Below, piece after piece: positions 1-64,000 of a DNA stretch of 64,000 nt. The stretch is from assembly GCA_023251095.1 (NCBI GenBank), contig JAHEZL010000009.1:62001-126000 (forward strand). Reading direction: 5' to 3'. The position numbers were made by a program, and so were the translations under genes. The stretch is from Flavobacteriales bacterium (GTDB lineage: Bacteria; Bacteroidota; Bacteroidia; Flavobacteriales_C; GCA-002722245). Under the pieces are notes generated by a model, which was not told where the DNA came from, ran no database searches, and saw only the letters and a list, made by a program, of their open reading frames with translations. Every line of letters starts with the position of its first letter. Position 1 is the first letter of the stretch.

Positions 1-307
1 TATCTTTAAATTGGCCGGCGCATTTTCCTTTCAACTCTTTATTAATGGTATCATTCAAGTAATCCATTAACCCGATAATTGTGGCAGGATCCTTGTATTC
101 TCCACTGATGAAGAATGGATATTTTTTTGCTAAAACATCCAGTTGTTCACTTGCATTTTGTCGGTTTACGGTAAAAATTTCCTGATCATATCTCAGCACA
201 TGAACGTCGGGAGAGGCAACTGAAGCAAGATCCACCATTAAAGGATCCGACTGACAGGCCGCAAAAAACAATAAAATGACTGGAAGTAATTTGCGATAAA
301 TTGACAT
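1..307 (-). CDS. gldB: GldB-like gliding motility lipoprotein (partial, C-terminus off window)
   Basis: The reading frame starts at the ATG complementary to 305-307 and runs off the left edge, giving about 102 residues. It opens with a lipoprotein signal (hydrophobic stretch, then FFAAC, Cys at residue 18). It continues with RYDQEIFTVN and KKYPFFISGEY, which resemble the start of GldB-family proteins. GldB is a periplasm-facing lipoprotein needed for gliding and linked to the T9SS machinery in Flavobacterium. As I recall, gldB often lies near nadE in Bacteroidota, and nadE is the second gene to the right here. The assignment rests on remembered motif similarity and context, not on a search. 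Confidence 0.65.
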   Translation of the reverse strand, partial: MSIYRKLLPVILLFFAACQSDPLMVDLASVASPDVHVLRYDQEIFTVNRQNASEQLDVLAKKYPFFISGEYKDPATIIGLMDYLNDTINKELKGKCAGQFKD

Positions 308-330
308 GAACTTAAAAATTATTAGATTTG
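301..330 (+). promoter_or_regulatory. Predicted Bacteroidota promoter for the outer-membrane barrel gene
   Basis: TTG at 301-303, 19 bases, then TAGATTTG at 323-330 matches the TTG-N17-23-TAnnTTTG consensus. It overlaps the first codons of the divergent gldB-like gene. It places a start site near 337, upstream of the ATG at 432. Confidence 0.45.
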
Positions 331-343
331 TTTTAACCGAAAT

Positions 344-373
344 CAAAAGTATGAAATACCCTTCATACAACAA
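344..373 (-). promoter_or_regulatory. Predicted Bacteroidota promoter for the gldB-like gene
   Basis: On the minus strand, TTG at 373-371, 19 bases, then TACTTTTG at 351-344 fits the consensus exactly. The start codon at 307 lies about 37 bases downstream. Together with the plus-strand promoter it forms a compact divergent control region. Confidence 0.5.
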
Positions 374-431
374 CAAGAAAAAAAAGAACATGGGGGTATA
401 CCATATGACCATAAAAATAAAACAACGACAT

Positions 432-1190
432 ATGAAAAAGATATTATCTCTTGTAGTTGCAACCCTGATCTTTTCAGGAATAAACGCACAAAGCAGTACC
501 ACTACTACCATTACCACCACCGGACTACAAAAATGGCGCTTTGGTGTTAAAGGAACCATTGGCGGATCATGGTTGAAATCCAACAAAGCAGGAATAACAG
601 GAACTACTCCCGGACTACAGTTAAGCGGTGGATTGGTAATAGAACATAACTTATCTAAAACCGTTGCTTTTGTCACAGGAATCGACATCTCCACACACAG
701 CGGAGGAATCAGCTTTGATCCTACCAGCAATATTGTTTTAAAATACAATGGAAATAATCTGGATGTTCTCTCCCGCTACTACCGTTTTCAAGCCATTGAC
801 ATTCCGCTGAGTTTAAAATTAAAAACCAATGAAATCGGTTACCTTACCTATTGGATGCAGGTAGGTGTTATGCCTTCAATTATGTGGAAGGCCGAAGCAT
901 CAGCAAATAAATACAATGATGCTGTAGCCGGAGTAAGTGAGATTTCGGGAAATGATGCAACACTGGATATTAAAAGTGATACTTACCTGTTCCGCGGATC
1001 TATCATTGCCGGTTTAGGTGTGGAATACAACATTGCAGGAAGCACAGCGCTTTTGGTAGGTTTACATTATGTAGACGGATTTACTTCTACCGTGAGCGGT
1101 ACATCTTCCACACTTTATGTAGGCTCATCACCGGCCGCACAAGCATTGAGCTCAAAATATGTGATGCTAACAGCAGGTTTCCTTTTTTAA
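432..1190 (+). CDS. Outer-membrane beta-barrel protein (PorT-like size and style)
   Basis: 252 residues from the ATG at 432. The frame is open from 306, but the downstream ATG starts a clear signal peptide (MKKILSLVVATLIFSGINAQ). The predicted promoter -7 box at 323-330 lies inside the longer version, so the shorter start is preferred. A Thr-rich linker follows. Alternating hydrophobic strands with Gly and aromatic residues come next, ending in the C-terminal Phe typical of barrels (GFLF). It resembles the generic outer-membrane beta-barrel or PorT-annotated families of Bacteroidota. The substrate or partner is unknown. It lies 3 bases upstream of nadE and is probably cotranscribed with it. 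Confidence 0.7.
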   Translation: MKKILSLVVATLIFSGINAQSSTTTTITTTGLQKWRFGVKGTIGGSWLKSNKAGITGTTPGLQLSGGLVIEHNLSKTVAFVTGIDISTHSGGISFDPTSNIVLKYNGNNLDVLSRYYRFQAIDIPLSLKLKTNEIGYLTYWMQVGVMPSIMWKAEASANKYNDAVAGVSEISGNDATLDIKSDTYLFRGSIIAGLGVEYNIAGSTALLVGLHYVDGFTSTVSGTSSTLYVGSSPAAQALSSKYVMLTAGFLF

Positions 1191-1193
1191 ATC

Positions 1194-2819
1194 ATGCAAA
1201 TTGCAATAGCCCAGCTCAATTATCACGTTGGAAATTTTGAAGAAAATTCTTCTAAAATAATCAGCGCAATAAACAAAGCTGAAAAGGAAGGTGCTGATTT
1301 AATTGTTTTTTCTGAATTGGCTATTTGCGGCTATCCTCCACGCGATTTTCTGGAATTTGATGAGTTTATTCAGGAATGCTTAACACACATCAACAACATC
1401 GCAAAACATTGCAACAACATCTCGGCTATTGTTGGCGGACCATCCAGAAATTCTTCTCCACGCGGGAAAAAATTATATAACTCGGCCTACTTTCTAAGTA
1501 ATGGAAAAATTGAAAATGTTTTTCATAAAACACTTTTACCCAACTACGATATTTTTGATGAATACCGCTACTTTGAATCGAACAACGAATTCAAAATATT
1601 GAATTTTAAAGGAGAGAAAATTGCGCTTACCATTTGCGAAGACCTCTGGAATATTTCCGAAAAATTATACGAAGTTGATCCCATGGAGGAACTGGTAAAA
1701 CAGGGAACTACTCTGATGATCAATATCGCTGCATCTCCTTTCAATTATGGACAGGCAGCAACACGGAAAAATGTTTTAAAAGCCAATTTCGAAAAATACA
1801 AAGTACCTATTGTGTATTGCAATCACAGCGGTGCTCAAACAGAATTAATTTTTGATGGCGGTTCTCTTTTCATGAATAAAAACGGCTGCATTGCCGAAGA
1901 ACTCAACTACTTTAAAGAAGATTATAAAATCATTGATACTTCCAACGACAGTAAAAATGATGTGTCGCGCACACAAAATAAAACTGAAAATATTCACCAT
2001 GCGCTGGTGTTGGGTATTCGAGATTATTTTAAAAAGTTAGGTTTTAATAAGGCGCTACTTGGTTTATCGGGAGGAATTGATTCGGCAGTGGTTTTTGCAC
2101 TGGCAGCTGAAGCGCTGGGTTCTGATAATGTATTAGGCGTGTTGATGCCCTCTCAGTTTTCATCGGATCATTCCGTTGCCGACGCAAAAAAACTGGCGCA
2201 AAATTTAAATGCTGCAACTCATCTCATAGAAATTGAACCTTTGTTTGCTCAATTTTCAAAAGAACTGGCGCCTGTTTTTCAAGGTTTGCCTTTCGGACTC
2301 GCAGAGGAAAATCTGCAGGCGCGTATCCGCGGGATTTTACTCATGGCTGTTTCCAATAAGTTCGGGCATATTTTATTAAATACCACCAACAAAAGTGAAG
2401 CTGCCGTGGGTTACGGCACTTTGTACGGAGACATGAACGGCGGACTATCCGTATTGGGCGATGTTTACAAAACAGAGGTTTATGAACTGGCAAAATTCAT
2501 CAATCGCGATAAAGAAATTATTCCGCTCAACAGCATTGTAAAACCCCCATCGGCTGAATTGCGCCCCGATCAAAAAGACAGCGACTCTTTACCCGAATAT
2601 GATGTGCTGGATAAAATATTGTATCAATACATTGAATTGCGAAAAGGTCCGGAAGCCATTATTCAACAAGGTTTTGAAGAACAAACCGTAAGAAAAATAC
2701 TGAAGATGGTAAACATTTCCGAATACAAACGCCATCAAACTCCGCCTATCTTAAGGGTTTCTGTAAAAGCTTTTGGAACGGGAAGAAGAATGCCTATCGT
2801 AGGAAAATATTTGGCGTAA
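1194..2819 (+). CDS. nadE: Glutamine-dependent NAD+ synthetase
   Basis: 541 residues, normal for the short two-domain form. The N-terminal nitrilase-fold glutaminase shows the triad Glu41 (FSELAICGYPPRD), Lys112 (FHKTLLPNYDIFDEYRYF) and Cys148 (TICEDLW). The C-terminal synthetase carries the PP-loop LGLSGGIDSAVV and later NTTNKSEAAVGYGTLYGDMNGG. It uses glutamine ammonia and ATP to convert deamido-NAD to NAD in the cytoplasm. It starts 3 bases after the barrel gene. Its stop abuts the stop of the convergent glycosyltransferase gene with no spacer, so no intrinsic terminator fits between them. Confidence 0.95.
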   Translation: MQIAIAQLNYHVGNFEENSSKIISAINKAEKEGADLIVFSELAICGYPPRDFLEFDEFIQECLTHINNIAKHCNNISAIVGGPSRNSSPRGKKLYNSAYFLSNGKIENVFHKTLLPNYDIFDEYRYFESNNEFKILNFKGEKIALTICEDLWNISEKLYEVDPMEELVKQGTTLMINIAASPFNYGQAATRKNVLKANFEKYKVPIVYCNHSGAQTELIFDGGSLFMNKNGCIAEELNYFKEDYKIIDTSNDSKNDVSRTQNKTENIHHALVLGIRDYFKKLGFNKALLGLSGGIDSAVVFALAAEALGSDNVLGVLMPSQFSSDHSVADAKKLAQNLNAATHLIEIEPLFAQFSKELAPVFQGLPFGLAEENLQARIRGILLMAVSNKFGHILLNTTNKSEAAVGYGTLYGDMNGGLSVLGDVYKTEVYELAKFINRDKEIIPLNSIVKPPSAELRPDQKDSDSLPEYDVLDKILYQYIELRKGPEAIIQQGFEEQTVRKILKMVNISEYKRHQTPPILRVSVKAFGTGRRMPIVGKYLA

Positions 2820-4253
2820 TTATTTCAAAATCATTTCCCTTGTTTTATCCGAATACTCAATCAAGTATCTTTCGGTTAAATGCTTGTCGATTTTCTGGTG
2901 CCGGATACAAGTTGAATTCCCGAGGTATATATTGAACATAATTGCATCTTTATCTGATTTAAAAGTCAATGCTTCCACCGATTTATCTTCTTCACATTTT
3001 TTTCTGATATCATCAACAAGTATCTGATAGCCGTTTTCTTTTTGCTGCCCGGGATGTGCATAATCTATAAAAATTGAATACACTGCGAGTGCGATAATGA
3101 GTAATAAAGGAATTGCATAAAGATATTTACGTGCACTATCTTTTATAGAAACGACAAAATAACCCAGCAGAATAATAAAATAAGGAACCGAAAACAAGGA
3201 GTAATTGGGCTGGAAGGAAATATTGTGTCCCGCCTTTATCGCCAGTGCCATTGAAAAAGCCGGCCCCATGAAGAACAGCACAAGAAAAAATAATATTTCT
3301 TTGCGTTTGTCTTTTTGGTTGAAGAAAACAAATCCGAATACAAAAAACGGAAGCACTAAAAAAGGAAATAAAACCCTGAGCTGGATACCTGTATTCTGTA
3401 ATAGATTTCCGGTGATATATAAAATAATCTGAACCCAACCTTGTACTATACTCAACGCAGTGGTGTGTCCGTAAAAACTGTCCTGAGGGTTCTCGTCGGA
3501 TTTTATTTTATAGGCTTCATTTACACTAGTCATAAATTTAAAACCTTCATCTCCCCCTGAAACGTACCAAAGCAAAAAGGAAATCGCTACAATGGCACCA
3601 GCTCCAATAAGGTATAAAAACTGCTTCCTGTTCAATTTTAAAAACAGGGCAAAAACACCATGCACTACAAAAATATAGAGCATCATGTAATGAGAAAGGA
3701 ATGCAATAGCGGCAAAAACACCATAGGCCAAAAGATTTTTTATCGTGGTTTCGCCTTTAAATGCAATTTTGTAATAAAAAACTGTGCTGAGAAATGAGAA
3801 TAAAACAGCCATCATATACGGGCGTCCTTCCTGAGAATAAATAATCAAGGCCGGATGTAAAGCTGCCAAAGCCGCACACAACAAAGCCCACTTCGTATTA
3901 TTGAACAGGATTTTAGCAAAGGAAAAAATAAAGTACACGAGAAAAATGCCAAAAATTACTGACACAATCCGCAAATTAAAATCACTAACCGGTACTATTT
4001 CAAATACCAGGTGCAGGAGCGAAACATGCAGTATCCCATTGCCCGAATCACTATTTATATTGGCATTTATAACATCCCGGTAAGAGCATTCGTCTGAAAG
4101 GATAAAATCGAGATTACTTTTATTATAGATCCCCTTCGTTTCCATCACCGTAGTTTCCTCATCAATCCATAAAGCATGTGAATCAAGGCCGGAAAAACGA
4201 AGGAAAGCAGCAATCAGGAGAATGGAAATCAGCAGGATTTTATCTTTACTCAT
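2820..4253 (-). CDS. GT-C family membrane glycosyltransferase (GT39/ArnT-like)
   Basis: 477 residues with about ten or more hydrophobic segments. Near the N-terminus, GLDSHALWIDEETT has the acidic pair that GT-C enzymes place in the first periplasmic loop. YSQEGRPYMMAVLF follows. This is the layout of dolichyl/polyprenyl-phosphate sugar transferases (GT39/PMT, ArnT), which move a sugar from a lipid-phosphate donor onto lipid, glycan or protein outside the inner membrane. The adjacent GT2 gene could make that donor and the epimerase gene the nucleotide sugar. The sugar and acceptor cannot be inferred. It is the last gene of a three-gene minus-strand cassette. Confidence 0.75.
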   Translation of the reverse strand: MSKDKILLISILLIAAFLRFSGLDSHALWIDEETTVMETKGIYNKSNLDFILSDECSYRDVINANINSDSGNGILHVSLLHLVFEIVPVSDFNLRIVSVIFGIFLVYFIFSFAKILFNNTKWALLCAALAALHPALIIYSQEGRPYMMAVLFSFLSTVFYYKIAFKGETTIKNLLAYGVFAAIAFLSHYMMLYIFVVHGVFALFLKLNRKQFLYLIGAGAIVAISFLLWYVSGGDEGFKFMTSVNEAYKIKSDENPQDSFYGHTTALSIVQGWVQIILYITGNLLQNTGIQLRVLFPFLVLPFFVFGFVFFNQKDKRKEILFFLVLFFMGPAFSMALAIKAGHNISFQPNYSLFSVPYFIILLGYFVVSIKDSARKYLYAIPLLLIIALAVYSIFIDYAHPGQQKENGYQILVDDIRKKCEEDKSVEALTFKSDKDAIMFNIYLGNSTCIRHQKIDKHLTERYLIEYSDKTREMILK

Positions 4254-4282
4254 AGGAAGAAAAGAATTGAATTGATTCGTAT

Positions 4283-5005
4283 TTATTTTACCCTTCTGAA
4301 TAAACCGAATTTCACGTATTCCATCGACGTTTTAAAAATTTTCATTTTTGATTTCCCTTTCCTTTTATTGGATTGCAGAAGCATTGGGATTTCTACGATT
4401 TTTGATCCTGAGTTAATAGCTTTCATCAGAATTTCAAGCTTACAGATAAAACCAAATTCAGTAATGAGCTCTCCGTATTTACTCTTTATTCTTCTCAATA
4501 AACTGATGTGGTAAACCCTATAAAATGAAGTATAAGTATTCACTTGAATACCCAATAAAAAACGAATCGCTGCATTGGCTATCGACGAGAGGAATTTACG
4601 TAAGAAAGAAGTTTTATCCAAGGCACCACCCTGCGCATACACCGACGCCAGAATCAAATCATAGCCTAAACCTGAAACGGTAAGCATGTGTGGTAATATC
4701 GACAAGTCGGAAGTGGTATCTGCTTCCATCGTCACTATCCTGTCGCCGTCTGATTTTGAATTGTCTAAAATCCAGTTGAAACCGTGGTTGAAGGTATAAC
4801 CCGGACCTTTATTCTCACCGTTTTTCAAAACAATGTGAGGAAAGGCAGCAAAGTAAGAACCTAGTAATTCAGCTGATTTATCGCTGGAACCATCATCTAC
4901 AAAAACGAAAAAAGTTTCTTCTCCTAATTTTAACACCTTCAATTCATTGAACAAATTTTCAATATTCTGCTCTTCGTTAAATACAGGAATAAGTACGTAA
5001 ATCAT
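4283..5005 (-). CDS. Family 2 glycosyltransferase, DPM1-like polyprenyl-phosphate sugar synthase
   Basis: 240 residues, one GT-A domain without the C-terminal membrane segments of longer relatives. It starts YVLIPVFNEEQNIENLF. VFVDDGSSDKS is the nucleotide-binding DDGS loop, and VTMEADTTSD takes the place of the DxD metal site (E-A-D). It probably loads a sugar onto undecaprenyl phosphate at the cytoplasmic face for the GT-C enzyme encoded 29 bases downstream. Its ATG overlaps the epimerase stop as TAATG, so the two are likely translationally coupled. Confidence 0.8.
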   Translation of the reverse strand: MIYVLIPVFNEEQNIENLFNELKVLKLGEETFFVFVDDGSSDKSAELLGSYFAAFPHIVLKNGENKGPGYTFNHGFNWILDNSKSDGDRIVTMEADTTSDLSILPHMLTVSGLGYDLILASVYAQGGALDKTSFLRKFLSSIANAAIRFLLGIQVNTYTSFYRVYHISLLRRIKSKYGELITEFGFICKLEILMKAINSGSKIVEIPMLLQSNKRKGKSKMKIFKTSMEYVKFGLFRRVK

Positions 5006-5985
5006 TATTTGTACAATTTAGTTTGCCACTCAATGGCTTGCTTTAAACCTTCTGCTAACTTCCATTTCGGCTCGTAACCTAATTTGGATTTTATTTTATT
5101 GATATCCGGTAATCTTCTTTGAACATCTTCGTAGTTCCCAAAAGTAGAATATGGAATGCATTTTATTTTTGGCTCAGTACCCGGACGCATTAAGCCCCAG
5201 ATTAAATGAGCTAAATCTTTGATGGTAATTTCCGAATCAGGATCTCCGGCGATATTGAAAATATCATTGCTTGAATTTTCATGAAAGATACATTTCATCA
5301 CTCCCTGAACGGTATCATCGATATAGGTAAAAGTTCTGGTTTGACTGCCATCACCGTGCAATTCAATGAAATCATCATTGTAAGTTTTTTCAATGAAAAC
5401 CGATTGCGGACCACCCCACCATGTTGGGTTTTGGTTGGTTCCATAACTTCCGAAAAAACGCATTATAGTATAATTCAATCCGAATTCTTCATGATTGGCA
5501 ATCAAATATTGCTCCGAATAAATTTTTGAAATCGCATAAGCCCAACGCTTAACAGTAGTTGGCCCCAGCAACATATCAGAAGTTTCTGAATAAGGCAGCT
5601 TAGGATTCTTTCCGTAGATATCGGAAGTAGAAGCGAAAACCATTTTTATTTTATCGTTGATACACTTCTTAACGATATTTTTTGTCATTAAAGAATTGTC
5701 ATCCAACACCAATAAAGCACTGCTGTATCTAGGGATTTTTTGAGAAGCCAAATGAACGATAACATCTGCATTCAATCCTTTGAAAGTGTTTTCATTTCTG
5801 ACGTCTGCTTCAATGAATTGAAACTTTTTATTTGCTAAAAGAGACTCTATGTTTCTTTTAAAACCATGACTGAAATCGTCAATTCCTATTACCTCAACAC
5901 CATTATCCAATAATGCTTTCGCTAAATTTGAACCAACAAATCCTGCTACGCCTGTAATCAGTACCTTTTTATAATCTGTAGTCAT
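5005..5985 (-). CDS. NAD-dependent nucleotide-sugar epimerase/dehydratase (extended SDR)
   Basis: 326 residues. The Rossmann motif GVAGFVGSN sits at residues 11-19, followed by GIDDFSHG. The active-site ASTSDIYG and the Tyr-Lys pair (WAYAISK) mark the extended short-chain dehydrogenase fold used on UDP/dTDP/GDP-sugars. A UDP-glucose 4-epimerase or UDP-glucuronate decarboxylase-type role is possible, but the substrate is not readable. First gene of the cassette. TACTTTTG on the minus strand at 6014-6007 is a plausible -7 box just upstream, though no good -33 is seen. Confidence 0.85.
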   Translation of the reverse strand: MTTDYKKVLITGVAGFVGSNLAKALLDNGVEVIGIDDFSHGFKRNIESLLANKKFQFIEADVRNENTFKGLNADVIVHLASQKIPRYSSALLVLDDNSLMTKNIVKKCINDKIKMVFASTSDIYGKNPKLPYSETSDMLLGPTTVKRWAYAISKIYSEQYLIANHEEFGLNYTIMRFFGSYGTNQNPTWWGGPQSVFIEKTYNDDFIELHGDGSQTRTFTYIDDTVQGVMKCIFHENSSNDIFNIAGDPDSEITIKDLAHLIWGLMRPGTEPKIKCIPYSTFGNYEDVQRRLPDINKIKSKLGYEPKWKLAEGLKQAIEWQTKLYK

Positions 5986-6043
5986 TGAAAAAAATTAAGA
6001 TTCGTTCAAAAGTAATTTAAAATTTCAAAAAACCATGGAAGTA

Positions 6044-7084
6044 TTATTTTATCTCCCAGGTATTGTTTCCTCTCAACAAAGCATCTAAATCACCGTGACC
6101 TTTTGCTTCAATGCTTTTATTCAACTGAGTAATTAAAGCATCTTCGTAATTGTCTCTTTTTTCCACATAGAAAATCCCAAACGGACGAGGCAATGCACCT
6201 TCTGTAGAAGGATCATCGAAGAAGCGTGTTAAGATACTTGCTTTCACCCTGTCGTTTTCATCGTGAATCCACAAATCATTTGCAGATGTATCTTTCAGGT
6301 CAACTATTACCGGCTTGAAACCATCCAGCTTGATTCCTTTATCAGAGTTGGCGCCAAAAATCAATGGTTTGCCTTGCTCAATAAACAAAACAGTATCGCC
6401 TTTGGTTTCTTTCTCCGTGAAAGTAAAGAAGGCTCCGTCGTTGAAGATATTACAGTTTTGGTAGATCTCTACCAATGAAGTTCCGTGGTGTTGCTCAGCA
6501 CGCAATAAGATAGCACGCATGTGCTTAGGATCACGGTCCATAGAACGCGCGATGAAAGTTCCATCCGCTCCCAACGACAAAGCCAAAGGATTGAAAGGAT
6601 GATCCAATGAACCGATTGGAGTGGATTTGGTTACTTTTCCTTTTTCAGAAGTAGGAGAATATTGTCCTTTTGTCAATCCGTAAATCTGATTGTTGAACAA
6701 CAATACGTTCAGGTTGAAATTTCTTCTGAGCATGTGAATGAAGTGGTTACCACCAATAGATAGTGAGTCACCATCACCGGTAATTACCCAAACATTTAAA
6801 TCGGGATTGATAGAACGCAAACCACTTGCAAAAGCCGGAGCTCTACCGTGGATACTGTGCATCCCGTAAGTATTCATGTAATATGGAAAACGTGATGAAC
6901 AGCCGATTCCTGAAATGAAAACCGTTTCATCGCGATCCAATTGCAATTCCGCAAAAACGCTTTGCACCTGTTTTAGGATAGAATAGTCGCCGCAACCTGG
7001 GCACCATCTTACATCCTGATCGGTAGCATAATCCTTGGCAGCCAATTTGGCTCCTGAATTTTTTATTATAGTTTCTTCTGCCAT
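6044..7084 (-). CDS. korB: 2-oxoacid (2-oxoglutarate) ferredoxin oxidoreductase, beta subunit
   Basis: 346 residues. [15 protein letters not shown] near the N-terminus supplies the CPGC iron-sulfur and TPP entry motif. [22 protein letters not shown] with [16 protein letters not shown] is the TPP/Mg site. It pairs with the alpha subunit encoded 9 bases upstream to oxidise 2-oxoglutarate (or another 2-oxoacid) to the CoA thioester while reducing ferredoxin in the cytoplasm. Substrate choice between 2-oxoglutarate and pyruvate is not certain from sequence. The two-subunit fused-gamma form is common in aerobic Bacteroidota. Confidence 0.9.
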
Positions 7085-7093
7085 TTTCTTCGC

Positions 7094-8950
7094 TTATTTT
7101 GCGTTCAACACTTCAGTCATTTTTTCTTTCAGTTCATGCGTGAAAAAAGGCAAGCCCTGAATTTTATTGTAAGGTATCGCCGGTATCAAAAACTTATCGC
7201 GGATGATTTTTACAAATTGTCCGTTGTTCATTTCCGGCATCAACACTTTATCGAATTTCGATAACAATGTTCCTAAGTTTTTAGGCAAAGGATTCATGTA
7301 ACGAACGTGCGCGTGTGCAATGGATTGACCTTCTTCGCGCAATTCTTTCACAGCAGTTTTCACTACACCGTAAGTAGAACCCCAGCTCAACACCAAAACT
7401 TTATCACCTTCTTTACCATTATCCAATTTTTGCTCAGGAATATAATCAGCGATTTTATCCACTTTCGCCTGACGCAATTTGGTCATCAATTCGTGGTTAT
7501 CCGGATCATAAGAAATATTACCAGTAAGGTTTTCTTTCTCAATACCACCGATGCGGTGCGCCAATCCTTTCGTTCCGGGAATGGCCCATGGACGAGATAA
7601 TTTCTCATCACGACTGTATGGCAAAAACGGAGCATCTTCTTCTTTTCTTGCGGCAGCAAACTTCGGAGTGATTTTAGGCAGAGCGTCTCCCTTCAATACT
7701 TTCCATGGTTCTGAACCATTGGCAATATATCCATCGGATAAAAAGAAAACCGGAGTAACGTGTTCTATCGCGATGCGGCAAGCTTCATAGGCTGCATCAA
7801 AACAATCCGTTGGAGATTGCGCAGCAATGATAGGCACCGGAGCTTCTCCGTTTCTTCCGTACATCACCTGCAATAAATCCGATTGCTCGGTTTTAGTTGG
7901 CAAACCTGTAGAAGGTCCACCTCTTTGAACATTTACAATTACGAGTGGCAATTCCAAAGATACTGCTAAACCAATGGCTTCGCCTTTCAGGGCGATACCC
8001 GGACCAGAAGATGCCGTAACACCCAAAGCACCTCCGTAAGAAGCACCCATTGCCGAACAAATCGCTGCAATTTCATCTTCCGCCTGGTAAGTTTTAACGC
8101 CGTAATTTTTATGTCGTGATAATGTATGTAAAATATCAGATGCAGGAGTGATAGGATAAGTTCCGTAGAACAATTGCAATCCCGCTTTTCTCGCTGCTGA
8201 AATCAAAGCCAGTGCTGCAGCCTCGTTACCAATTACATTTCTGTAAACTCCTTTTTCAATATCGGCAGCAGGTTTTACAACAATCTGAGTTGGAAAAGCC
8301 TCACAGGTTTCGCCATAATGAAATCCTGCTTTCAACACCATGATATTGGTATCAATTAAATCCTGCTTGCCTTTGAATTTTCCTTCAATGAATTTGATGG
8401 TGATGTCCAGCGGACGATCGTACATCCAATACAAGAAACCAAGAACAAACATATTTTTAGAACGATCCACAGCTTTGGTTCCCAAGCCCGAATTTTCTAA
8501 AGTTTCACGAGTCAGTTTGGTAACATCCACTTCATGAACTTTATATCCTTCCAGTCTTTTATCCCCTTGTAAAGTATATTCCTCGTCCATTTTAGCCAAG
8601 CGAAGATTTCTTTTATCAAAACCTGTGGAGTTGGCGATGATCACGCCGCCCTTTTTCAGATTTTTCAAATTTACCTTCAAAGCCGCAGCATTCATCACCA
8701 CTAAAACATCACACTGGTCGCCCGGAGTGAAAATTTCAATACTTCCGAAGTTCAATTGAAATCCCGATACACCGGCTACAGTACCTATCGGGGCACGGAT
8801 TTCGGCAGGGAAGTTGGGAAAAGTACTTATGTCGTTACCCAATAGTGCAGCGGTGTCGGTAAACTGTCCACCCGTTAACTGAATACCATCTCCGGAATCT
8901 CCCGCAAATAGTATGGTTACAACGTCTTTAATCTCTTTAACAGCAGTCAT
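7094..8950 (-). CDS. korA: 2-oxoacid (2-oxoglutarate) ferredoxin oxidoreductase, fused gamma-alpha subunit
   Basis: 618 residues. Residues about 10-200 are the gamma domain (ILFAGDSGDGIQLTGGQF). About 235-618 are the alpha domain (GTYPITPASDILHTLS, QAEDEIAAICSAMGASYGG, GLPTKTEQSDL). The gamma-alpha fusion is typical of the two-gene kor systems. A pyruvate dehydrogenase E1 beta gene lies 22 kb away, so 2-oxoglutarate is the likelier substrate here, but this is inferred. A -7 box TAATTTTG lies on the minus strand at 8977-8970 without an obvious -33. The leader continues with a C-rich stretch similar to those before hemE and pdhB. Confidence 0.92.
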   Translation of the reverse strand: MTAVKEIKDVVTILFAGDSGDGIQLTGGQFTDTAALLGNDISTFPNFPAEIRAPIGTVAGVSGFQLNFGSIEIFTPGDQCDVLVVMNAAALKVNLKNLKKGGVIIANSTGFDKRNLRLAKMDEEYTLQGDKRLEGYKVHEVDVTKLTRETLENSGLGTKAVDRSKNMFVLGFLYWMYDRPLDITIKFIEGKFKGKQDLIDTNIMVLKAGFHYGETCEAFPTQIVVKPAADIEKGVYRNVIGNEAAALALISAARKAGLQLFYGTYPITPASDILHTLSRHKNYGVKTYQAEDEIAAICSAMGASYGGALGVTASSGPGIALKGEAIGLAVSLELPLVIVNVQRGGPSTGLPTKTEQSDLLQVMYGRNGEAPVPIIAAQSPTDCFDAAYEACRIAIEHVTPVFFLSDGYIANGSEPWKVLKGDALPKITPKFAAARKEEDAPFLPYSRDEKLSRPWAIPGTKGLAHRIGGIEKENLTGNISYDPDNHELMTKLRQAKVDKIADYIPEQKLDNGKEGDKVLVLSWGSTYGVVKTAVKELREEGQSIAHAHVRYMNPLPKNLGTLLSKFDKVLMPEMNNGQFVKIIRDKFLIPAIPYNKIQGLPFFTHELKEKMTEVLNAK

Positions 8951-9030
8951 CTTATTCTTTTAGTGGGGCCAAAATTAGGCAATTAATTAACGCCGGCTTA
9001 AAGAAAGTCGGGAAATTTCTATTATTTATT

Positions 9031-9068
9031 TTTAAAAAATAAAAAGCCCCACTCAAATTGAGTGGGGC
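9031..9068 (-). terminator. Intrinsic terminator of the large T9SS protein gene
   Basis: A perfect hairpin with arms GCCCCACTCAA (9046-9056) and TTGAGTGGGGC (9058-9068) and a one-base centre. On the minus strand it is followed by a T-rich run (9045-9031). It ends the transcript reading leftwards from 12.8 kb and insulates korA. Confidence 0.85.
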
Positions 9069-9095
9069 CTGAGTTTTTAAATTTGGCTTATCTAT

Positions 9096-12000
9096 TTACT
9101 TCGCTAAAACCAATTTTACATTTTGAACCTGATCACCGTTTACAATGCGGGCAATATAAATTGCGTCAGCCCAAGAAGATCCATCTACATCAATTTTGTA
9201 AACCTGACCTTCCAAAGTGTTAGCATCAAAAGCAACTTTCATTATAGCTCCTTTCATATCCATGATCTGAACTACTGTTCTTTCAGAACCTGTTGCGGTA
9301 AACACCAAAGTAGTAGTATTGGCAAATGGGTTAGGATAAGCTGTTAAATCAGAAGTTGAAACAACTTCGGCAGCTACATCTGCACCTTCATCTGTTTTAG
9401 AAGATTGGAAGCAAGAAGCATTAACTCCGCAGCTACCTAATTTATCACCATGAGCTAAGTGAGAAGCTACAGCATCAGCAGCAACACACAATGTTTGAAC
9501 TTTGTTGTTACCAGAAGTGTGACAAATCAGCACTTTTGTTCCTTGTCCGATTTTAATTGCATTTCCACCTTGCTCACATCTTACATCAACAGCACAAATA
9601 ACTGCTACATCACTAGCTTTACAACCGTTAGCATCAGTCACATTTAAAGTATAAGTAGTAGTAGCAGAAGGACAAACAGTGTTGTTTGCGCTAGTAGCAC
9701 CATTACTCCAGGAGTAGCTATATGCAGCTGAACCACCATTCACTGAAGAAACCAATGTAGCACAAGCCTGAGGAGCATATCCGTAATACACAGTAGCATT
9801 TGCACCCGCATCAGCTGTTAATACTTGTGGTTGCGACAAAGTAACACTTAAGGCAATGGATTGATTGTTTGCATCGGTTACCGTTACAGTATATGTTCCG
9901 GCAGCTAAACCAGTTGCAGTTGTGCCGGTTTGAACCGGAGAAGTATTCCATGAATAGCTATATGGTAAACATCCACCATTAACGCTTACAGAAGCTTCAC
10001 CATCTTTTTTACCGAAACATGAAACGTTATTTCCGCCAACATAAGTTTTAACAGTTGTTGTACCTTCTAAAGGATTTGGTTGAACGGTTACATTGAAAGA
10101 ACAAGAAGACACATTTCCTGAAGCATCAGTTGCAGTGTAAGTGACTACTGTTGTTCCAACTTCAAAACGATCTCCTGAATTATGATTACTTACTACTGAG
10201 TATGTGCAGTTGTCAGAAATAACCGGTGCATTCCAAGTTACAACTGGAGTACAATCATTTCTTTGTGCAGTTACATTTACATCGCCAGAACATGAAACAG
10301 AAGGAGCGATTTTATCTTCAACTGTTACAATTGCCGCAGAAGAAGAAGAATTTCCGTTTACATCAAGCACCGTTATCACGACAGTATTAGCTCCAACATT
10401 TGAGCAATCAAAAGTTGATTTATCCAATGAAACAGAAGCTATGCCACAAGCATCCGATGAACCATTGTTCAGCTGAGCAGCAGAAATTGAAGCTTGTCCG
10501 TTGGCATCCAATTGAACTGTTAAATTTTGTGCAGAAGCTACTGGAGCCTCAACATCAGAAACAACAACATTGAAAGACACAGAAGTTGAATTTCCGGCCA
10601 AGTCGGTTCCTGTTACAGTAACTACAGTAGTTCCAACTGGGAATAATGATCCGCTAGCAACTGAATAACTCAAAGTACCGCTGCAATTGTCGCTTACACT
10701 AGCTTGGTAAGAAACTACAGCTCCGCATGTACCAGCATCTGTTGTTACTTGAATATCGCCAGCAACTGTAACTACCGGTGCTTCAACATCAGCAACAGTT
10801 CCAACAACAACTTGTTGTACAGCCGCTAAATGACCTTTTGAATCTTTAACCACAGCATTATAAGTACCAGCCACTAAAGCAGTGAACACATTACTTACAG
10901 TAAAAGTAGCAGCACTGTCAATTGAATAGGTAAAAGGACCTTCATTGCCTGCGGTAACATCTAAAGTAATTGTTCCATCGTTTGATCCGATGCAAGACAC
11001 ACTAGATGATGTTGCAGAAAACTCAGGAGCTACGGGAACAAAATTTTGAGAATATTTCAAAACAAAAATTTGGTTTCCATTAAAAGAAGATTGATCGTAA
11101 TCCTGACCGGCGAGGTATAGATTTCCATTATTGTCGACTTCAATATCATATGGAAAAGTTTGGGAATAAGTACTATTAGGATTGGAATATGCCACAGTCC
11201 ATCCTATTGTTCCGTCTGCATTTACTCTAACTGTTTTTGCAGAATAAATGTTGTTGTTCCCCCAATCATATCCTGTTGGATAAGCATTGCCTTGATTGTC
11301 AACAGCCATATCTAATATCCAATTATTTGAAGATTGAGACACAGCAGCTAACCACAGTTGATTTCCGACGGCATCATACTTCACAACATTCCAGTCGTAT
11401 GTACCAGAATTATTATTGTAAGAGTTAATTCCAACCAAAACATTTCCCTGATCATCGGCTTTAAGTGCTCCATAATAATCATACATACCGCCGTCAAATC
11501 TGTTTTCCCACAGCTGATTCAGATTATTATCGTATTTAACTGTTAACTCGTCATAGTAATTGCTGCTGTAGTTATTGTAATCATAAATATAACCCGACAT
11601 AAAAACATCTCCATTAGCATTTACATCAAAACTATTGGCATAACTGTAAAATTGAGTCGTTGAATTCACATTATAAATCTGATACGCCTGTTGAACACCA
11701 TTGGAATTTAATTTTGTAACGCCCATTGTGTTGTATCCGTTCCCGTTATAATTGTATGTCTGAAAAGACGCAAAAAGATTTCCGTTGCTATCGGAATCAA
11801 TAGAACGTAAATACTCATAATAACCACCATCCATTATGTTGGACCACAACAGATTTCCATTAGTATCGTATTTCAAGAAAACCATATCGTAATAATTATT
11901 GTAATTATTATAGTTATATGTGCTTCCTGCCAAAATTACGTTACCGTTTGGTTCAACTACGATACCTGAAAAATCCATATAGTCATATGAACCTGAATCG

Positions 12001-12437
12001 TAAATTTTAGTCCACAACACGTTTCCGTTTGCATCTAATTTGGTTACAAACAAGTCATAGTAATTGTAGTAGTTGTAGTTATTGTTGTAATTGTAAACAT
12101 AACCAGTAATATAAATATTATTAGCTGCATCAACGCCTACACCACCTCTTACATATTCATAAGTTGAATTGTTTTCACTAAAGCTGGTGCTCCATACCAA
12201 TGCACCGGCACTAGTGTATTTAGCTACTAATACTGAGTTTCCGCTTCCAGTGTACATTTCGCCGGCAACACAAACATTACCCCCATTATCAATTGCTAAG
12301 GAGTTGTAATAAGCATTAGCACCATATGAATCGGTACCTGAATTTTTATTGATCCATTCTAAGTTTACCTGGGTAAAAGCCGTTGTGAAGCAACATAATA
12401 GAAATGCTGCGCTCACGATTTTATTTAAATTTCTCAT
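9096..12437 (-). CDS. Large T9SS-secreted surface protein: beta-propeller, SprB and HYR repeats, sorting domain
   Basis: 1113 residues. The signal peptide ends near residue 22. Residues about 25-465 hold roughly seven SBBP-like propeller blades, each with a D-x-x-G-N-x-(Y/L/V) turn, several carrying Tyr/Asn-only stretches such as YNYNNNYNYYNYY. An SprB-type repeat follows (CIGSNDGTITLDV), then HYR domains (about 545-790; VEAPVV, GTTVVTVTGTD). Two more SprB-like units come next (about 805-945; CFGKKDGEASV, GLAAGTYTVTVTDAN) and a Cys-rich KVLICHTSGNNK...HLAHGDKLGSCG block. The C-terminus is a T9SS type A sorting domain (AYPNPFANTTTLVF to KLVLAK). Probably exported across the outer membrane and anchored or released there. 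Ligand unknown. Confidence 0.88.
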   Translation of the reverse strand: MRNLNKIVSAAFLLCCFTTAFTQVNLEWINKNSGTDSYGANAYYNSLAIDNGGNVCVAGEMYTGSGNSVLVAKYTSAGALVWSTSFSENNSTYEYVRGGVGVDAANNIYITGYVYNYNNNYNYYNYYDLFVTKLDANGNVLWTKIYDSGSYDYMDFSGIVVEPNGNVILAGSTYNYNNYNNYYDMVFLKYDTNGNLLWSNIMDGGYYEYLRSIDSDSNGNLFASFQTYNYNGNGYNTMGVTKLNSNGVQQAYQIYNVNSTTQFYSYANSFDVNANGDVFMSGYIYDYNNYSSNYYDELTVKYDNNLNQLWENRFDGGMYDYYGALKADDQGNVLVGINSYNNNSGTYDWNVVKYDAVGNQLWLAAVSQSSNNWILDMAVDNQGNAYPTGYDWGNNNIYSAKTVRVNADGTIGWTVAYSNPNSTYSQTFPYDIEVDNNGNLYLAGQDYDQSSFNGNQIFVLKYSQNFVPVAPEFSATSSSVSCIGSNDGTITLDVTAGNEGPFTYSIDSAATFTVSNVFTALVAGTYNAVVKDSKGHLAAVQQVVVGTVADVEAPVVTVAGDIQVTTDAGTCGAVVSYQASVSDNCSGTLSYSVASGSLFPVGTTVVTVTGTDLAGNSTSVSFNVVVSDVEAPVASAQNLTVQLDANGQASISAAQLNNGSSDACGIASVSLDKSTFDCSNVGANTVVITVLDVNGNSSSSAAIVTVEDKIAPSVSCSGDVNVTAQRNDCTPVVTWNAPVISDNCTYSVVSNHNSGDRFEVGTTVVTYTATDASGNVSSCSFNVTVQPNPLEGTTTVKTYVGGNNVSCFGKKDGEASVSVNGGCLPYSYSWNTSPVQTGTTATGLAAGTYTVTVTDANNQSIALSVTLSQPQVLTADAGANATVYYGYAPQACATLVSSVNGGSAAYSYSWSNGATSANNTVCPSATTTYTLNVTDANGCKASDVAVICAVDVRCEQGGNAIKIGQGTKVLICHTSGNNKVQTLCVAADAVASHLAHGDKLGSCGVNASCFQSSKTDEGADVAAEVVSTSDLTAYPNPFANTTTLVFTATGSERTVVQIMDMKGAIMKVAFDANTLEGQVYKIDVDGSSWADAIYIARIVNGDQVQNVKLVLAK

Positions 12438-12439
12438 GA

Positions 12440-12817
12440 TTAACGTACAATTAGGTTAATTAATTCGATTGTGTAAGATCCAGCTTTAGGAAGTGGTTTG
12501 CTGAATTCGGAAGTCGCATGTTCACAATCCCCAACTACTGTATTATCCGCTTGCAATGCATGCGGACGAGGAGGAATTACAAACAGTATTTTTCCGTTTT
12601 CATCCTTAACCTGAATAGAATAAGATGCAGAAACAACCTTGTTTGTTGAATTGTCAACTTTCAAGAAAAGGAAGTTGGTTCCTTTGCAATCAGAAATTTG
12701 ATAAGATAGAGAAACGCCTTTCTCCGTTTTTAATTCTTGCCATGTGGTAGACGTTTGCGCAAAGGCAAACTGACACATGAACACACAGCATAGCAGTGGT
12801 AGTTTTACTAAGTTCAT
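12440..12817 (-). CDS. Small secreted protein cotranscribed with the T9SS protein
   Basis: 125 residues with a signal peptide (to about residue 20, QFAFAQ). The mature part is beta-rich with two Cys (SDCKGTNFLFLKVDN and VVGDCEHATSEF) that could form a disulfide. No sorting domain and no membrane segment. It ends 2 bases before the large T9SS gene, so the two are one operon. The product may assist or bind the large protein, but no family is recognised and this is only a guess from position. Confidence 0.7.
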   Translation of the reverse strand: MNLVKLPLLCCVFMCQFAFAQTSTTWQELKTEKGVSLSYQISDCKGTNFLFLKVDNSTNKVVSASYSIQVKDENGKILFVIPPRPHALQADNTVVGDCEHATSEFSKPLPKAGSYTIELINLIVR

Positions 12818-13033
12818 AGATTAGGTTTTAAAAATAAATTAAGTTGGTACCCGCGGCGAATGTAAAATTAAAATAGAGGATAAAGCATGCGGAAAGACAA
12901 AACGAAAGAAATCTATGCACAGTAAAACTACCCGATTAAAGCAATAAAATCTTCGAAACGATTTTTATAGGAGATTAACGGCAGGAATGCAGAGACTAAA
13001 ACTTGAAGTTATTAAATGAAAACTTTTTGGAAA

Positions 13034-13279
13034 TTATTCTACATCCACTGCTTCAATCTTTAAAACTTCAGGAACATCTCTTCTAATGTTTTCCTCAATG
13101 CCAGCCTTGAAAGTCATGCGGTTCATGGAACAACCTTTGCATGCGCCGAGAAATTCCAGTTTGAGATTATAATCGGGAGTAAATTCAACCACACGAACAT
13201 CACCGCCATCAGCTTTTAAAAAGGGACGAATCTTTTCCAATGAATCTTCCACTCTTTTTATTAATTCCTGATGGCTCAT
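13034..13279 (-). CDS. Nfu-type iron-sulfur carrier (NifU C-terminal domain)
   Basis: 81 residues consisting of the NifU C-terminal domain alone. DGGDVRVVEF is followed by the CxxC pair Cys47-Cys50 (GACKGCSMNRMTFKAG), which holds a [4Fe-4S] cluster at a dimer interface. It delivers clusters to apo-enzymes in the cytoplasm. It starts 3 bases after the mrp stop, so the two Fe-S carrier genes form an operon. Likely clients nearby include the CPGC-containing KorB, although that is inference. Confidence 0.92.
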   Translation of the reverse strand: MSHQELIKRVEDSLEKIRPFLKADGGDVRVVEFTPDYNLKLEFLGACKGCSMNRMTFKAGIEENIRRDVPEVLKIEAVDVE

Positions 13280-13282
13280 AGA

Positions 13283-14383
13283 CTAATGATTTAATTTCAA
13301 AATTTTGGTGGGCTCCTGATTGGCATTTCTGCTGGCTACTGCAGCTTCAACATTGGCTACCATTTCCATAAATGCTTTTGCTTGCGGAGTGTCTTCCTGT
13401 AAAACTGCCGGACGACCTGCTTCTCCCGATTCGCAAATACTTTGCACTAATGGAATTTGAGCGAGCAAAGGCAAACCTAATTTTTCGGCCAAAGCAACAC
13501 CGCCACCATTTCCGAAAATAAAATATTTATTGTTCGGCAATTCTGCCGGAGTGAAATAGGCCATATTTTCAACGATCCCTAAAACAGGAACATTGATGGA
13601 ATCCATTTTAAACATCGCCACTCCCTTACGCACATCAGCCAAAGCAATGCCCTGCGGAGTAGTAACGATAACCGCACCTGTAACAGGAACGGTTTGCACC
13701 AAAGACAAATGAATATCGCCGGTACCCGGAGGAAGATCGATTAGTAAATAATCCAGTTCACCCCAGTAAGCCTCGGTAAACATTTGTCCCATGGCACGTG
13801 AAGCCATCGGTCCGCGCCAGGCGATGGCCTGATCGGCATTGGCAAAAAAACCAATCGATAACATTTTCACACCATAATTGGTCACAGGCTTGATCCATGT
13901 TTTACCGTCTTTTTCAAAAGCTTCGGGTTTTTCATCCATGCAATCAAACATGAGCGGCATGGACGGACCGTAAATATCCGCATCTACCAATCCTACTTTA
14001 TATCCTTTTTGGGCGAGTCCCACTGCGAGATTCGCAGTAACTGTTGATTTCCCTACTCCGCCTTTTCCGGAAGAAACGGCAATAATATTTTTAACGTTCG
14101 GCAATACTTTTCTTTGTTCGGCAGGACGGTCAACAGGCAAGGGAATTACATCCACTTCCACCTGAATATCTTTCCCGATAAAGCGCTGAATAGCAAACTC
14201 ACAAGCCTCCTGCATCTTCTTTTTATTGTGCATCGCAGGATTGTGAACCTTAACGGAAAAAGATATTTTATTATCGGCGATAACGATATTGGAAACCAGA
14301 TCCAACTGAACAAGGTCCTTCTTTAAATCGGGTTCCTGAACGGAAGCCAATGCTTCCAGTATTTTTTCTTTTGAAATGCTCAT
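13283..14383 (-). CDS. mrp: Mrp/ApbC P-loop ATPase, iron-sulfur cluster carrier
   Basis: 366 residues. The N-terminal MIP18/DUF59 domain (about 1-85; ALASVQEPDLKKDLVQLDLV) is followed by a deviant Walker A SSGKGGVGKSTVTANLAVGLA, LVDADIYGPS and LLIDLPPGTGDIHLS. These features define the Mrp/NBP35 family, which binds and transfers Fe-S clusters in the cytoplasm. I do not see the canonical paired CxxC near the C-terminus: the Cys residues visible are isolated (for example FDCMDE, QSICES). It is coupled to the Nfu gene downstream. Confidence 0.92.
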   Translation of the reverse strand: MSISKEKILEALASVQEPDLKKDLVQLDLVSNIVIADNKISFSVKVHNPAMHNKKKMQEACEFAIQRFIGKDIQVEVDVIPLPVDRPAEQRKVLPNVKNIIAVSSGKGGVGKSTVTANLAVGLAQKGYKVGLVDADIYGPSMPLMFDCMDEKPEAFEKDGKTWIKPVTNYGVKMLSIGFFANADQAIAWRGPMASRAMGQMFTEAYWGELDYLLIDLPPGTGDIHLSLVQTVPVTGAVIVTTPQGIALADVRKGVAMFKMDSINVPVLGIVENMAYFTPAELPNNKYFIFGNGGGVALAEKLGLPLLAQIPLVQSICESGEAGRPAVLQEDTPQAKAFMEMVANVEAAVASRNANQEPTKILKLNH

Positions 14384-14446
14384 GATTCGCTTTGAGCTCC
14401 AAATTTAGTAATTGTAAGTTATTATTTAGAATTATTCTAAGGAGAA

Positions 14447-14824
14447 TTACAAGGCTAGTTCAATGGTGGGATCCCAAAACACTTTTTTAAAATTTAAAAC
14501 CTGATCTTTTTTCACTTTAATTCCTTCTGCTTCCAGCTTTTTCTGCATGGACGAAGAAGGCGAGAAATGATGTTTTCCTGTGAGCAATCCATCACGGTTC
14601 ACCACACGATGCGCAGGAACAACGGGCTTTTTCGTGTGAGATGTATTCATTGCGTAGCCCACGCTACGCGATGCTTTTGGAGCAGAAAGATATTTTGCAA
14701 TGGCGCCATACGAAGTGACTCTGCCTTTGGGAATCAATCGGACTACCTGATAAACCTGAAGAAAAAAATCTTCATTTTCTCCTTTCACTTTGGATATTTT
14801 TTCTTTTGATTTTTTAATTCCCAT
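14447..14824 (-). CDS. Alkyltransferase-like DNA repair protein (MGMT fold, Cys replaced by Ala)
   Basis: 125 residues. FFLQVYQVVRLIPKGRVTSYGAIA and the arginine-finger region ASRSVGYAMN are from the MGMT/Ada DNA-binding domain. The active-site PCHRV is PAHRV here (VVPAHRVVNRDG), so the methyl-accepting cysteine is absent. Such alkyltransferase-like (ATL) proteins bind O6-alkylguanine and hand it to nucleotide excision repair rather than repairing it themselves. The N-terminus is Lys-rich (MGIKKSKEKISKVKGENED). It overlaps the end of the upstream oxidoreductase gene by 11 bases, so it is in the same minus-strand operon. Confidence 0.88.
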   Translation of the reverse strand: MGIKKSKEKISKVKGENEDFFLQVYQVVRLIPKGRVTSYGAIAKYLSAPKASRSVGYAMNTSHTKKPVVPAHRVVNRDGLLTGKHHFSPSSSMQKKLEAEGIKVKKDQVLNFKKVFWDPTIELAL

Positions 14825-15773
14825 TGCCTATCTGCTCATAAAATACAGCCATTTCGGCTTGTTGAGCAATGGTTAAGAAACGCTTATAATCCTCTTGTAA
14901 AAACGCTTTGGTTTGAAGATATAAGCCCGGTTTAAACTCAACATCCAAAGAATTGTCAACCTCTGCTTTAACAACTGCCACACTGCCCTTATTTTGAACA
15001 TGCAACTCTTCCATCGGTTTAAAATACAATCTGTAATTATCGGTCAAAATCTCTACAGCCCATCTTCCCGGCGCAGCCCAGTTAGCGCTGTAAGAAAATA
15101 AAATTCCTTTGTCCGTAGAACCCGCTCCGTAAAAAATTGCTTTGTTGTGCCATGATAATTTACCCCCTGCAAAAGATTTCATTTCTTGGGGTTTACCTCC
15201 CAGATAAAAAGCCAAATCGATAGGATGTGTTGAACACACAAACAACCAGTTGTTTTTAACAATTTCTTTTGTGGCCAATGTCTCCAGCTTATGAGACCAT
15301 TCCGTAAATTCAAATTGAAAAGATTTTACTCCTCCGTCTTTTGCAATTATTTTTTCTGCTTCTAAAACCGATGAATAAAATCTTCTGTTATAGGCCAGTA
15401 AAACATCGGCCTTATATTTTGAAGTTTCAGCAGCAAGGAGCTCAATTTCCTGAACATTCAAGCCTCCCGGTTTTTCCAGCAACACTTTACGCAAGCCTTT
15501 GCTTAAAATAGAAATGGTAACGTCTTTTAGTTTTTCTGCACCAACCGCTACTATTGCCGAATCAAAATCGGCTAAGGAATTTTCAGCAACAAATTTTTCT
15601 ATCCCGCCAACACACACTTTCAATCCCGTTGCTTTTTCGAATGAAAGCGCATTTTCAATACCTCTTCCAACAACAACTGTTGTACAATTTAAAGCAGAGA
15701 GAACTTTTAAATAGTCCATTGCCATTTGTGTTGTACCAATCAACAACACTTTTTTATTTAAGTGATCGGACAT
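14814..15773 (-). CDS. Gfo/Idh/MocA-family oxidoreductase (second of a pair)
   Basis: 319 residues. An N-terminal Rossmann strand (KKVLLIGTTQMAMDYLKVL) lacks the ideal GxGxxG. The family signature EKPGG (KVLLEKPGGLNVQEIELL) and the catalytic-loop AYNRRFYSSV are present. A C-terminal alpha/beta substrate domain follows. Members oxidise, reduce or epimerise sugars with NAD(P), often for surface polysaccharides. The degenerate nucleotide loop may change cofactor use. It overlaps both neighbours by 11-16 bases. The substrate is unknown. Confidence 0.8.
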   Translation of the reverse strand: MSDHLNKKVLLIGTTQMAMDYLKVLSALNCTTVVVGRGIENALSFEKATGLKVCVGGIEKFVAENSLADFDSAIVAVGAEKLKDVTISILSKGLRKVLLEKPGGLNVQEIELLAAETSKYKADVLLAYNRRFYSSVLEAEKIIAKDGGVKSFQFEFTEWSHKLETLATKEIVKNNWLFVCSTHPIDLAFYLGGKPQEMKSFAGGKLSWHNKAIFYGAGSTDKGILFSYSANWAAPGRWAVEILTDNYRLYFKPMEELHVQNKGSVAVVKAEVDNSLDVEFKPGLYLQTKAFLQEDYKRFLTIAQQAEMAVFYEQIGNGN

Positions 15774-16726
15774 TTTATGATTTTTTCAGATGAGTGTTCT
15801 TGTAAGTACGAAGTAATCGGAGCCAGAAATATTTTATGCAATTCTACCGACTCTTCAAATGGTGTTAAGTGGCAATCACCTGTTGTGATTATCGACTCTG
15901 CAAGCTCCGTTGATAATTCGCTTTGGAATTTAATACGGAACGGTAGTGCTACCCAATCTCCTTTTGTTTCAGGAGATTTAATCCATGCTTTTCCGGTTCC
16001 GTTCAAAGGATCGATGATGTAGGTTTTACCGGTGGTTTGAATGGTAATTATCGACTCTGTTGGCGTGTTCTCCACAGAAGTCACTAAAAAATGATTGCCC
16101 TCTGTATCTACTCCTTTTATTGATCCTTCAAACTCAACGTATCCATTTCTTTTTGCCGGAAATGATTTTGCAATGCAATGTTTTAAAGTAACATTTTTAT
16201 TGCCTGACATAAAAACGAAAAGATCCAGATAATGAATCGTATTACAACCTAAACCCCATGAATTTCCAACGGCTGAAAATGAAATTTTACCTTGTATTTC
16301 GCTTCTAATCTGTTGATACAATTCATTCATTCTCATACAACAATTCACCCATGTTTTGACCTTGCGTTCTTTAAGAATTTTAACGGCTACATCATACTCG
16401 TCCACAGATGGAAAAAGCACTTTTTCCAAAACCATATATTTTACTTCGCAGTGAGCAAGCAGATTTTGTATGGCCTCAAGCCTATGAAAGGAGTTAGTAG
16501 CAATAATTACCAAATCCAGTTTTTTGGTTTTTATTTCAGCAATACTCTGAACAAAAAAAACGGTTTTTGTTTCAGATCGCACTTCATTATAGCGAGATTC
16601 AGCGGTTTTTAAGGAATCCACGGAAGGATCGACAACCCAAATTTCAGCTGAAAAATTTGATTTTGCCACACCCTGTAAATGCCTGCTTCCTAATTGTCCG
16701 GCACCAATAACAGCAAGTTGAAACAT
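15758..16726 (-). CDS. Gfo/Idh/MocA-family oxidoreductase (first of a pair)
   Basis: 322 residues. The N-terminus FQLAVIGAGQLGSRHLQGVAKS has an intact GxGxxG-type dinucleotide loop. VLEKVLF occupies the EKP position (Val instead of Pro), and NNCMRM-like catalytic-loop residues (TWVNCCMRMNELYQQ) follow. It overlaps the next oxidoreductase by 16 bases. Two divergent members in tandem are reminiscent of sugar-modification loci for LPS or glycoprotein glycans. The weak EKP motif makes the reaction uncertain. Confidence 0.75.
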   Translation of the reverse strand: MFQLAVIGAGQLGSRHLQGVAKSNFSAEIWVVDPSVDSLKTAESRYNEVRSETKTVFFVQSIAEIKTKKLDLVIIATNSFHRLEAIQNLLAHCEVKYMVLEKVLFPSVDEYDVAVKILKERKVKTWVNCCMRMNELYQQIRSEIQGKISFSAVGNSWGLGCNTIHYLDLFVFMSGNKNVTLKHCIAKSFPAKRNGYVEFEGSIKGVDTEGNHFLVTSVENTPTESIITIQTTGKTYIIDPLNGTGKAWIKSPETKGDWVALPFRIKFQSELSTELAESIITTGDCHLTPFEESVELHKIFLAPITSYLQEHSSEKIIKCPIT

Positions 16727-16770
16727 AGAGAAAAAATTATCGGATAAAAGTAAATAAATAAAGAGAGCAA

Positions 16771-17451
16771 CTAGGGTATAAAGGAAATAAATTTGATTTT
16801 TTTTCCTTCGCTCAGCCAGCGTTTTTCATAATAGGTTTTAATCTCCAGATCTTTCACCAACGGCGCATCGCCCAAGGAAGGCAACAATTCTTCATAAATA
16901 TTGGCCGAATCCACTTCTACTTTCAATTTCCCTTCTGCCACCATTTCTTTGGTGAATTCATACAATAAATCACTGTCGGATTTTAAATTTATTTTTCCTC
17001 CCGCTTTCATAATTTTTCGATAGCGGTTTAAAAACATTTCACCGGTTAGTCTTTTGCGCGGTCGCTCTTTCTGCGGGTCGGCAAAGGTGATCCATATTTC
17101 ACTCACTTCATCGGCTGCAAAAAGCTGAGTGATGAAATCAATTCTCGTACGCACAAAGCCAACATTGTTCATTTTATTTTCCAAAGCGTATTTCGCCCCG
17201 TGCCACAAGCGATTGCCTTTGATATCCACCCCTAAAAAATTTTTATCGGGATAGTTTTTTGCCAGTCCAACGGTGTATTCTCCCTTGCCGCAAGCCAGTT
17301 CCAACACTATCGGATTTTCATTCTTAAAAAATTCTTTGTGCCACTTTCCTTTCAATGGAAAGGAATCCTGCATCGCCTGTTCAGTGGTAGGTTTTGCAAC
17401 ATTGTCAAAGGTTTCCACATCTGCAAAACGCTGTAACTTTCTTTTCGCCAT
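16771..17451 (-). CDS. trmB: tRNA (guanine-N7-)-methyltransferase
   Basis: 226 residues. The SAM-binding loop VLELACGKGEYTVGLA, the acidic strand FLGVDIKGNRLWHGAKYALEN and the family motif ITFADPQKERPRKRLTGEMFL (equivalent to the usual F-x-DPW-x-K-x-RH-x-K-R-R) identify TrmB. It forms m7G46 in the variable loop of tRNAs. The motif has DPQ rather than DPW, which is common in Bacteroidota sequences I recall. It is divergent from the glycosyltransferase gene to the right. Confidence 0.93.
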   Translation of the reverse strand: MAKRKLQRFADVETFDNVAKPTTEQAMQDSFPLKGKWHKEFFKNENPIVLELACGKGEYTVGLAKNYPDKNFLGVDIKGNRLWHGAKYALENKMNNVGFVRTRIDFITQLFAADEVSEIWITFADPQKERPRKRLTGEMFLNRYRKIMKAGGKINLKSDSDLLYEFTKEMVAEGKLKVEVDSANIYEELLPSLGDAPLVKDLEIKTYYEKRWLSEGKKIKFISFIP

Positions 17452-17494
17452 TAATCTTACTAATTTGCGCTAAATTAGAAAAGACTTTTCGCTT

Positions 17495-18436
17495 CTGAAG
17501 AAAAAAAAGAAAATACTCATTGCGCCGCTTAACTGGGGACTCGGACACGCAACGCGTTGCATCCCGATCATCCGTGAACAACTCGCGCTCGGTAATGAAA
17601 TCATTATTGCTGCCGACGGCGGACCATTGGCTTTGCTGCAACAAAGTTTTCCCGAAAGCCAATTCATCGTTTTAAAAGGAACTCAGATTTCTTATTCCAG
17701 ATGGATGGTTTTGTCGATGATGCTTCAAGTGCCAAAAATTTTATTTTCCGTTTTTAAAGAACATCAACAACTCAAAAAAATTATTGAAGAACATAAAATT
17801 GATATGGTCATTTCCGACAACCGTTACGGACTCTGGAATAAAAATATCGAGTCGCTTTTCATCACACATCAAATCAATATTCAAGCTCCTGTTTTTGAAA
17901 AATTATTGTTCAGGATAAATTCATGGTTTATTGCAAAGTATGATGAATGTTGGGTTCCCGACTATGAAGGAGAAAATAATTTATCGGGAGATTTGTCGCA
18001 TCCGAAAAATGAATTTTACAAAAAAAACTTCCCGGAAAACATAAAATACATTGGGCCGCAATCACGATTCACCAAAGGAATTCAAACAGAAGAAAAAATT
18101 TATGAAGCTGTTGGAATTGTATCTGGACCCGAACCGCAACGCACTTTATTTTTTGAAAAACTACAAAATGATTTTAAAAAAATAAATGGGAAAACGTTAA
18201 TTATTTCGGGACATCCCGAGATAGTGAAAAAAATTGAAGATCGAAATATCACCATTGTAAATCATTTGAACGACGATGCATTTTTAAGCGCTCTTTACGC
18301 TGCAAAAAAAATTATTTGCCGCTCGGGATATTCCACCATTATGGATTTACATGTGTTGGGTTTAAATGCCAAATACATTCCCACTCCCGGACAAACAGAA
18401 CAGGAATATCTTGCTGAAAAATTAAGGAGCCGGTAA
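17495..18436 (+). CDS. MurG-like glycosyltransferase, non-canonical start and short C-terminus
   Basis: About 314 residues. The conserved N-terminus KILIAPLNWGLGHATRC lies upstream of the first TTG (17627), so the gene must start earlier. The frame opens after TAA 17471-17473 and contains no ATG, GTG or TTG before this motif. CTG at 17495 or ATT at 17474 are the only near-cognate options. The C-terminal donor site reads IICRSGYSTIMDLHVLGLNAKYIPTPGQTEQEYLA, as in GT-B family 28-like transferases. The protein then stops soon after this motif, where I would expect a few dozen more residues. Either it is real with an unusual start or it is a decaying gene. Its end overlaps the convergent barrel gene by 15 bases. 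Confidence 0.6.
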   Translation: MKKKKKILIAPLNWGLGHATRCIPIIREQLALGNEIIIAADGGPLALLQQSFPESQFIVLKGTQISYSRWMVLSMMLQVPKILFSVFKEHQQLKKIIEEHKIDMVISDNRYGLWNKNIESLFITHQINIQAPVFEKLLFRINSWFIAKYDECWVPDYEGENNLSGDLSHPKNEFYKKNFPENIKYIGPQSRFTKGIQTEEKIYEAVGIVSGPEPQRTLFFEKLQNDFKKINGKTLIISGHPEIVKKIEDRNITIVNHLNDDAFLSALYAAKKIICRSGYSTIMDLHVLGLNAKYIPTPGQTEQEYLAEKLRSR

Positions 18437-18976
18437 AGCCGGCGAGCTTTGATTTGCTTTAGATGTACTGCGACTAAACATTTTCTGATTAATATTAAAC
18501 ACCATTGAAAACTGATGCTGTCCTATCTCGGAAAACGGCATTCCGCGGGTAGATATATTGTATCCATAAAAAATATTGATGATGCCTAAAATCCCAAATC
18601 CAATTTTAGGCGTAATCACAAAATCATAGCCGGTATTATTGAACTGATACTTCATCTCCAGGCCCAACGCCAATGCACTGGCATTAATTTCATAACCCAT
18701 TTTTAAGCCGTACACATTTTTGGGTTGCGACCATTCCATAGCTCCGTAATAAATAGAGGAATTGTAAAATCGGTCATTGTAATAATAACTATAGCCACTC
18801 AATCCGAATTCCACATAAAACTCTTTTTGCATACCAATTCCGAAACGCCCCGCCGTTTCGGGCTTAGTCCATTTTTTATACCCTGCCTTAATAGGCAAAG
18901 AAATCGTGGCAGTATCTTGCCCGTAGCTATAGCCATAAACAAACAACACTATAGATATAGCTAAAAAAAATCTCAT
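18422..18976 (-). CDS. Secreted outer-membrane barrel-like protein
   Basis: 184 residues. Signal peptide MRFFLAISIVLFVYGYSYGQ. Amphipathic strands rich in Tyr, Gly and Phe follow (EFGLSGYSYYYNDRF, TPKIGFGILGIINIFYGYNIS). A Ser/Pro tail (QSSPALPAP) falls in the overlap with the convergent glycosyltransferase gene and may be an extension after loss of an older stop. No family is recognised. An outer-membrane or periplasmic location is inferred. Confidence 0.65.
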   Translation of the reverse strand: MRFFLAISIVLFVYGYSYGQDTATISLPIKAGYKKWTKPETAGRFGIGMQKEFYVEFGLSGYSYYYNDRFYNSSIYYGAMEWSQPKNVYGLKMGYEINASALALGLEMKYQFNNTGYDFVITPKIGFGILGIINIFYGYNISTRGMPFSEIGQHQFSMVFNINQKMFSRSTSKANQSSPALPAP

Positions 18977-19047
18977 GTAATTATCTTGAAAAATGAAATG
19001 ATATGAATATCCAGTAAAAATTCGCGCCAGATGCGCTTAAGGAAAGT

Positions 19048-20091
19048 CTACTTTTTCTTCTTCTCCAGTGTAAAATGGAATACGCTTCCCGATTTCACCG
19101 AACTGCGAACACCTATATTTTGCTGATGGGCTTCAATAATATGTTTTACAATGGCCAGACCTAAACCTGAGCCACCCAATTCTCTGCTTCTGCTTTCATC
19201 CACACGATAAAATCGTTCAAACAAACGCGGTAAATGTTTTTCTTCAATACCAATTCCATTGTCTTCAATTTCCACCATTAGCGCATCTTCCATATCGGTA
19301 AAATCCACCTTCACCCAACCGCCCTGAATACCGTATTTCAAAGCATTCGAAATTAAATTCACCAAAACCTGTCGGATCTTGTCTTTATCGGCAAACACCA
19401 ATATTTCCTTAGGTTTTTCTTTATCAAATTTCAATTCAATGGCTTTCTTTTTGGCTTGAATTTCCAAAGAATGAAAAACTTCTACTGCTAAATCTGTAAT
19501 GTTGAAAGCACTTTTATGCAAACCTATTTCTCCCGAATCCAAACGGGAAATTTCATCTAAATCTTCAATAATGGAAATCATCCGTTCGGCATTATTGGCC
19601 GCACGTTTCAGATAATCCATGTTGATGTTTTCATCTTCCAGTCCGCCATCCAAAAGCGTAAGAATATATCCTTGCATATTGAAAACAGGTGTTTTCAATT
19701 CATGCGCAACATTTCCTAAAAATTCTCTTCTGAATTGCTCTTGTCTTTTTAAAGTAGCGATTTCGGTTTTTTGTTTTTCCGACCAGCTGGCAACTTTATC
19801 CCCTGCAGATTTTACAGGATCATCGGCCCAGGAATTCTGAATATCAATTTCCAACAATTCCTGCGATTTATGAGACACGATATTTTTATAAATCCCCTTT
19901 ATTTTTTCGAGAATAAATGTTTTGAAAAGATAATAAGCAAAAAGATAGCTTGCCACTGATAAACCAAAGCCCACGGCAATTTTAAGAAAAGTATCGCCAG
20001 CAGGAAGCAAAGAAAAAACCAAAATAATATATACTGCAAAAACGAAAGCAGAAAGCGCGAGTACTAAAATTTTGGGATTTGAAATATTCAT
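19048..20091 (-). CDS. phoR: Sensor histidine kinase of the phosphate system (PhoR-like)
   Basis: 347 residues. Two N-terminal membrane segments (about 9-32 and 36-56) with almost no periplasmic loop are followed by a linker. The H-box is GNVAHELKTPVF (His130). The N-box is LVNLISNALKYG, G1 is VEIEDNGIGI and G2 is GGSGLGLAIVKHIIEAH. Its gene overlaps the response-regulator gene by 4 bases and is divergent from pstS. PhoR-type kinases that sense Pi through PstSCAB-PhoU typically have this reduced sensor region. The gene symbol rests on context. Confidence 0.88.
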   Translation of the reverse strand: MNISNPKILVLALSAFVFAVYIILVFSLLPAGDTFLKIAVGFGLSVASYLFAYYLFKTFILEKIKGIYKNIVSHKSQELLEIDIQNSWADDPVKSAGDKVASWSEKQKTEIATLKRQEQFRREFLGNVAHELKTPVFNMQGYILTLLDGGLEDENINMDYLKRAANNAERMISIIEDLDEISRLDSGEIGLHKSAFNITDLAVEVFHSLEIQAKKKAIELKFDKEKPKEILVFADKDKIRQVLVNLISNALKYGIQGGWVKVDFTDMEDALMVEIEDNGIGIEEKHLPRLFERFYRVDESRSRELGGSGLGLAIVKHIIEAHQQNIGVRSSVKSGSVFHFTLEKKKK

Positions 20092-20762
20092 TCTGCTTCC
20101 TGGTATTTATAGCCTACACCTTTTACGGTAACGATGTAATCTTCTCCTAGTTTTTCGCGCAATTTACGAATATGTACGTCAATCGTTCTGTCACCTACCA
20201 CCACTTCTTTCCCCCATACTTTATCTAAAATTTCATTTCGTAAAAATACTTTCCCAGGTTCTGATAATAACAATTTCAGCAATTCAAATTCCTTTCTAGG
20301 GAAAACAATTTCTTCATTGTCTTTAATGGCAACGTAGCGGGTATTGTCGATTTTAATGCGGGTTTCCGTAATTTCAATATCGTCACCGCCTTTTCCTTTT
20401 CTTCGCAATAAAGCTTTGATGCGTGAAATCAAAACACGTGGCCGTACAGGTTTCGAAATATAATCATCTGCTCCTGCTTCCAGTCCTGATATTTCAGAAT
20501 AATCTTCATTGCGGGCAGTTAAAAAAGCAATCACTGCATTTTTCAATTCAGGTTTTTCTTTAATCTGGTAGCAGGTTTCTATCCCGTCCATTCCCGGCAT
20601 CATCACATCCAATAAAATCAAATCGGGAATTTCTTTCAGGGCAATATCTATCGCTGCTTTTCCATTCTCCGCTTTAAATACTTCAAATCCTTCTTTTACC
20701 AAATTGTAAGAGAGGAATTCTAAAATATCCCTGTCATCATCCACTATCAGTATTTTTTCCAT
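20088..20762 (-). CDS. phoB: OmpR/PhoB-family response regulator
   Basis: 224 residues. The receiver domain has acidic pocket DDD (8-10), phospho-acceptor Asp52 (LILLDVMMPGMDG) and Lys in YISKPVRPRVL. The winged-helix DNA-binding domain has EFELLKLLLSEPGKVFLRNEIL and RTIDVHIRKLREKLG...VKGVGYKY. It is the first gene of the two-gene operon with the kinase and lies next to pstS. It is the obvious candidate to bind the TTAACA repeats upstream of pstS and the OprP-like porin. PhoB/PhoP naming is by context. Confidence 0.9.
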   Translation of the reverse strand: MEKILIVDDDRDILEFLSYNLVKEGFEVFKAENGKAAIDIALKEIPDLILLDVMMPGMDGIETCYQIKEKPELKNAVIAFLTARNEDYSEISGLEAGADDYISKPVRPRVLISRIKALLRRKGKGGDDIEITETRIKIDNTRYVAIKDNEEIVFPRKEFELLKLLLSEPGKVFLRNEILDKVWGKEVVVGDRTIDVHIRKLREKLGEDYIVTVKGVGYKYQEAE

Positions 20763-20779
20763 ATCGCTTTCTAGTTAAC

Positions 20780-20811
20780 CAAAAATACACTTTACTATTC
20801 AGGCTACACAA
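20780..20811 (-). promoter_or_regulatory. Predicted promoter of the phoB-phoR operon
   Basis: On the minus strand, TTG (811-809), 21 bases, then TATTTTTG (20787-20780). The ATG at 20762 lies 18 bases downstream of the -7 box, so the leader is very short. Confidence 0.45.
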
Positions 20812-20857
20812 ACAAATATGACGAAAACTTGCACTCAAAAAACCCAAGCTTTAAATG

Positions 20858-20874
20858 TTAACATTAACTTAACA
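20858..20874 (+). promoter_or_regulatory. Predicted Pho box upstream of pstS (TTAACA direct repeats)
   Basis: TTAACA (20858-20863), TTAAC (20864-20868) and TTAACA (20869-20874) give TTAACA half-sites 11 bp apart. The first 16 bases recur exactly upstream of the OprP-like porin gene at 55020-55035, in the same orientation to the gene. TTAACA-type half-sites with about 11-bp period resemble the PhoP boxes described in Bacillus. The box ends 10 bases before the predicted -33 element. Confidence 0.6.
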
Positions 20875-20884
20875 CCATATGCGA

Positions 20885-20913
20885 TTTGGAGCTGCTTTTC
20901 CTTTATATCTTCG
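20885..20913 (+). promoter_or_regulatory. Predicted pstS promoter
   Basis: TTTG (20885-20888), 17 bases, then TATCTTCG (20906-20913), one mismatch from TAnnTTTG. The pstS ATG at 20933 follows. An imperfect core next to an operator-like repeat is what an activator-dependent promoter would look like. Confidence 0.45.
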
Positions 20914-20932
20914 TTGCATAAAATTATTAAAC

Positions 20933-21895
20933 ATGAAAAAAATATTTATTTCAGCATTGGCAGCAACAGCATTACTAAGTTCTTGCGGCGGCGGCACTTC
21001 AGATGATGCAGCTGCAGGCAACGATTCAACAGCAACCCTTTCAGGAACTATTAAAATCGACGGGTCAAGTACAGTATTACCAATTACTCAATTGGTAGCC
21101 GAAGACTTTAAAGAACAAAACAATAAAGTAGACTTCTCAGTGGCCGCAGGCGGAACAGGTAGCGGATTCAAAAAATTCATCAGAAAAGAAATCGATATCT
21201 GCGATGCATCACGTACCATCAAAGATTCTGAAGCACACGAATGCGACAGCTTGGGTATCAAATACCAGGCTTTGGAAATCGGAAAAGACGGTTTATCCAT
21301 CGTTGTAAATCCACAAAACACATGGTTGACCAGCATTACAGTTGCCGAATTGAAAATGATCTGGGGACCAGATGCTCAAGATAAAATCATGAAATGGAAC
21401 CAAATCAGAAAAGAATGGCCTAACGAACCGATCCACCTTCACGGTGCCGGACACGAATCAGGAACTTTTGAATATTTCACTGAAGCCATCAATGGTAAAA
21501 AAGGTGCTTGCCGCGTAGATTACAACGCCAGCGAAAACGACAATCAATTGGTACAAGGTGTTGCAGGAGATAAATTTGCAATGGGCTTTTTCGGATTGGG
21601 ATACTATGAAACCAATAAAGACAAATTAAAACTGGTGGCTGTGGATAACGGTGCAGGTGCGATATTGCCAACGGATGCAACGGTGATGGATGGAACATAT
21701 GCTCCACTTTCCCGTCCGCTTTTTATCTACATCAGCGCGGAAGCTGCTAAAAGAGCTGAAGTTTCTGCCTTTGTTGAATTTTATATAGCTCAGGCACCGG
21801 TGTTAGTAAAAGAAGCACACTTTATTCCTTTAACTACAGAACAGTACACTGCTGAAACTGCAAAATGGAATGAATTTAAAAAAGGACTGAAATAA
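20933..21895 (+). CDS. pstS: Phosphate ABC transporter substrate-binding lipoprotein
   Basis: 320 residues from the ATG at 20933. The frame is open from 20879, but the predicted -7 box lies inside that extension. Lipoprotein signal with Cys in LLSSCGGG. The mature part begins IKIDGSSTVLPITQLVAEDF, the phosphate-binding GSST loop. Further PstS motifs are GGTGSGFKKFI, DICDASRTIKDSE and HGAGHESGTFEYFTEAI. It binds periplasmic Pi and delivers it to PstCA. First gene of the pst operon. Confidence 0.93.
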   Translation: MKKIFISALAATALLSSCGGGTSDDAAAGNDSTATLSGTIKIDGSSTVLPITQLVAEDFKEQNNKVDFSVAAGGTGSGFKKFIRKEIDICDASRTIKDSEAHECDSLGIKYQALEIGKDGLSIVVNPQNTWLTSITVAELKMIWGPDAQDKIMKWNQIRKEWPNEPIHLHGAGHESGTFEYFTEAINGKKGACRVDYNASENDNQLVQGVAGDKFAMGFFGLGYYETNKDKLKLVAVDNGAGAILPTDATVMDGTYAPLSRPLFIYISAEAAKRAEVSAFVEFYIAQAPVLVKEAHFIPLTTEQYTAETAKWNEFKKGLK

Positions 21896-21910
21896 AAATA
21901 TAGATAATCC

Positions 21911-21956
21911 TATATTTGGAACCTGCTGCTCTTTTGGGCGGCAGGTTTTATTGTTA
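21911..21956 (+). terminator. Hairpin between pstS and pstC (possible attenuator)
   Basis: Arms ACCTGCTGC (21921-21929) and GCGGCAGGT (21938-21946) pair over nine positions with one G-U, loop of eight, followed by TTTTATTGTT. Placed after pstS, it would let most transcripts stop there, giving more binding protein than permease. TATATTTG at 21911-21918 just upstream also matches a -7 box, though no -33 is evident. Confidence 0.6.
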
Positions 21957-21965
21957 AAAGAGTAT

Positions 21966-22820
21966 ATGAAGAGAGTGTTAATGATATGTGCGATAATTAC
22001 CGTTCTAACGACCGTTGGAATTGTATGGGTACTCTTTTCAGAAAGCTATACTTTCTTTCAGCATGTTTCCATCTGGGACTTCCTTACCGACACCGAATGG
22101 AGTCCGCTTTCCACCAATAAACATTTTGGAATTTTACCGCTGCTTTCGGGAACCTTACTGGTAACAGCCATTTCCATGAGCATCGCTGTTCCTATGGGAA
22201 TCATCATCGCTATTTACTTAAGTGAATACGCACCAAAAAAATTCAGATACTATATTAAACCCCTACTTGAAATTCTCGCATCGATTCCAACTGTAGTCTA
22301 TGGTTTCTTTGCGTTAACAGTAGTGACTCCATTTTTACAAAATTATATTCCCAACCTTGCTGGATTCAATGCGCTTAGCGCAGGTTTGGTGATGGGCATC
22401 ATGATCATACCCATGATTTCTTCCTTGAGTGAAGACGCCTTATACGCTGTACCTAAATCCTTGCGCGAAGGGGCATACGGCATGGGTTCTACGCGTTTGC
22501 AAACTTCTTTTAATGTTATTTTACCGGCTGCTTCTTCGGGAATTATTGTTTCTATCATCCTTGCTTTTGCACGTGCTGTAGGCGAAACCATGATAGTAAC
22601 CGTTGCTGCCGGAAACATGGCAAACCTCACCGCCGATCCGCGCGAAACTGTTGCCACCATCACTGCCTTTATCGTGAACATGAGCAGCGGCGACGTGCAA
22701 CAGGATTCTATTGAATACCAAACGATTTTCGCTGCAGGTGTTACCTTATTCGTATTTACTTTCATTCTCAACAGCGTAAGCTTCTACATCAAAAAACGAT
22801 TCCAGGAAAAATATGACTAG
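21966..22820 (+). CDS. pstC: Phosphate ABC transporter permease PstC
   Basis: 284 residues from the ATG at 21966. A TTG five codons earlier, within the T-tract after the hairpin, is less likely. Six hydrophobic segments. The PstC signatures ISLSEYAPKKFRYYIKPLLEILASIPTVVYG-like region and the EAA loop (LREGAYGMGSTRLQTSFNVILPAASSGI) contact PstB. Inner-membrane channel half for Pi uptake. It overlaps pstA by 8 bases. Confidence 0.92.
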   Translation: MKRVLMICAIITVLTTVGIVWVLFSESYTFFQHVSIWDFLTDTEWSPLSTNKHFGILPLLSGTLLVTAISMSIAVPMGIIIAIYLSEYAPKKFRYYIKPLLEILASIPTVVYGFFALTVVTPFLQNYIPNLAGFNALSAGLVMGIMIIPMISSLSEDALYAVPKSLREGAYGMGSTRLQTSFNVILPAASSGIIVSIILAFARAVGETMIVTVAAGNMANLTADPRETVATITAFIVNMSSGDVQQDSIEYQTIFAAGVTLFVFTFILNSVSFYIKKRFQEKYD

Positions 22821-23670
22821 CGCCGATAAAAATAGAATCAAGGATAAAGCTTTTGAGTACGTGGGCATGGCCTGTACTTTCTTCGGCTTATTCATGCTGG
22901 TGATATTTTTAGGCGATATTTTGATGACGGGAATTGAAAAAATCGACATGGATTTTTTGAGCAACTTTCCATCGAGCAGAGCACGGAAAGCAGGGATTTA
23001 TCCAGCGTGGACAGGCACTTTATGGATTTTAGGACTAACGGCCATTATCGCTATTCCCATTGGAATTGCTGCCGGAATTTATTTTGAAGAATACGCCAAA
23101 AAAAGCAAAATGGCCAATTTTCTTGAAATCAATCTCGCAAATTTAGCCGGTGTTCCTTCTATCATTTATGGTTTATTGGGCTTGCAAATTTTTGTGCGCA
23201 CACTGAACTTCGGAACCAGTTTACTCTCCGGAGCTTGTACGCTGGCTTTATTGATCTTACCTGTAATTATTGTTTCAACCCGTGAAGCTTTAAAAGCTGT
23301 TCCGGACAGTATCCGTCAGGCTTCCTACGGAATGGGCGCCAACACCTGGCAAACCATATGGCATCAAGTTTTACCGGCGTCGGCTGGTGGCATTATTACG
23401 GGAATTATTCTGGCCATCTCCCGCGCTATTGGAGAAACCGCTCCGCTGATTGTGGTAGGTGCCGCAACTTTTATTACTAATGTTCCCGATTCGCCAATGA
23501 GCGATTATACTGTGCTTCCGATGCAAATTTATTCATGGATAGGAATGCCCGATAAAGAATTCGCAAAAAGCGCAGCAGCAGGTATTATCGTTTTATTGTT
23601 GATCACTTTTGTTCTCAATGGTATCGCAGTGTTCCTGCGCAACAGATGGCAGAAAAAAGTGAAGTGGTAA
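22813..23670 (+). CDS. pstA: Phosphate ABC transporter permease PstA
   Basis: 285 residues, six hydrophobic segments. [35 protein letters not shown] is the PstA-type counterpart of the PstC motif (given in part: positions about 93-127). The EAA loop is [24 protein letters not shown]. It forms the other half of the inner-membrane channel. It overlaps pstC by 8 bases, implying translational coupling and equal amounts of the two permeases. Confidence 0.92.
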
Positions 23671-23680
23671 AATATTTTGT

Positions 23681-24454
23681 ATGGAAAAACTGAGCATTAA
23701 AGAAAAAAAACTGGAGGCCATTAACCTCAATGTTTTCTACGGAGCCAAACAGGTTCTCAAGGATGTAAACATTGCCATTAAAGCCAACACTGTTACAGCT
23801 TTTATCGGCCCGTCGGGTTGTGGGAAATCTACTTTTCTCCGCACCTTCAACCGCATGAACGACTACGTGGAAGGCTTCCGCAAAGAAGGTGATATCATTG
23901 TGGACGGTAAAGACATTTACCAAAAAATGATTCGTGTTGAAGAGCTGAGAAAAAAAATAGGAATGGTGTTTCAAAAACCAAATCCCTTCCCGAAATCTAT
24001 TTTCGAAAACGTGGCTTACGGATTAAAAATTCAAGGCATCAAAAACAAAAAACTGATTGAGGAAACAGTGGAGAAATCCCTGAAACAATCGGCATTGTGG
24101 GATGAAGTAAAAGATGATTTGAAAAAATCAGCGCTTTCTCTTTCAGGCGGACAGCAACAAAGATTATGTATCGCACGTGCGTTGGCTTTGGAGCCGAGCA
24201 TCCTGCTGATGGACGAACCGGCTTCTGCTCTCGACCCGATTTCTACTGCAAAAATTGAAGATTTGATTTGGGAACTCAAACAAAAATACACCATCGTTAT
24301 TGTTACGCACAACATGCAACAAGCCGGTAGAATCAGCGACAACACTGCTTTTTTCTACATGGGCGATTTAGTGGAATACGATGAGACAAAAAAGATTTTT
24401 ACCAATCCTGAAAAGGAAAGAACACAAAATTATATCACCGGAAGATTTGGTTAG
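23681..24454 (+). CDS. pstB: Phosphate ABC transporter ATPase PstB
   Basis: 257 residues. Walker [20 protein letters not shown], including the NRMND stretch characteristic of PstB. Q-loop [21 protein letters not shown], signature [16 protein letters not shown], Walker [14 protein letters not shown] and the H-loop [11 protein letters not shown] are all intact. It powers Pi import at the cytoplasmic face. Confidence 0.96.
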
Positions 24455-24498
24455 CGGTGAGCCACCGCAGGCAATTATAAGAACTTTAAAAAAATAGT

Positions 24499-25161
24499 AT
24501 GTCGCATTTAGAATCAGAATTAGTACAATTGAAAAACGAAGTTTTCGAACTTCTTCAATTCGTGCATTCTCAAATTGAGAAAAGTAAAGAAGCGATTCTC
24601 ACCAGTGATAAGGATCTCGCAAGTCACGTTGTTGCCAACGACAAGCGCGTGAATGCTTCGGAGTTAAAAATTGATCGCGATTGTGAAAATATTCTCGCTT
24701 TGTACAATCCTGTGGCAATTGATTTGCGCTTCGTTCTGGCTTGTATTAAAATGAATCATAGCTTGGAAAGAATCGGTGATAACGCTGAAGGCTTAGCGGT
24801 TTATGTGAATATTTCACCCGGTCCATTTCCTGCAGATATTCTGGAAGTATTCAACCTGAGTCCCGCTTTCGACCGTTGTTTGCAAATGTTTTCTCTCATC
24901 ATGGATTCTTACCGTCAGGAAGATCCTTCATTGGCCAGAAAGGTTTTTAACCTCGACGAACTCTTAAACGAATACAACAGAAAAGCAACAAAAACCGCCA
25001 TTGAACTCATCAAAACCAAACCTGAATTAGCAGAAGAAATTTTATACGTCATGGGCGCTTTAAGAAAAATTGAACGCATGGGCGACCTCACTAAAAATAT
25101 GGCTGAAGAAATTATTTTCTTCATCGAAGCAAAAGTTTTACGTCACAATAAAAAGAAATAA
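24499..25161 (+). CDS. phoU: Phosphate signalling protein PhoU
   Basis: 220 residues, all alpha-helical with two repeats of the PhoU three-helix bundle. Metal-site motifs are DRDCENILALYNPVAIDLRFVLACIKMNHSLERIGDNAEGLA-like (E/D-x-x-R-x-x-D pattern) and ALRKIERMGDLTKNMAEEI. It links PstSCAB to the PhoR kinase, repressing the Pho response when Pi is plentiful. It sits at the usual place at the end of the pst genes. Confidence 0.93.
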   Translation: MSHLESELVQLKNEVFELLQFVHSQIEKSKEAILTSDKDLASHVVANDKRVNASELKIDRDCENILALYNPVAIDLRFVLACIKMNHSLERIGDNAEGLAVYVNISPGPFPADILEVFNLSPAFDRCLQMFSLIMDSYRQEDPSLARKVFNLDELLNEYNRKATKTAIELIKTKPELAEEILYVMGALRKIERMGDLTKNMAEEIIFFIEAKVLRHNKKK

Positions 25162-25164
25162 ATT

Positions 25165-26850
25165 TTGCAGTCGGAACTCTCCAATATATTATTCCTCCTA
25201 GGTTCTCTGGCCTTCCTCGTTTTCGGAATGAAGATGATGACAGAGGCTATTCAAAAAGTATTGGGTGATAGTTTGCGACGCATCATAGAATCTTCTACAG
25301 AAAATAAATTCAAGGGAATTTTCAACGGATTTTTTACCACAGCACTCATTCAATCTTCCTCCGCAACGATAGTCGTTGCAGTAAGTTTAGTGAATGTTGG
25401 AATTTTAACTTTGATTGAATCGGGCTCGGTTATTTTAGGTGCAAACATAGGAACCACAGTGAGTTCATGGATGATTGCTGTGTTAGGTTTTAAAATGCAT
25501 TTCAACATGAGTGCCGCTGTACCACTCATTGCTGTTGGTGTTCCCTTCCTCTTCGCGAAAAAAAGAAAAGTGAAATTTATCGGTGAAATCATTATTGGTT
25601 TTGCAATCGTATTTACCGGATTAGAATTTTTAATGTTATCGGTTTCCAACCCCGATCTTTTAGAAATTTATTCTTTCCTGCAAGACAATAGCGATACCTT
25701 TTTAAGCACTTTGTCTTTCATTGTAATTGGCGCATTGTTTTCGTTTGTATTACAGTCTACAGCAGTTGCCATTGCACTCACACAAACGCTGGCCTTCACC
25801 GGAATCATTCCTATAGAAACCGCTCTGGCTATGGTTTTGGGACACAATGTCGGCTCCATCATCAACACAGAAATTACAGCCGTTGCCGGAAATGTGCACG
25901 CAAAAAGAGCAGCAAGAATTCATTCCATTTTCAATATCGTAAGCGTGGGCTGGGCTTCTATTTTACTTCCTTTTATTGTACCGGAAATCAATTGTATTAG
26001 CGAAAAAGTTTTGGGCTTGGGTGATATTCATAATAAAATGGGAGCACCGATCGGCATTGCTATTTTTCACACTGCATACAACACCATCAACGTTTTAATC
26101 ATGATGTGGTTCCTGCCTACTTTAGCTGATTTAGCTACCAAATCAGTGAAATCAAAAGGCGATATGGATGAAGAATTTCATCTCGAATTTATTGATTCGG
26201 GCCTCATGACTTCTCCGGAAATTTCTATTTCCGAAGCGAAAAAAGAATTGGTGAAATTTGCCGAACTCACCAAAACAATGAATGACACTTACCGTCAGTT
26301 GTTAAAAGAACAAGAGAGCGACGCTTTTGAAAACCTCATTACACAAATGAGGAAATACGAGGATCTCACCGATAATTTCGATGAAGAAATCACCAACTTC
26401 CTCACTAAAGTTTCGCAAGGAGAATTGACTGAAGAGAACTCGTTTGAAATCCGCCGACTCCTCAGCATCGTTGGTGATTTGGAGCAAGTAGGCGATATTT
26501 ATTACGGCATGGCCCTCATCATGGAGCGCAAAAAAGAAAGCAAGGTTTGGTTCATTCAGGAGCAACGTGATCACTTAAACGCCTTACTCGACAAGCTTGA
26601 CAAAGCTTTCGACATCATGATCAAAAACCTCAATACGGAATACGAAGAAGTCACTATTTCCGAAGCACGCGAAATTGAAAATGAAATTGACACTCTTCGC
26701 GATACCGCTCAAAATCAGCATCTGGAAAGCATGGAAAAAGGCGATTACAGTTATAAGAGTGGAATGTATTATAAGGATCTTTTTTCTAATTGTGAAAGGA
26801 TTGGAGATTACATTATTAAGGTGAGTGAAGTGGTGACTGGGAAGCATTAA
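25165..26850 (+). CDS. Na/Pi-cotransporter family protein with PhoU-like C-terminus (NptA/YjbB type)
   Basis: 561 residues from TTG 25165, three bases after phoU. The N-terminus ILFLLGSLAFLVFGMKMMTEAIQKVLGD matches the family's usual start, whereas the first ATG is about 22 codons in, so TTG is preferred. Two inverted Na/Pi repeats carry the QSS motif (TTALIQSSSATIVVAVSLV; VLQSTAVAIALTQTLAF). Residues about 350-561 are a PhoU-like helical domain. It moves Pi with Na+ or exports excess Pi. Linkage with pst-phoU suggests Pi homeostasis. Confidence 0.88.
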   Translation: MQSELSNILFLLGSLAFLVFGMKMMTEAIQKVLGDSLRRIIESSTENKFKGIFNGFFTTALIQSSSATIVVAVSLVNVGILTLIESGSVILGANIGTTVSSWMIAVLGFKMHFNMSAAVPLIAVGVPFLFAKKRKVKFIGEIIIGFAIVFTGLEFLMLSVSNPDLLEIYSFLQDNSDTFLSTLSFIVIGALFSFVLQSTAVAIALTQTLAFTGIIPIETALAMVLGHNVGSIINTEITAVAGNVHAKRAARIHSIFNIVSVGWASILLPFIVPEINCISEKVLGLGDIHNKMGAPIGIAIFHTAYNTINVLIMMWFLPTLADLATKSVKSKGDMDEEFHLEFIDSGLMTSPEISISEAKKELVKFAELTKTMNDTYRQLLKEQESDAFENLITQMRKYEDLTDNFDEEITNFLTKVSQGELTEENSFEIRRLLSIVGDLEQVGDIYYGMALIMERKKESKVWFIQEQRDHLNALLDKLDKAFDIMIKNLNTEYEEVTISEAREIENEIDTLRDTAQNQHLESMEKGDYSYKSGMYYKDLFSNCERIGDYIIKVSEVVTGKH

Positions 26851-26861
26851 CACCCGCGCTC

Positions 26862-26903
26862 CGTCATTGCGAGAATTTTTGTACTCAAAAATTGAAGCAA
26901 TCC
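26862..26903. repeat. Dispersed intergenic repeat, copy 1 (CGTCATTGCGA ... GAAGCAATCC)
   Basis: About 42 bp starting CGTCATTGCGAG and ending TTGAAGCAATCC, with an internal symmetric TTTTTG-tact-CAAAAA. A second copy lies inverted at 55906-55944 with small indels. Similar CATTGCGAG...GAAGCAATCC elements are scattered in many bacterial genomes. Here it separates the transporter gene from the next small gene. Confidence 0.7.
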
Positions 26904-26925
26904 TATAAGACCAAAACGCCATTAA

Positions 26926-27324
26926 ATGAAAACTAAGATTGGAGTACTTCTAGATAGGCCTACAATTGATGAAGGCACAGTGGATATTAGCGGATCTATT
27001 AGTTTAAAGACTAATTCAGAAACAATCCGCTTAGGAGAATGTTACTTATCACAAAAAGCATTTTTAAATGGTCTTCGCGAAGGCGATACTATTTTCTATG
27101 AACCCGAAAGCATTTGGGCATGGAAATCTGGAGAAAATCTAGTGGGCGCTTCATACTTAAAAGTAAACGGAAGAATTATTAAGAACGCTGATACAGAAAA
27201 ATATTGCGACAATGAATCCACCTTTCATTTGGGATTTTATATCGTTATTCTAATTCTTGTGCTATTAATTAAGTGGTCATTAAAAAAATGGTGGAGGAAA
27301 ATTCCTGATGCACCAAAGTATTGA
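26926..27324 (+). CDS. Hypothetical membrane-anchored protein
   Basis: 132 residues. A soluble beta-rich N-terminal part of about 95 residues (VLLDRPTIDEGTVDISGSIS, SLKTNSETIRLGECYLSQ) is followed by one hydrophobic helix (FHLGFYIVILILVLLIKWSL) and a short basic tail. No family recognised. Codon use looks like that of its neighbours. It stands alone between a dispersed repeat and a cluster of hairpins. Confidence 0.55.
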   Translation: MKTKIGVLLDRPTIDEGTVDISGSISLKTNSETIRLGECYLSQKAFLNGLREGDTIFYEPESIWAWKSGENLVGASYLKVNGRIIKNADTEKYCDNESTFHLGFYIVILILVLLIKWSLKKWWRKIPDAPKY

Positions 27325-27350
27325 TTTTTCATGTTGATTGAATTCTTCCC

Positions 27351-27383
27351 TCGCTTCGACAAGTTTAGCGAAGCGAACTTGTT
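27351..27383. repeat. Palindromic element with two alternative pairings
   Basis: ACAAGTT (27359-27365) pairs with AACTTGT (27376-27382). Alternatively, TCGCTTCG (27351-27358) pairs with CGAAGCGA (27369-27376). The two hairpins exclude each other. The loop TAGCGAAGCG recurs in reverse complement in the hairpin at 27491-27521. Confidence 0.6.
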
Positions 27384-27402
27384 GGTTTTACGAGTATACT
27401 TA

Positions 27403-27473
27403 GAAGCTTTCAGCTTCTTTCCTTCGCAGAAGGAACATTGTTTTTCTTTCAGAAAAAGGAAGCTGAAAGCTTC
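27403..27473. repeat. 15-bp perfect inverted repeat with internal hairpin
   Basis: GAAGCTTTCAGCTTC (27403-27417) and its exact reverse complement at 27459-27473 flank 41 bases that contain the small hairpin CCTTC-GCA-GAAGG (27421-27433). No coding sense is apparent in this stretch. Confidence 0.65.
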
Positions 27474-27490
27474 CACGTTGATTCGTTATT

Positions 27491-27521
27491 CCGCTGAGTT
27501 ACGCTTCGCTAAACTCAGCGG
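27491..27521. repeat. 10-bp inverted repeat sharing its loop with the element at 27351
   Basis: CCGCTGAGTT (27491-27500) and AACTCAGCGG (27512-27521) form the stem. The loop ACGCTTCGCTA is the reverse complement of the loop sequence TAGCGAAGCG seen at 27366-27375. Same loop, different stem: a likely family of small palindromic units. Confidence 0.6.
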
Positions 27522-27557
27522 AGCGGAGGAAACCGCGTCCAACAGAAAACCTAAAAC

Positions 27558-27593
27558 AAAAAAGCTCCGGGAAAATTCCCGGAGCTTTTTTTT
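27558..27593. terminator. hppA: Bidirectional intrinsic terminator after hppA
   Basis: GCTCCGGGAA (27564-27573) and TTCCCGGAGC (27576-27585) with a two-base loop, A-run on one side and T-run on the other. It can stop the leftward hppA transcript and any rightward transcript from 26.9 kb. Confidence 0.9.
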
Positions 27594-27611
27594 ATAAATC
27601 TATTTCAAATA

Positions 27612-30014
27612 TTAATGTGAATGATCAGGAGTTGCTTGTGGAGTTTCCATTGCTGGTACTCCAATAACAGTTACTGAATCCGGTTTATGACAACAAGCTT
27701 TTTTCTCTTCTTGTCCGTGACAAGATGCTGCTGCGTCTTTTTTACAACCTTCAGCACCTTCTTTTTTGCAGCAAGAAGTAGCTTCTTTTCCGTGGCATGA
27801 AGCAGCTGCTCCACCTTCAGAGTGTCCGCTACCCAAGATTGGAGCGATAACTAAACCGATCAAGCAAGTCAATTTAATTAAGATGTTCATTGACGGACCA
27901 GATGTATCTTTAAATGGATCACCAACTGTATCACCAGTTACTGCAGCTTTGTGAGCGTCAGAACCTTTGTAAGTCATTTCACCATTGATCATAACACCAG
28001 CTTCAAACGATTTTTTAGCGTTGTCCCATGCACCACCTGCGTTGTTTTGGAACACTGCCCAAAGAACACCAGATACAGTAACACCAGCCATATAACCACC
28101 TAACATTTCAGCGATCAATTGGTTGTTGTCTCCGTAAACCAATTTACCTAAACATACAATTGCAATCGGGAAACCAATAGTTAAAATACCAGGCAACATC
28201 ATTTCGCGCAAAGCGGCTTTAGTAGAAATCTCCACACATTTACCGTATTCAGGTTTTCCTGTACCTTCCATGATTCCCGGAATTTCTTTGAACTGGCGAC
28301 GAACTTCATACACCATATCCATTGCAGCTTTACCTACAGAGTTCATTGCCAAAGCAGAGAACACTACCGGAATCATACCACCTACGAACAACATCGCCAA
28401 AACTGGAGCTTTAAAGATGTTGATCCCGTCGATGCCTGTGAAAGTCACATAAGCAGCAAACAATGCTAAGGAAGTCAAAGCAGCAGAAGCGATCGCAAAA
28501 CCTTTTCCTGTTGCAGCAGTAGTGTTACCTACTGAATCTAAAATATCTGTACGTTGACGAACTTCTTTAGGCAATTCGCTCATTTCAGCGATACCACCGG
28601 CGTTGTCAGAAATTGGTCCGAAAGCATCAATCGCCAACTGCATAGCTGTTGTAGCCATCATTGCAGAAGCGGCCAAAGCCACACCGTAGAAACCAGCTAA
28701 AGCGTAAGACGCCCAGATAGCACCTGCGAATAACAATACTGTTGGGAAAGTTGAAATCATCCCTGTTGCCAAACCAGCAATTACGTTGGTTCCGGCACCT
28801 GTTGAAGATTTTTGTACGATTTTCAAAACCGGTTTTGTACCTAATCCAGTGTAGTATTCAGTTACTGATGAAATTCCACCACCTACTATTAATCCAACCA
28901 GTGTAGCGTAGAAAACTCTCATTGAAGAAATTTCTTTTGAACCTTCACCGAAGAAATCCATTTGCATGGTTTCAGGCAACATATATCCAACTAGGAAATA
29001 ACAAGAGATGGCAGTCAATACGATAGAAACCCAGTTTCCAACATTTAATGCACCTTGTACTTGTTTTTCTTTAGCTGTATTGTCTTTAATTTTTACCAGC
29101 AATGTTCCAACGATAGAGAACAGGATACCGAAACCGGCAATTGCCATTGGCAACAAGATTGGTCCGATACCACCGAAAGCATCAAGATTACCAGCAGCAT
29201 CTAAAATCGCACCGCCGTTGTCTTTAATAATATAGTTACCTAAAACCATAGCCGCCAAAACTGTTGCTACATAAGAACCGAATAAATCGGCACCCATACC
29301 GGCAACGTCACCTACGTTATCACCTACGTTATCAGCGATAGTTGCAGGGTTTCTAGGATCATCCTCAGGAATACCGGCTTCTACTTTACCAACTAAGTCG
29401 GCACCAACGTCGGCAGCTTTAGTATAAATACCACCACCCACACGAGCGAACAATGCGATTGATTCAGCACCTAAAGAGAATCCAGCCAAAGTTTCCAAAA
29501 CGATGGTCATGTCGTCTGTTGAAGTCCAAACTCCACCCATAAAATAATGGAAGAAGAAAATAAAGAAAGTAGTTAAACCTAAAACGGCTAAACCAGCAAC
29601 ACCTAATCCCATTACAGTACCACCACCGAAAGAAACTTTCAATGCTTGTGGTAAACTTGTACGGGCAGCTTGCGTTGTTCTTACGTTTGTTTTAGTTGCG
29701 ATTTTCATCCCCATGTTTCCAGCTAATGCTGAGAAAAAGGCTCCGAAAATAAAAGCAACTACTATTAATATAGAAGTTGTTGGAACTACGAAAGAGATAC
29801 CAGCCAATACGATGCTGGCGGCAATCACGAAAAGAGTTAATAATCTGTATTCTGCTTTAAGGAAGGCCAATGCACCTTCATAGATATAATCTGAAATTTC
29901 TTTCATTTTTCCATCTCCGGCATCTTGTTTTAAAACCCAAGATCTTTTGATCGCCATGAAAGCTAATCCTATTAATGCCATTACGATAGGCACGTAAATC
30001 ATCATTGATTCCAT
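27612..30014 (-). CDS. hppA: Membrane-bound ion-pumping pyrophosphatase with Cys/His-rich tail
   Basis: 800 residues, about 16 hydrophobic segments. Catalytic motifs DVGADLVGKVE (202-212) and DNVGDNVGD (228-236), plus the C-terminal DTVGDPFKDTSGPSMN, are intact. At the position that separates K+-independent enzymes (Lys) from K+-dependent ones (Ala) it has Ala500 (GNTTAATGKG), so K+ dependence is predicted. H+ versus Na+ specificity is not settled. From residue 728 there is an extra 73-residue hydrophilic tail with seven Cys and six His, including two AAASCHG units, unlike the usual end of the family. It pumps ions across the inner membrane using PPi. Confidence 0.93.
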   Translation of the reverse strand: MESMMIYVPIVMALIGLAFMAIKRSWVLKQDAGDGKMKEISDYIYEGALAFLKAEYRLLTLFVIAASIVLAGISFVVPTTSILIVVAFIFGAFFSALAGNMGMKIATKTNVRTTQAARTSLPQALKVSFGGGTVMGLGVAGLAVLGLTTFFIFFFHYFMGGVWTSTDDMTIVLETLAGFSLGAESIALFARVGGGIYTKAADVGADLVGKVEAGIPEDDPRNPATIADNVGDNVGDVAGMGADLFGSYVATVLAAMVLGNYIIKDNGGAILDAAGNLDAFGGIGPILLPMAIAGFGILFSIVGTLLVKIKDNTAKEKQVQGALNVGNWVSIVLTAISCYFLVGYMLPETMQMDFFGEGSKEISSMRVFYATLVGLIVGGGISSVTEYYTGLGTKPVLKIVQKSSTGAGTNVIAGLATGMISTFPTVLLFAGAIWASYALAGFYGVALAASAMMATTAMQLAIDAFGPISDNAGGIAEMSELPKEVRQRTDILDSVGNTTAATGKGFAIASAALTSLALFAAYVTFTGIDGINIFKAPVLAMLFVGGMIPVVFSALAMNSVGKAAMDMVYEVRRQFKEIPGIMEGTGKPEYGKCVEISTKAALREMMLPGILTIGFPIAIVCLGKLVYGDNNQLIAEMLGGYMAGVTVSGVLWAVFQNNAGGAWDNAKKSFEAGVMINGEMTYKGSDAHKAAVTGDTVGDPFKDTSGPSMNILIKLTCLIGLVIAPILGSGHSEGGAAASCHGKEATSCCKKEGAEGCKKDAAASCHGQEEKKACCHKPDSVTVIGVPAMETPQATPDHSH

Positions 30015-30052
30015 AAATATTAATTAGTAATTGTTCGTTTTAAATTGGTCGG

Positions 30053-30083
30053 CAAAGTTAATTATTTAATGTAATTGCGCAAA
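30053..30083 (-). promoter_or_regulatory. Predicted strong promoter of hppA
   Basis: On the minus strand, TTTG (30083-30080), 19 bases, then TAACTTTG (30060-30053): an exact match to the Bacteroidota consensus. The ATG at 30014 follows after about 38 bases. Confidence 0.6.
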
Positions 30084-30089
30084 TCACGC

Positions 30090-31073
30090 TTATGCCTTTT
30101 TATATAGTACACTTTTCACAGCGCCTTTAATGCGCTCCACGTTAGGAAGAGCTTCATTGATAAGGTTCATAGCGTATGGAAGCGGAACGTCTCTTGAAGT
30201 TACTCTTTGGATAGGGGCATCCAAATAATCAAAAGCTTCGTGTTGTACTTTATAAGTGATCTCGCCGGAAATTGAAGCCAAAGGCCAAGCCTCTTCAACA
30301 ATCACCAAGCGGTTTGTTTTTTTAATGGAAGTATAAATTGCATCGTAGTCAATCGGACGAACAGTTCTTAAGTCGATCACCTCAACGCTGATTCCTTCTT
30401 TTTCCAATTCGGCACAAGCAACAAGCACTACGTGAACTATTTTCCCGAAAGTTACCAGAGTAACATCCGTTCCTTTTCTTTTAATGTCGGCAACTCCGAT
30501 AGGAATTAAATATTCTCCTTCAGGAACTTCGCCTTTATCTCCGTACATCTGTTCAGATTCCATGAAAATCACCGGGTCATTATCACGAATGGCTGATTTC
30601 AATAATCCTTTAGCATCGTAAGGAGTAGATGGAACGATTACTTTCAAACCTGGAGTGTTGGCAAACCAGCTTTCAAAAGCTTGTGAATGCTGAGCTCCTA
30701 ATTGTCCGGCGGAAGCGGTTGGACCTCTAAACACTATCGGGCAATTGAATTGTCCACCCGACATAGAATATACTTTCGCAGCTGAGTTGATCACCTGATC
30801 AATCGCCACCAAAGCGAAGTTAAAAGTCATGAATTCTACTACCGGTCGCAAGCCGTTCATTGCTGAACCAACTGCTATTCCGGCGAAACCTAACTCAGCG
30901 ATAGGGGTATCAATCACTCGTTTTTCACCAAATTCTTCCAGCATTCCCTGGCTCACTTTGTACGCACCGTTGTATTCGGCAACTTCTTCACCTATTAAAT
31001 AGACATTGGAATCTGCACGCATTTCTTCGTTTAAGGCCTCACGCAATGCCTCTCTGAATTGTAATACTCTCAT
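30090..31073 (-). CDS. pdhB: Pyruvate dehydrogenase E1 component, beta subunit
   Basis: 327 residues. LGEEVAEYNGAYKVSQGM-like start (LIGEEVAEYNGAYKVSQG), DTPIAELGFAGIAVGSAMNG, RGPTASAGQLGAQHSQAFE and VIDLRTVRPIDYDAI are standard for E1-beta of the alpha2beta2 type. With E1-alpha (not in this window) it decarboxylates pyruvate using TPP and passes the acetyl group to E2. It stands alone here, separate from other pdh genes. It is divergent from etfBA. Confidence 0.93.
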   Translation of the reverse strand: MRVLQFREALREALNEEMRADSNVYLIGEEVAEYNGAYKVSQGMLEEFGEKRVIDTPIAELGFAGIAVGSAMNGLRPVVEFMTFNFALVAIDQVINSAAKVYSMSGGQFNCPIVFRGPTASAGQLGAQHSQAFESWFANTPGLKVIVPSTPYDAKGLLKSAIRDNDPVIFMESEQMYGDKGEVPEGEYLIPIGVADIKRKGTDVTLVTFGKIVHVVLVACAELEKEGISVEVIDLRTVRPIDYDAIYTSIKKTNRLVIVEEAWPLASISGEITYKVQHEAFDYLDAPIQRVTSRDVPLPYAMNLINEALPNVERIKGAVKSVLYKKA

Positions 31074-31197
31074 ATATGTTTTTTTTAAGCGGGGCTAAAA
31101 TAAAAATAATCTGTAAGAATAAAGAATGCTAGGCCAAATTTGAATTTTTGAAGAAAAAATAACCTTTATGTAAGTCTCTTCGTAAAGCCCCAAAGTT

Positions 31198-31205
31198 TAC
31201 ATTTG
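31198..31205 (+). promoter_or_regulatory. Predicted -7 box of etfBA
   Basis: TACATTTG matches TAnnTTTG 25 bases before the etfB ATG. No convincing TTG lies at the proper distance upstream, so the -33 assignment is left open. Confidence 0.35.
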
Positions 31206-31230
31206 AACAACTAAATTCTACAGTCGATTT

Positions 31231-31974
31231 ATGAAGATTCTTGTTTGTATCAGCTCTGTTCCCGACACTACCACAAAAATTACTTTTGCGGACGGCAACA
31301 CAAAATTCAACACTGCCGGAGTGCAGTTTGTTATTAACCCCTACGATGAATTCGGACTTTCCCGCGCCATGCAACTCAAAGAAACTTTGGGTGGCAATGT
31401 AACCACTATTACTGTTGGCCGGGCCGATACTGAACCTGTTATCCGCAAAGCACTAGCGATTGGTGCCGATGACGCAGTTCGTATTGATGCTGATCCGATG
31501 GATTCTCTTCAGGTAGCTACCGAAATTGCGAATTACGCTAAAGATAAAGGCTTCGATTTAATCATCACCGGTCGCGAATCCATTGATTACAATGGAGGAG
31601 CAGTTCCCGGAATGTTAGCCGAATTACTAGGAATAAACTCTGTTTCACCTTGCGTGAAACTGGATATAGACGGAACTACTGCTACTATGCAGACGCTGAT
31701 CGACGGGGGAAAAGAAGTTGTAAAATCTTCTCTTCCACTCGTTGCGGCCGCTCAAAAAGGAATGGTGGAAGAAAGTGAATTGCGCATACCAAACATGCGT
31801 GGTATCATGGCCGCCCGAACAAAACCTCTAGCCGTTGTGCCGGGCGCAGCAGCAGGAAATGCAAAATTCAAAACCTTTGATTTGCCTGCACCAAAAGCAG
31901 CCTGCAAAATGGTATCAGCCGACAATGTTGAGGAGCTGGTACACTTATTACATACAGAAGCAAAAGTTATTTAA
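31231..31974 (+). CDS. etfB: Electron transfer flavoprotein, beta subunit
   Basis: 247 residues. Typical start KILVCISSVPDTTTKI, then NPYDEFGLSRAMQLKE, ALAIGADDAVRID and TGRESIDYNGGAVPGMLAELLG. With EtfA it accepts electrons from acyl-CoA dehydrogenases and passes them to the quinone pool through ETF dehydrogenase. It is encoded 17 bases ahead of etfA. Confidence 0.95.
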   Translation: MKILVCISSVPDTTTKITFADGNTKFNTAGVQFVINPYDEFGLSRAMQLKETLGGNVTTITVGRADTEPVIRKALAIGADDAVRIDADPMDSLQVATEIANYAKDKGFDLIITGRESIDYNGGAVPGMLAELLGINSVSPCVKLDIDGTTATMQTLIDGGKEVVKSSLPLVAAAQKGMVEESELRIPNMRGIMAARTKPLAVVPGAAAGNAKFKTFDLPAPKAACKMVSADNVEELVHLLHTEAKVI

Positions 31975-31991
31975 CTCAAAATATTTAAGAT

Positions 31992-32951
31992 ATGTCGGTA
32001 TTAGTATTCGCTGAAAATTGGGACGGAAATTTTAAAAAATCAACCTTCGAAAGTGTTGCCTACGCAGCCGGATTAGCACAAGCTGCCGGCGGAAGTGTAA
32101 CTGCTGTTGTGATTGGAAATGTTAGTGCAGATAATCTTTCTTCCCTTGGAACATATGGTGCAACGAAAGTAGTTCACTACGACGGCGCAGATGTTAATCA
32201 TCAAGGCGTTGCTTCTATTGTAGCTCAAGCGGTTCAGGCTGCAGGCGCAAAATATGTGGTGTTCAACGGAACCTGGAAAAGCAAAGGCGCTGCTCCGAGA
32301 TTGGCTATAAAATTAAACGCAGCCATCGCTACCGAAGTAGTGGAATTACCTTCCTCGACTGCTCCTTTCACAGTTAAGAAAAAAACATTCTCAGGAAAAG
32401 CTTTCGCTCATGTGGAACTTTCTTCTGATGTAAAAATTATAGTGCTTTCCACAAACTCTTATGGAGTAAAAGAAAACGCAGTAACTGCCGCAGTTGAAAA
32501 AGGAAGCGGAAGCGCAACAGAAAAAGACAATTCCTTACAACATGTAGAATACCAAAAAACTTCAGGTAAAATCAATTTGACTGAAGCGGAACTGGTAGTA
32601 AGCGCGGGCCGCGGAATGAAAGGTCCGGAAAACTGGGGCATGGTTGAACAACTCGCTGAAGCATTAGGCGCTGCAACAGCTTGCTCGAAACCGGTAGCGG
32701 ATATCGGTTGGAGACCTCACCATGAACACGTTGGGCAAACAGGTATCGCCGTTGCACCAAACTTATACATCGCAATAGGAATCTCAGGAGCCATCCAGCA
32801 TTTGGCCGGTATCAGCTCCTCTAAAAAAATAGTAGTCATCAACACCGATCCTGAAGCGCCTTTCTTTAAAGCTGCCGATTACGGAATTGTTGGAGACGCT
32901 CTGCAAGTAGTACCAAAATTGACTGAAGCGATAAAGAAACTTAAAGGTTAA
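31992..32951 (+). CDS. etfA: Electron transfer flavoprotein, alpha subunit
   Basis: 319 residues. N-terminal nucleotide-binding-like domain ([18 protein letters not shown]). The C-terminal FAD domain has [54 protein letters not shown] and [20 protein letters not shown]. Full length for the family. A 28-bp perfect palindrome starts one base after the stop and may serve as the transcript end. Confidence 0.96.
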
Positions 32952-32952
32952 A

Positions 32953-32980
32953 GTAGAGACGCAAAATTTTGCGTCTCTAC
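32953..32980. repeat. 28-bp perfect palindrome (GTAGAGACGCAAAA half-site)
   Basis: The half GTAGAGACGCAAAA is followed directly by its reverse complement. Near-identical palindromes occur at 44896-44919 and, degenerate, at 44859-44880. It lies immediately after etfA, so it may act as a terminator hairpin, but the recurrence marks it as a dispersed repeat family. Confidence 0.75.
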
Positions 32981-33054
32981 AAAGCCAAAAATAATATTAT
33001 GTTATTTGCTTTTGGCTTTTTACTTTTACCTTTTAACTTTCCTGAAGGGACCTG

Positions 33055-33663
33055 ATGAAGAAAATTAATTTAGACATAATAGGGTTGTCCTATAGTCAAA
33101 CACAGACAGGCGCATACGCACTGGTACTGGGAGAACGCAACGGCAAACGAAGATTACCTATCATCATAGGTGGCTTCGAAGCGCAAGCTATTGCCATTGA
33201 ACTGGAGAAGATGACGCCGAGTCGTCCTTTAACCCACGACCTTTTTAAAACCTTTGCAAGTACTTTCGATATCAACATCAAAGAAGTAATTATTTACAAT
33301 CTGGTGGAAGGCATTTTCTTTGCAAAACTGATTTGCGAAAAAGATGGCAAAGAAGTGGAGATAGATGCCCGAACCTCTGATTCTATTGCCCTTGCAGTTA
33401 GATTCAACTGTCCGATATCCACCTACGAATTCATTCTTTCCTCAGCAGGAATTTTACTGGAAGACGAACAGGCAACTAGCGATACCGACGATGAAGATGC
33501 TTTGGAAGATCCGGTAGAAGAACTATTACAATCCAGTACAAAAGACATTAAAACCATGACGCTGGAGGAACTGGAAAAATATCTGGAAGAGGCCATTACC
33601 ATGGAAGATTACGAAAGAGCATCACAAATACGCGACGAACTCAACAAACGAAAAGCATCCTGA
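33055..33663 (+). CDS. DUF151 bifunctional-nuclease family protein with UVR motif
   Basis: 202 residues. The first about 130 residues are DUF151 (GAYALVLGERNGKRRLPIIIGGFEAQAIAIELE; DARTSDSIALAVRFNCPIST), a fold linked to RNase/DNase activity in plant and archaeal relatives. An acidic spacer follows (TSDTDDEDALEDPVEE). The C-terminal UVR motif (LEKYLEEAITMEDYERASQIRDEL) resembles UvrB/UvrC interaction helices. First of a tightly packed group with thyA and dfrA (3 and 2 base gaps). Substrate in bacteria is unknown. Confidence 0.85.
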   Translation: MKKINLDIIGLSYSQTQTGAYALVLGERNGKRRLPIIIGGFEAQAIAIELEKMTPSRPLTHDLFKTFASTFDINIKEVIIYNLVEGIFFAKLICEKDGKEVEIDARTSDSIALAVRFNCPISTYEFILSSAGILLEDEQATSDTDDEDALEDPVEELLQSSTKDIKTMTLEELEKYLEEAITMEDYERASQIRDELNKRKAS

Positions 33664-33666
33664 TAA

Positions 33667-34461
33667 ATGAAGCAATACCTAGATCTCCTGCAACATATCA
33701 TCATCAACGGAGCTTCAAAAGAAGACCGCACAGGGACAGGAACGATCAGTGTTTTCGGCTATCAAACCCGCTTCGATTTAAATGAAGGCTTCCCTTTAAT
33801 CACCACCAAAAAATGTCACCTGCGCTCTATCATCCATGAGTTGCTGTGGTTTTTACAAGGCGATACCAATATTAAATACCTCAAAGAAAACAACGTTTCC
33901 ATATGGGACGAATGGGCCGATAAAAACGGAAATCTCGGTCCGGTTTACGGCTATCAGTGGCGCTCATGGCCCACTCCCGATGGCCGCCATATCGATCAGA
34001 TCACGAATTTAATTCAGCAAATAAAAAATAATCCTGATTCCCGCCGACTCATAGTGAGCGCCTGGAACGTAGGAGAAATAGAGAAAATGGCGCTTCCACC
34101 CTGCCATGCTTTCTTTCAGTTTTATGTGGCCGACGGAAAATTATCTTGTCAGCTGTACCAACGCAGTGCCGATGTGTTTTTAGGAGTTCCCTTCAACATC
34201 GCGTCTTATGCGCTATTAACCATGATGGTAGCTCAGGTTTGTAATTTAAAACTGGGTGATTTTGTACACACTTTCGGCGACACGCATTTGTACAAAAATC
34301 ATCTGGAACAAACCAACTTACAGCTTTCCAGAGAACCGCGTGCTTTACCTCAAATGAAAATTAATCCGGCAGTAAAAGATATTTTCTCTTTTAAAATTGA
34401 AGATTTTGAATTGGTCGGTTATGATCCGCATCCTCATATAAAGGCGCCGGTGGCGGTTTAA
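33667..34461 (+). CDS. thyA: Thymidylate synthase
   Basis: 264 residues, the standard length. [46 protein letters not shown], the catalytic [13 protein letters not shown] and [19 protein letters not shown] are all present. It methylates dUMP with methylene-tetrahydrofolate, producing dihydrofolate that the next gene's product reduces. Placed 3 bases after the DUF151 gene. Confidence 0.97.
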
Positions 34462-34463
34462 AC

Positions 34464-34970
34464 ATGAAAGTATCTATCATTGTTGCAGCAGGCTTGAACA
34501 ATTCCATTGGTAAAGACAATGGTTTGTTGTGGCATTTGCCTATCGACATGAAGTTTTTCAAAGAGCGCACCATGGGTCATCACATTTTAACCGGACGAAA
34601 AAATTACGAATCCATTCCTGAGAAATATCGCCCTCTGGCCAACAGAACCAATATTGTTGTTACCAGAGATGCCAACTTAAAAATTGACGGCTGCCTGGTA
34701 ACTACTTCTATTAAAGAGGGTGTTGAATTTGCCCGCCGACGCGGTGAAAAAGAACTATTTATTATTGGCGGTGGTGAAATTTACCGACAGATGTTGGCTG
34801 AAAATATGGTAACGCATGTATACCTCACCCGCGTTCACGAAAATTTTGAAGCCGATACTTTCTTCCCCGAACTCGATCCTAAGAAATGGCGAACAACTTC
34901 CGAAATCTTTTGTCAGAAAGATCCTAAAGACATTTACGATTGTACATTTTATGAATTGGTGAAGATCTAG
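34464..34970 (+). CDS. folA: Dihydrofolate reductase
   Basis: 168 residues. SIIVAAGLNNSIGKDNGLLWHLPIDMKFFKERTMGHHILTGRKNYESIP carries the substrate loop (positions about 4-52; LLWHLPxDMKxFK, TGRKNYESI). FIIGGGEIYRQML and a C-terminal DCTFYELVKI complete the fold. It recycles the dihydrofolate made by ThyA, encoded 2 bases upstream. Confidence 0.96.
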   Translation: MKVSIIVAAGLNNSIGKDNGLLWHLPIDMKFFKERTMGHHILTGRKNYESIPEKYRPLANRTNIVVTRDANLKIDGCLVTTSIKEGVEFARRRGEKELFIIGGGEIYRQMLAENMVTHVYLTRVHENFEADTFFPELDPKKWRTTSEIFCQKDPKDIYDCTFYELVKI

Positions 34971-35020
34971 GCAAACCTTTTGTTATTTTTCTTCGTCTAA
35001 GCAGTACCTAATCACATTCT

Positions 35021-35836
35021 ATGAAAAATTTACTCTTATTGCTCTTTTTCGCCGCGCTCTTCAGCTGCCAGAATCAAAAAACCAATACCGAACTAAACTC
35101 CTGTAAAGACAATGCTTTGGCAGAAGTAATTTACCTTGATGTTTTTAAACAATCGCAAATTTATCTGAACCTCTTTTTAAGCAAACAAAATCCTTCCGAT
35201 ACCAATGTTAAATTCATCACTTCCGCCAATCCAAACAACCTTACTTTCCCTTTTAAACTCACCGTTAACTTCGGAAGTACTGATTTTTTAGGCGACGACG
35301 ATAAATTCAGAAGAGGAAATTTGATGTTTACCGTAAGCTCTTCAAGCTATGACACAACGCTGTTGTCACTTGATAAAGTGGTGGTCACTTTCAGCGATTT
35401 TTATTTGAATCAATCCAATGTGCTCGGAACATTGACGCTTACCAATAACGGACTCAACTCAAAAAGCAATTATACTTTTTCCCTCGATACCCCCGACGGA
35501 GTCATCATCAACAGCAACGGAACAATGTCGTGGAAATCCCTGAAAACACTGGAACTCACAAGTGGAGCCAATACCCGCAGCAATATTTTGGATGACACCT
35601 ATTCCCTCACCGGAAGTACATCAGGAAAGGATTTTAAAGGAACCGATTTTACGGCAAATATTTCTACGGCAATGACGGTTGATCCGAATTGCCGCTGGTT
35701 CATCAAAGCCGGAAAAATGTCGGTTGAACCGAATACGCTGGATGTCCGCAATCTGGATTATGGCATTGGAACCTGTACCGGTCAAGTATCAGTTCAAATT
35801 AAAGAAGAGGCGGTGCTGAATTTTTCGATACAGTAA
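35021..35836 (+). CDS. Hypothetical lipoprotein
   Basis: 271 residues with a lipobox (LFFAALFSCQN, Cys at about 16). The mature region is rich in Ser, Thr and Asn with predicted beta strands (DKVVVTFSDFYLNQSNVLGTLTLTNNGLNSKSNYTFSLDTPDG, residues about 125-167) and three further Cys. No family recognised. It stands apart from the thyA-folA group by 50 bases. Confidence 0.65.
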   Translation: MKNLLLLLFFAALFSCQNQKTNTELNSCKDNALAEVIYLDVFKQSQIYLNLFLSKQNPSDTNVKFITSANPNNLTFPFKLTVNFGSTDFLGDDDKFRRGNLMFTVSSSSYDTTLLSLDKVVVTFSDFYLNQSNVLGTLTLTNNGLNSKSNYTFSLDTPDGVIINSNGTMSWKSLKTLELTSGANTRSNILDDTYSLTGSTSGKDFKGTDFTANISTAMTVDPNCRWFIKAGKMSVEPNTLDVRNLDYGIGTCTGQVSVQIKEEAVLNFSIQ

Positions 35837-36046
35837 AATCCCTCTTGCTATCACACAGAATTCCTTCGCACGAAGACCGGAAGTTCCTTCCTCCTCTTAA
35901 TATCAAATCTTTTTCAAAGGGAGAAGTCCCATACTCATCCATTCTCAGAATATGTATTTCAGGAAATGCCAGCTAACTAACTTCCTCCTTTGAAAAAGGA
36001 GGAGTGCGTTGACCGCGCGAGGGCAAGGAGGATTTCGTGAATATGG
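35837..36046. other. Intergenic stretch with small palindromes
   Basis: No coding sense. It contains CTTCGCACGAAG-type symmetry (35870-35881), also present inverted near 55988-56000, and a CCTCCTTT-GAA-AAAGGAGG hairpin of the kind scattered in many Bacteroidota genomes. The gat operon promoter begins at 36047. Confidence 0.5.
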
Positions 36047-36077
36047 TTTGAAATACCCCATCCTTTTGGTATCTTTG
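36047..36077 (+). promoter_or_regulatory. Predicted promoter of the gatC-gatA-gatB::aspS operon
   Basis: TTTG (36047-36050), exactly 19 bases, then TATCTTTG (36070-36077): full consensus. The leader to the ATG at 36132 contains two short stems, AAGGAC/GTCCTT and TAGC/GCTA. No tRNA-like or T-box-like structure was recognised there. Confidence 0.65.
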
Positions 36078-36131
36078 GCGCTTGTGAAAAAGGACGCCTA
36101 AGTCCTTGATTAGCAAAGCTAAAATTGAATT

Positions 36132-36395
36132 ATGAGTAAAGAAATGTCGCTGGAAGACTTATCCAGCATTAAAGGCGCAACGCATTCAAAAGCGGTTGAA
36201 GAGCTTTTTAACGCCATTAAAAACGCTCCGCTTCCAGCAGTGAACAATGATTTCAACAACAATGCTGTTGCGTTAGAAGACCTTCGTCCCGATGAAGTTC
36301 ACAATAGTTCAGAGCTGGAAAAAAAGCTCATCAAACAAAACTTCCCGAAAGAGAAAAACGGATATTTAGTAGTATCAAAAGTAATTGAGAATTAA
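36132..36395 (+). CDS. gatC: Aspartyl/glutamyl-tRNA amidotransferase subunit C (short, divergent)
   Basis: 87 residues, slightly shorter than the usual 95-100. The C-terminal half is recognisable (VALEDLRPDEV, then NFPKEKNGYLVVSKVIEN, the beta-hairpin that embraces GatA). The N-terminal helices are weakly conserved and lack the usual LARLELSEEE-type stretch. GatC acts as a belt stabilising GatA-GatB. The stop overlaps the gatA ATG as TAATG. The divergence may reflect the altered architecture of the GatB partner in this operon. Confidence 0.8.
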   Translation: MSKEMSLEDLSSIKGATHSKAVEELFNAIKNAPLPAVNNDFNNNAVALEDLRPDEVHNSSELEKKLIKQNFPKEKNGYLVVSKVIEN

Positions 36396-37792
36396 TGGCT
36401 TCAGAAATAATAAAAATACACGAAAAGCTCGTTAATAAAGAGATTTCATGCACACAGCTGGTTCAGGAAAAATTAGATGCATTGGCGAAAAACCAATACA
36501 ACTCTGTGAATTTTTTGTTGAGCGATTTAGCTTTGGAAAAAGCAAAACAAGTAGATGCTAAAATTGCAGAAGGCGAAAAAATAGGCTTACTGGAAGGGAT
36601 TCCCTTCGGTGTAAAAGATGTTTTTTTGCTACAGGGACAACACGCTTCTGCGAGTTCCAATTTTTTAAAAAATTATATTTCTCCTTATACTGCAACAGCC
36701 ATTCAAAAGCTGATTGACGCCGGAGCAATTCCTCTGGTAAAAGAAAATGCAGATAGTTTCGGTCACGGCAGCACCAGCGAAAACACCATTTTCGGCGCAG
36801 TAAAAAATGCCCACAACGAAGAACTCGTTGGTGGTGGTTCCAGCGGCGGAAGCGCGGTGAACGTTGCAAAAGGTTATACCGTTTTTTCTATCGGCGGCGA
36901 TACGGGAGGATCTATCCGTCAGCCTGCGGGATTCAATAAAGTTTACGGACTCAAACCTACTTACGGCCGAGTGTCGCGCTATGGATTGATGGCTTATACT
37001 TCTTCTACCGACTGCGTTGGACCAATTGCTTCAAGCATTGAAGACATCGAATTGGTGATGAATGTCATCAGCGGAAAAGATTACCACGATCAAACGACTT
37101 ATGCTTCTGAAGCTCTTGATTCTTCAAAAGCATTGGATGCAAAAAATATCACTGTAGGTTACTACAGCGATTTCATCGAAAACAAAGGATTGGATGCCAA
37201 CATCAAAAAAGATTTTCTTTCGGTGATTGAAAAGCTGAAAGCAAAAGGGGTGAATGTTAAACCGCTCCCCTTTAAAAATGCCGATACTTTGGTTTCTACC
37301 TACTACGCGTTGGCGATGGCAGAAACTGCTTCTAACCTGGCGAGATTGGATGGCTCCATGTACGGTGAACGAGCAAACGCCGATTCACTGAAAGAAAGCT
37401 ACGCCCTCACCCGCTCCGAAGGTTTTACCGAAGAAAGCAAACGCAGGATTGTAGGCGGCAACCAGGTTTTATCACAAGGTCACGCCGATGAAATTTATTT
37501 GAAAGCACGTGCACTGCGCGCGCAAATCATGGATCATTTTAACAAGGATTTTAAAGAAGTTTCCGTAATACTTTCTCCTGTATCTCCCGCCAATCCTCCA
37601 AAAATTGGCAACAGTTTGAAAGATCCGCTGGCGATGTACTTGTCGGATATTTACACCATAGGCTTCAGCTTAGGTGAATTACCAACGTTGACAGCACCAG
37701 TAGGGACCAGCACAGGAATACAAATCACCACTGCAAAAAAGCAGGATGAGCTCACTTTAAAATTCGCTAAATTTTTAATTGCCGCATTGTAA
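36395..37792 (+). CDS. gatA: Aspartyl/glutamyl-tRNA amidotransferase subunit A
   Basis: 465 residues. Amidase-signature enzyme with the Ser-cisSer-Lys triad at Lys74 (IPFGVKDVF), Ser149 (GGGSSGGSAVNVA) and Ser173 (GGDTGGSIRQPAG), at the spacing seen in known GatA proteins. It releases ammonia from glutamine and sends it through a channel to GatB. Both ends overlap neighbours as TAATG, so gatC, gatA and gatB::aspS are translationally coupled. Confidence 0.95.
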   Translation: MASEIIKIHEKLVNKEISCTQLVQEKLDALAKNQYNSVNFLLSDLALEKAKQVDAKIAEGEKIGLLEGIPFGVKDVFLLQGQHASASSNFLKNYISPYTATAIQKLIDAGAIPLVKENADSFGHGSTSENTIFGAVKNAHNEELVGGGSSGGSAVNVAKGYTVFSIGGDTGGSIRQPAGFNKVYGLKPTYGRVSRYGLMAYTSSTDCVGPIASSIEDIELVMNVISGKDYHDQTTYASEALDSSKALDAKNITVGYYSDFIENKGLDANIKKDFLSVIEKLKAKGVNVKPLPFKNADTLVSTYYALAMAETASNLARLDGSMYGERANADSLKESYALTRSEGFTEESKRRIVGGNQVLSQGHADEIYLKARALRAQIMDHFNKDFKEVSVILSPVSPANPPKIGNSLKDPLAMYLSDIYTIGFSLGELPTLTAPVGTSTGIQITTAKKQDELTLKFAKFLIAAL

Positions 37793-40700
37793 TGGAAATA
37801 GATAAACTCACGCAAAAGCTGGATCAGCTTGGATTAGAAGTGGTGATTGGATTGGAAACCCACATCCGCCTCAACACCAAAACCAAATTATTTTGCGCCT
37901 GCGCCAATCAGGAAACCAATGAACCAAATACCAATATTTGCTCGGTGTGCACCGGACAAATGGGTGTGCTTCCTGCCATCAATAAAGAAGCCATTCGCAA
38001 AGCGATTCTGTTTGGGAAAGCAGTGAATTCCGATTTCAAAAATGAAGTGATTTTCTGGGATCGAAAACATTATGAATATCCCGATCAGCCTAAGAATTTT
38101 CAGCTGACACAATTTCAAAAACCAATTATTCCCAATGGTGAAGTGCATTGCTATCGCGAAGATGGAACAAGCTTTTCTGTTCAATTAGAGCAAGTGCATT
38201 TAGAAGAAGACGCAGCAAAACTGATGCACGAAAAAACACAAACTTTAGTTGACTTCAACAAAAGTGGAGTGCCATTAATTGAGGTGGTGACAAAACCATG
38301 TTTGCGTGAAATGAACGATGCATCCATCTACGCACAATACTTGCAGCGCATTGTACAAAATTTAAATATCTCCGAAGCGAACTTGGAGAAAGGTGAATTT
38401 AAATCCGACGTGAGCGTATCCATCCGCAAAAAAGGAACGAACGATTTGAACGCACGAACCGAAATAAAAAACCTCAACTCTTTCAAATTTATGATTGAGG
38501 CCTTGGAGGAAGAAGTAACAAAGCAACTCGATTTTTACACGCAGCACAACGATTTCCGCGCCGATCAAACCACAGTATTGTTTGATGCCGATTTGAAGAA
38601 AACGAAAACGATGCGTAAAAAAGAATTCGCAGCCGATTATCGTTTTGCTTTGGAACCAGACATTCCTTTCGTGAACATCAAAAAAGAAATTGACGCTACA
38701 ACCGTCGACGAGAGATTATTGCCATACGCGATTGAAACCACGTTGATTCAAGGCGGTGTTCGTCCGCAAGACGCAAAATTTTTCACTGCCGATGCCATTC
38801 GCTCACATTTGTTTTTAGGCATCAACGAAAAATTAAACGATCCTCTGTTCGTCGCGAAAGCATTGTCGAACAACTTAAAAGCAGAAGATTATCCTAAAAT
38901 AAAACTTGAAGTTTTAATTGAAATTTTCTCTTTGTTCAAAGAAGAAAAAATCACCATTATACTTTTGCAAAAAGCATTGGAAGAACTGATTAAAAGTTCT
39001 GCTTTCGATTACAAAAAATATTTTGCCGACAATACTATTTCCGATGACACGCTACAAAAAAGCATTGCCGAAGCGATTGCTGAAAACGCTGAACTGGCAG
39101 CCGAAATCAAAGGCGGCAACGCTGGAAAATCGGGAATTTTAGTAGGTAAAGTTTTAGCTAAAGTTGGTAAAGGTGCGAATGGAAAATTGATTCGCGAAAT
39201 CATTTTACAACAACTGGCAGGTGGTGTTTCTGCTGCTTCAAACGAAAGCGAAGAAGAAGGCGGAGAAGTAAAAGTTTCTGCAGCACAACAACGCGATGAC
39301 GAAGAAGCAGTTCGTGCAATTCCGGTGATCATCAAAGATAAATACCGCACACACGTTGTCACACAAATTTCTCAAGAATCCATCGGACAAAGTCTTACAC
39401 TTTCAGGTTGGGTTTCCAGTTTGAGAGATCACGGAGACTTGGTGTTTATCGACTTCCGCGACTCCAGCTACGAAGTTTTACAGTTGAGTTTGAAACGCGA
39501 AACTTTCCCTCAGCTGGATCAGTTTGCGAAGTTGAAACCAGAGTCGGTGATCATGGTAACGGGCAACATCATTCCTCGTGGTGAAGACGATTACAACTCC
39601 AGCATCCGTACAGGAAAACTGGAAATGGAAGTGAAGGAAATTGACATTTTAAACTTAGCGAAAACACTTCCTTTCGAAATTAAACGAGCGGCAAAAACCA
39701 ACGAAGCAACACGATTAAAATATAAATTCCTCGATCACAGAAGCGTTGAAAATCGCTCTGCAATTATCAATCGTCACAAGGTGATTAAGTTGTTGCGGGA
39801 TGTTCTCGACAGGGAAGAATTTCTCGAAATTGAAACACCAATTTTAACTGCAGGAACCGAAGAAGGTGCGCGTGAATTTATTGTTCCAAGCCGTAAATTT
39901 GCAGGTTCATTTTACACGCTTCCGCAAGCGCCACAACAGTTCAAGCAATTGTTGATGGTAGGTGGATTCCAAAAATATTTTCAAGTAGCAAGATGTTTCC
40001 GTGATGAAGATTCACGCGGTGATCGTCAGCCGGAGTTCACGCAGCTCGATATGGAAATGGCTTTCCTCGGCGAGCAGGACATCATGGATCTCAACACAAA
40101 ATTACTCACTACCGTTGTGCAAGATTTGTACAAAGACAAATGGAATATGAAACCATTTCAAGTGATTAAGTACTGGGATTCCATGGAGAAATACGGTTGC
40201 GACAGACCCGATATGCGTTACGGATTGGAATTGCAAACCATCACCAACATCGTGAAAGACACAACTTTCCAGGTGTTCTCCAAACCTATTGAAGAAGGTG
40301 GCGTGGTGAAATGCATCAAGGTGGATGCCGAGTACCAAAACAAAAGATTATCAAAAGGACAAATAGAAAAATTAACTGCACTCGCGCAGGAAAATGGTTT
40401 GGGCGGATTGGCGTACATCATCGTGAACGAAAACGATTTGCAATCGCCTATCATTAAATTCCTCGGTGAAGAAATTGCAGCCAACATTATCAAAACAACA
40501 AAAGCTAAGGTTGGAGACATTGTTTTCTTCTCTGCAGCATCTTATGCCACAGCGAACAAAGCCTTGGATCAGGTGCGTCAGGAATTGGGAAGAATGCTCA
40601 ACCTCATCAATCCAAAAGAACTCGCTCCGGTATGGGTAGTTGATTTTCCTTTCTTCGAAAAAACCGATGAAGGAAGATGGACGTTTACGCACAACCCTTT

Positions 40701-41109
40701 CTCTATGCCGAAAGTTAAAGACCTCGACAAACACATGAACGGAAAAAATGTTGGCGACATCATCGCACAACAATACGATTTGGTTTTAAATGGCTACGAA
40801 ATTGGCGGTGGATCAGTACGTGCGCACAAAGCAGAAATACTAGAAGCGACTTACCGCAACATGGGCTACAACAAAGACGAAATGAAAAAAAGCGTTGGAC
40901 ACATGTACGAAGCTTTCCAGTTCGGCGCACCACCACACGGTGGAATTGCATGGGGATTGGATCGTTTGATGATGATATTGGAACGCAAAGTTTCTATTCG
41001 TGAAGTGATGGCTTATCCTAAAACTGGTTCGGGTGAAGATTTGATGTTTAATAGTCCGAGTCCGTTGCCGAGTAAGAAGGTGGAAGAGATGAATGTGAGG
41101 GTGATATAA
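37792..41109 (+). CDS. gatB-aspS: GatB-aspartyl-tRNA synthetase fusion protein
   Basis: 1105 residues in one open frame. Residues 1-475 are complete GatB: EVVIGLETHIRLNTKTKLF, Cys35/37/50/53 of the zinc-type site, and the C-terminal tRNA-binding YqeY-like tail ending GKLIREIILQQL. Residues about 476-517 are a low-complexity acidic linker (SNESEEEGGEVKVSAAQQ). Residues 518-1105 are a full bacterial AspRS of 588 residues. Its parts are the OB fold, motif 2 (RCFRDEDSRGDRQPEFTQLD, Arg737), the GAD insert (VGDIVFFSAAS) and motif 3 (GGIAWGLDRL, Arg1058). AspRS His547 is in the loop that reads the anticodon. Together the protein could charge tRNA with Asp and amidate Asp-tRNA-Asn. GTG at 39325 (Val512) is a possible internal start for free AspRS. 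Confidence 0.95.
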   Translation: MEIDKLTQKLDQLGLEVVIGLETHIRLNTKTKLFCACANQETNEPNTNICSVCTGQMGVLPAINKEAIRKAILFGKAVNSDFKNEVIFWDRKHYEYPDQPKNFQLTQFQKPIIPNGEVHCYREDGTSFSVQLEQVHLEEDAAKLMHEKTQTLVDFNKSGVPLIEVVTKPCLREMNDASIYAQYLQRIVQNLNISEANLEKGEFKSDVSVSIRKKGTNDLNARTEIKNLNSFKFMIEALEEEVTKQLDFYTQHNDFRADQTTVLFDADLKKTKTMRKKEFAADYRFALEPDIPFVNIKKEIDATTVDERLLPYAIETTLIQGGVRPQDAKFFTADAIRSHLFLGINEKLNDPLFVAKALSNNLKAEDYPKIKLEVLIEIFSLFKEEKITIILLQKALEELIKSSAFDYKKYFADNTISDDTLQKSIAEAIAENAELAAEIKGGNAGKSGILVGKVLAKVGKGANGKLIREIILQQLAGGVSAASNESEEEGGEVKVSAAQQRDDEEAVRAIPVIIKDKYRTHVVTQISQESIGQSLTLSGWVSSLRDHGDLVFIDFRDSSYEVLQLSLKRETFPQLDQFAKLKPESVIMVTGNIIPRGEDDYNSSIRTGKLEMEVKEIDILNLAKTLPFEIKRAAKTNEATRLKYKFLDHRSVENRSAIINRHKVIKLLRDVLDREEFLEIETPILTAGTEEGAREFIVPSRKFAGSFYTLPQAPQQFKQLLMVGGFQKYFQVARCFRDEDSRGDRQPEFTQLDMEMAFLGEQDIMDLNTKLLTTVVQDLYKDKWNMKPFQVIKYWDSMEKYGCDRPDMRYGLELQTITNIVKDTTFQVFSKPIEEGGVVKCIKVDAEYQNKRLSKGQIEKLTALAQENGLGGLAYIIVNENDLQSPIIKFLGEEIAANIIKTTKAKVGDIVFFSAASYATANKALDQVRQELGRMLNLINPKELAPVWVVDFPFFEKTDEGRWTFTHNPFSMPKVKDLDKHMNGKNVGDIIAQQYDLVLNGYEIGGGSVRAHKAEILEATYRNMGYNKDEMKKSVGHMYEAFQFGAPPHGGIAWGLDRLMMILERKVSIREVMAYPKTGSGEDLMFNSPSPLPSKKVEEMNVRVI

Positions 41110-41161
41110 TAATTTAAAAAAATCTTAAAGAAATCTCTGGTTATTATTTAAAGACGATACG

Positions 41162-42049
41162 ATGACAGTCATTAAAACAACAAAAGAAGAAAAAAGACCA
41201 ATATGCGGAATTGTAATGCCAATATCGGCTATAGATGGTTGTAATGAAAGTCATTGGAATGATGTAATGGAAATTATTAATGACTGTATCGAAGAAGCTG
41301 GTTTTGAACCCAACCTAGTAAGTAATGCAGATGATGTTGGTGTAATCCAAAAAAGAATAATTCAAAATCTTTATGACAATCCAATCGTAGTTTGTGATGT
41401 TAGCGGGAAAAATCCAAATGTCATGTTTGAATTAGGTATTCGGTTAGCTTTTGACAAACCGACCATTATTATTAAAGACGATAAAACCACGTATTCATTT
41501 GATACTTCTCCTATTGAACATGTAGATTATCCTAGAGATTTAAGATTTAATAAAATTGAAGATTTTAAAGCAAAACTTATTGAAAAGATTAAAAAAACGT
41601 ATGACAAATCTAATGACGATCCTCATTATAGCACATTTTTAAAACACTTTGGAGAATTCAAAGTTGCCAAAATCGACAAAAAAGAAGTTTCTCAACAAGA
41701 ATTTATTATGGATGAGATTCGTAGTTTAAGACGACTTATTCTACACACAAATAAGCGCTCCATTCAAAAAGATATGTTTAGTGATGATGATGAAACAACA
41801 TGTGATATATGTTGTGCGGGGATGAGCCTAGAGAAACTAAATGAAGTAATGCCTAAAATATTGGAACTGCCAGATGTGACAAATGCTTCTATATATAGCA
41901 AAAGTGCTAATCACCATCACATCAAGCTTACCGTAAGGCCTGACACTGATAAACAATTAATAAGAAACGAAGTTCGTCAAATAACTCGAGTAATAAGACG
42001 TCAAATATCACCACAAAATAGGAGGCTAAAAAATAGGGAAAGCCACTAA
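41162..42049 (+). CDS. Protein with TIR/deoxyribosyltransferase-like N-terminal domain
   Basis: 295 residues. Residues about 8-140 look like a Rossmann-type nucleotide-processing domain. CGIVMPISAIDGC is followed by VVCDVSGKNPNVMFELGIRLAFDKPTIII, the D-x-S/T-x-x-NPNVxxELG pattern shared by deoxyribosyltransferase-like and TIR-like domains of many putative immune proteins. Glu in FELG would be the catalytic residue. The middle is helical (EFIMDEIRSLRRLILH). The end has a small Cys pair (CDICCAG) and an RNA/DNA-binding-like basic tail. It follows gatB::aspS by 52 bases but may have its own promoter. Function unknown, defence role only suspected. Confidence 0.55.
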   Translation: MTVIKTTKEEKRPICGIVMPISAIDGCNESHWNDVMEIINDCIEEAGFEPNLVSNADDVGVIQKRIIQNLYDNPIVVCDVSGKNPNVMFELGIRLAFDKPTIIIKDDKTTYSFDTSPIEHVDYPRDLRFNKIEDFKAKLIEKIKKTYDKSNDDPHYSTFLKHFGEFKVAKIDKKEVSQQEFIMDEIRSLRRLILHTNKRSIQKDMFSDDDETTCDICCAGMSLEKLNEVMPKILELPDVTNASIYSKSANHHHIKLTVRPDTDKQLIRNEVRQITRVIRRQISPQNRRLKNRESH

Positions 42050-42127
42050 TTCCCCCGCCTCGATTTCTATGGTTTAAACAAGTGAATATTGATATTTCTT
42101 TTCAAACATTCTCTATAGCAAATTCCC

Positions 42128-42157
42128 TATCTTTGATACTATCATTTGATACTATCA
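42128..42157 (+). promoter_or_regulatory. -7 box and tandem 13-bp repeats before a Fic remnant
   Basis: TTTGATACTATCA occurs twice without a gap (42132-42144, 42145-42157), two bases before an ATG. TATCTTTG (42128-42135) overlaps the first copy and matches TAnnTTTG. The arrangement looks like an operator placed over a promoter. Confidence 0.45.
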
Positions 42158-42159
42158 CC

Positions 42160-42219
42160 ATGAAGCCTCCTTACGATATCACTCCCAAAATTCTCCAATT
42201 ATCAGGGCTTATTTCAACG
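42160..42219 (+). pseudogene. Remnant of a Fic-family gene (N-terminus only)
   Basis: From ATG 42160 the frame reads MKPPYDITPKILQLSGLIS, which matches the N-terminus I know from bacterial Fic-domain AMP-transferases (RPPYxITPxIL). After about 19 residues the similarity stops, and the frame continues as unrelated hydrophobic codons into a terminator. No HPFxxGNG core is present. It appears to be the 5' end of a deleted gene. Confidence 0.5.
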
Positions 42220-42289
42220 TACTGTTTTAATACCTTACATGTTTTGGCTATTTACTTTTGCATTAAAGAAAACAATACATCGCTAATGC

Positions 42290-42319
42290 AAAAAAAAGAA
42301 AAAGGCCCTTTCGGGCCTT
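42290..42319 (-). terminator. Intrinsic terminator of the YceI-like gene
   Basis: AAGGCCC (42302-42308), loop TTTC, GGGCCTT (42313-42319), followed on the minus strand by a T-rich run (42301-42290). It ends the leftward transcript from 42.96 kb. Confidence 0.85.
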
Positions 42320-42343
42320 CATACTTATTCAGAATAAAATAAT

Positions 42344-42964
42344 TTATTTTTTTGCAACTATTGAAATACTCAATTGAATATCATCTGACAAAACCATGTC
42401 TTTCATAAAATGAACCCATGCTACATCATATTTCTGACGGTTGAACACCAAAGTACCATTGGCTGTAATTGTACCGTTAGCATTTTCAAGAGATTGAATT
42501 TCTAGTGTTTCTTCATTCGTTTTTCCTCTCACTGTAAGATTTCCTTTTACAGTATTTCCACTCACTGAAGTAATGACAAATTTCGCAGTAGGAATAGAAT
42601 CGCTGGCAAAAAAATCTTTTGTGCTAAGATGTTTTTTTAAATCACTCGCTCTGTGTCCGTCTTCGTCTTTAAATGAAGCAGAATCCAATGGAGCAATGCT
42701 GGTCATATCCACTTCAAACTCACCACCCGTTAAAGTGCTATCGTTAAAAAGCAAAGAACCACTTTTAAAATTCACTATTCCGTTGTGACCGTAAACACCG
42801 GCAACTTCACCCTTCCAGTTTACTTTGGAAACAGCTGCATCCAATACATAAGTTGAAGTGCTGTCAGTTGCTGATGAAGTTGCTTCAGTAGTTTCTGAAT
42901 CTCCACAAGAACTGAATAATAATAGGCCTGAGAAGGCTACTGCTAATAATAATTTCGTTTTCAT
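42344..42964 (-). CDS. YceI-family lipoprotein
   Basis: 206 residues from the ATG at 42964. A GTG ten codons upstream is rejected because it overlaps the predicted -7 box. Lipobox at LLLFSSCGD. After a Ser/Thr linker, the YceI lipocalin-like fold is visible (YVLDAAVSKVNWKGEVAGVYGHNGIVNFKSG, residues about 40-70; TSIAPLDSASFKDEDGH; KGNLTVRGKTNEETLEI). Members bind isoprenoid-like lipids in a beta-barrel. Probable periplasmic or surface lipoprotein. Confidence 0.88.
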   Translation of the reverse strand: MKTKLLLAVAFSGLLLFSSCGDSETTEATSSATDSTSTYVLDAAVSKVNWKGEVAGVYGHNGIVNFKSGSLLFNDSTLTGGEFEVDMTSIAPLDSASFKDEDGHRASDLKKHLSTKDFFASDSIPTAKFVITSVSGNTVKGNLTVRGKTNEETLEIQSLENANGTITANGTLVFNRQKYDVAWVHFMKDMVLSDDIQLSISIVAKK

Positions 42965-42993
42965 AACTTTTATAATTCTAGGTTTATTTCCCA

Positions 42994-43020
42994 CAAATAT
43001 ACTATTATTTGTACATACAA
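42994..43020 (-). promoter_or_regulatory. Predicted promoter of the YceI-like gene
   Basis: TTG (43020-43018), 16 bases, then TATATTTG (43001-42994) on the minus strand. The spacing is one base shorter than the usual minimum. The box overlaps the GTG at 42994, which argues for the ATG at 42964. Confidence 0.4.
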
Positions 43021-43090
43021 TTATATTCTATACAATAATTATTTTTTGATTTTAAAATAGAAGCGACGGGAGGCAATTATTAAAGAAAAC

Positions 43091-43138
43091 AGGGACAGCG
43101 ACCATTTTCGAAAACAAAAATAAATAGTCGCTGTCCCT
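43091..43138. repeat. Inverted repeat of the GGGACAG type, terminator-like
   Basis: AGGGACAGCGAC (43091-43102) and GTCGCTGTCCCT (43127-43138) pair perfectly, and the arms extend to 16 of 17 matches. Related half-sites appear near 43788 and 47258. GGGACAG-type palindromes of this kind are often dispersed by RAYT transposases. None is in the window. Confidence 0.65.
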
Positions 43139-43145
43139 AAATAAT

Positions 43146-43739
43146 TCACAACCAAGTAACATCTTTATATATTCCTCTTTTTGATTCACCGAAAGACAGA
43201 TCAAAGAAATACCCAACTTTAACTGTCGCCAAAGAATAATGTGCCTGATTTTTTAAATTCAAATATTCTGTAAGATATACTCCAGCATAAAAAGCATTAC
43301 TTAAATGCACATTAAAGCCCATTTGAAATAATGCATAAGCGTTTACAATATCTGAAAGGTGTTCACCATTAGCAATAGGAACCAAAGGGCTAATAACCCC
43401 ACATGCTTCTACAGAATAAATTTTAGAAATTTTATATCTTAATCCATAATGGACAGGAAGAAAGAGATCTTTTGGGGAGAAAGTAAATATGGAATAAAAA
43501 TTAAAACTATTATAACATTCCCAAGAAAAGCCGGCTCCATAAAAACTATAAAAATTGTAATTCAACATTTTGCTTCTTGAATAATTCAATGAAGGTGTAA
43601 TGAAACCATATCCACTCGCTCCATTTCCCATAACTTGAAAATTCACTGAATTACGAACCAACAAACTATCATTTTGCCCATATGAAGTAAATGTTAGACA
43701 CAAACTAATCACACAAATTATTTGACGAATAAGTCTCAT
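43146..43739 (-). CDS. Hypothetical outer-membrane protein
   Basis: 197 residues. Signal peptide MRLIRQIICVISLCLTFTSYGQ. Strands rich in Tyr and Phe follow (FITPSLNYSRSKMLNYNFYSF; FYAGVYLTEYLNLKNQAHYSL), consistent with a small beta-barrel. No family recognised. Confidence 0.6.
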   Translation of the reverse strand: MRLIRQIICVISLCLTFTSYGQNDSLLVRNSVNFQVMGNGASGYGFITPSLNYSRSKMLNYNFYSFYGAGFSWECYNSFNFYSIFTFSPKDLFLPVHYGLRYKISKIYSVEACGVISPLVPIANGEHLSDIVNAYALFQMGFNVHLSNAFYAGVYLTEYLNLKNQAHYSLATVKVGYFFDLSFGESKRGIYKDVTWL

Positions 43740-43805
43740 AAAAAACTGCCCTAAATCATTTCGACCCCGCCTCGCTTACAGGAAACAGGAACAGCCACCA
43801 TTTCC

Positions 43806-44183
43806 TTACTTCACTTCCACCTGAATCACTCTCCTTGTAATATCCGTATTTACAGAATCAGCTATCCAGGATTGTTTGTATTCCAAAACCAGAGAATCTT
43901 TTCCGGAAGCGCTTCCTTCAAATTCGAAATCTTCATAGCCTCCTCCACCGCCCATTCCCGAGCAAATTTTATACTCCTGATGGTTTAATTGTATATGTGT
44001 GTTGTCTTTATTTATCCAGTACCAGGCATAACCGGTAGTGGAGTTAGACAATAAACTGAACTTGATTTCTTTTCCTTGTTCAAGAGAATAGGACTCCTGA
44101 ACATCATTCATCTGACATTCTTTACGAGCGCAGGAAACGAATAGTAAAATGAGGAGAACAATTGAGCAATAGTGCTTTTTCAT
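43806..44183 (-). CDS. Chagasin/ICP-like (I42) cysteine-protease inhibitor lipoprotein
   Basis: 125 residues from the ATG at 44183 (MKKHYCSIVLLILLFVSC, lipobox Cys). A start 14 codons upstream would spoil the signal. It contains the three loops of the inhibitor family: NSTTGYAW (NPTTGYxW loop), GMGGGGGYEDF (GxGG loop) and EYKQSW (RPW-loop position, Arg-Pro replaced by Gln-Ser). Family members block papain-like proteases. Bacterial ones are thought to protect against own or foreign proteases. The degenerate third loop may weaken binding. Confidence 0.72.
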   Translation of the reverse strand: MKKHYCSIVLLILLFVSCARKECQMNDVQESYSLEQGKEIKFSLLSNSTTGYAWYWINKDNTHIQLNHQEYKICSGMGGGGGYEDFEFEGSASGKDSLVLEYKQSWIADSVNTDITRRVIQVEVK

Positions 44184-44443
44184 ATGTTTTAATTTTATAA
44201 CACATAGGTAATGCACTTGCTCCAAAAAAAAAGAATAAAAAAACCGAAAAATAGCGAGTCATTCCCAAAACAATGAGCAATGATTATTTAAGTTCGGGTG
44301 TTTACTATTGGGTACTCAATTATACTTTCTATCAAAAGAAAAAGCAAAAATCGGGATTTGTGCAATTTATAAAATGATTAAGCACTAAAGTATGGACAGA
44401 CAGCATTTTTCGTAAATTAGTGATTATCTTTTTTTAATAAACT
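44184..44443. other. Intergenic stretch, no feature recognised
   Basis: 260 A+T-rich bases between divergent genes. TATCTTTT near 44427-44434 could serve as a weak -7 box for the gene to the right. No open frame of interest. Confidence 0.4.
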
Positions 44444-44794
44444 ATGAAAAACCAAAAAGTATTTAAAATGTCTTTTGCCACTGTTTATCCCTGCTACATC
44501 AAAAAAGCGGAAAGGAAAGGTCGCACAAAAGCAGAAGTAGATGAAATCATTTTTTGGTTAACTGGATACAATCAAAAAACATTGCAAAAACTGATTGACA
44601 ATAAAACTGATTTCGAAATTTTTTTTGCTAAGGCACCACAACTCAATCCAAACGTTTCAAAAATCACAGGTGTAATTTGCGGTTATCGTGTGGAAGACAT
44701 CGAAGATGAACTCATGCAAAAGGTTCGTTATTTAGATAAGCTGATTGATGAACTGGCAAAAGGAAAAACAATGGAAAAGATTTTAAGGAAGTAA
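44444..44794 (+). CDS. DUF2200-family protein
   Basis: 116 residues, near the usual family length. [38 protein letters not shown] (positions about 5-42) and the C-terminal [28 protein letters not shown] are the DUF2200 signature. A soluble helical protein of unknown function, often found as an accessory gene beside resistance or stress genes. No operon partner here. Confidence 0.85.
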
Positions 44795-44858
44795 AATGAC
44801 AAACGAATAGCTTCTCTTAATGTCATTAAGTTAAGGATTTCAGGAAAGCGTCTTCGTA

Positions 44859-44919
44859 GAGACGGAAGATTTTCCGTCTCCGGCAAAGCATATTCAGAGA
44901 CGCAAAATTTTGCGTCTCT
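44859..44919. repeat. Two adjacent palindromes of the GAGACG family
   Basis: 44859-44880: GAGACGGAA, loop GATT, TTCCGTCTC. 44896-44919: AGAGACGCAAAA directly joined to its reverse complement (24 bp perfect). The second is nearly identical to the palindrome after etfA at 32953-32980. Confidence 0.75.
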
Positions 44920-44950
44920 ACAAGAAAAACCCCGCATTCGTTTGCTAATA

Positions 44951-45298
44951 TTACTTTACCATCGCTATTCTATTAAATTTTATTGCCATCGGTGTTTGAA
45001 TTCTCAGGATATATTCATCGCTTTCCAATTCACTCAGATTGAAAAAGGTGTATTGACTTCCCCGGTGAATGATTTTTTTCTGTAAAAATTTTCCGGAGAA
45101 ACTGAAAAGCTCAACAATCACATTTCCTGTATTGATGTTGTTCAATTCAATCATCATAATGGTTCCGCAAGCATAAGGCAGAATAAAAATCTTATAATTT
45201 TCATTGACCACCACAGGAGTTGAATGATCTGTTCCGGAAATTTCCTGTGCATAGATATTCAGGCTGAATAAGCACAATAAAACAAGGGCTGTTTTCAT
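44951..45298 (-). CDS. Small secreted protein resembling a lone T9SS sorting domain
   Basis: 115 residues. Signal peptide to about residue 18 (LNIYAQ). The rest resembles the beta-sandwich of a T9SS C-terminal domain: NTGNVIVELFSFSGKFLQKKI, then FNLSELESDEYILRIQ, the L-s-x-G-x-Y-x-l-r-i-like core. It lacks the usual YPNP-type opening, and there is no cargo domain before it. Either a truncated T9SS protein or a small protein using this fold for anchoring. Uncertain. Confidence 0.55.
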   Translation of the reverse strand: MKTALVLLCLFSLNIYAQEISGTDHSTPVVVNENYKIFILPYACGTIMMIELNNINTGNVIVELFSFSGKFLQKKIIHRGSQYTFFNLSELESDEYILRIQTPMAIKFNRIAMVK

Positions 45299-45429
45299 AA
45301 TAAGGGATTAGGTGTAATAGCAACGCAGCCCTCATTGCCCGAGTTGTTATAGTTTAAATGCTATTTGTTATAAGATTCGGTGAATTCAAAGTTTCAGCTC
45401 ACACAGAAGGAATGAATACAGCCCTTCCA

Positions 45430-46275
45430 CTAGTAAGAAATAGCTCCTCCCCTTCTCAAGTCCCAATTAAACGGAGTAAAATCAGGCGAAACAGGATGGC
45501 ATTGAACATCCATATGTGTACATGAAATATCACCAAAGTAAATAGCGATAGGTGCTTCGGAAGCATCCATAGCAGAGGCTATTTTCACCAAACCGTTCAA
45601 GCCGGCCAATTTAGTCGGATCAAAAATAATCCAATGTCCGTTCAAATAAGCTTCAAAACAGGCGTGAAAATCGGGTGGATTTAAATGGGAGGCATATGCA
45701 GCGAAATAGCGCGCCGGAATATCCAGTGCCCTGCACAAGGCAATACCCAGATGGGCGAAGTCTTTGCAAACACCTGCCGTGCGCACTAAAGTATCGGTAG
45801 CAGATGCGCTGGAATTGGTGGAACCTTGCACATAACTAATGTTGGTGAAAAGCCAATCTTCAATAGCCAATGCTTTTGAATACGCATCGGGTAAAGAACC
45901 AAAATTCTTCTTTGCAAATTCCATTAATTTATCAGATTCACAATGCCTGCTTGGTGAAATAAACGGCAATACATCATGGTCCATTTTAATAAAAGGCATG
46001 GGTTTTAAAAGTGTTTGCTCATCAATTTGCTTGTAGCTTGTCACTACCTGAGCCTGATAAGAAATGGTAAAAGAAACTCCCTTTTTCACCTCCATTTTTA
46101 TAAATCGGTTGTCGGAATTTTTTATTGTGAATTCTTCAAAGGCTATAGCGGGCGTAATAATCAGAGATTCGGACTCAATGATCTGAGTGTCCGATTTCAT
46201 CGCCATGATATTAAAAAAGAAAGTGGTATCGGAAAAAATATCGTACGATAAGGTACTACTAACAGTAAACTTCAT
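45430..46275 (-). CDS. Transglutaminase-like domain protein
   Basis: 281 residues, cytoplasmic (no signal). An N-terminal beta domain is followed by the transglutaminase-like core: Cys in AGVCKDFAHLGIALCRALDIPARY, His in NPPDFHACFEAYLNGHW and Asp in IIFDPTKLAG form the papain-like Cys-His-Asp triad. Homologues are annotated as cysteine peptidases or transglutaminases and often sit with circularly permuted ATP-grasp genes, which are not seen here. Confidence 0.85.
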   Translation of the reverse strand: MKFTVSSTLSYDIFSDTTFFFNIMAMKSDTQIIESESLIITPAIAFEEFTIKNSDNRFIKMEVKKGVSFTISYQAQVVTSYKQIDEQTLLKPMPFIKMDHDVLPFISPSRHCESDKLMEFAKKNFGSLPDAYSKALAIEDWLFTNISYVQGSTNSSASATDTLVRTAGVCKDFAHLGIALCRALDIPARYFAAYASHLNPPDFHACFEAYLNGHWIIFDPTKLAGLNGLVKIASAMDASEAPIAIYFGDISCTHMDVQCHPVSPDFTPFNWDLRRGGAISY

Positions 46276-46342
46276 AGCGTGAAAGTAGACTTTTAGAAGA
46301 ACTATTTAGCATAGACAACTAACGTTAATCATTCCCTTATTT

Positions 46343-46350
46343 TATCTTTG
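46343..46350 (+). promoter_or_regulatory. Predicted -7 box of the EamA-family gene
   Basis: TATCTTTG matches TAnnTTTG. Transcription would start near 46357, leaving about 15 bases before the GTG at 46372. No clear -33. Confidence 0.35.
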
Positions 46351-46371
46351 ACAATATAAACCATCGAAAAA

Positions 46372-47256
46372 GTGAATAACGACGCATCAAATAAGGAGAA
46401 GCTTTTTCTTTTGGGAATGATAGCCAGTATGTTTTGCTGGGGTTTAAGCTGGGCATCGGCAAAGGTTTTGGGAAGTTACGGACCGGCAATTTCTATTTCA
46501 TTAATTCGCTACGTTACCACATTTATTTCCTTGTTGATTTTACTTTTGATAACGCGTAAAAATTTAAGCATCAAACGAAGCGGATTAAAGGACCTTATTA
46601 TTACATCTATCATACTTGCCCTCTACTTTTATTTATTCTTTAAAGGATTGGAAGAAGGTCTGGCAGGAGCCGGAGGTGTTTTGGTAACGATATTGAATCC
46701 GATTTTTTCTTATTTAATAATGCTATTGATATCGTGGAAAAAGCCAAGTAAAAATGAAGCTATTGGTTTATCGGTAGGATTAATTGCCGGAGCAATTCTA
46801 TTAAAAGTGTGGGATCCATCCAACAGTTTGCTCAGTGCAGGCAACATCTATTTCTTACTGGCATCGGTTTCATGGGCTGTATTGAGTGTATTTACCAGTA
46901 AGTTTTCCAAGCATGGATCGCCCGTGGTGTATAGTTTTTGGATGTATGGCATTTGTTGTTTTCTAACCTTTTTATTCACCAACAATGCTGAGAACATCAG
47001 CGTTTTTGAAAAAGCCGATGCACTTTTTTGGGGCAACTTGTTTTTTAGCGCCACTATTACAACAGCCTTCGCTACCACTTTTTACTTTGTAGCAACTTCA
47101 AAATTAGGCGCAAGCAAAGCCAGTAGTTTTATATTTCTGGTGCCTTTTACCGCCGCTATGGGTTCATGGATTTTCTTAAATGAAATACCACAATGGCACA
47201 CCATCGTTGGCGGAATACTAGGCATAGGGGCAGTATATATCCTGAATAAAAAATAA
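46372..47256 (+). CDS. EamA/DMT-family metabolite exporter
   Basis: 294 residues with a GTG start. About ten hydrophobic helices form two EamA repeats. MIASMFCWGLSWASAKVLGSYGPAISISLIRYV (about 16-48) is the first-repeat signature, and FSATITTAFATTFYFVATSKLGASKASSFIFLVPFTAAM (about 217-255) the second. Exports small metabolites or amino acids across the inner membrane. The substrate is not predictable. Convergent with the next small gene. Confidence 0.9.
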   Translation: MNNDASNKEKLFLLGMIASMFCWGLSWASAKVLGSYGPAISISLIRYVTTFISLLILLLITRKNLSIKRSGLKDLIITSIILALYFYLFFKGLEEGLAGAGGVLVTILNPIFSYLIMLLISWKKPSKNEAIGLSVGLIAGAILLKVWDPSNSLLSAGNIYFLLASVSWAVLSVFTSKFSKHGSPVVYSFWMYGICCFLTFLFTNNAENISVFEKADALFWGNLFFSATITTAFATTFYFVATSKLGASKASSFIFLVPFTAAMGSWIFLNEIPQWHTIVGGILGIGAVYILNKK

Positions 47257-47284
47257 TTAGGGACAGACGTTATTTTCATCTGCT

Positions 47285-47464
47285 CTATTTCAAAATCTCT
47301 TCGTATTCTTTAAATCTATGTTCACGGATCGGTCGGATTTTTGGCTCGGTGCAAAAATACAACAACAAACAAGGAGCAATATTTTTGTATTTCTCCACAT
47401 ATTCAAATCCTGTCAACTCGTTGTTTTGAATCCGCTGTTTTATTTTGTTATGATAAGGATACAT
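47285..47464 (-). CDS. Small conserved hypothetical protein
   Basis: 59 residues from the internal ATG at 47464 (MYPYHNKIKQRIQNNELTG). A start 16 codons earlier is also open. The ending TEPKIRPIREHRFKEYEEILK, with PIR-x-H-R-x-x-E-Y, recalls small conserved proteins I have seen across phyla, but I cannot name the family. Soluble, basic, alpha/beta. Confidence 0.5.
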   Translation of the reverse strand: MYPYHNKIKQRIQNNELTGFEYVEKYKNIAPCLLLYFCTEPKIRPIREHRFKEYEEILK

Positions 47465-47493
47465 ATATTTAAATTTACAAAAATTCATGATAC

Positions 47494-47823
47494 ATGTGGA
47501 CAACTGAATCACTCTGGTTTGAAATAGCTCTTGTCAGCATTATATATGCTTTAGGCAATATACTGATGGGGCATTTTGAAGAACGCACACCGAAACTCCG
47601 AAGAGTTGGCAAATATCTTTTAACGCTTTTAATAGTTTGTTGTATTTCGGTTTTCCTGGGCAGAATAGTATCTATGATATTATTGGCGAGTTTAATTATT
47701 CCGGTGTTATTGGTACATGGATATTATTTACCAAAGAAAAAAGGAATCAATGGCTGGACAGGTGAACCCAAAAGTAAATATTACGAATTTCGTAAATGGG
47801 ATAAGGACATATTTTCAAAATGA
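47494..47823 (+). CDS. Hypothetical small membrane protein
   Basis: 109 residues. Three hydrophobic segments (about 8-25, 41-58, 60-80) and a soluble tail ending GWTGEPKSKYYEFRKWDKDIF. No family recognised. It overlaps the 5' side of the divergent small gene only in its longer version. It probably forms a pair with the next gene, 20 bases downstream. Confidence 0.55.
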   Translation: MWTTESLWFEIALVSIIYALGNILMGHFEERTPKLRRVGKYLLTLLIVCCISVFLGRIVSMILLASLIIPVLLVHGYYLPKKKGINGWTGEPKSKYYEFRKWDKDIFSK

Positions 47824-47843
47824 ATAATTAAAGATAAAAACAC

Positions 47844-48146
47844 ATGATATTTATAACTCAATTAATTTACATCATTAGTGGACAGGAAAAAGTTTTTGAT
47901 GAATTTGAAAATATTGCGATTCCAACAATTATAAAATACAATGGACGCCTTTTGTTGCGAATCCGACCAACAGACAACACATATATTGAACATCACATCG
48001 ACAAACCATACGAAATTCATTTGGTAGAATTTGATACACTCCAAGATTTTGAAAACTTCAAACAAGACGAAGAGCGGAAGAAATTTTTACACTTAAAGGA
48101 GCAATCCATTAAGACCTCCATTTTAATTCAGGGAATAAAACTATAA
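47844..48146 (+). CDS. DUF1330-like small protein
   Basis: 100 residues of ferredoxin-like alpha/beta pattern. YIISGQEKVFDEFENIAIPTIIKYNGRLLLRIRP (about 9-42) with PYEIHLVEFDTLQDFENFKQDEERKKFLHLKEQSI is the pattern of the dimeric alpha-beta barrel DUF1330 group. Function unknown. Convergent with the lipoprotein gene at 48159. Confidence 0.65.
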   Translation: MIFITQLIYIISGQEKVFDEFENIAIPTIIKYNGRLLLRIRPTDNTYIEHHIDKPYEIHLVEFDTLQDFENFKQDEERKKFLHLKEQSIKTSILIQGIKL

Positions 48147-48158
48147 TGACAGCGCCGA

Positions 48159-48719
48159 TTATATCGGTTGATAGCAATAATTAATATAACTGTTCAATTC
48201 AATATCCATATAAAAAGTACCGGTTAAGTTATTTTTTTTACCTCGTGAAATAAACATTATCACATAGGAAGATCCGGCAGGAAATTTCAATAGGTCGTCA
48301 TGACATTCATAAATGTAAGTAGTGCTGCTGTCTTTATTCAAAACAATAGTATGAACGATGGGAGCAACAGATTGATCTGAACAAGTAACGACAACTGACA
48401 TTGTATCAATCAAATTAAAATTAGCCTGATGCGTATTGTAGTCCTTTATTGTGCATTTAAAACCATTAAAAAACGAAGCCGAAATTTCGCTGCGTTCAGC
48501 GTATGTTTTACCTAATGTTGCATACAAATAATCCTTTGAACTCAATTTAGGAGTGCAATAGAAAGTATCATTAGCAGGAAATTTTGATAAGGAAATCGTG
48601 GAAGAATTATAGGTCCCATTAGTAGTCCCTTTATCACAAACCTTTGATTTAATACAGCCATTCAAAATAAGAAGTCCGAGAAAAAATAAAACTACAGAAG
48701 AAGAAATTTTGCTGATCAT
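48159..48719 (-). CDS. Hypothetical lipoprotein
   Basis: 186 residues. Lipobox LLILNGCIKS. The mature part holds several Cys (SKVCDKGT, TFYCTPK, FKCTIKDY, VVTCSDQS, YECHDD) that may form disulfides, and a Thr/Ser-rich beta pattern. No family recognised. Confidence 0.65.
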   Translation of the reverse strand: MISKISSSVVLFFLGLLILNGCIKSKVCDKGTTNGTYNSSTISLSKFPANDTFYCTPKLSSKDYLYATLGKTYAERSEISASFFNGFKCTIKDYNTHQANFNLIDTMSVVVTCSDQSVAPIVHTIVLNKDSSTTYIYECHDDLLKFPAGSSYVIMFISRGKKNNLTGTFYMDIELNSYINYCYQPI

Positions 48720-48864
48720 TTTTCGCGTTTAAAAATTAAAATGTTTTTAAAGCTAATTCTTAATTCATTCAATTGAAAATAATTTTCATCCCTGCTTTGC
48801 TTGGGTGTCTTAACAAATCTTCCCTCTAAATTATTGACGCTCTCCATTTTAACTTCAAAATATT

Positions 48865-48895
48865 TTTTGTCGTCAACACCGTTTTCCGTAATTTC
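48865..48895 (+). promoter_or_regulatory. Predicted promoter of the beta-helix T9SS gene
   Basis: TTTG (48865-48868), 19 bases, then TAATTTCG (48888-48895), one mismatch from the consensus. The ATG at 48923 is 27 bases downstream. Confidence 0.5.
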
Positions 48896-48922
48896 GCAGC
48901 ATCTTTCTTAACCGGGCACCAA

Positions 48923-51169
48923 ATGAAAAAACTTTTACTCGTCCTCCTTGCGTCTTGTTGTGTATCTGCATACGCCATGTATCCTGCAGGAACTTATTAT
49001 ATCGGCGGAAAAAACGACGATTTTAAATCCATCAGTGCAGCCTTCGATTCGCTTTACGAAAAAGGTATTGCAGGAAGTGTTACCCTGAAAATACGCTCCG
49101 GACTCTATCTGGAAAACTTTGTCATCAGGGATATTAAAAGAGAGTCTCTCCTTCACTCGATCACACTGGAATCGGAAAGCGGCAACAGCAACGACGTTAT
49201 TGTTCAACATACCGCAGAAGGTTATGCCGACAATTACATTGTTAAGCTGGACTCTGCCTTAGGAGTAACTATTCAAAACATTTCCTTCTTCACCAAAGGA
49301 AATCAATACTATCAACAGGTTTGCCTCCGCAAATCAAAAACGATTCAATTCATCGGCAACAAGTTCATTGCTCCTATCATTACATCTATGATCATGGTAC
49401 AGGGAGAAGGCAGCACCTGTATTGTGGGCACTAATTCCGAAGGACATAACGACGCCATCGTTTTTGATAAAAACAGTTTTTACGGAGGATACATCGCCAT
49501 CAATATTTCCGGGGATTACATGGGTAATTACGATTCCAACATCACCATCAGCAACAACACTTTTAAAAATGCCAGTTACTCCAGCATCAACGCTTACATG
49601 GCCGACAACATGGATATATCCAACAACACCATCCTGAGCGATGATCAGTATTACGCCATTTCTCTTTACCAAGTGCTGGCGAGCAAGGGCATTAATATTC
49701 ATGACAACTACAGCAACAAAGGACGCATCGACCTGCAGTACTGCATGAGTCCCGACGGCAAGAACAACAACATAAAAATTTACAACAACCGCGTAGTGGC
49801 GAAAGGAACTGCGCTTTACCTCGGGGACACTAAAGGTGCTTATGTGTACCACAACTCCTTCCTTTCTACCAATTATGCAGAAGGCAGCCAGCTCATCACC
49901 TTGTACAACGACAGTGCGCTGGCCCTGCGCAACAACCTTTTCATCAGCCAATACAACTCTTACTATTACGTTTACCAAATCCAGAATGAAACCATCGATA
50001 ACAACGCTTACTACTCGGCACAAAATGCTTTTTGTCCGAATCTGGAGGTTTTTTCTTTCACCGACTGGAAGGAAAGAGGCTACGACAAAAATGGTGTTGA
50101 AGTAGATAAAATTGCTTTCATTGATGATGACATGACTACACTTCGATTGGCAGCAGCACAAGATACTTTGATCAGTGCATTCAACGACAACAACTCTTAT
50201 CCTGAGGATTGTGACAACGAGCTGCGCGATAAAAAACCTTATTACGGTGCCGATGAATATGTATACAAAGGCAGTCCGGTGGCTTTTCTCAAAGGAACCA
50301 TTCTTTGCGGAAAAGACACTGTGAAAGCGGGCAAGGTGTTGCTCTACGCCGATGTCACCAACAACAAAGTATTTGATATTGTTGACGAGCAGGAAATCGA
50401 TATTTACGGTCACTACCAGATGGAAAATTTCATTCAGAGAAATTATATCCTGAAAGTGATTCCTTCGGAAACCGTGTATCCTGATCTCATTCCTACTTAT
50501 AACGGAAGCGTGATGGATTGGGAAAAAGCAACATTCTTCCAGCCCGACTCAGGAAAATACACCACCGTAGATATCAACGTTATTAAAATGGCGCCAATGA
50601 GCACTGATGTGGGATCTATCAGCGGTTATGTTTTTTCCGACGGCAGCTTTAAAACCAATGATCCTATTCCCGGACTCGATATTATCCTCGACAAGATTCC
50701 GCCATCAACTTCTGTAAAAATGACTAAAACCGATGGCAGCGGATATTATCAATTCCAAAATCTTCCTATGGGCAACTACAAAGTCAACGTGGATATTCCG
50801 GGCATTGGCGTAACAGCCATTCATCAGGTGGATGTCACTCCGCAGGACGCCGACCAGACTCACCTTGATTATTGCGTTGACAATACCGTGAACATTTGTG
50901 CAAGCGCAACCGGCCAGCAAAAAAACAAAATGCGCAACGTTACTATATTTCCTAATCCTTTCAGCTCTTTTGTATCTATTGCATTACCCGGAGATTTCAG
51001 CGCTGCTCAGATAAACATATATGATGTGCTCGGACAAGAAGTACTCACGCAAAAAATCACTGCTGGCGAAACTTTCATTTTACCAACGGATGTACTATCA
51101 GATGGTGCTTACCTGCTACAGTTGACTATTGACGGGCAAATCCTGAAACAAAAGATGATGAAGCAATAG
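48923..51169 (+). CDS. T9SS-secreted parallel beta-helix protein
   Basis: 748 residues. Signal peptide to about residue 19. Residues about 25-370 form a right-handed beta-helix: repeated N-x-(I/V)-x-(I/N)-x-x-N-x-(F/I) steps such as NITISNNTFKNASYSSINAYMADNMDISNNTI (about 208-240). Residues about 565-640 form a Cna-B-like/SdrD domain (GSISGYVFSDG, GSGYYQFQNLPMGNYKVNVDIPG). From about 670 there is a T9SS type A sorting domain (VTIFPNPFSSFVSIALPG to LKQKMMKQ). Beta-helices of this kind bind or cleave polysaccharide. No catalytic residues are identified. Confidence 0.85.
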   Translation: MKKLLLVLLASCCVSAYAMYPAGTYYIGGKNDDFKSISAAFDSLYEKGIAGSVTLKIRSGLYLENFVIRDIKRESLLHSITLESESGNSNDVIVQHTAEGYADNYIVKLDSALGVTIQNISFFTKGNQYYQQVCLRKSKTIQFIGNKFIAPIITSMIMVQGEGSTCIVGTNSEGHNDAIVFDKNSFYGGYIAINISGDYMGNYDSNITISNNTFKNASYSSINAYMADNMDISNNTILSDDQYYAISLYQVLASKGINIHDNYSNKGRIDLQYCMSPDGKNNNIKIYNNRVVAKGTALYLGDTKGAYVYHNSFLSTNYAEGSQLITLYNDSALALRNNLFISQYNSYYYVYQIQNETIDNNAYYSAQNAFCPNLEVFSFTDWKERGYDKNGVEVDKIAFIDDDMTTLRLAAAQDTLISAFNDNNSYPEDCDNELRDKKPYYGADEYVYKGSPVAFLKGTILCGKDTVKAGKVLLYADVTNNKVFDIVDEQEIDIYGHYQMENFIQRNYILKVIPSETVYPDLIPTYNGSVMDWEKATFFQPDSGKYTTVDINVIKMAPMSTDVGSISGYVFSDGSFKTNDPIPGLDIILDKIPPSTSVKMTKTDGSGYYQFQNLPMGNYKVNVDIPGIGVTAIHQVDVTPQDADQTHLDYCVDNTVNICASATGQQKNKMRNVTIFPNPFSSFVSIALPGDFSAAQINIYDVLGQEVLTQKITAGETFILPTDVLSDGAYLLQLTIDGQILKQKMMKQ

Positions 51170-51236
51170 GGTTCAGGAACTTCCTGATAGGAAAAATAAA
51201 AACCCAATTAATTCCGTTAAGCAATAAACATATGCT

Positions 51237-51581
51237 TTGAACTACTGCGTTTATGTCATAGAATTATCGCGGCGCGTATTTAACGAAAATGCTAAATTCC
51301 GCGCCGCAAATCCACAATTCAATGGGATGTTGCAATGCTTGTATGTAGGCATGACAAGCAAAACTCCGCAAGAAAGATTTTTGCAACACAAAAGCGGATA
51401 TGTAAATAAAAAAGGACACAAACTTTCCTCCAACATCGTTCAAAAATACGGCTCATTTTTACGGCCAAGTTTGTACAATCACTTACATGGAATAGAAATG
51501 ACTCAGGAAGAAGCGCTTAAAATGGAAGAAAAGCTGGCGCTGGAATTGCGTAGAAAAGGATATGCAGTGTGGTTTAATTAG
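51237..51581 (+). CDS. GIY-YIG-like small nuclease-domain protein
   Basis: 114 residues from TTG 51237. The ATG three bases earlier in another frame hits TGA at once. NYCVYVIEL and LQCLYVGMTSKTPQERFLQHKSG give the GIY...YIG-type core (VYV and LYVG) with the Arg of the catalytic helix (ERFLQH). A C-terminal helix has Glu (MEEKLALELRRKGY). Stand-alone GIY-YIG proteins may be repair or housekeeping nucleases. Activity is unproven. Confidence 0.65.
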   Translation: MNYCVYVIELSRRVFNENAKFRAANPQFNGMLQCLYVGMTSKTPQERFLQHKSGYVNKKGHKLSSNIVQKYGSFLRPSLYNHLHGIEMTQEEALKMEEKLALELRRKGYAVWFN

Positions 51582-52437
51582 TCCATCTTCAAAACCACCG
51601 AATACAACTTCCGCCCTATTCCCCGAAACAACTCATCTGTAATGTAAACTTCATTAGAGCTCACGAAGCAAACAGCTTCCTTTTGAGTGGAGTAAGGAAA
51701 TTTGATTACCGTATTTTTTCCGCTGAAAAAATCGTCGCCGCTGAAATCGCTAAACAACCACATTTTATTACTTGATAGCAATACTAATTTCGATTTATCT
51801 GGACTCAATGCTGCAGCCGAAATCCAATAATTAAACATTTGTTTTCCACCGGTATTGAAGGAGCTGATTTTTCTGGCAACATATTTTCCTGCCGAATCGG
51901 GAAGCTGATAGAGATTGGTTTTTCCGTTGAAAGGCTTCGTTCTGTTTTTTGAAAATAAATACAAAGAACCGTTCATCCACACTATGGCTTCACAATCAAA
52001 ATTTTTAGCGGTATCGGCAGGAGGAAAATCTTTTTGATCTTCGTAAGAATAGTAAATCACCTGCGCTGCGATAGAATCTCCCGAAAATTTATCGGGATTT
52101 GGAATTTTAAAAATGCTGAGGTCTTTAGAGTCATTTAAATTATTTCCTATGTTAGCGATGTAAAAATTTCCGGAATCATCGCGGGTTAAATCCTCCCAGT
52201 CGCGGTTCCATGAACCAATAATTCTTACAGTACGAATTAAATTCCCGAGGGTATCACACAAATACAAAGCGGGCTCTCCTCCACTGTCATTGATCGTCCA
52301 TACTTTATTTTATCACTCGCTACAATCCCCGAAGTTTCTTCAACAATAGCAGGTAAAGAGCAAATGGTGCGCAAAGTTTGTGCAGTGCTGTATTGAACAA
52401 AAAGGAAAAAGAAAAAAAGAAAAAACAGTTTTTTCAT
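51578..52437 (-). pseudogene. Secreted SdiA-regulated/esterase-like protein gene split by a frameshift
   Basis: Two frames make one protein. The first starts at 52437 (MKKLFFLFFFFLFVQYSTAQ signal, then VEETSGIVASDKIK). The second continues TINDSGGEPALYLCDTLGNLIRTV and runs to 51578, in a six-bladed propeller style (DWEDLTRDDSGNFYIANIGNN). The switch is needed near 52301-52308 (AAAATAAAGTA on the minus strand), net minus one or plus two bases. Total 860 nt, about 286 residues if repaired. Real mutation or sequencing error cannot be separated here. It overlaps the GIY-YIG gene end by 4 bases. Confidence 0.75.
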
Positions 52438-52439
52438 CG

Positions 52440-52991
52440 TTAAAATTTCCAGCCTAATTTTACAGATACTTCGGGAGTAAATAACATAGGCGTGTATTTT
52501 ACAGTATCGATATACCGACTGTTGTTGCCACTAATTCTTGTATGCAAAGCCAGCCACGGAGTGGTATATAATCCTTTCCACAAAAAAATATTGTAGCCGC
52601 CGCCAAGGCTGAATACCCAGCTTTGCACCCGGCCTGCATAATTATTTGTAGTAATGGCTTCGTTGTTCCAATAACCAATACCCGGACCGAACCACAATCC
52701 TTTGAAATCCTCTTTTAAAAAATATTCAGCAGAAATACCAACAGCATGAGTTCTGTCTTTTTGAAATCCGCTTTGTAAAACAAAAGGAGGAATATTTGCT
52801 TCGGCATACGACATACGAACACGGAATTTATTTTTACCCACCCATGCCGTTCCAATAAAACCATTGAGTACGTACGGCAAAACATCCTGTTCAACACCAA
52901 TACTCATTTTGCTTGATACACTTTGCCCTTGTAAAGTATTTGCTGCAAAAGAAATGCAGAGGAATAAGAGTGCTGCAAATTTAAAATTCAT
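52440..52991 (-). CDS. Hypothetical outer-membrane barrel protein
   Basis: 183 residues. Signal peptide to about residue 23 (AANTLQGQ). Repeated amphipathic strands follow (FRVRMSYAEANIPPFVLQSGFQ; WFGPGIGYWNNEAITTNNYAG; VFSLGGGYNIFLWKGLYTTPW), ending in the barrel-type C-terminal Phe (SVKLGWKF). Two bases separate it from the frameshifted gene downstream, so they probably share a transcript. Confidence 0.7.
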   Translation of the reverse strand: MNFKFAALLFLCISFAANTLQGQSVSSKMSIGVEQDVLPYVLNGFIGTAWVGKNKFRVRMSYAEANIPPFVLQSGFQKDRTHAVGISAEYFLKEDFKGLWFGPGIGYWNNEAITTNNYAGRVQSWVFSLGGGYNIFLWKGLYTTPWLALHTRISGNNSRYIDTVKYTPMLFTPEVSVKLGWKF

Positions 52992-53076
52992 AGAATGCTT
53001 CTTTGAGGAATCATCCGAAAATATAAAAAATAAAAAGAACTAAAGACAAGCATTATTTTTCTTGCAAAAAAGCATA

Positions 53077-53107
53077 TTGAAATCCTGGCGGCAGATCAGT
53101 ACTTTAG
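53077..53107 (+). promoter_or_regulatory. Predicted promoter of the DUF1348 gene
   Basis: TTG (53077-53079), 20 bases, then TACTTTAG (53100-53107), one mismatch. The ATG at 53127 is 19 bases downstream. Confidence 0.35.
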
Positions 53108-53126
53108 CAAGTAATAAATAAAAATA

Positions 53127-53540
53127 ATGGAACAAAAATTACCACTTCCACCTTTCAATTTCGAAACAGCCACACAAAAAGTAAAAATGGCTGAAGATGC
53201 CTGGAACACTAAAGATCCTGAAAGAGTATCATCGGCCTATACCATAAATACCGAGTGGCGCAACAGGGATCAATTTATTAATGGCAGAGAAGAAGTAAAA
53301 ACCTTTTTGAAATTGAAATGGGAAAAAGAATTGGAGTATAAACTCAAAAAGGAATTGTGGGCATTTACAAACAACCGGATAGCAGTTCGCTTTGAATATG
53401 AATGGCGCGACAATGCTGGACAATGGTATCGTTCCTATGGAAATGAAAATTGGGAATTTGATGAAAATGGTTTCATGAAAAAACGTTTTGCAAGTATCAA
53501 CGACCTAAAAATTGAAGAAACGCAGCGAAGAGTATTTTAA
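53127..53540 (+). CDS. DUF1348 NTF2-like protein
   Basis: 137 residues. [54 protein letters not shown] (about 8-61) and [38 protein letters not shown] are typical of DUF1348 in the NTF2/SnoaL fold. Members are a little longer at the C-terminus. Here it ends shortly after ETQRRVF. Probably a cytoplasmic protein with a small-molecule pocket. Function unknown. Confidence 0.88.
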
Positions 53541-53571
53541 AAACTTTGCAGGCGTAAATGAATTTTTTTAG

Positions 53572-53603
53572 AAAAAAAAACGGACAGAGTAAATCTGTCC
53601 GTT
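53572..53603 (-). terminator. Intrinsic terminator of the OprP-like porin gene
   Basis: CGGACAGA (53581-53588), loop of five, TCTGTCCG (53594-53601), with AA/TT extension. On the minus strand it is followed by nine T (53580-53572). Confidence 0.85.
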
Positions 53604-53625
53604 CCTTCAATTTAAAACGCTATTT

Positions 53626-54972
53626 CTAAAATTTGTACTGCATTCTAGCTGTAAAGATATTGTCTTTTAAATCGCTGGTGAATCCAGTAATTTTAGTTAC
53701 TTCATTGGTCACCATGTTGTAGTGAATCATGAACTTCACATTGTCGGTTAAGTACAAGTTGTATCCTAAACCAAGCATAGTGTATTTAATCTCTCCTGCT
53801 TTCATTCCATTTGTTCCGTTTAAATCGGCAGCAGAAACTTTTGTGTTTGGATCATACCACTCATATTTCACAGCAATTTCATGTTTCGATTTTCCAATTC
53901 GTTGGATGAAATAAACATATCCTGCATCAAATGGACGAATGTACATTGCATCGGTAGATTTTGGAGCAACTTGCGGACTTCTTGAACTTGCGTCAGTTCC
54001 GGTTTGTGTTCCAAAGAAATATTCTCCGCGAACAGTTGTTGTTCCTAAAATTGATTTCACACTAAACAAACCTTCTGCTCCATAATAAACTCTTGGCGCT
54101 TTTCCGTTTTTAAAAGTAGTGCTTGTAGTATCTTTTGCTGTCCAGGTAAGTCCACCAAGAGTAGAAGTAAGTCCTTCAAATACTTTATTGTTTTGGTAGA
54201 TGAATCCACCGTTGTAATAAGAACCACCTAATCCGAAAGAGATTTTATCTTCTTTTATTGATTTGTAATACACTGCGTGCCCCATGAAATCTTTGTAGCT
54301 ATCGAAATCAGTTAGACCAGTTACACCAGTGGTTCCAATTGAAGATCCTGTAGGTGTGCTTGTTCCAGGAACAGCAATACCAGTTCCATTAAAAAAACCT
54401 GCATCAATTTTCAAACCTTTTAAGCTTCCTTTTTTAGGTTCAAAAGTCAACATCGCACCCAAGTCGCGTTCGTTAGGCATCAATGATTGCGTAAAACGAG
54501 AACGCTCCGGACTCTCTCTTACCGCAGAAGATTGCTGAATTTCATATCCAAACGGACGATTCATTACCCCAGCAGTGATAGAAAATGCATGAGAATAAGG
54601 ATCAGAATATTTAGCGAAAATCTCCACTAAGTTAAATCCTCTTTCTGTTCCATTGAGTTGCATTACATATTGTGAATTTTTTCCGCTGTAAGTAAACTTA
54701 ACGCGACCTCTTCTAATCATAAAACGATTGTCAGAATATGGAGTGAAATCTCCACCGTCGAAATTTTTTGCACCGGCAGTATCGGCCAATTGAAACTGAG
54801 CTTGCACCCAACCCGACACTTTAAGATTTTTAAGAATATCCAAATCCTTTTTCATAGATACGATGTTTTTGTTCAAACTATCTGTAGTGATTTGAACCGG
54901 AGCGGCGCTTTGGGCGGATGCATTTGCTATCACTCCCAGGCCTAATACAATTGTTGTAAATATTTTTTTCAT
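53626..54972 (-). CDS. OprO/OprP-like phosphate-selective porin
   Basis: 448 residues from the ATG at 54972. A TTG seven codons upstream overlaps the predicted -7 box and is rejected. Signal peptide MKKIFTTIVLGLGVIANASAQ. A short periplasmic helix follows (VSMKKDLDILKNLK), then a 16-strand type barrel with RFMIRRGRVKFTYSGKNSQYVMQLNG and RPFGYEIQQSSAVRESPERSRF, characteristic of the OprO/OprP family. The last residue is Phe (FTARMQYKF). It admits phosphate or polyphosphate across the outer membrane. Its upstream region carries the same TTAACA repeat as pstS, supporting a phosphate role. Confidence 0.9.
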   Translation of the reverse strand: MKKIFTTIVLGLGVIANASAQSAAPVQITTDSLNKNIVSMKKDLDILKNLKVSGWVQAQFQLADTAGAKNFDGGDFTPYSDNRFMIRRGRVKFTYSGKNSQYVMQLNGTERGFNLVEIFAKYSDPYSHAFSITAGVMNRPFGYEIQQSSAVRESPERSRFTQSLMPNERDLGAMLTFEPKKGSLKGLKIDAGFFNGTGIAVPGTSTPTGSSIGTTGVTGLTDFDSYKDFMGHAVYYKSIKEDKISFGLGGSYYNGGFIYQNNKVFEGLTSTLGGLTWTAKDTTSTTFKNGKAPRVYYGAEGLFSVKSILGTTTVRGEYFFGTQTGTDASSRSPQVAPKSTDAMYIRPFDAGYVYFIQRIGKSKHEIAVKYEWYDPNTKVSAADLNGTNGMKAGEIKYTMLGLGYNLYLTDNVKFMIHYNMVTNEVTKITGFTSDLKDNIFTARMQYKF

Positions 54973-54990
54973 TGCTAATATTAATTTCAG

Positions 54991-54998
54991 CAAATATC
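54991..54998 (-). promoter_or_regulatory. Predicted -7 box of the porin gene
   Basis: GATATTTG on the minus strand (54998-54991), one mismatch from TAnnTTTG. No TTG at the -33 position; instead the TTAACA repeat ends at 55019, about where -33 should be. Confidence 0.4.
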
Positions 54999-55018
54999 CA
55001 TTTAAGTTCCCCGTATAA

Positions 55019-55046
55019 CGTTAAGTTAATGTTAAGCGTCTGTTAA
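55019..55046 (-). promoter_or_regulatory. Predicted Pho box upstream of the OprP-like porin
   Basis: Read on the minus strand from 55046: TTAACA, five bases, TTAACA, five bases, TTAACG, i.e. three half-sites at exactly 11-bp steps. The stretch 55035-55020 is identical over 16 bases to 20858-20873 upstream of pstS, in the same orientation to the gene. The distance to the -7 box is about 11 bp shorter than at pstS, one helical turn. Confidence 0.65.
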
Positions 55047-55281
55047 CTTTTTGTGTTGGCATTAGTGCATAACCTCTGTTTCTTTAGCGGAGTAATTAAC
55101 TAATAACTGGATTGCATTTAGCAAATTTGAATACTGAATTTTATGCATTAACTAGGTGGAATTTTGCGCTTTACTTTTCAGATAGACGCTGGTTTATCGC
55201 ACGAAAAACTATGTAGATCAATTGATTTGATTGGCACCAATGCGCCATTGGTGAATAGATAAAAAGGGCTCCGACAAATAA
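55047..55281. other. Intergenic stretch upstream of the porin with one hairpin
   Basis: Part of a 309-base gene-free gap (54973-55281). Besides the porin control region it holds a perfect hairpin CACCAATG-CGC-CATTGGTG (55235-55253), about 30 bases beyond the end of the leftward gene at 55282, with no strong T-run. No open frame recognised. Confidence 0.5.
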
Positions 55282-55863
55282 TTATAACCCCAACGCCTCT
55301 TTTATCAATTGCAAACTGCGAGTTGTGTATGGAATTTTCAATGCCTCGGCGTGACCATTTTCCGACATTTTATTCCAGGTTTTCACTATAATATTTTTCA
55401 ATTTGTCGGTGTCCGAAATGTGTTTCTCAACGAAAGGTTCCAAGTAGTATTCAAGAAATACAAGGCAAATAATGTCTTCAATCACTTGAGATTCCGCATC
55501 TTTTTTAATTGCTTTTTTTTCTATTAAAAAAGAAACTCTGTTGATGAACTCCTGGTTGTAGCCAACTTTGTCTAAAATTACTGCAGTCGTTTTTGAGTGG
55601 AATTTTTTTAATTCTTCGCGCCATTGCAAATAGCCTACTCTGGTCATTGGAAAAGATTCGCGCGGTATTTTCCAGCGACAGATATGTTGTGCTTTTGCAG
55701 CAATGATCAATTGTTCAGAAGCTGTGGGATGAAATTTCAAAAGTCTGTCGTGCATTCTATTCGAATACAATAATTCTTTAGGTTGCGACAATTCCTGATT
55801 GGGATCTTTCGAATTTTCTGCGTCGATAGCAGCAAGAGCTGATTGAAATTGATTTGTTGTCAT
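55282..55863 (-). CDS. DUF4202-family protein
   Basis: 193 residues, the usual length. KELLYSNRMHDRLLKFHPTASEQLIIAAKAQHICRWKIPRESFPMTRVGYLQWR (about 29-82) carries the family's H-x-x-x-W-x-x-PR-x-x-(Y/F)P-x-x-R-x-GY-x-x-WR pattern. Helical, HD-domain-like with conserved His. FLEYYLEPFVEKH near the C-terminus supports it. Possible metal-dependent hydrolase of unknown substrate. Confidence 0.9.
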   Translation of the reverse strand: MTTNQFQSALAAIDAENSKDPNQELSQPKELLYSNRMHDRLLKFHPTASEQLIIAAKAQHICRWKIPRESFPMTRVGYLQWREELKKFHSKTTAVILDKVGYNQEFINRVSFLIEKKAIKKDAESQVIEDIICLVFLEYYLEPFVEKHISDTDKLKNIIVKTWNKMSENGHAEALKIPYTTRSLQLIKEALGL

Positions 55864-55905
55864 TTGAAAAAAATAAATGATGAAGGATAAATATAAGAAA
55901 AATGA

Positions 55906-55944
55906 GGTTGCTTCATTTTTGAGTACAAAAATTTCGCAATGACG
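55906..55944. repeat. Dispersed intergenic repeat, copy 2 (inverted)
   Basis: Reverse complement reads CGTCATTGCGAAATTTTTGT... ending GAAGCAACC, matching 26862-26903 apart from small indels. Confidence 0.7.
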
Positions 55945-56123
55945 TGGAGGGTGGTGGCAGAGTGAACTTTGGAGAATGGGCCGCTAACTTCGTGCGAAGG
56001 CCCGAGCCAAAAGGCGGGCGTGTGTGAGGTTATTAGCGCGGTGGCAGCATCCCTGCCTGCCGGCAGGCAGGTCTTGACTCTTGATTTTTTGTTACTTTTT
56101 CATCAAGGAAAAAGTAAAGAAAA
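55945..56123. repeat. Cluster of palindromes upstream of the hemE end
   Basis: It contains a 20-bp perfect palindrome of half CCTGCCTGCC (56052-56071). It also contains an inverted repeat TTACTTTTTC/GAAAAAGTAA around ATCAAG (56092-56117), which could terminate hemE on the minus strand, and CTTCGTGCGAAGG near 55990, reverse complement of a stretch at 35869. No coding sense. Confidence 0.65.
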
Positions 56124-57146
56124 CTAATACTCCTTCACACTTTCAATAAAACATCTCACTGCATCTGGATTCGTATCAGGATACAAACCATGACCAAGAT
56201 TAGCAATATGACGTGAACCTTTAAATTGATCCAGCATCACATGCGTTTGTTTTTTGATTTCATCAAAGGTGCCATACAGCGCACAAGGATCTAAATTTCC
56301 TTGTAGCGTTTTATTTGCACCGATTAATTTGCGGGATTCAGCAATGTCCATATTCCAATCCAATCCGATGGTAGAGCATTTTAATTTCCCCATTTCTTCT
56401 CTTGCGAAGAAAGCACCTTTTGCAAAAACGGTGACAGGAACTTCAGTAATCGCATCACAAATTTGAGAAATGTATTTCAATGAAAATTCTTTGTACTGTG
56501 CAGGAGATAAAATTCCGGCCCAGCTATCAAAAACCTGCACCATATCCGCTCCTGAAGCCACTTGCGCTTTCAAATACAAAATGGTGGATTGAGTGATTTT
56601 ATCTAAAAGCTGATGCGACATCGCAGGATCAGTGTACAACATCTTTTTCGCTTTGGAAAAAGTTTTGCTTCCGCTGCCTTCAATCATGTAAGAGAAGATA
56701 GTCCAGGGAGCTCCTGCAAAACCAATAACAGGAACTCTTCCATTCAATTCTTTCTTGGTGATTTTAATCGCATCTAAAGTATAAGCTAACTTTTCGTAGG
56801 GATTGGGAATGATGAGCCTGTCAATGTCTTTTTGGGTTTTAATGGTTTTTTCAAACCACGGACCTTTATTCTCCAGCATTTGGTAAGTGAGGCCCATCGC
56901 CTCAGGAATCACTAAAATATCAGAGAAGATAATGGCTGCATCCACTCCTAAAATATCTACAGGCTGGATCGTTACTTCGGCCGCCAATTCAGGCGTTTCA
57001 ACCAATTCTTTAAAACCTGAGAGTTTTTCGCGCACATCGCGGTATTCTTTAAGAATTCTTCCGGCCTGACGCATCAGCCATACAGGAGTTCTTTCAACAG
57101 CTTCACCCTTAGCTGCGCGGAGTATTAAATCGTTTTGAAGAGACAT
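56124..57146 (-). CDS. hemE: Uroporphyrinogen decarboxylase
   Basis: 340 residues. The N-terminal signature [11 protein letters not shown] is followed by [15 protein letters not shown] (catalytic Asp) and [24 protein letters not shown] and the C-terminal [20 protein letters not shown] (catalytic His region) follow. It removes four carboxyls from uroporphyrinogen III in haem synthesis. A leader CCCACTAAAA follows a CATTTTTG box on the minus strand, similar to the korA leader. Confidence 0.97.
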
Positions 57147-57210
57147 GCTAAAATTTTAGTGGGACAAAAATGGGGATTTTATTTCGGGAAAGCGTCAGGA
57201 AAAGGTAAAA

Positions 57211-57660
57211 TCACAGGCGTATAAAATTGAGAGCGTTTACCACATTCCATGTAACCGAGTCGGTTTCTGTAGAATTGTATTGCCAAACCATTGTTTTGGC
57301 ATCCATCTGAGTAAGACTCATCACAATGCTGCTATCCGATTTAGAAGAAAATAATTTAAGCTCTCCGCAGCTCTTAAATTCCCATTTATTTAAGGGTGAT
57401 AACACGTTATCCGTGCGGAATTCCATTGTTCCGTCATTATAAATCAAGAGAATATCCTGATACAATTTTTGTTTCAACACCGTATCTTGTGAGGATTTAT
57501 AGTACTTCACTATTTTAAATAGTTTCCAGTTTTCAAGGATATTGCAATTGTTGTATTTAAGGCAAGCGGAAGTTTTATTGATACGCTCACAGCTGTCCGG
57601 TTCAGCACAGGCTGAAAACAAAAGAAAAAAGCTAAAAACTATGGCGATCGACAATCTCAT
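57211..57660 (-). CDS. Lipocalin-like hypothetical lipoprotein
   Basis: 149 residues. Lipobox LLFSACAEP. The mature part has ILENWKLFKIVKYYKSS, YNDGTMEFRTDN and KWEFKSCGELKLFSS, reminiscent of the W-x-L start and strands of lipocalin-like domains common in Bacteroidota. Three further Cys in the first part. Function unknown. Confidence 0.65.
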   Translation of the reverse strand: MRLSIAIVFSFFLLFSACAEPDSCERINKTSACLKYNNCNILENWKLFKIVKYYKSSQDTVLKQKLYQDILLIYNDGTMEFRTDNVLSPLNKWEFKSCGELKLFSSKSDSSIVMSLTQMDAKTMVWQYNSTETDSVTWNVVNALNFIRL

Positions 57661-57701
57661 GTAGTGTAAAGATACAGATAAGATAGGAAATTATTTTGAA
57701 T

Positions 57702-58355
57702 TCAACCGACTTCAAAAATCACACTGTGCAGCTGTATTACTTTACCGTCGGGCCTTTGTACGACAGGATCCGCATAAACCGTATATTGAATGTTGGTAAA
57801 TCCGCCTTTTCTCAACAAATTTTCTACTTCTGCCAGTGGGCGGATGGTGAATCCGTTTTGGGTGATGTTAGATAAGGCGTCCATATCTTCTTTGGTACGC
57901 ATGCCGATGAATAATTTGCCGTTTTCCTTGAGCACCCTGCGCAATTCGCTAATGGCCACCTCAGGTTTATCCCAAAAATAAATAGTGTTGATAGTGAAAA
58001 TCACATCAAAGGAATGATCCTCAAAAGGCATTTGATGGATATCGCCACAAAACAATTTTGCACCGTGATTTTTGATTTCCTCAGCACACAAAATTTCAGC
58101 CTGCTGAACCATATCTGCCGAATAATCCAAGCCCGAATATTTGGATTGTTGCATTATTTCCTTCGACGTAACACCATTGCCAAAGCCTATTTCCAGCAAT
58201 ACCGGCTGCTTTTGCAAAGCCAGATGCTTTTTCATTTTTGCATAGGTATTCGCGTTTCCTTTGTTCATGAACTCGCCTACTTTTTTACCAAAATCACCTT
58301 CGGGCTTGCGAAGATTTCTGGCCATTTCTTTGGGATCGGGACTTTGTTGACTCAT
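57702..58355 (-). CDS. Class I SAM-dependent methyltransferase
   Basis: 217 residues. The SAM loop VLLEIGFGNGVTSKEI, acidic YSGLDYSADMVQQAE, FCGDIHQMPFEDHSFDVIFTINTIYFWDKPEVAISELRRVLKENGKLFIG (about 109-157) match the UbiE/COQ5-like Methyltransf_11 fold. The substrate is not readable. Divergent from pgi. Confidence 0.85.
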   Translation of the reverse strand: MSQQSPDPKEMARNLRKPEGDFGKKVGEFMNKGNANTYAKMKKHLALQKQPVLLEIGFGNGVTSKEIMQQSKYSGLDYSADMVQQAEILCAEEIKNHGAKLFCGDIHQMPFEDHSFDVIFTINTIYFWDKPEVAISELRRVLKENGKLFIGMRTKEDMDALSNITQNGFTIRPLAEVENLLRKGGFTNIQYTVYADPVVQRPDGKVIQLHSVIFEVG

Positions 58356-58420
58356 AAGGCTTTAAAAATAAAATAAAAAAGATAAATTCGCAGGGATATA
58401 CCCTCATTAAAATATTTGAT

Positions 58421-60061
58421 ATGACAAAGCACACTGAACTTCCCGGATGGTTAAAATTGCAGGAACATTATGAAGTAGTTAAAAACGATCATTTGCGCGA
58501 TTATTTTACGCAAGACGCCAAACGTTTTGAAAATTTCTCTCTTCAGTTTAAAGATATACTGGTGGATTATTCTAAAAACAGAATCACTGCCGACACCTTT
58601 AAATTGCTGATGGAGCTGGCACGTGAAGCAGGTGTGAAAAGAAAAACAGAAGACATGTTTTCGGGTGTGAAAATAAACAACACCGAAAAAAGAGCGGTAT
58701 TACACACAGCTTTGCGCAACAGATCCAATCGTCCCGTTTTGGTTGATGGTGAAGATGTAATGCCGGGCATCAATGCAGTGTTGGAAAAAATGAAAGCCTT
58801 TTGCGCTAAAGTTCATTCGGGAGCATGGAAAGGTTATACCGGAAAAGCCGTTACAGATATTGTAAACATTGGTATTGGCGGATCTGACCTCGGACCGTAC
58901 ATGGTTACCGAAGCATTAAAACCCTACGCAATAAAAGGATTAAATATTCACTTTGTATCCAACGTTGACGGCACACACATCGCCGAAGCTTTGAAAAAAG
59001 TGAATCCTGAAACGACCTTATTTATCGTTGCATCAAAAACATTTACCACTCAGGAAACCCTCACCAATGCTGAAACAGCAAAGAAATGGTTTTTAGCTAC
59101 GGCTAAAGATGAAGCTGCCGTTGCCAAACATTTTGTGGCTCTATCAACAAATGCAAAAGCGGTAAGTGCCTTTGGAATTGATACTAACAACATGTTTGAA
59201 TTTTGGGACTGGGTGGGCGGAAGATATTCTTTGTGTTCGGCAATAGGCTTGTCGATTGCGGTTTACATAGGCTTTGATAATTTTGAAGGATTGTTGCAGG
59301 GCGCTCACGACATGGACGAACATTTCCGCACCACAGAATTTGAAAAAAATATTCCTGTGATTTTGGCGATGCTGGGCGTATGGTACAACAATTTCTTTGA
59401 TGCCGATTCTCACGCCATTTTGCCTTACGATCAATACATGCACCGCTTTGCCGCTTACTTCCAACAGGGAGATATGGAGAGCAACGGAAAAGGTGTTACT
59501 AAAAACGGAGAGGCCATTGATTATTCAACAGGTCCAATTATTTGGGGAGAACCGGGAACCAACGGTCAGCATGCATTTTACCAATTGATTCACCAAGGCA
59601 CAAAATTAATTCCTTGTGATTTTATGGCTCCGGTGCAAACACAAAATCCTATTGGCGATCATCACGAAAAATTACTCGCTAACTTCTTCGCGCAAACAGA
59701 AGCCCTAATGAAAGGGAAAACTTATGCAGAAGCAAAAGCTGAATTGGAGAAAGCTGGTTTATCTGAAAAAGAAATCAAAGAATTAACGCCGCATAAAGTT
59801 TTCAGCGGAAACCGTCCGACCAACTCCATCTTCTTCAAAAAACTTACTCCTCATACTTTAGGCGCCCTTCTTGCGATGTACGAGCACAAGATTTATGTAC
59901 AAAGCATCATATGGGATGTAAATGCTTTTGATCAATGGGGTGTTGAATTAGGAAAACAATTGGCGAATATGATTTTACCGGAATTGAAATCAGGAGATAA
60001 AATTTCTTCTCACGACAGTTCAACCAATGGCTTAATCAACTACTATAAAAGCAATAAATAA
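58421..60061 (+). CDS. pgi: Glucose-6-phosphate isomerase
   Basis: 546 residues, full length for the bacterial/eukaryotic type. [22 protein letters not shown], the sugar-phosphate [13 protein letters not shown], the signature [27 protein letters not shown] and [16 protein letters not shown] are intact. It interconverts glucose-6-P and fructose-6-P. The open frame downstream of its TAA stays in the same phase and encodes the next protein. Confidence 0.97.
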
Positions 60062-60127
60062 GAACTAAAACCAAGAGCTATTTTTTCTTTAAAAAACATA
60101 TTAATAGCTCTTGGTGTTTTTATCATC

Positions 60128-60997
60128 TTGTTTTTTTGTGCCGATTATTATTTGCACTACCGACTTCCGCAAGGCTTTAATACAGAGGGATACAGAGGAG
60201 CACTCTTGGATGACAAAGAAGAAAACGAATACCGCATCGCCTGTTTTGGAGGCAGTACTACCTACGGTTATTTACTCGCTAAAAATGAATCTTATCCTTT
60301 TTTACTCGAACAGGAATTACAAAAAAAAGCAGACAAAAAATATTCTGTTGCTAACTTAGGCGCCAACGGACAAGGCATTTACGGCGTGAGTAAAGATGTT
60401 GATTATTACGACTATCTGAATTATGACGCTGCAATAATTTACGACGGTTACAACGACAGAAATCCTGTTGATTTTAATTTATTGGATTTCAGAGGAAGTG
60501 ATTTTATTTTTCATTTGTTCAAATACAAAACCATCACTTTTTTTTATCTGAAAGACAAATACACGCTTTGGAACACACCGGAGAACGAAGTGAGCAAACC
60601 TGTATTCGACAAGCGATCTGCATCTTCTGTGAAAATTAAAAATACTTTATCCGAATACTTTTCTAAAAATGATTCCCTTGCCGAAGCGATGTTCCTCAAC
60701 AACAAAAAACCTTATGAGGAATATTTAAAGTGCCTTGAAAAAACACTGACGAATTTAATTTCAAAAAACATCAAAACATATTATGTGTGTCAGCCCAACA
60801 GCTACAACAGCACACAACAAAAATTAGTGCGCGAATTGATCAACAAAAAATTCACAACAAAAATCCGCTACATCAATTTGTCGGATGCTTTTGAAAATAT
60901 GGATGAGTATAGTTTCGACGGAATGCATCTCACTTTAAAAGGCAATCTCCGACTGGCGAAAATTATGAATGATAGTATTCAACAATATTTACAATGA
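60128..60997 (+). CDS. Membrane-anchored SGNH/GDSL hydrolase, start uncertain
   Basis: 289 residues from TTG 60128. The same frame is open back to the pgi stop and encodes a convincing anchor (IFSLKNILIALGVFIILFF), but it holds no ATG, GTG or TTG before 60128. TTG at 60128 would cut the anchor in half. SGNH motifs are ACFGGSTTYGYLL (Ser nucleophile), NLGANGQGIYG, IYDGYNDRNP (Asn) and DGMHLTLKGNLRLA (Asp/His). Possibly an esterase acting on surface glycans. It overlaps the next gene by 4 bases. Confidence 0.75.
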   Translation: MFFCADYYLHYRLPQGFNTEGYRGALLDDKEENEYRIACFGGSTTYGYLLAKNESYPFLLEQELQKKADKKYSVANLGANGQGIYGVSKDVDYYDYLNYDAAIIYDGYNDRNPVDFNLLDFRGSDFIFHLFKYKTITFFYLKDKYTLWNTPENEVSKPVFDKRSASSVKIKNTLSEYFSKNDSLAEAMFLNNKKPYEEYLKCLEKTLTNLISKNIKTYYVCQPNSYNSTQQKLVRELINKKFTTKIRYINLSDAFENMDEYSFDGMHLTLKGNLRLAKIMNDSIQQYLQ

Positions 60998-61440
60998 TGA
61001 AATATTTATCCTACGGAGCTATAGCATTTTTTTGTTTGGGCTTGATTTATGTTTCAGCCGGAACGAAAGCACAAGGCGCTTTAAACATAAATATTTTTGA
61101 CACTTATTTTGTTGTAGGACAAAATCAATTGTATTATTTACTCGCGCTTTATCTTTTTGCACAAGGCTTGATTTATCTGGTAGTTAGCCTTGTAAACAAA
61201 GTAAGCTTCAATCATATTTTAACACTTTTACATTTTGGATTAATCTTTTTCTCTATCCTCTTTCCCGGTATATATTTTATGCTGAATGTAGAGGAAGGCA
61301 CTGTTGAGTCGATAAACAGAGCGATTTATATGCGTTCTGCGATTCACCTTTTTGGAATAATTGCCTTTATCGCCAACATCATTATCACGATAAGAAAAAA
61401 GAAAAGTGAAGAAGGAAATGCTTTAGATTTTTCGGAATAA
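60994..61440 (+). CDS. Small four-helix membrane protein, oxidase-subunit-I-like motif
   Basis: 148 residues with four hydrophobic segments. INIFDTYFVVGQNQLYYLLALYLFAQG resembles the D-x-Y-(Y/F)-V-V-A-H-F-H helix of haem-copper oxidase subunit I, but the His ligands are replaced (Gly-Gln-Asn-Gln). So no metal centre is expected. Small proteins of this degenerate kind occur in Bacteroidota. Function unknown. ATGA overlap with the hydrolase gene. Confidence 0.6.
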   Translation: MMKYLSYGAIAFFCLGLIYVSAGTKAQGALNINIFDTYFVVGQNQLYYLLALYLFAQGLIYLVVSLVNKVSFNHILTLLHFGLIFFSILFPGIYFMLNVEEGTVESINRAIYMRSAIHLFGIIAFIANIIITIRKKKSEEGNALDFSE

Positions 61441-61474
61441 AAAAATCCTTCCCTTTTTAAAAGGAAGGATTTTT
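61441..61474. terminator. Bidirectional intrinsic terminator
   Basis: AAAAATCCTTCC (61441-61452) and GGAAGGATTTTT (61463-61474) pair fully, with inner A/T pairing. It serves the rightward gene ending at 61440 and the leftward chitinase gene ending at 61493. Confidence 0.9.
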
Positions 61475-61492
61475 CAAAAAATTAAAACTGTA

Positions 61493-63187
61493 TTACTCCT
61501 TCAAAAATTTCACAAACGCTGCATCACCTGTAGCTGTAGTCATTTTAATGGTATAAATTCCTGTTGCTAGTGTTTGCACATCCATTTCTATAGAAGAACT
61601 TTCCAGAATTTTCATTCCTGTTAAATTATAAATTTCAAATTTCTGAAAATTCAAATCCGAACTTACTTTTAAATTTCCGGATGCAGGATTTGGAAAAACA
61701 GAGATGTAGTTGCTGTTTTGTAAATCAGCCATACCTGTGATGGTAGTGCTCACCGTAACATAATTCAAATTAAAATCACCGGCATCAAAAACAATGCGCA
61801 TCGTTTTATTTCCGGATGTCAGCGAAATATTATTCACTGTCACCGTTTGCCAGGTTTGCCATCCGCCTGTATTAGGAACCGTAATCGCTCCCGTTACATT
61901 AGTACCATCCATTTCAATGTGAAAAGTTTTTCCTGCTGCTGTTGCAGCCACTCTTACAGCAAAAGAATACGAACCTGCAGAAGCCACATTCACGCTGTAT
62001 TCCAACCATTCACCCGCTGCGGTATAACTGATGTTCAATCCTGCTCCTGCATCGGTACAGCTTTCCAGATCCACAGCATCGGCACGGGTTCCGGCTAAAC
62101 CTTCGTTCGTTCCCGATACATCGTTGAAGGCCACATTTTGTCCGCCATTGTCGTAATTCTCTGCTTCCACTTTCCCCGGAAGAGAAATAATTCCGGAGTA
62201 AGGAGATTGAGCAAGAGGAGTTGTACCTATTGCATCATTGATTGCTTTTAATAAAGAATTTTGTCCGCTTACATCGTTGGACAATTCCCAGATCATCACA
62301 CCTAAATAACCATTGTCTTTAGTGTATTTCGTTTTATCGCCAATGGTTTTTACGCCATTGTAATAAATGATATTTCCAATCACGTCACTGTTCCAGGCTG
62401 TTGGATATTTTGCAACGATAGCTGAATAGGCACTGTTTTGTGTTTCTCCGTTCCAGCCATAACCGTAAAAGGGAAGTCCGAGACAAATTTTATTTTTTGC
62501 CAATCCTTTATTCACCCAATAGTTGAGTGAAGTTTGCGCATAACTCATAGAAGAGTGTTGTGCCGGAGTTGGATCCCATGGTCCTGTTGCATCGTAGGCC
62601 ATTACATTAATAAAATCGAATTTTGGCAAGGTAGCATTCAACACATTATTTCCTCCGAAATCATGCTTGAGCGCAGCGGTCAATAATTTTCCGCGGTTGT
62701 TATTGTGCATAGATGCAGCAAGAGCCGTGATAAATCCGTCGTAATCGCTATTGATACCCGAACCTTCAATATCTATATCTACTCCATCCAAATTGTACAA
62801 ATCAACATAAGCGGAGATTTTAGCGACAAAGGCAGCGCGGTTGGCCGACTTAATCAAATTATTATAATATCCTTTTAAAGTTGGATCTGAATCCGTAGTT
62901 GCTCCACCCAAAGACACCAACACCTTTACACCTGCAGCATGGGCCTTGGTGACCAAAGTAGTTAAACCTGAATTGGATGCAACCAAATCACCTGCGGCAT
63001 TGGGATTTTGAAAAGCATAATTGATGTGCGTGACTCTGCTATAATCAAAGCTGTTGGCAAAAGTAGTGACATTGATCCAGTTGGGAAGATAGCCAATCAC
63101 ATAAAGAGATTGTGCAGACAGCTGCACCGTAAAAAAGCAAAAAGCGATAAAAAAATAAGCCCGTTTAAAAATAAAATTCTTCTTCAT
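61493..63187 (-). CDS. Secreted GH18 chitinase with CBM6 and T9SS sorting domain
   Basis: 564 residues. Signal peptide to about residue 26 (LSAQ). The GH18 barrel spans about 28-320, with VIGYLPNW, SLGG and the catalytic DGVDIDIE (Asp134, Asp137, Asp139, general acid Glu141). Residues about 342-480 are a CBM6-type module (VEAENYDNGG, GEWLEYSVNVASAGSYSFAVRVAA). About 495-564 are a T9SS type A sorting domain (VFPNPASGNLKV to FVKFLKE). It hydrolyses chitin or related GlcNAc polymers outside the cell. Confidence 0.93.
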   Translation of the reverse strand: MKKNFIFKRAYFFIAFCFFTVQLSAQSLYVIGYLPNWINVTTFANSFDYSRVTHINYAFQNPNAAGDLVASNSGLTTLVTKAHAAGVKVLVSLGGATTDSDPTLKGYYNNLIKSANRAAFVAKISAYVDLYNLDGVDIDIEGSGINSDYDGFITALAASMHNNNRGKLLTAALKHDFGGNNVLNATLPKFDFINVMAYDATGPWDPTPAQHSSMSYAQTSLNYWVNKGLAKNKICLGLPFYGYGWNGETQNSAYSAIVAKYPTAWNSDVIGNIIYYNGVKTIGDKTKYTKDNGYLGVMIWELSNDVSGQNSLLKAINDAIGTTPLAQSPYSGIISLPGKVEAENYDNGGQNVAFNDVSGTNEGLAGTRADAVDLESCTDAGAGLNISYTAAGEWLEYSVNVASAGSYSFAVRVAATAAGKTFHIEMDGTNVTGAITVPNTGGWQTWQTVTVNNISLTSGNKTMRIVFDAGDFNLNYVTVSTTITGMADLQNSNYISVFPNPASGNLKVSSDLNFQKFEIYNLTGMKILESSSIEMDVQTLATGIYTIKMTTATGDAAFVKFLKE

Positions 63188-63357
63188 AGTTCGTTTTAAT
63201 TAAGTAGTTAATAAAAAAACAAAGAAGAGTAAAAAGAAAATCCCGTTAGGCGGTGTAGATATTTCTAATGTAGGATTTTTATTTTAAAAGACAAAAAAAA
63301 ACAGAGCACTATTTGATCACCAATCGGAAAAGCTCTAAAAAATTCAAGCGAAAAAAA

Positions 63358-63837
63358 TCAGTAGCTCCATTCACCGCTAATAGTCACCCACAGACTGCCA
63401 TTCCACATTGAAAATGATTCGGGATAAGAACCTGTATGTTCATTCATTTTAAATGAAACATAGCCAATAGCGTCATCCGGATCAAAGCTATCATAATCAT
63501 ACACTCCTATGTACAAAAGCTCCGACAAATCGGATACTTCATGCTCCAGCGACCAGATCAGGGGAAGATTAGCGTCTGAAATATCCTGATACTTTGACAC
63601 TGTTCCATCCAGTAAAACGCTGTATTGATCTTCGATTTTTATAAATACATCCGGACCTGTGCCCGGGTCCCAATCTTTTGAGCCCGAATTAACAAAAGAC
63701 ATAGAATTTACTTTAACCGACGTGATGGTAAATTTTGTGTAATTAGGAGAATACTCTTTGGAACAACTACTTAAAATCAATAAGACAGAGAATACACATA
63801 AATGGTATATGCTTAATGATATTCGCTTTTTTTTCAT
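63358..63837 (-). CDS. Lipoprotein with C2-like beta-sandwich
   Basis: 159 residues. Lipobox LLILSSCSKE. The mature domain reads DPGTGPDVFIKIEDQ, LPLIWSLEHEVSDLSELLYIGVYDYDSFDPDDAIGYVSFKM (about 90-130). This follows the C2 pattern D-V-Y-V-K ... P-x-W ... L-x-I-x-V-Y-D-x-D-x-x-x-x-D-D-x-I-G. Acidic residues could bind Ca2+. Surface or periplasmic, role unknown. Confidence 0.7.
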   Translation of the reverse strand: MKKKRISLSIYHLCVFSVLLILSSCSKEYSPNYTKFTITSVKVNSMSFVNSGSKDWDPGTGPDVFIKIEDQYSVLLDGTVSKYQDISDANLPLIWSLEHEVSDLSELLYIGVYDYDSFDPDDAIGYVSFKMNEHTGSYPESFSMWNGSLWVTISGEWSY

Positions 63838-64000
63838 GATTCGGATGTTTGTTGTTTAGGCACCACAAATCAAACCAAAAAAAATCAAATGACGAAACGG
63901 GGGCGGAATTTTAAAAGACAAAAAAATGTTATTTCCATTCATGGCTGCGCTCTGCCTACAAATCGGCCTTTCCCCAATAAAAAATCAATGGCTTTTACAA
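63838..64000. other. End of window, nothing recognised
   Basis: 163 bases without an open frame I can support. It may include the promoter of the leftward lipoprotein, but no clear TAnnTTTG was found. Confidence 0.4.

Follow-up and report, generated by a model that had tools for sequence, protein, structure and literature searches.

A short direct repeat located upstream of both the phosphate-binding lipoprotein gene pstS and a distant outer-membrane porin gene in a Flavobacteriales bacterium is most probably a Pho operator (Pho box) bound by the response regulator PhoB, which would place the porin in the Pho regulon. On comparative sequence evidence, we put the probability of this reading at about 0.9. 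Both sites lie in the window, the whole 64,000-nucleotide stretch of DNA that was analysed; it comes from contig C34 in a genome of 3.59 Mb. A search of the whole window located the 16-mer TTAACATTAACTTAAC exactly at positions 20858-20873 of the plus strand and 55035-55020 of the minus strand, two exact copies compared with 1.69 matches in shuffled sequence at up to three mismatches.

The Pho box of pstS (20858..20874, plus strand) has the form TTAACA-N5-TTAACA, with half-sites at 20858-20863 and 20869-20874 separated by the AT-rich spacer TTAAC. That of the porin (55019..55046, minus strand) reads TTAACA-N5-TTAACA-N5-TTAACG, its half-sites beginning at 55046, 55035 and 55024. Both are tandem direct repeats with an 11-bp period, as expected of a Pho box. 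A -7 promoter element of the Bacteroidota TAnnTTTG type, TATCTTCG (20906..20913, plus strand), lies 31 bp past the last pstS half-site, whereas a -7-like element, GATATTTG (54991..54998, minus strand), lies 20 bp past the last porin half-site. The difference is exactly 11 bp, so the porin array can be described as the pstS array extended, in register, by one further half-site on the promoter-proximal side. A sequence-only reading of this DNA had reported the 16-base element before both genes, half-sites every 11 bp (two at pstS, three at the porin), distances to the -7 element differing by about one helical turn and a phoB-phoR pair beside pstS. The first two observations proved exact to the base, the third can be sharpened to the 11 bp given above, and Pfam assigned the neighbouring genes to a response regulator and a histidine kinase.

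The pstS gene (20933..21895, plus strand) was identified by Pfam PF12849 and by NCBIfam TIGR02136, scoring above the cut-off. It is followed on the same strand by pstC, pstA, pstB and phoU in this order (21951..25161, Pfam) and, directly after phoU, by a Na/Pi cotransporter gene with a PhoU domain (25165..26850, PF02690 and PF01895). Divergent from pstS are phoB, which encodes an OmpR-type response regulator and the proposed binder of the box (20088..20762, minus strand, Pfam), and the sensor histidine kinase gene phoR (19048..20091, minus strand, Pfam HisKA and HATPase_c). The best NCBIfam model for the phoB product is TIGR02154 PhoB, at 215 bits of a cut-off of 296, and the Bacteroides PhoB model gave 207 of 270 bits; because the TIGR02154 score stays below the cut-off, the name PhoB rests on the place of the gene beside phoR and pst and not on the model. 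The porin gene (53626..54972, minus strand) encodes a protein of 448 amino acids that is a distant relative of the Porin_O_P (OprP/OprO) family, with a weak match to PF07396 (30 bits, above the gathering score of 20.9) that covers the C-terminal 81 residues only.

Within this genome only the strict forms of the element are specific. The 17-mer TTAACATTAANTTAACA has one exact match in the 3.59 Mb, at pstS, and three with one mismatch, which are located at the porin, upstream of an exbB-exbD-exbD-tonB-PstS-like cluster (contig C35) and upstream of a DUF3822-rsmD pair (contig C20). The porin site is also the sole exact TTAAC-N6-TTAAC-N6-TTAAC in the genome. Looser patterns are not enriched: genome-wide, TTAACA-N5-TTAACA with up to one mismatch gave 39 matches versus 60 for the reversed pattern, and TTAACATTAANTTAACA with up to three mismatches gave 98 versus 208. 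The genome-wide scan for TTAACA-N5-TTAACA that the sequence-only reading had proposed therefore fails as stated, since the loose motif occurs at background frequency. An operator with few sites need not be over-represented throughout its genome and, as the loose motif is not enriched, the evidence beyond chance is comparative and does not come from the single genome. Three exact TTAACAAGTC-spacer pairs were located elsewhere in the genome. Two of them stand before tandem DUF1573-like genes (C20:20220-20236 and 20682-20698, minus strand), each with TTAACAAGTC(G/A)TTAACA upstream, and their AAGTC spacer recurs at C27:64828. The common spacer suggests another element or a duplication; these pairs were considered as phosphate-linked sites and set aside, no tie to phosphate having been made.

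Among close relatives, the pstS box is kept in all six genomes that have a full-length pstS ortholog. In four congeners TTAAC-N6-TTAACA is retained before pstS although the upstream regions diverge widely, and its distance from TAnnTTCG is likewise 31 bp; in another genus, two genomes have retained TTAACTTTTAATTAACA. Three of the congeners carry a different OprP-type porin directly before pstS, with a triple array between this porin and the divergent phoB (for example TTAACCATTACTTAACATTATGTTAAC), and the fourth has lost the pstS-adjacent porin and kept the triple array. Of the 10 genomes of the order, 7 contain the exact triple, each a single time and always adjoining porin, phoB, pst or Na/Pi genes, and the reversed pattern gave one match. 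Across the class there are 36 exact triples in 29 of 295 genomes, and since matches to the reversed control are similarly many outside the order, only the position of the triple beside Pho genes is informative there. The exact triple alone was accordingly rejected as a class-wide marker.

To follow the box further, 80 named pstS loci were collected, 39 of them from Bacteroidota. A TTAAC pair at 11 bp was located upstream of pstS in 14 of these 39, and none of the 39 had such a pair at spacings of 8-10 or 12-13 bp. When the congeners were added, TTAAC-N6-TTAAC was present in 20 of 42 Bacteroidota pstS upstream regions compared with a shuffle mean of 0.07, counts that do not represent independent events because relatives are unevenly sampled. 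Upstream of pstS and its neighbouring porin the pair had a density of 2.0 per kb, versus 0.017 per kb per strand elsewhere on the same contigs, and the spacing-specific enrichment before the pstS and porin genes of other genomes exceeded 100-fold. By the TTAAC-pair pattern, 12 or 13 of the 39 Bacteroidota pstS loci lack the box, including those of Gillisia and Salinimicrobium; about a third have no recognisable box even when boxes before the adjacent porin are counted. The element had been proposed as the Pho operator of this lineage. Footprinting, the 11-bp spacing, the helical phase and the porin synteny favour a Pho operator, but it is not private to the lineage, being spread across Bacteroidota.

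The distance to the promoter follows a rule as well. We scored the stretch beyond the last half-site for its best match to TAnnTTTGC and kept the promoters in which at least six of the seven letters matched (n = 31). In these the -7 element lies 9-10, 20, 30-33 or 40-42 bp past the last half-site, and 25 of the 31 share one phase modulo 11, a concentration that none of 2000 random-phase trials equalled. Such a fixed phase is the geometry expected if an activator stays on one side of the helix and can contact RNA polymerase from any of several turns. The cross-genome counts, the position of the triple beside Pho genes, the phase and the porin synteny described below are direct observations, as are the sequence and its conservation, and together they point to a PhoB operator that would be Bacteroidota-wide. 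The repeated word is very probably the docking site of this phosphate-starvation regulator.

Homologs of the window porin were located in 48 of 395 genomes of the class. An exact TTAAC pair stands upstream of 9 of 45 of them (0.07 in shuffles) and a TTAA pair upstream of 22 of 45 (2.8 in shuffles). Most lie directly before a pstS-like gene, and others adjoin phoB or a DUF47-PiT operon. The closest homolog (genome G333, 69% identity) adjoins genes for a PhoR-like kinase, PiT and DUF47, and a box precedes each of the porin and DUF47 genes. In named Bacteroidota such as Pontibacter and Rufibacter, 9 of 10 pstS-adjacent porins carry the pair. The window porin is not an ortholog of the pstS-adjacent porin of the congeners, an assignment that was rejected at 25-29% identity. 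One congener (G009, C93:1692-2021) carries a C-terminal fragment of 110 residues, which shares 74% identity with the window porin and lacks any upstream part; it is a decayed or misassembled copy. Membership of the porin in the Pho regulon, as claimed from the sequence alone, agrees with the footprinting, the 11-bp spacing, the phase to the -7 element and the synteny of its homologs with pstS, phoB and PiT; we regard the window porin as very probably a member.

What the porin carries is a separate matter. The box could be a true Pho box and the porin a general channel, or one for another solute, that is merely co-regulated. Its similarity to Porin_O_P is weak, and a search of solved structures gave no sequence match. 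The structure model is of low confidence (mean pLDDT 47.9), too poor for a firm assignment to the 16-strand barrel of OprP/OprO, and its top fold matches, at a TM-score of about 0.5, include OprO and OprP alongside many general porins; the likeness to OprO/OprP is no more than suggestive. Against a general channel stands the adjacency of the porin to pstS-like, PiT and phoB genes, which recurs across many families, and we consider this alternative unlikely, though worth bearing in mind.

The array might instead be the operator of a second PhoB-like regulator, or common to both regulators, pstS and the porin then answering another signal too. Such a regulator (RR2) is indeed encoded on contig C20 at about 116900-117110. 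Its gene has no kinase gene next to it and is transcribed away from that of a TonB-dependent receptor, and between the two genes half-sites of the form TTAAT/CTAAC follow one another every 11 bp as a degenerate ladder. RR2 shares 54-57% identity with congener PhoB proteins and has the same residues in the recognition helix. The recognition-helix region of PhoB, VVGDRTIDVHIRKLREKLG, is almost unchanged in the aligned PhoB proteins of relatives and also nearly the same in RR2, so that cross-binding by RR2 may occur. PhoP of Riemerella recognizes TTTAACA and has many genes without a phosphate function under its control (PMC9603813). However, the strongest arrays cluster at phoB-porin-pst loci and not at RR2, and in Bacteroides fragilis pst expression was intact after deletion of the second-best PhoB homolog, BF2185 (PMC3547664). 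Control by RR2 appears improbable on balance. That two TTAAC repeats coincide by accident in an AT-rich genome, in which the reversed control is matched at least as often as the loose motif, is already contradicted by the cross-genome counts, with their more than 100-fold spacing-specific enrichment, and by the conservation within diverged upstream regions and the phase to the -7 element, and it can be dismissed.

The PhoB operator proposed here has known relatives in other phyla. The PhoP box of Bacillus subtilis consists of TTAACA-type direct repeats with a period of about 11 bp upstream of pst. It shares with the window box the half-site word, the period, the direct orientation and the place upstream of pst, but the B. 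subtilis promoter is of the sigma-A -10/-35 type, whereas here there is a Bacteroidota -7 element, TAnnTTTG, with two or three half-sites. The cyanobacterial SphR boxes consist of three copies of CTTAACCT with 3-bp linkers, and their targets are pst, sphX and phoA (PMC1906773). They have the same TTAAC core and 11-bp period in at least three tandem copies, but the SphR half-site ends in CCT and that of the window in ACA, and the phylum and promoter differ. The box described here appears to belong, with those of Bacillus and cyanobacteria, to the direct-repeat type. Among the pstS loci, TTAAC pairs at 11 bp were also seen before pstS in four Firmicutes (L175, L180, L188, L197) and one cyanobacterium (L208), some in arrays of three, and by their sequence these match the known Bacillus and cyanobacterial Pho boxes. 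More generally, PhoB-type regulators bind 11-bp direct repeats in tandem (PMC4415409). The Escherichia coli PhoB box is built of 11-bp units of the CTGTCAT type (PMC4415409, PMC1906773) and is found some 10 bp upstream of the -10 element (PMC1906773); the architecture, tandem 11-bp direct repeats upstream of the core promoter and at a constant distance from it, is the same and the half-site letters differ.

Within Bacteroidota, three studies are pertinent. TTTAACA is the most conserved portion of the DAP-seq motif of Riemerella anatipestifer PhoP, reported as a general regulator, bound at 583 peaks; the half-site is almost the same as ours, but no 11-bp direct-repeat rule or phosphate role is described in the portion available (PMC9603813). 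In B. fragilis, PhoB binds the pst promoter and induction of the porin O gene BF0375 at low phosphate depends on PhoB, the arrangement proposed here, although the operator sequence is left undefined in the accessible text (PMC3547664). OprP in the phoBR cluster of Flavobacterium johnsoniae was not induced by low phosphate, so membership of the porin need not hold in every species, and the portion of that study available describes no motif (PMC8115612). Phosphate regulons of Bacteroidota have thus been mapped by expression in F. johnsoniae and B. fragilis, with no operator sequence defined in the parts of those reports available. A TTAACA kind of Pho box, the TTTAACA motif of Riemerella PhoP and the PhoB-dependent porin of B. 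fragilis are already known; our literature search, which covered open-access papers only, found no paper on a Bacteroidota box with the 11-bp and phase rule.

We propose the following mechanism, in which PhoB as the binder, activation at low phosphate and the substrate of the porin are inferred. Under phosphate shortage PhoR would phosphorylate PhoB, whose monomers would bind head-to-tail on the 11-bp-spaced TTAACA half-sites, one per helical turn and on one face of the DNA. By analogy, the bound PhoB would recruit RNA polymerase to a promoter that has only the -7 element (TAnnTTTG) and depends on the upstream PhoB. The porin array would correspond to the two pstS registers plus a third, proximal half-site ending 20 bp before the -7 element, and the porin would pass phosphate or phosphate compounds through the outer membrane to PstSCAB.

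Three other sites deserve mention. At C34:38287-38303 (minus strand, L265/L284), 24 kb ahead of the window, TTAACCATTACTTAACA directly precedes a gene for a 221-aa secreted protein. The protein has a low-molecular-weight-phosphatase-like Cx5R motif and no assigned Pfam family, and among solved structures it matches an LMW phosphatase only weakly (E 0.07). Two congeners retain the box, the distances to the -7 element being 31, 31 and 20 bp as judged by eye, and this protein is likely a further member of the Pho regulon. A degenerate triple array at C35:3097-3124 (plus strand, L083) precedes the exbB-exbD-exbD-tonB-PstS-like cluster, and its 11-bp array is kept in all four congeners despite changed surrounding sequence. 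At C20:163163-163190 (minus strand, L020) a triple array before the DUF3822-rsmD pair adjoins the start of a divergent helicase-like gene; it is clear in two congeners and degraded in two, and has no obvious phosphate link.

Extended to the phylum, these observations would give a rule in which TTAACA recurs every 11 bp and the spacing between the final copy and the TAnnTTTG downstream of it is 20 or 31 bp, rarely 9 or 42 bp, PhoB acting from successive helical turns on promoters without the usual sigma-70 -35 contact. We lean towards this generalization with some reserve. If it is true, regulon prediction in Bacteroidota becomes computable and would add new predicted members, such as the ExbB-ExbD-TonB-PstS-like cluster and the secreted low-molecular-weight-phosphatase-like protein. 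Because the same word and spacing occur across Bacteroidota, they could be used to predict which genes are switched on when phosphate is exhausted, and the specificity of the box in spacing and phase would make the direct regulon members predictable from sequence alone. The box would also tie a family of outer-membrane porins to phosphate uptake, and it offers a clean test case of how an OmpR-type activator positioned at different helical turns may act on the unusual promoter of Bacteroidota.
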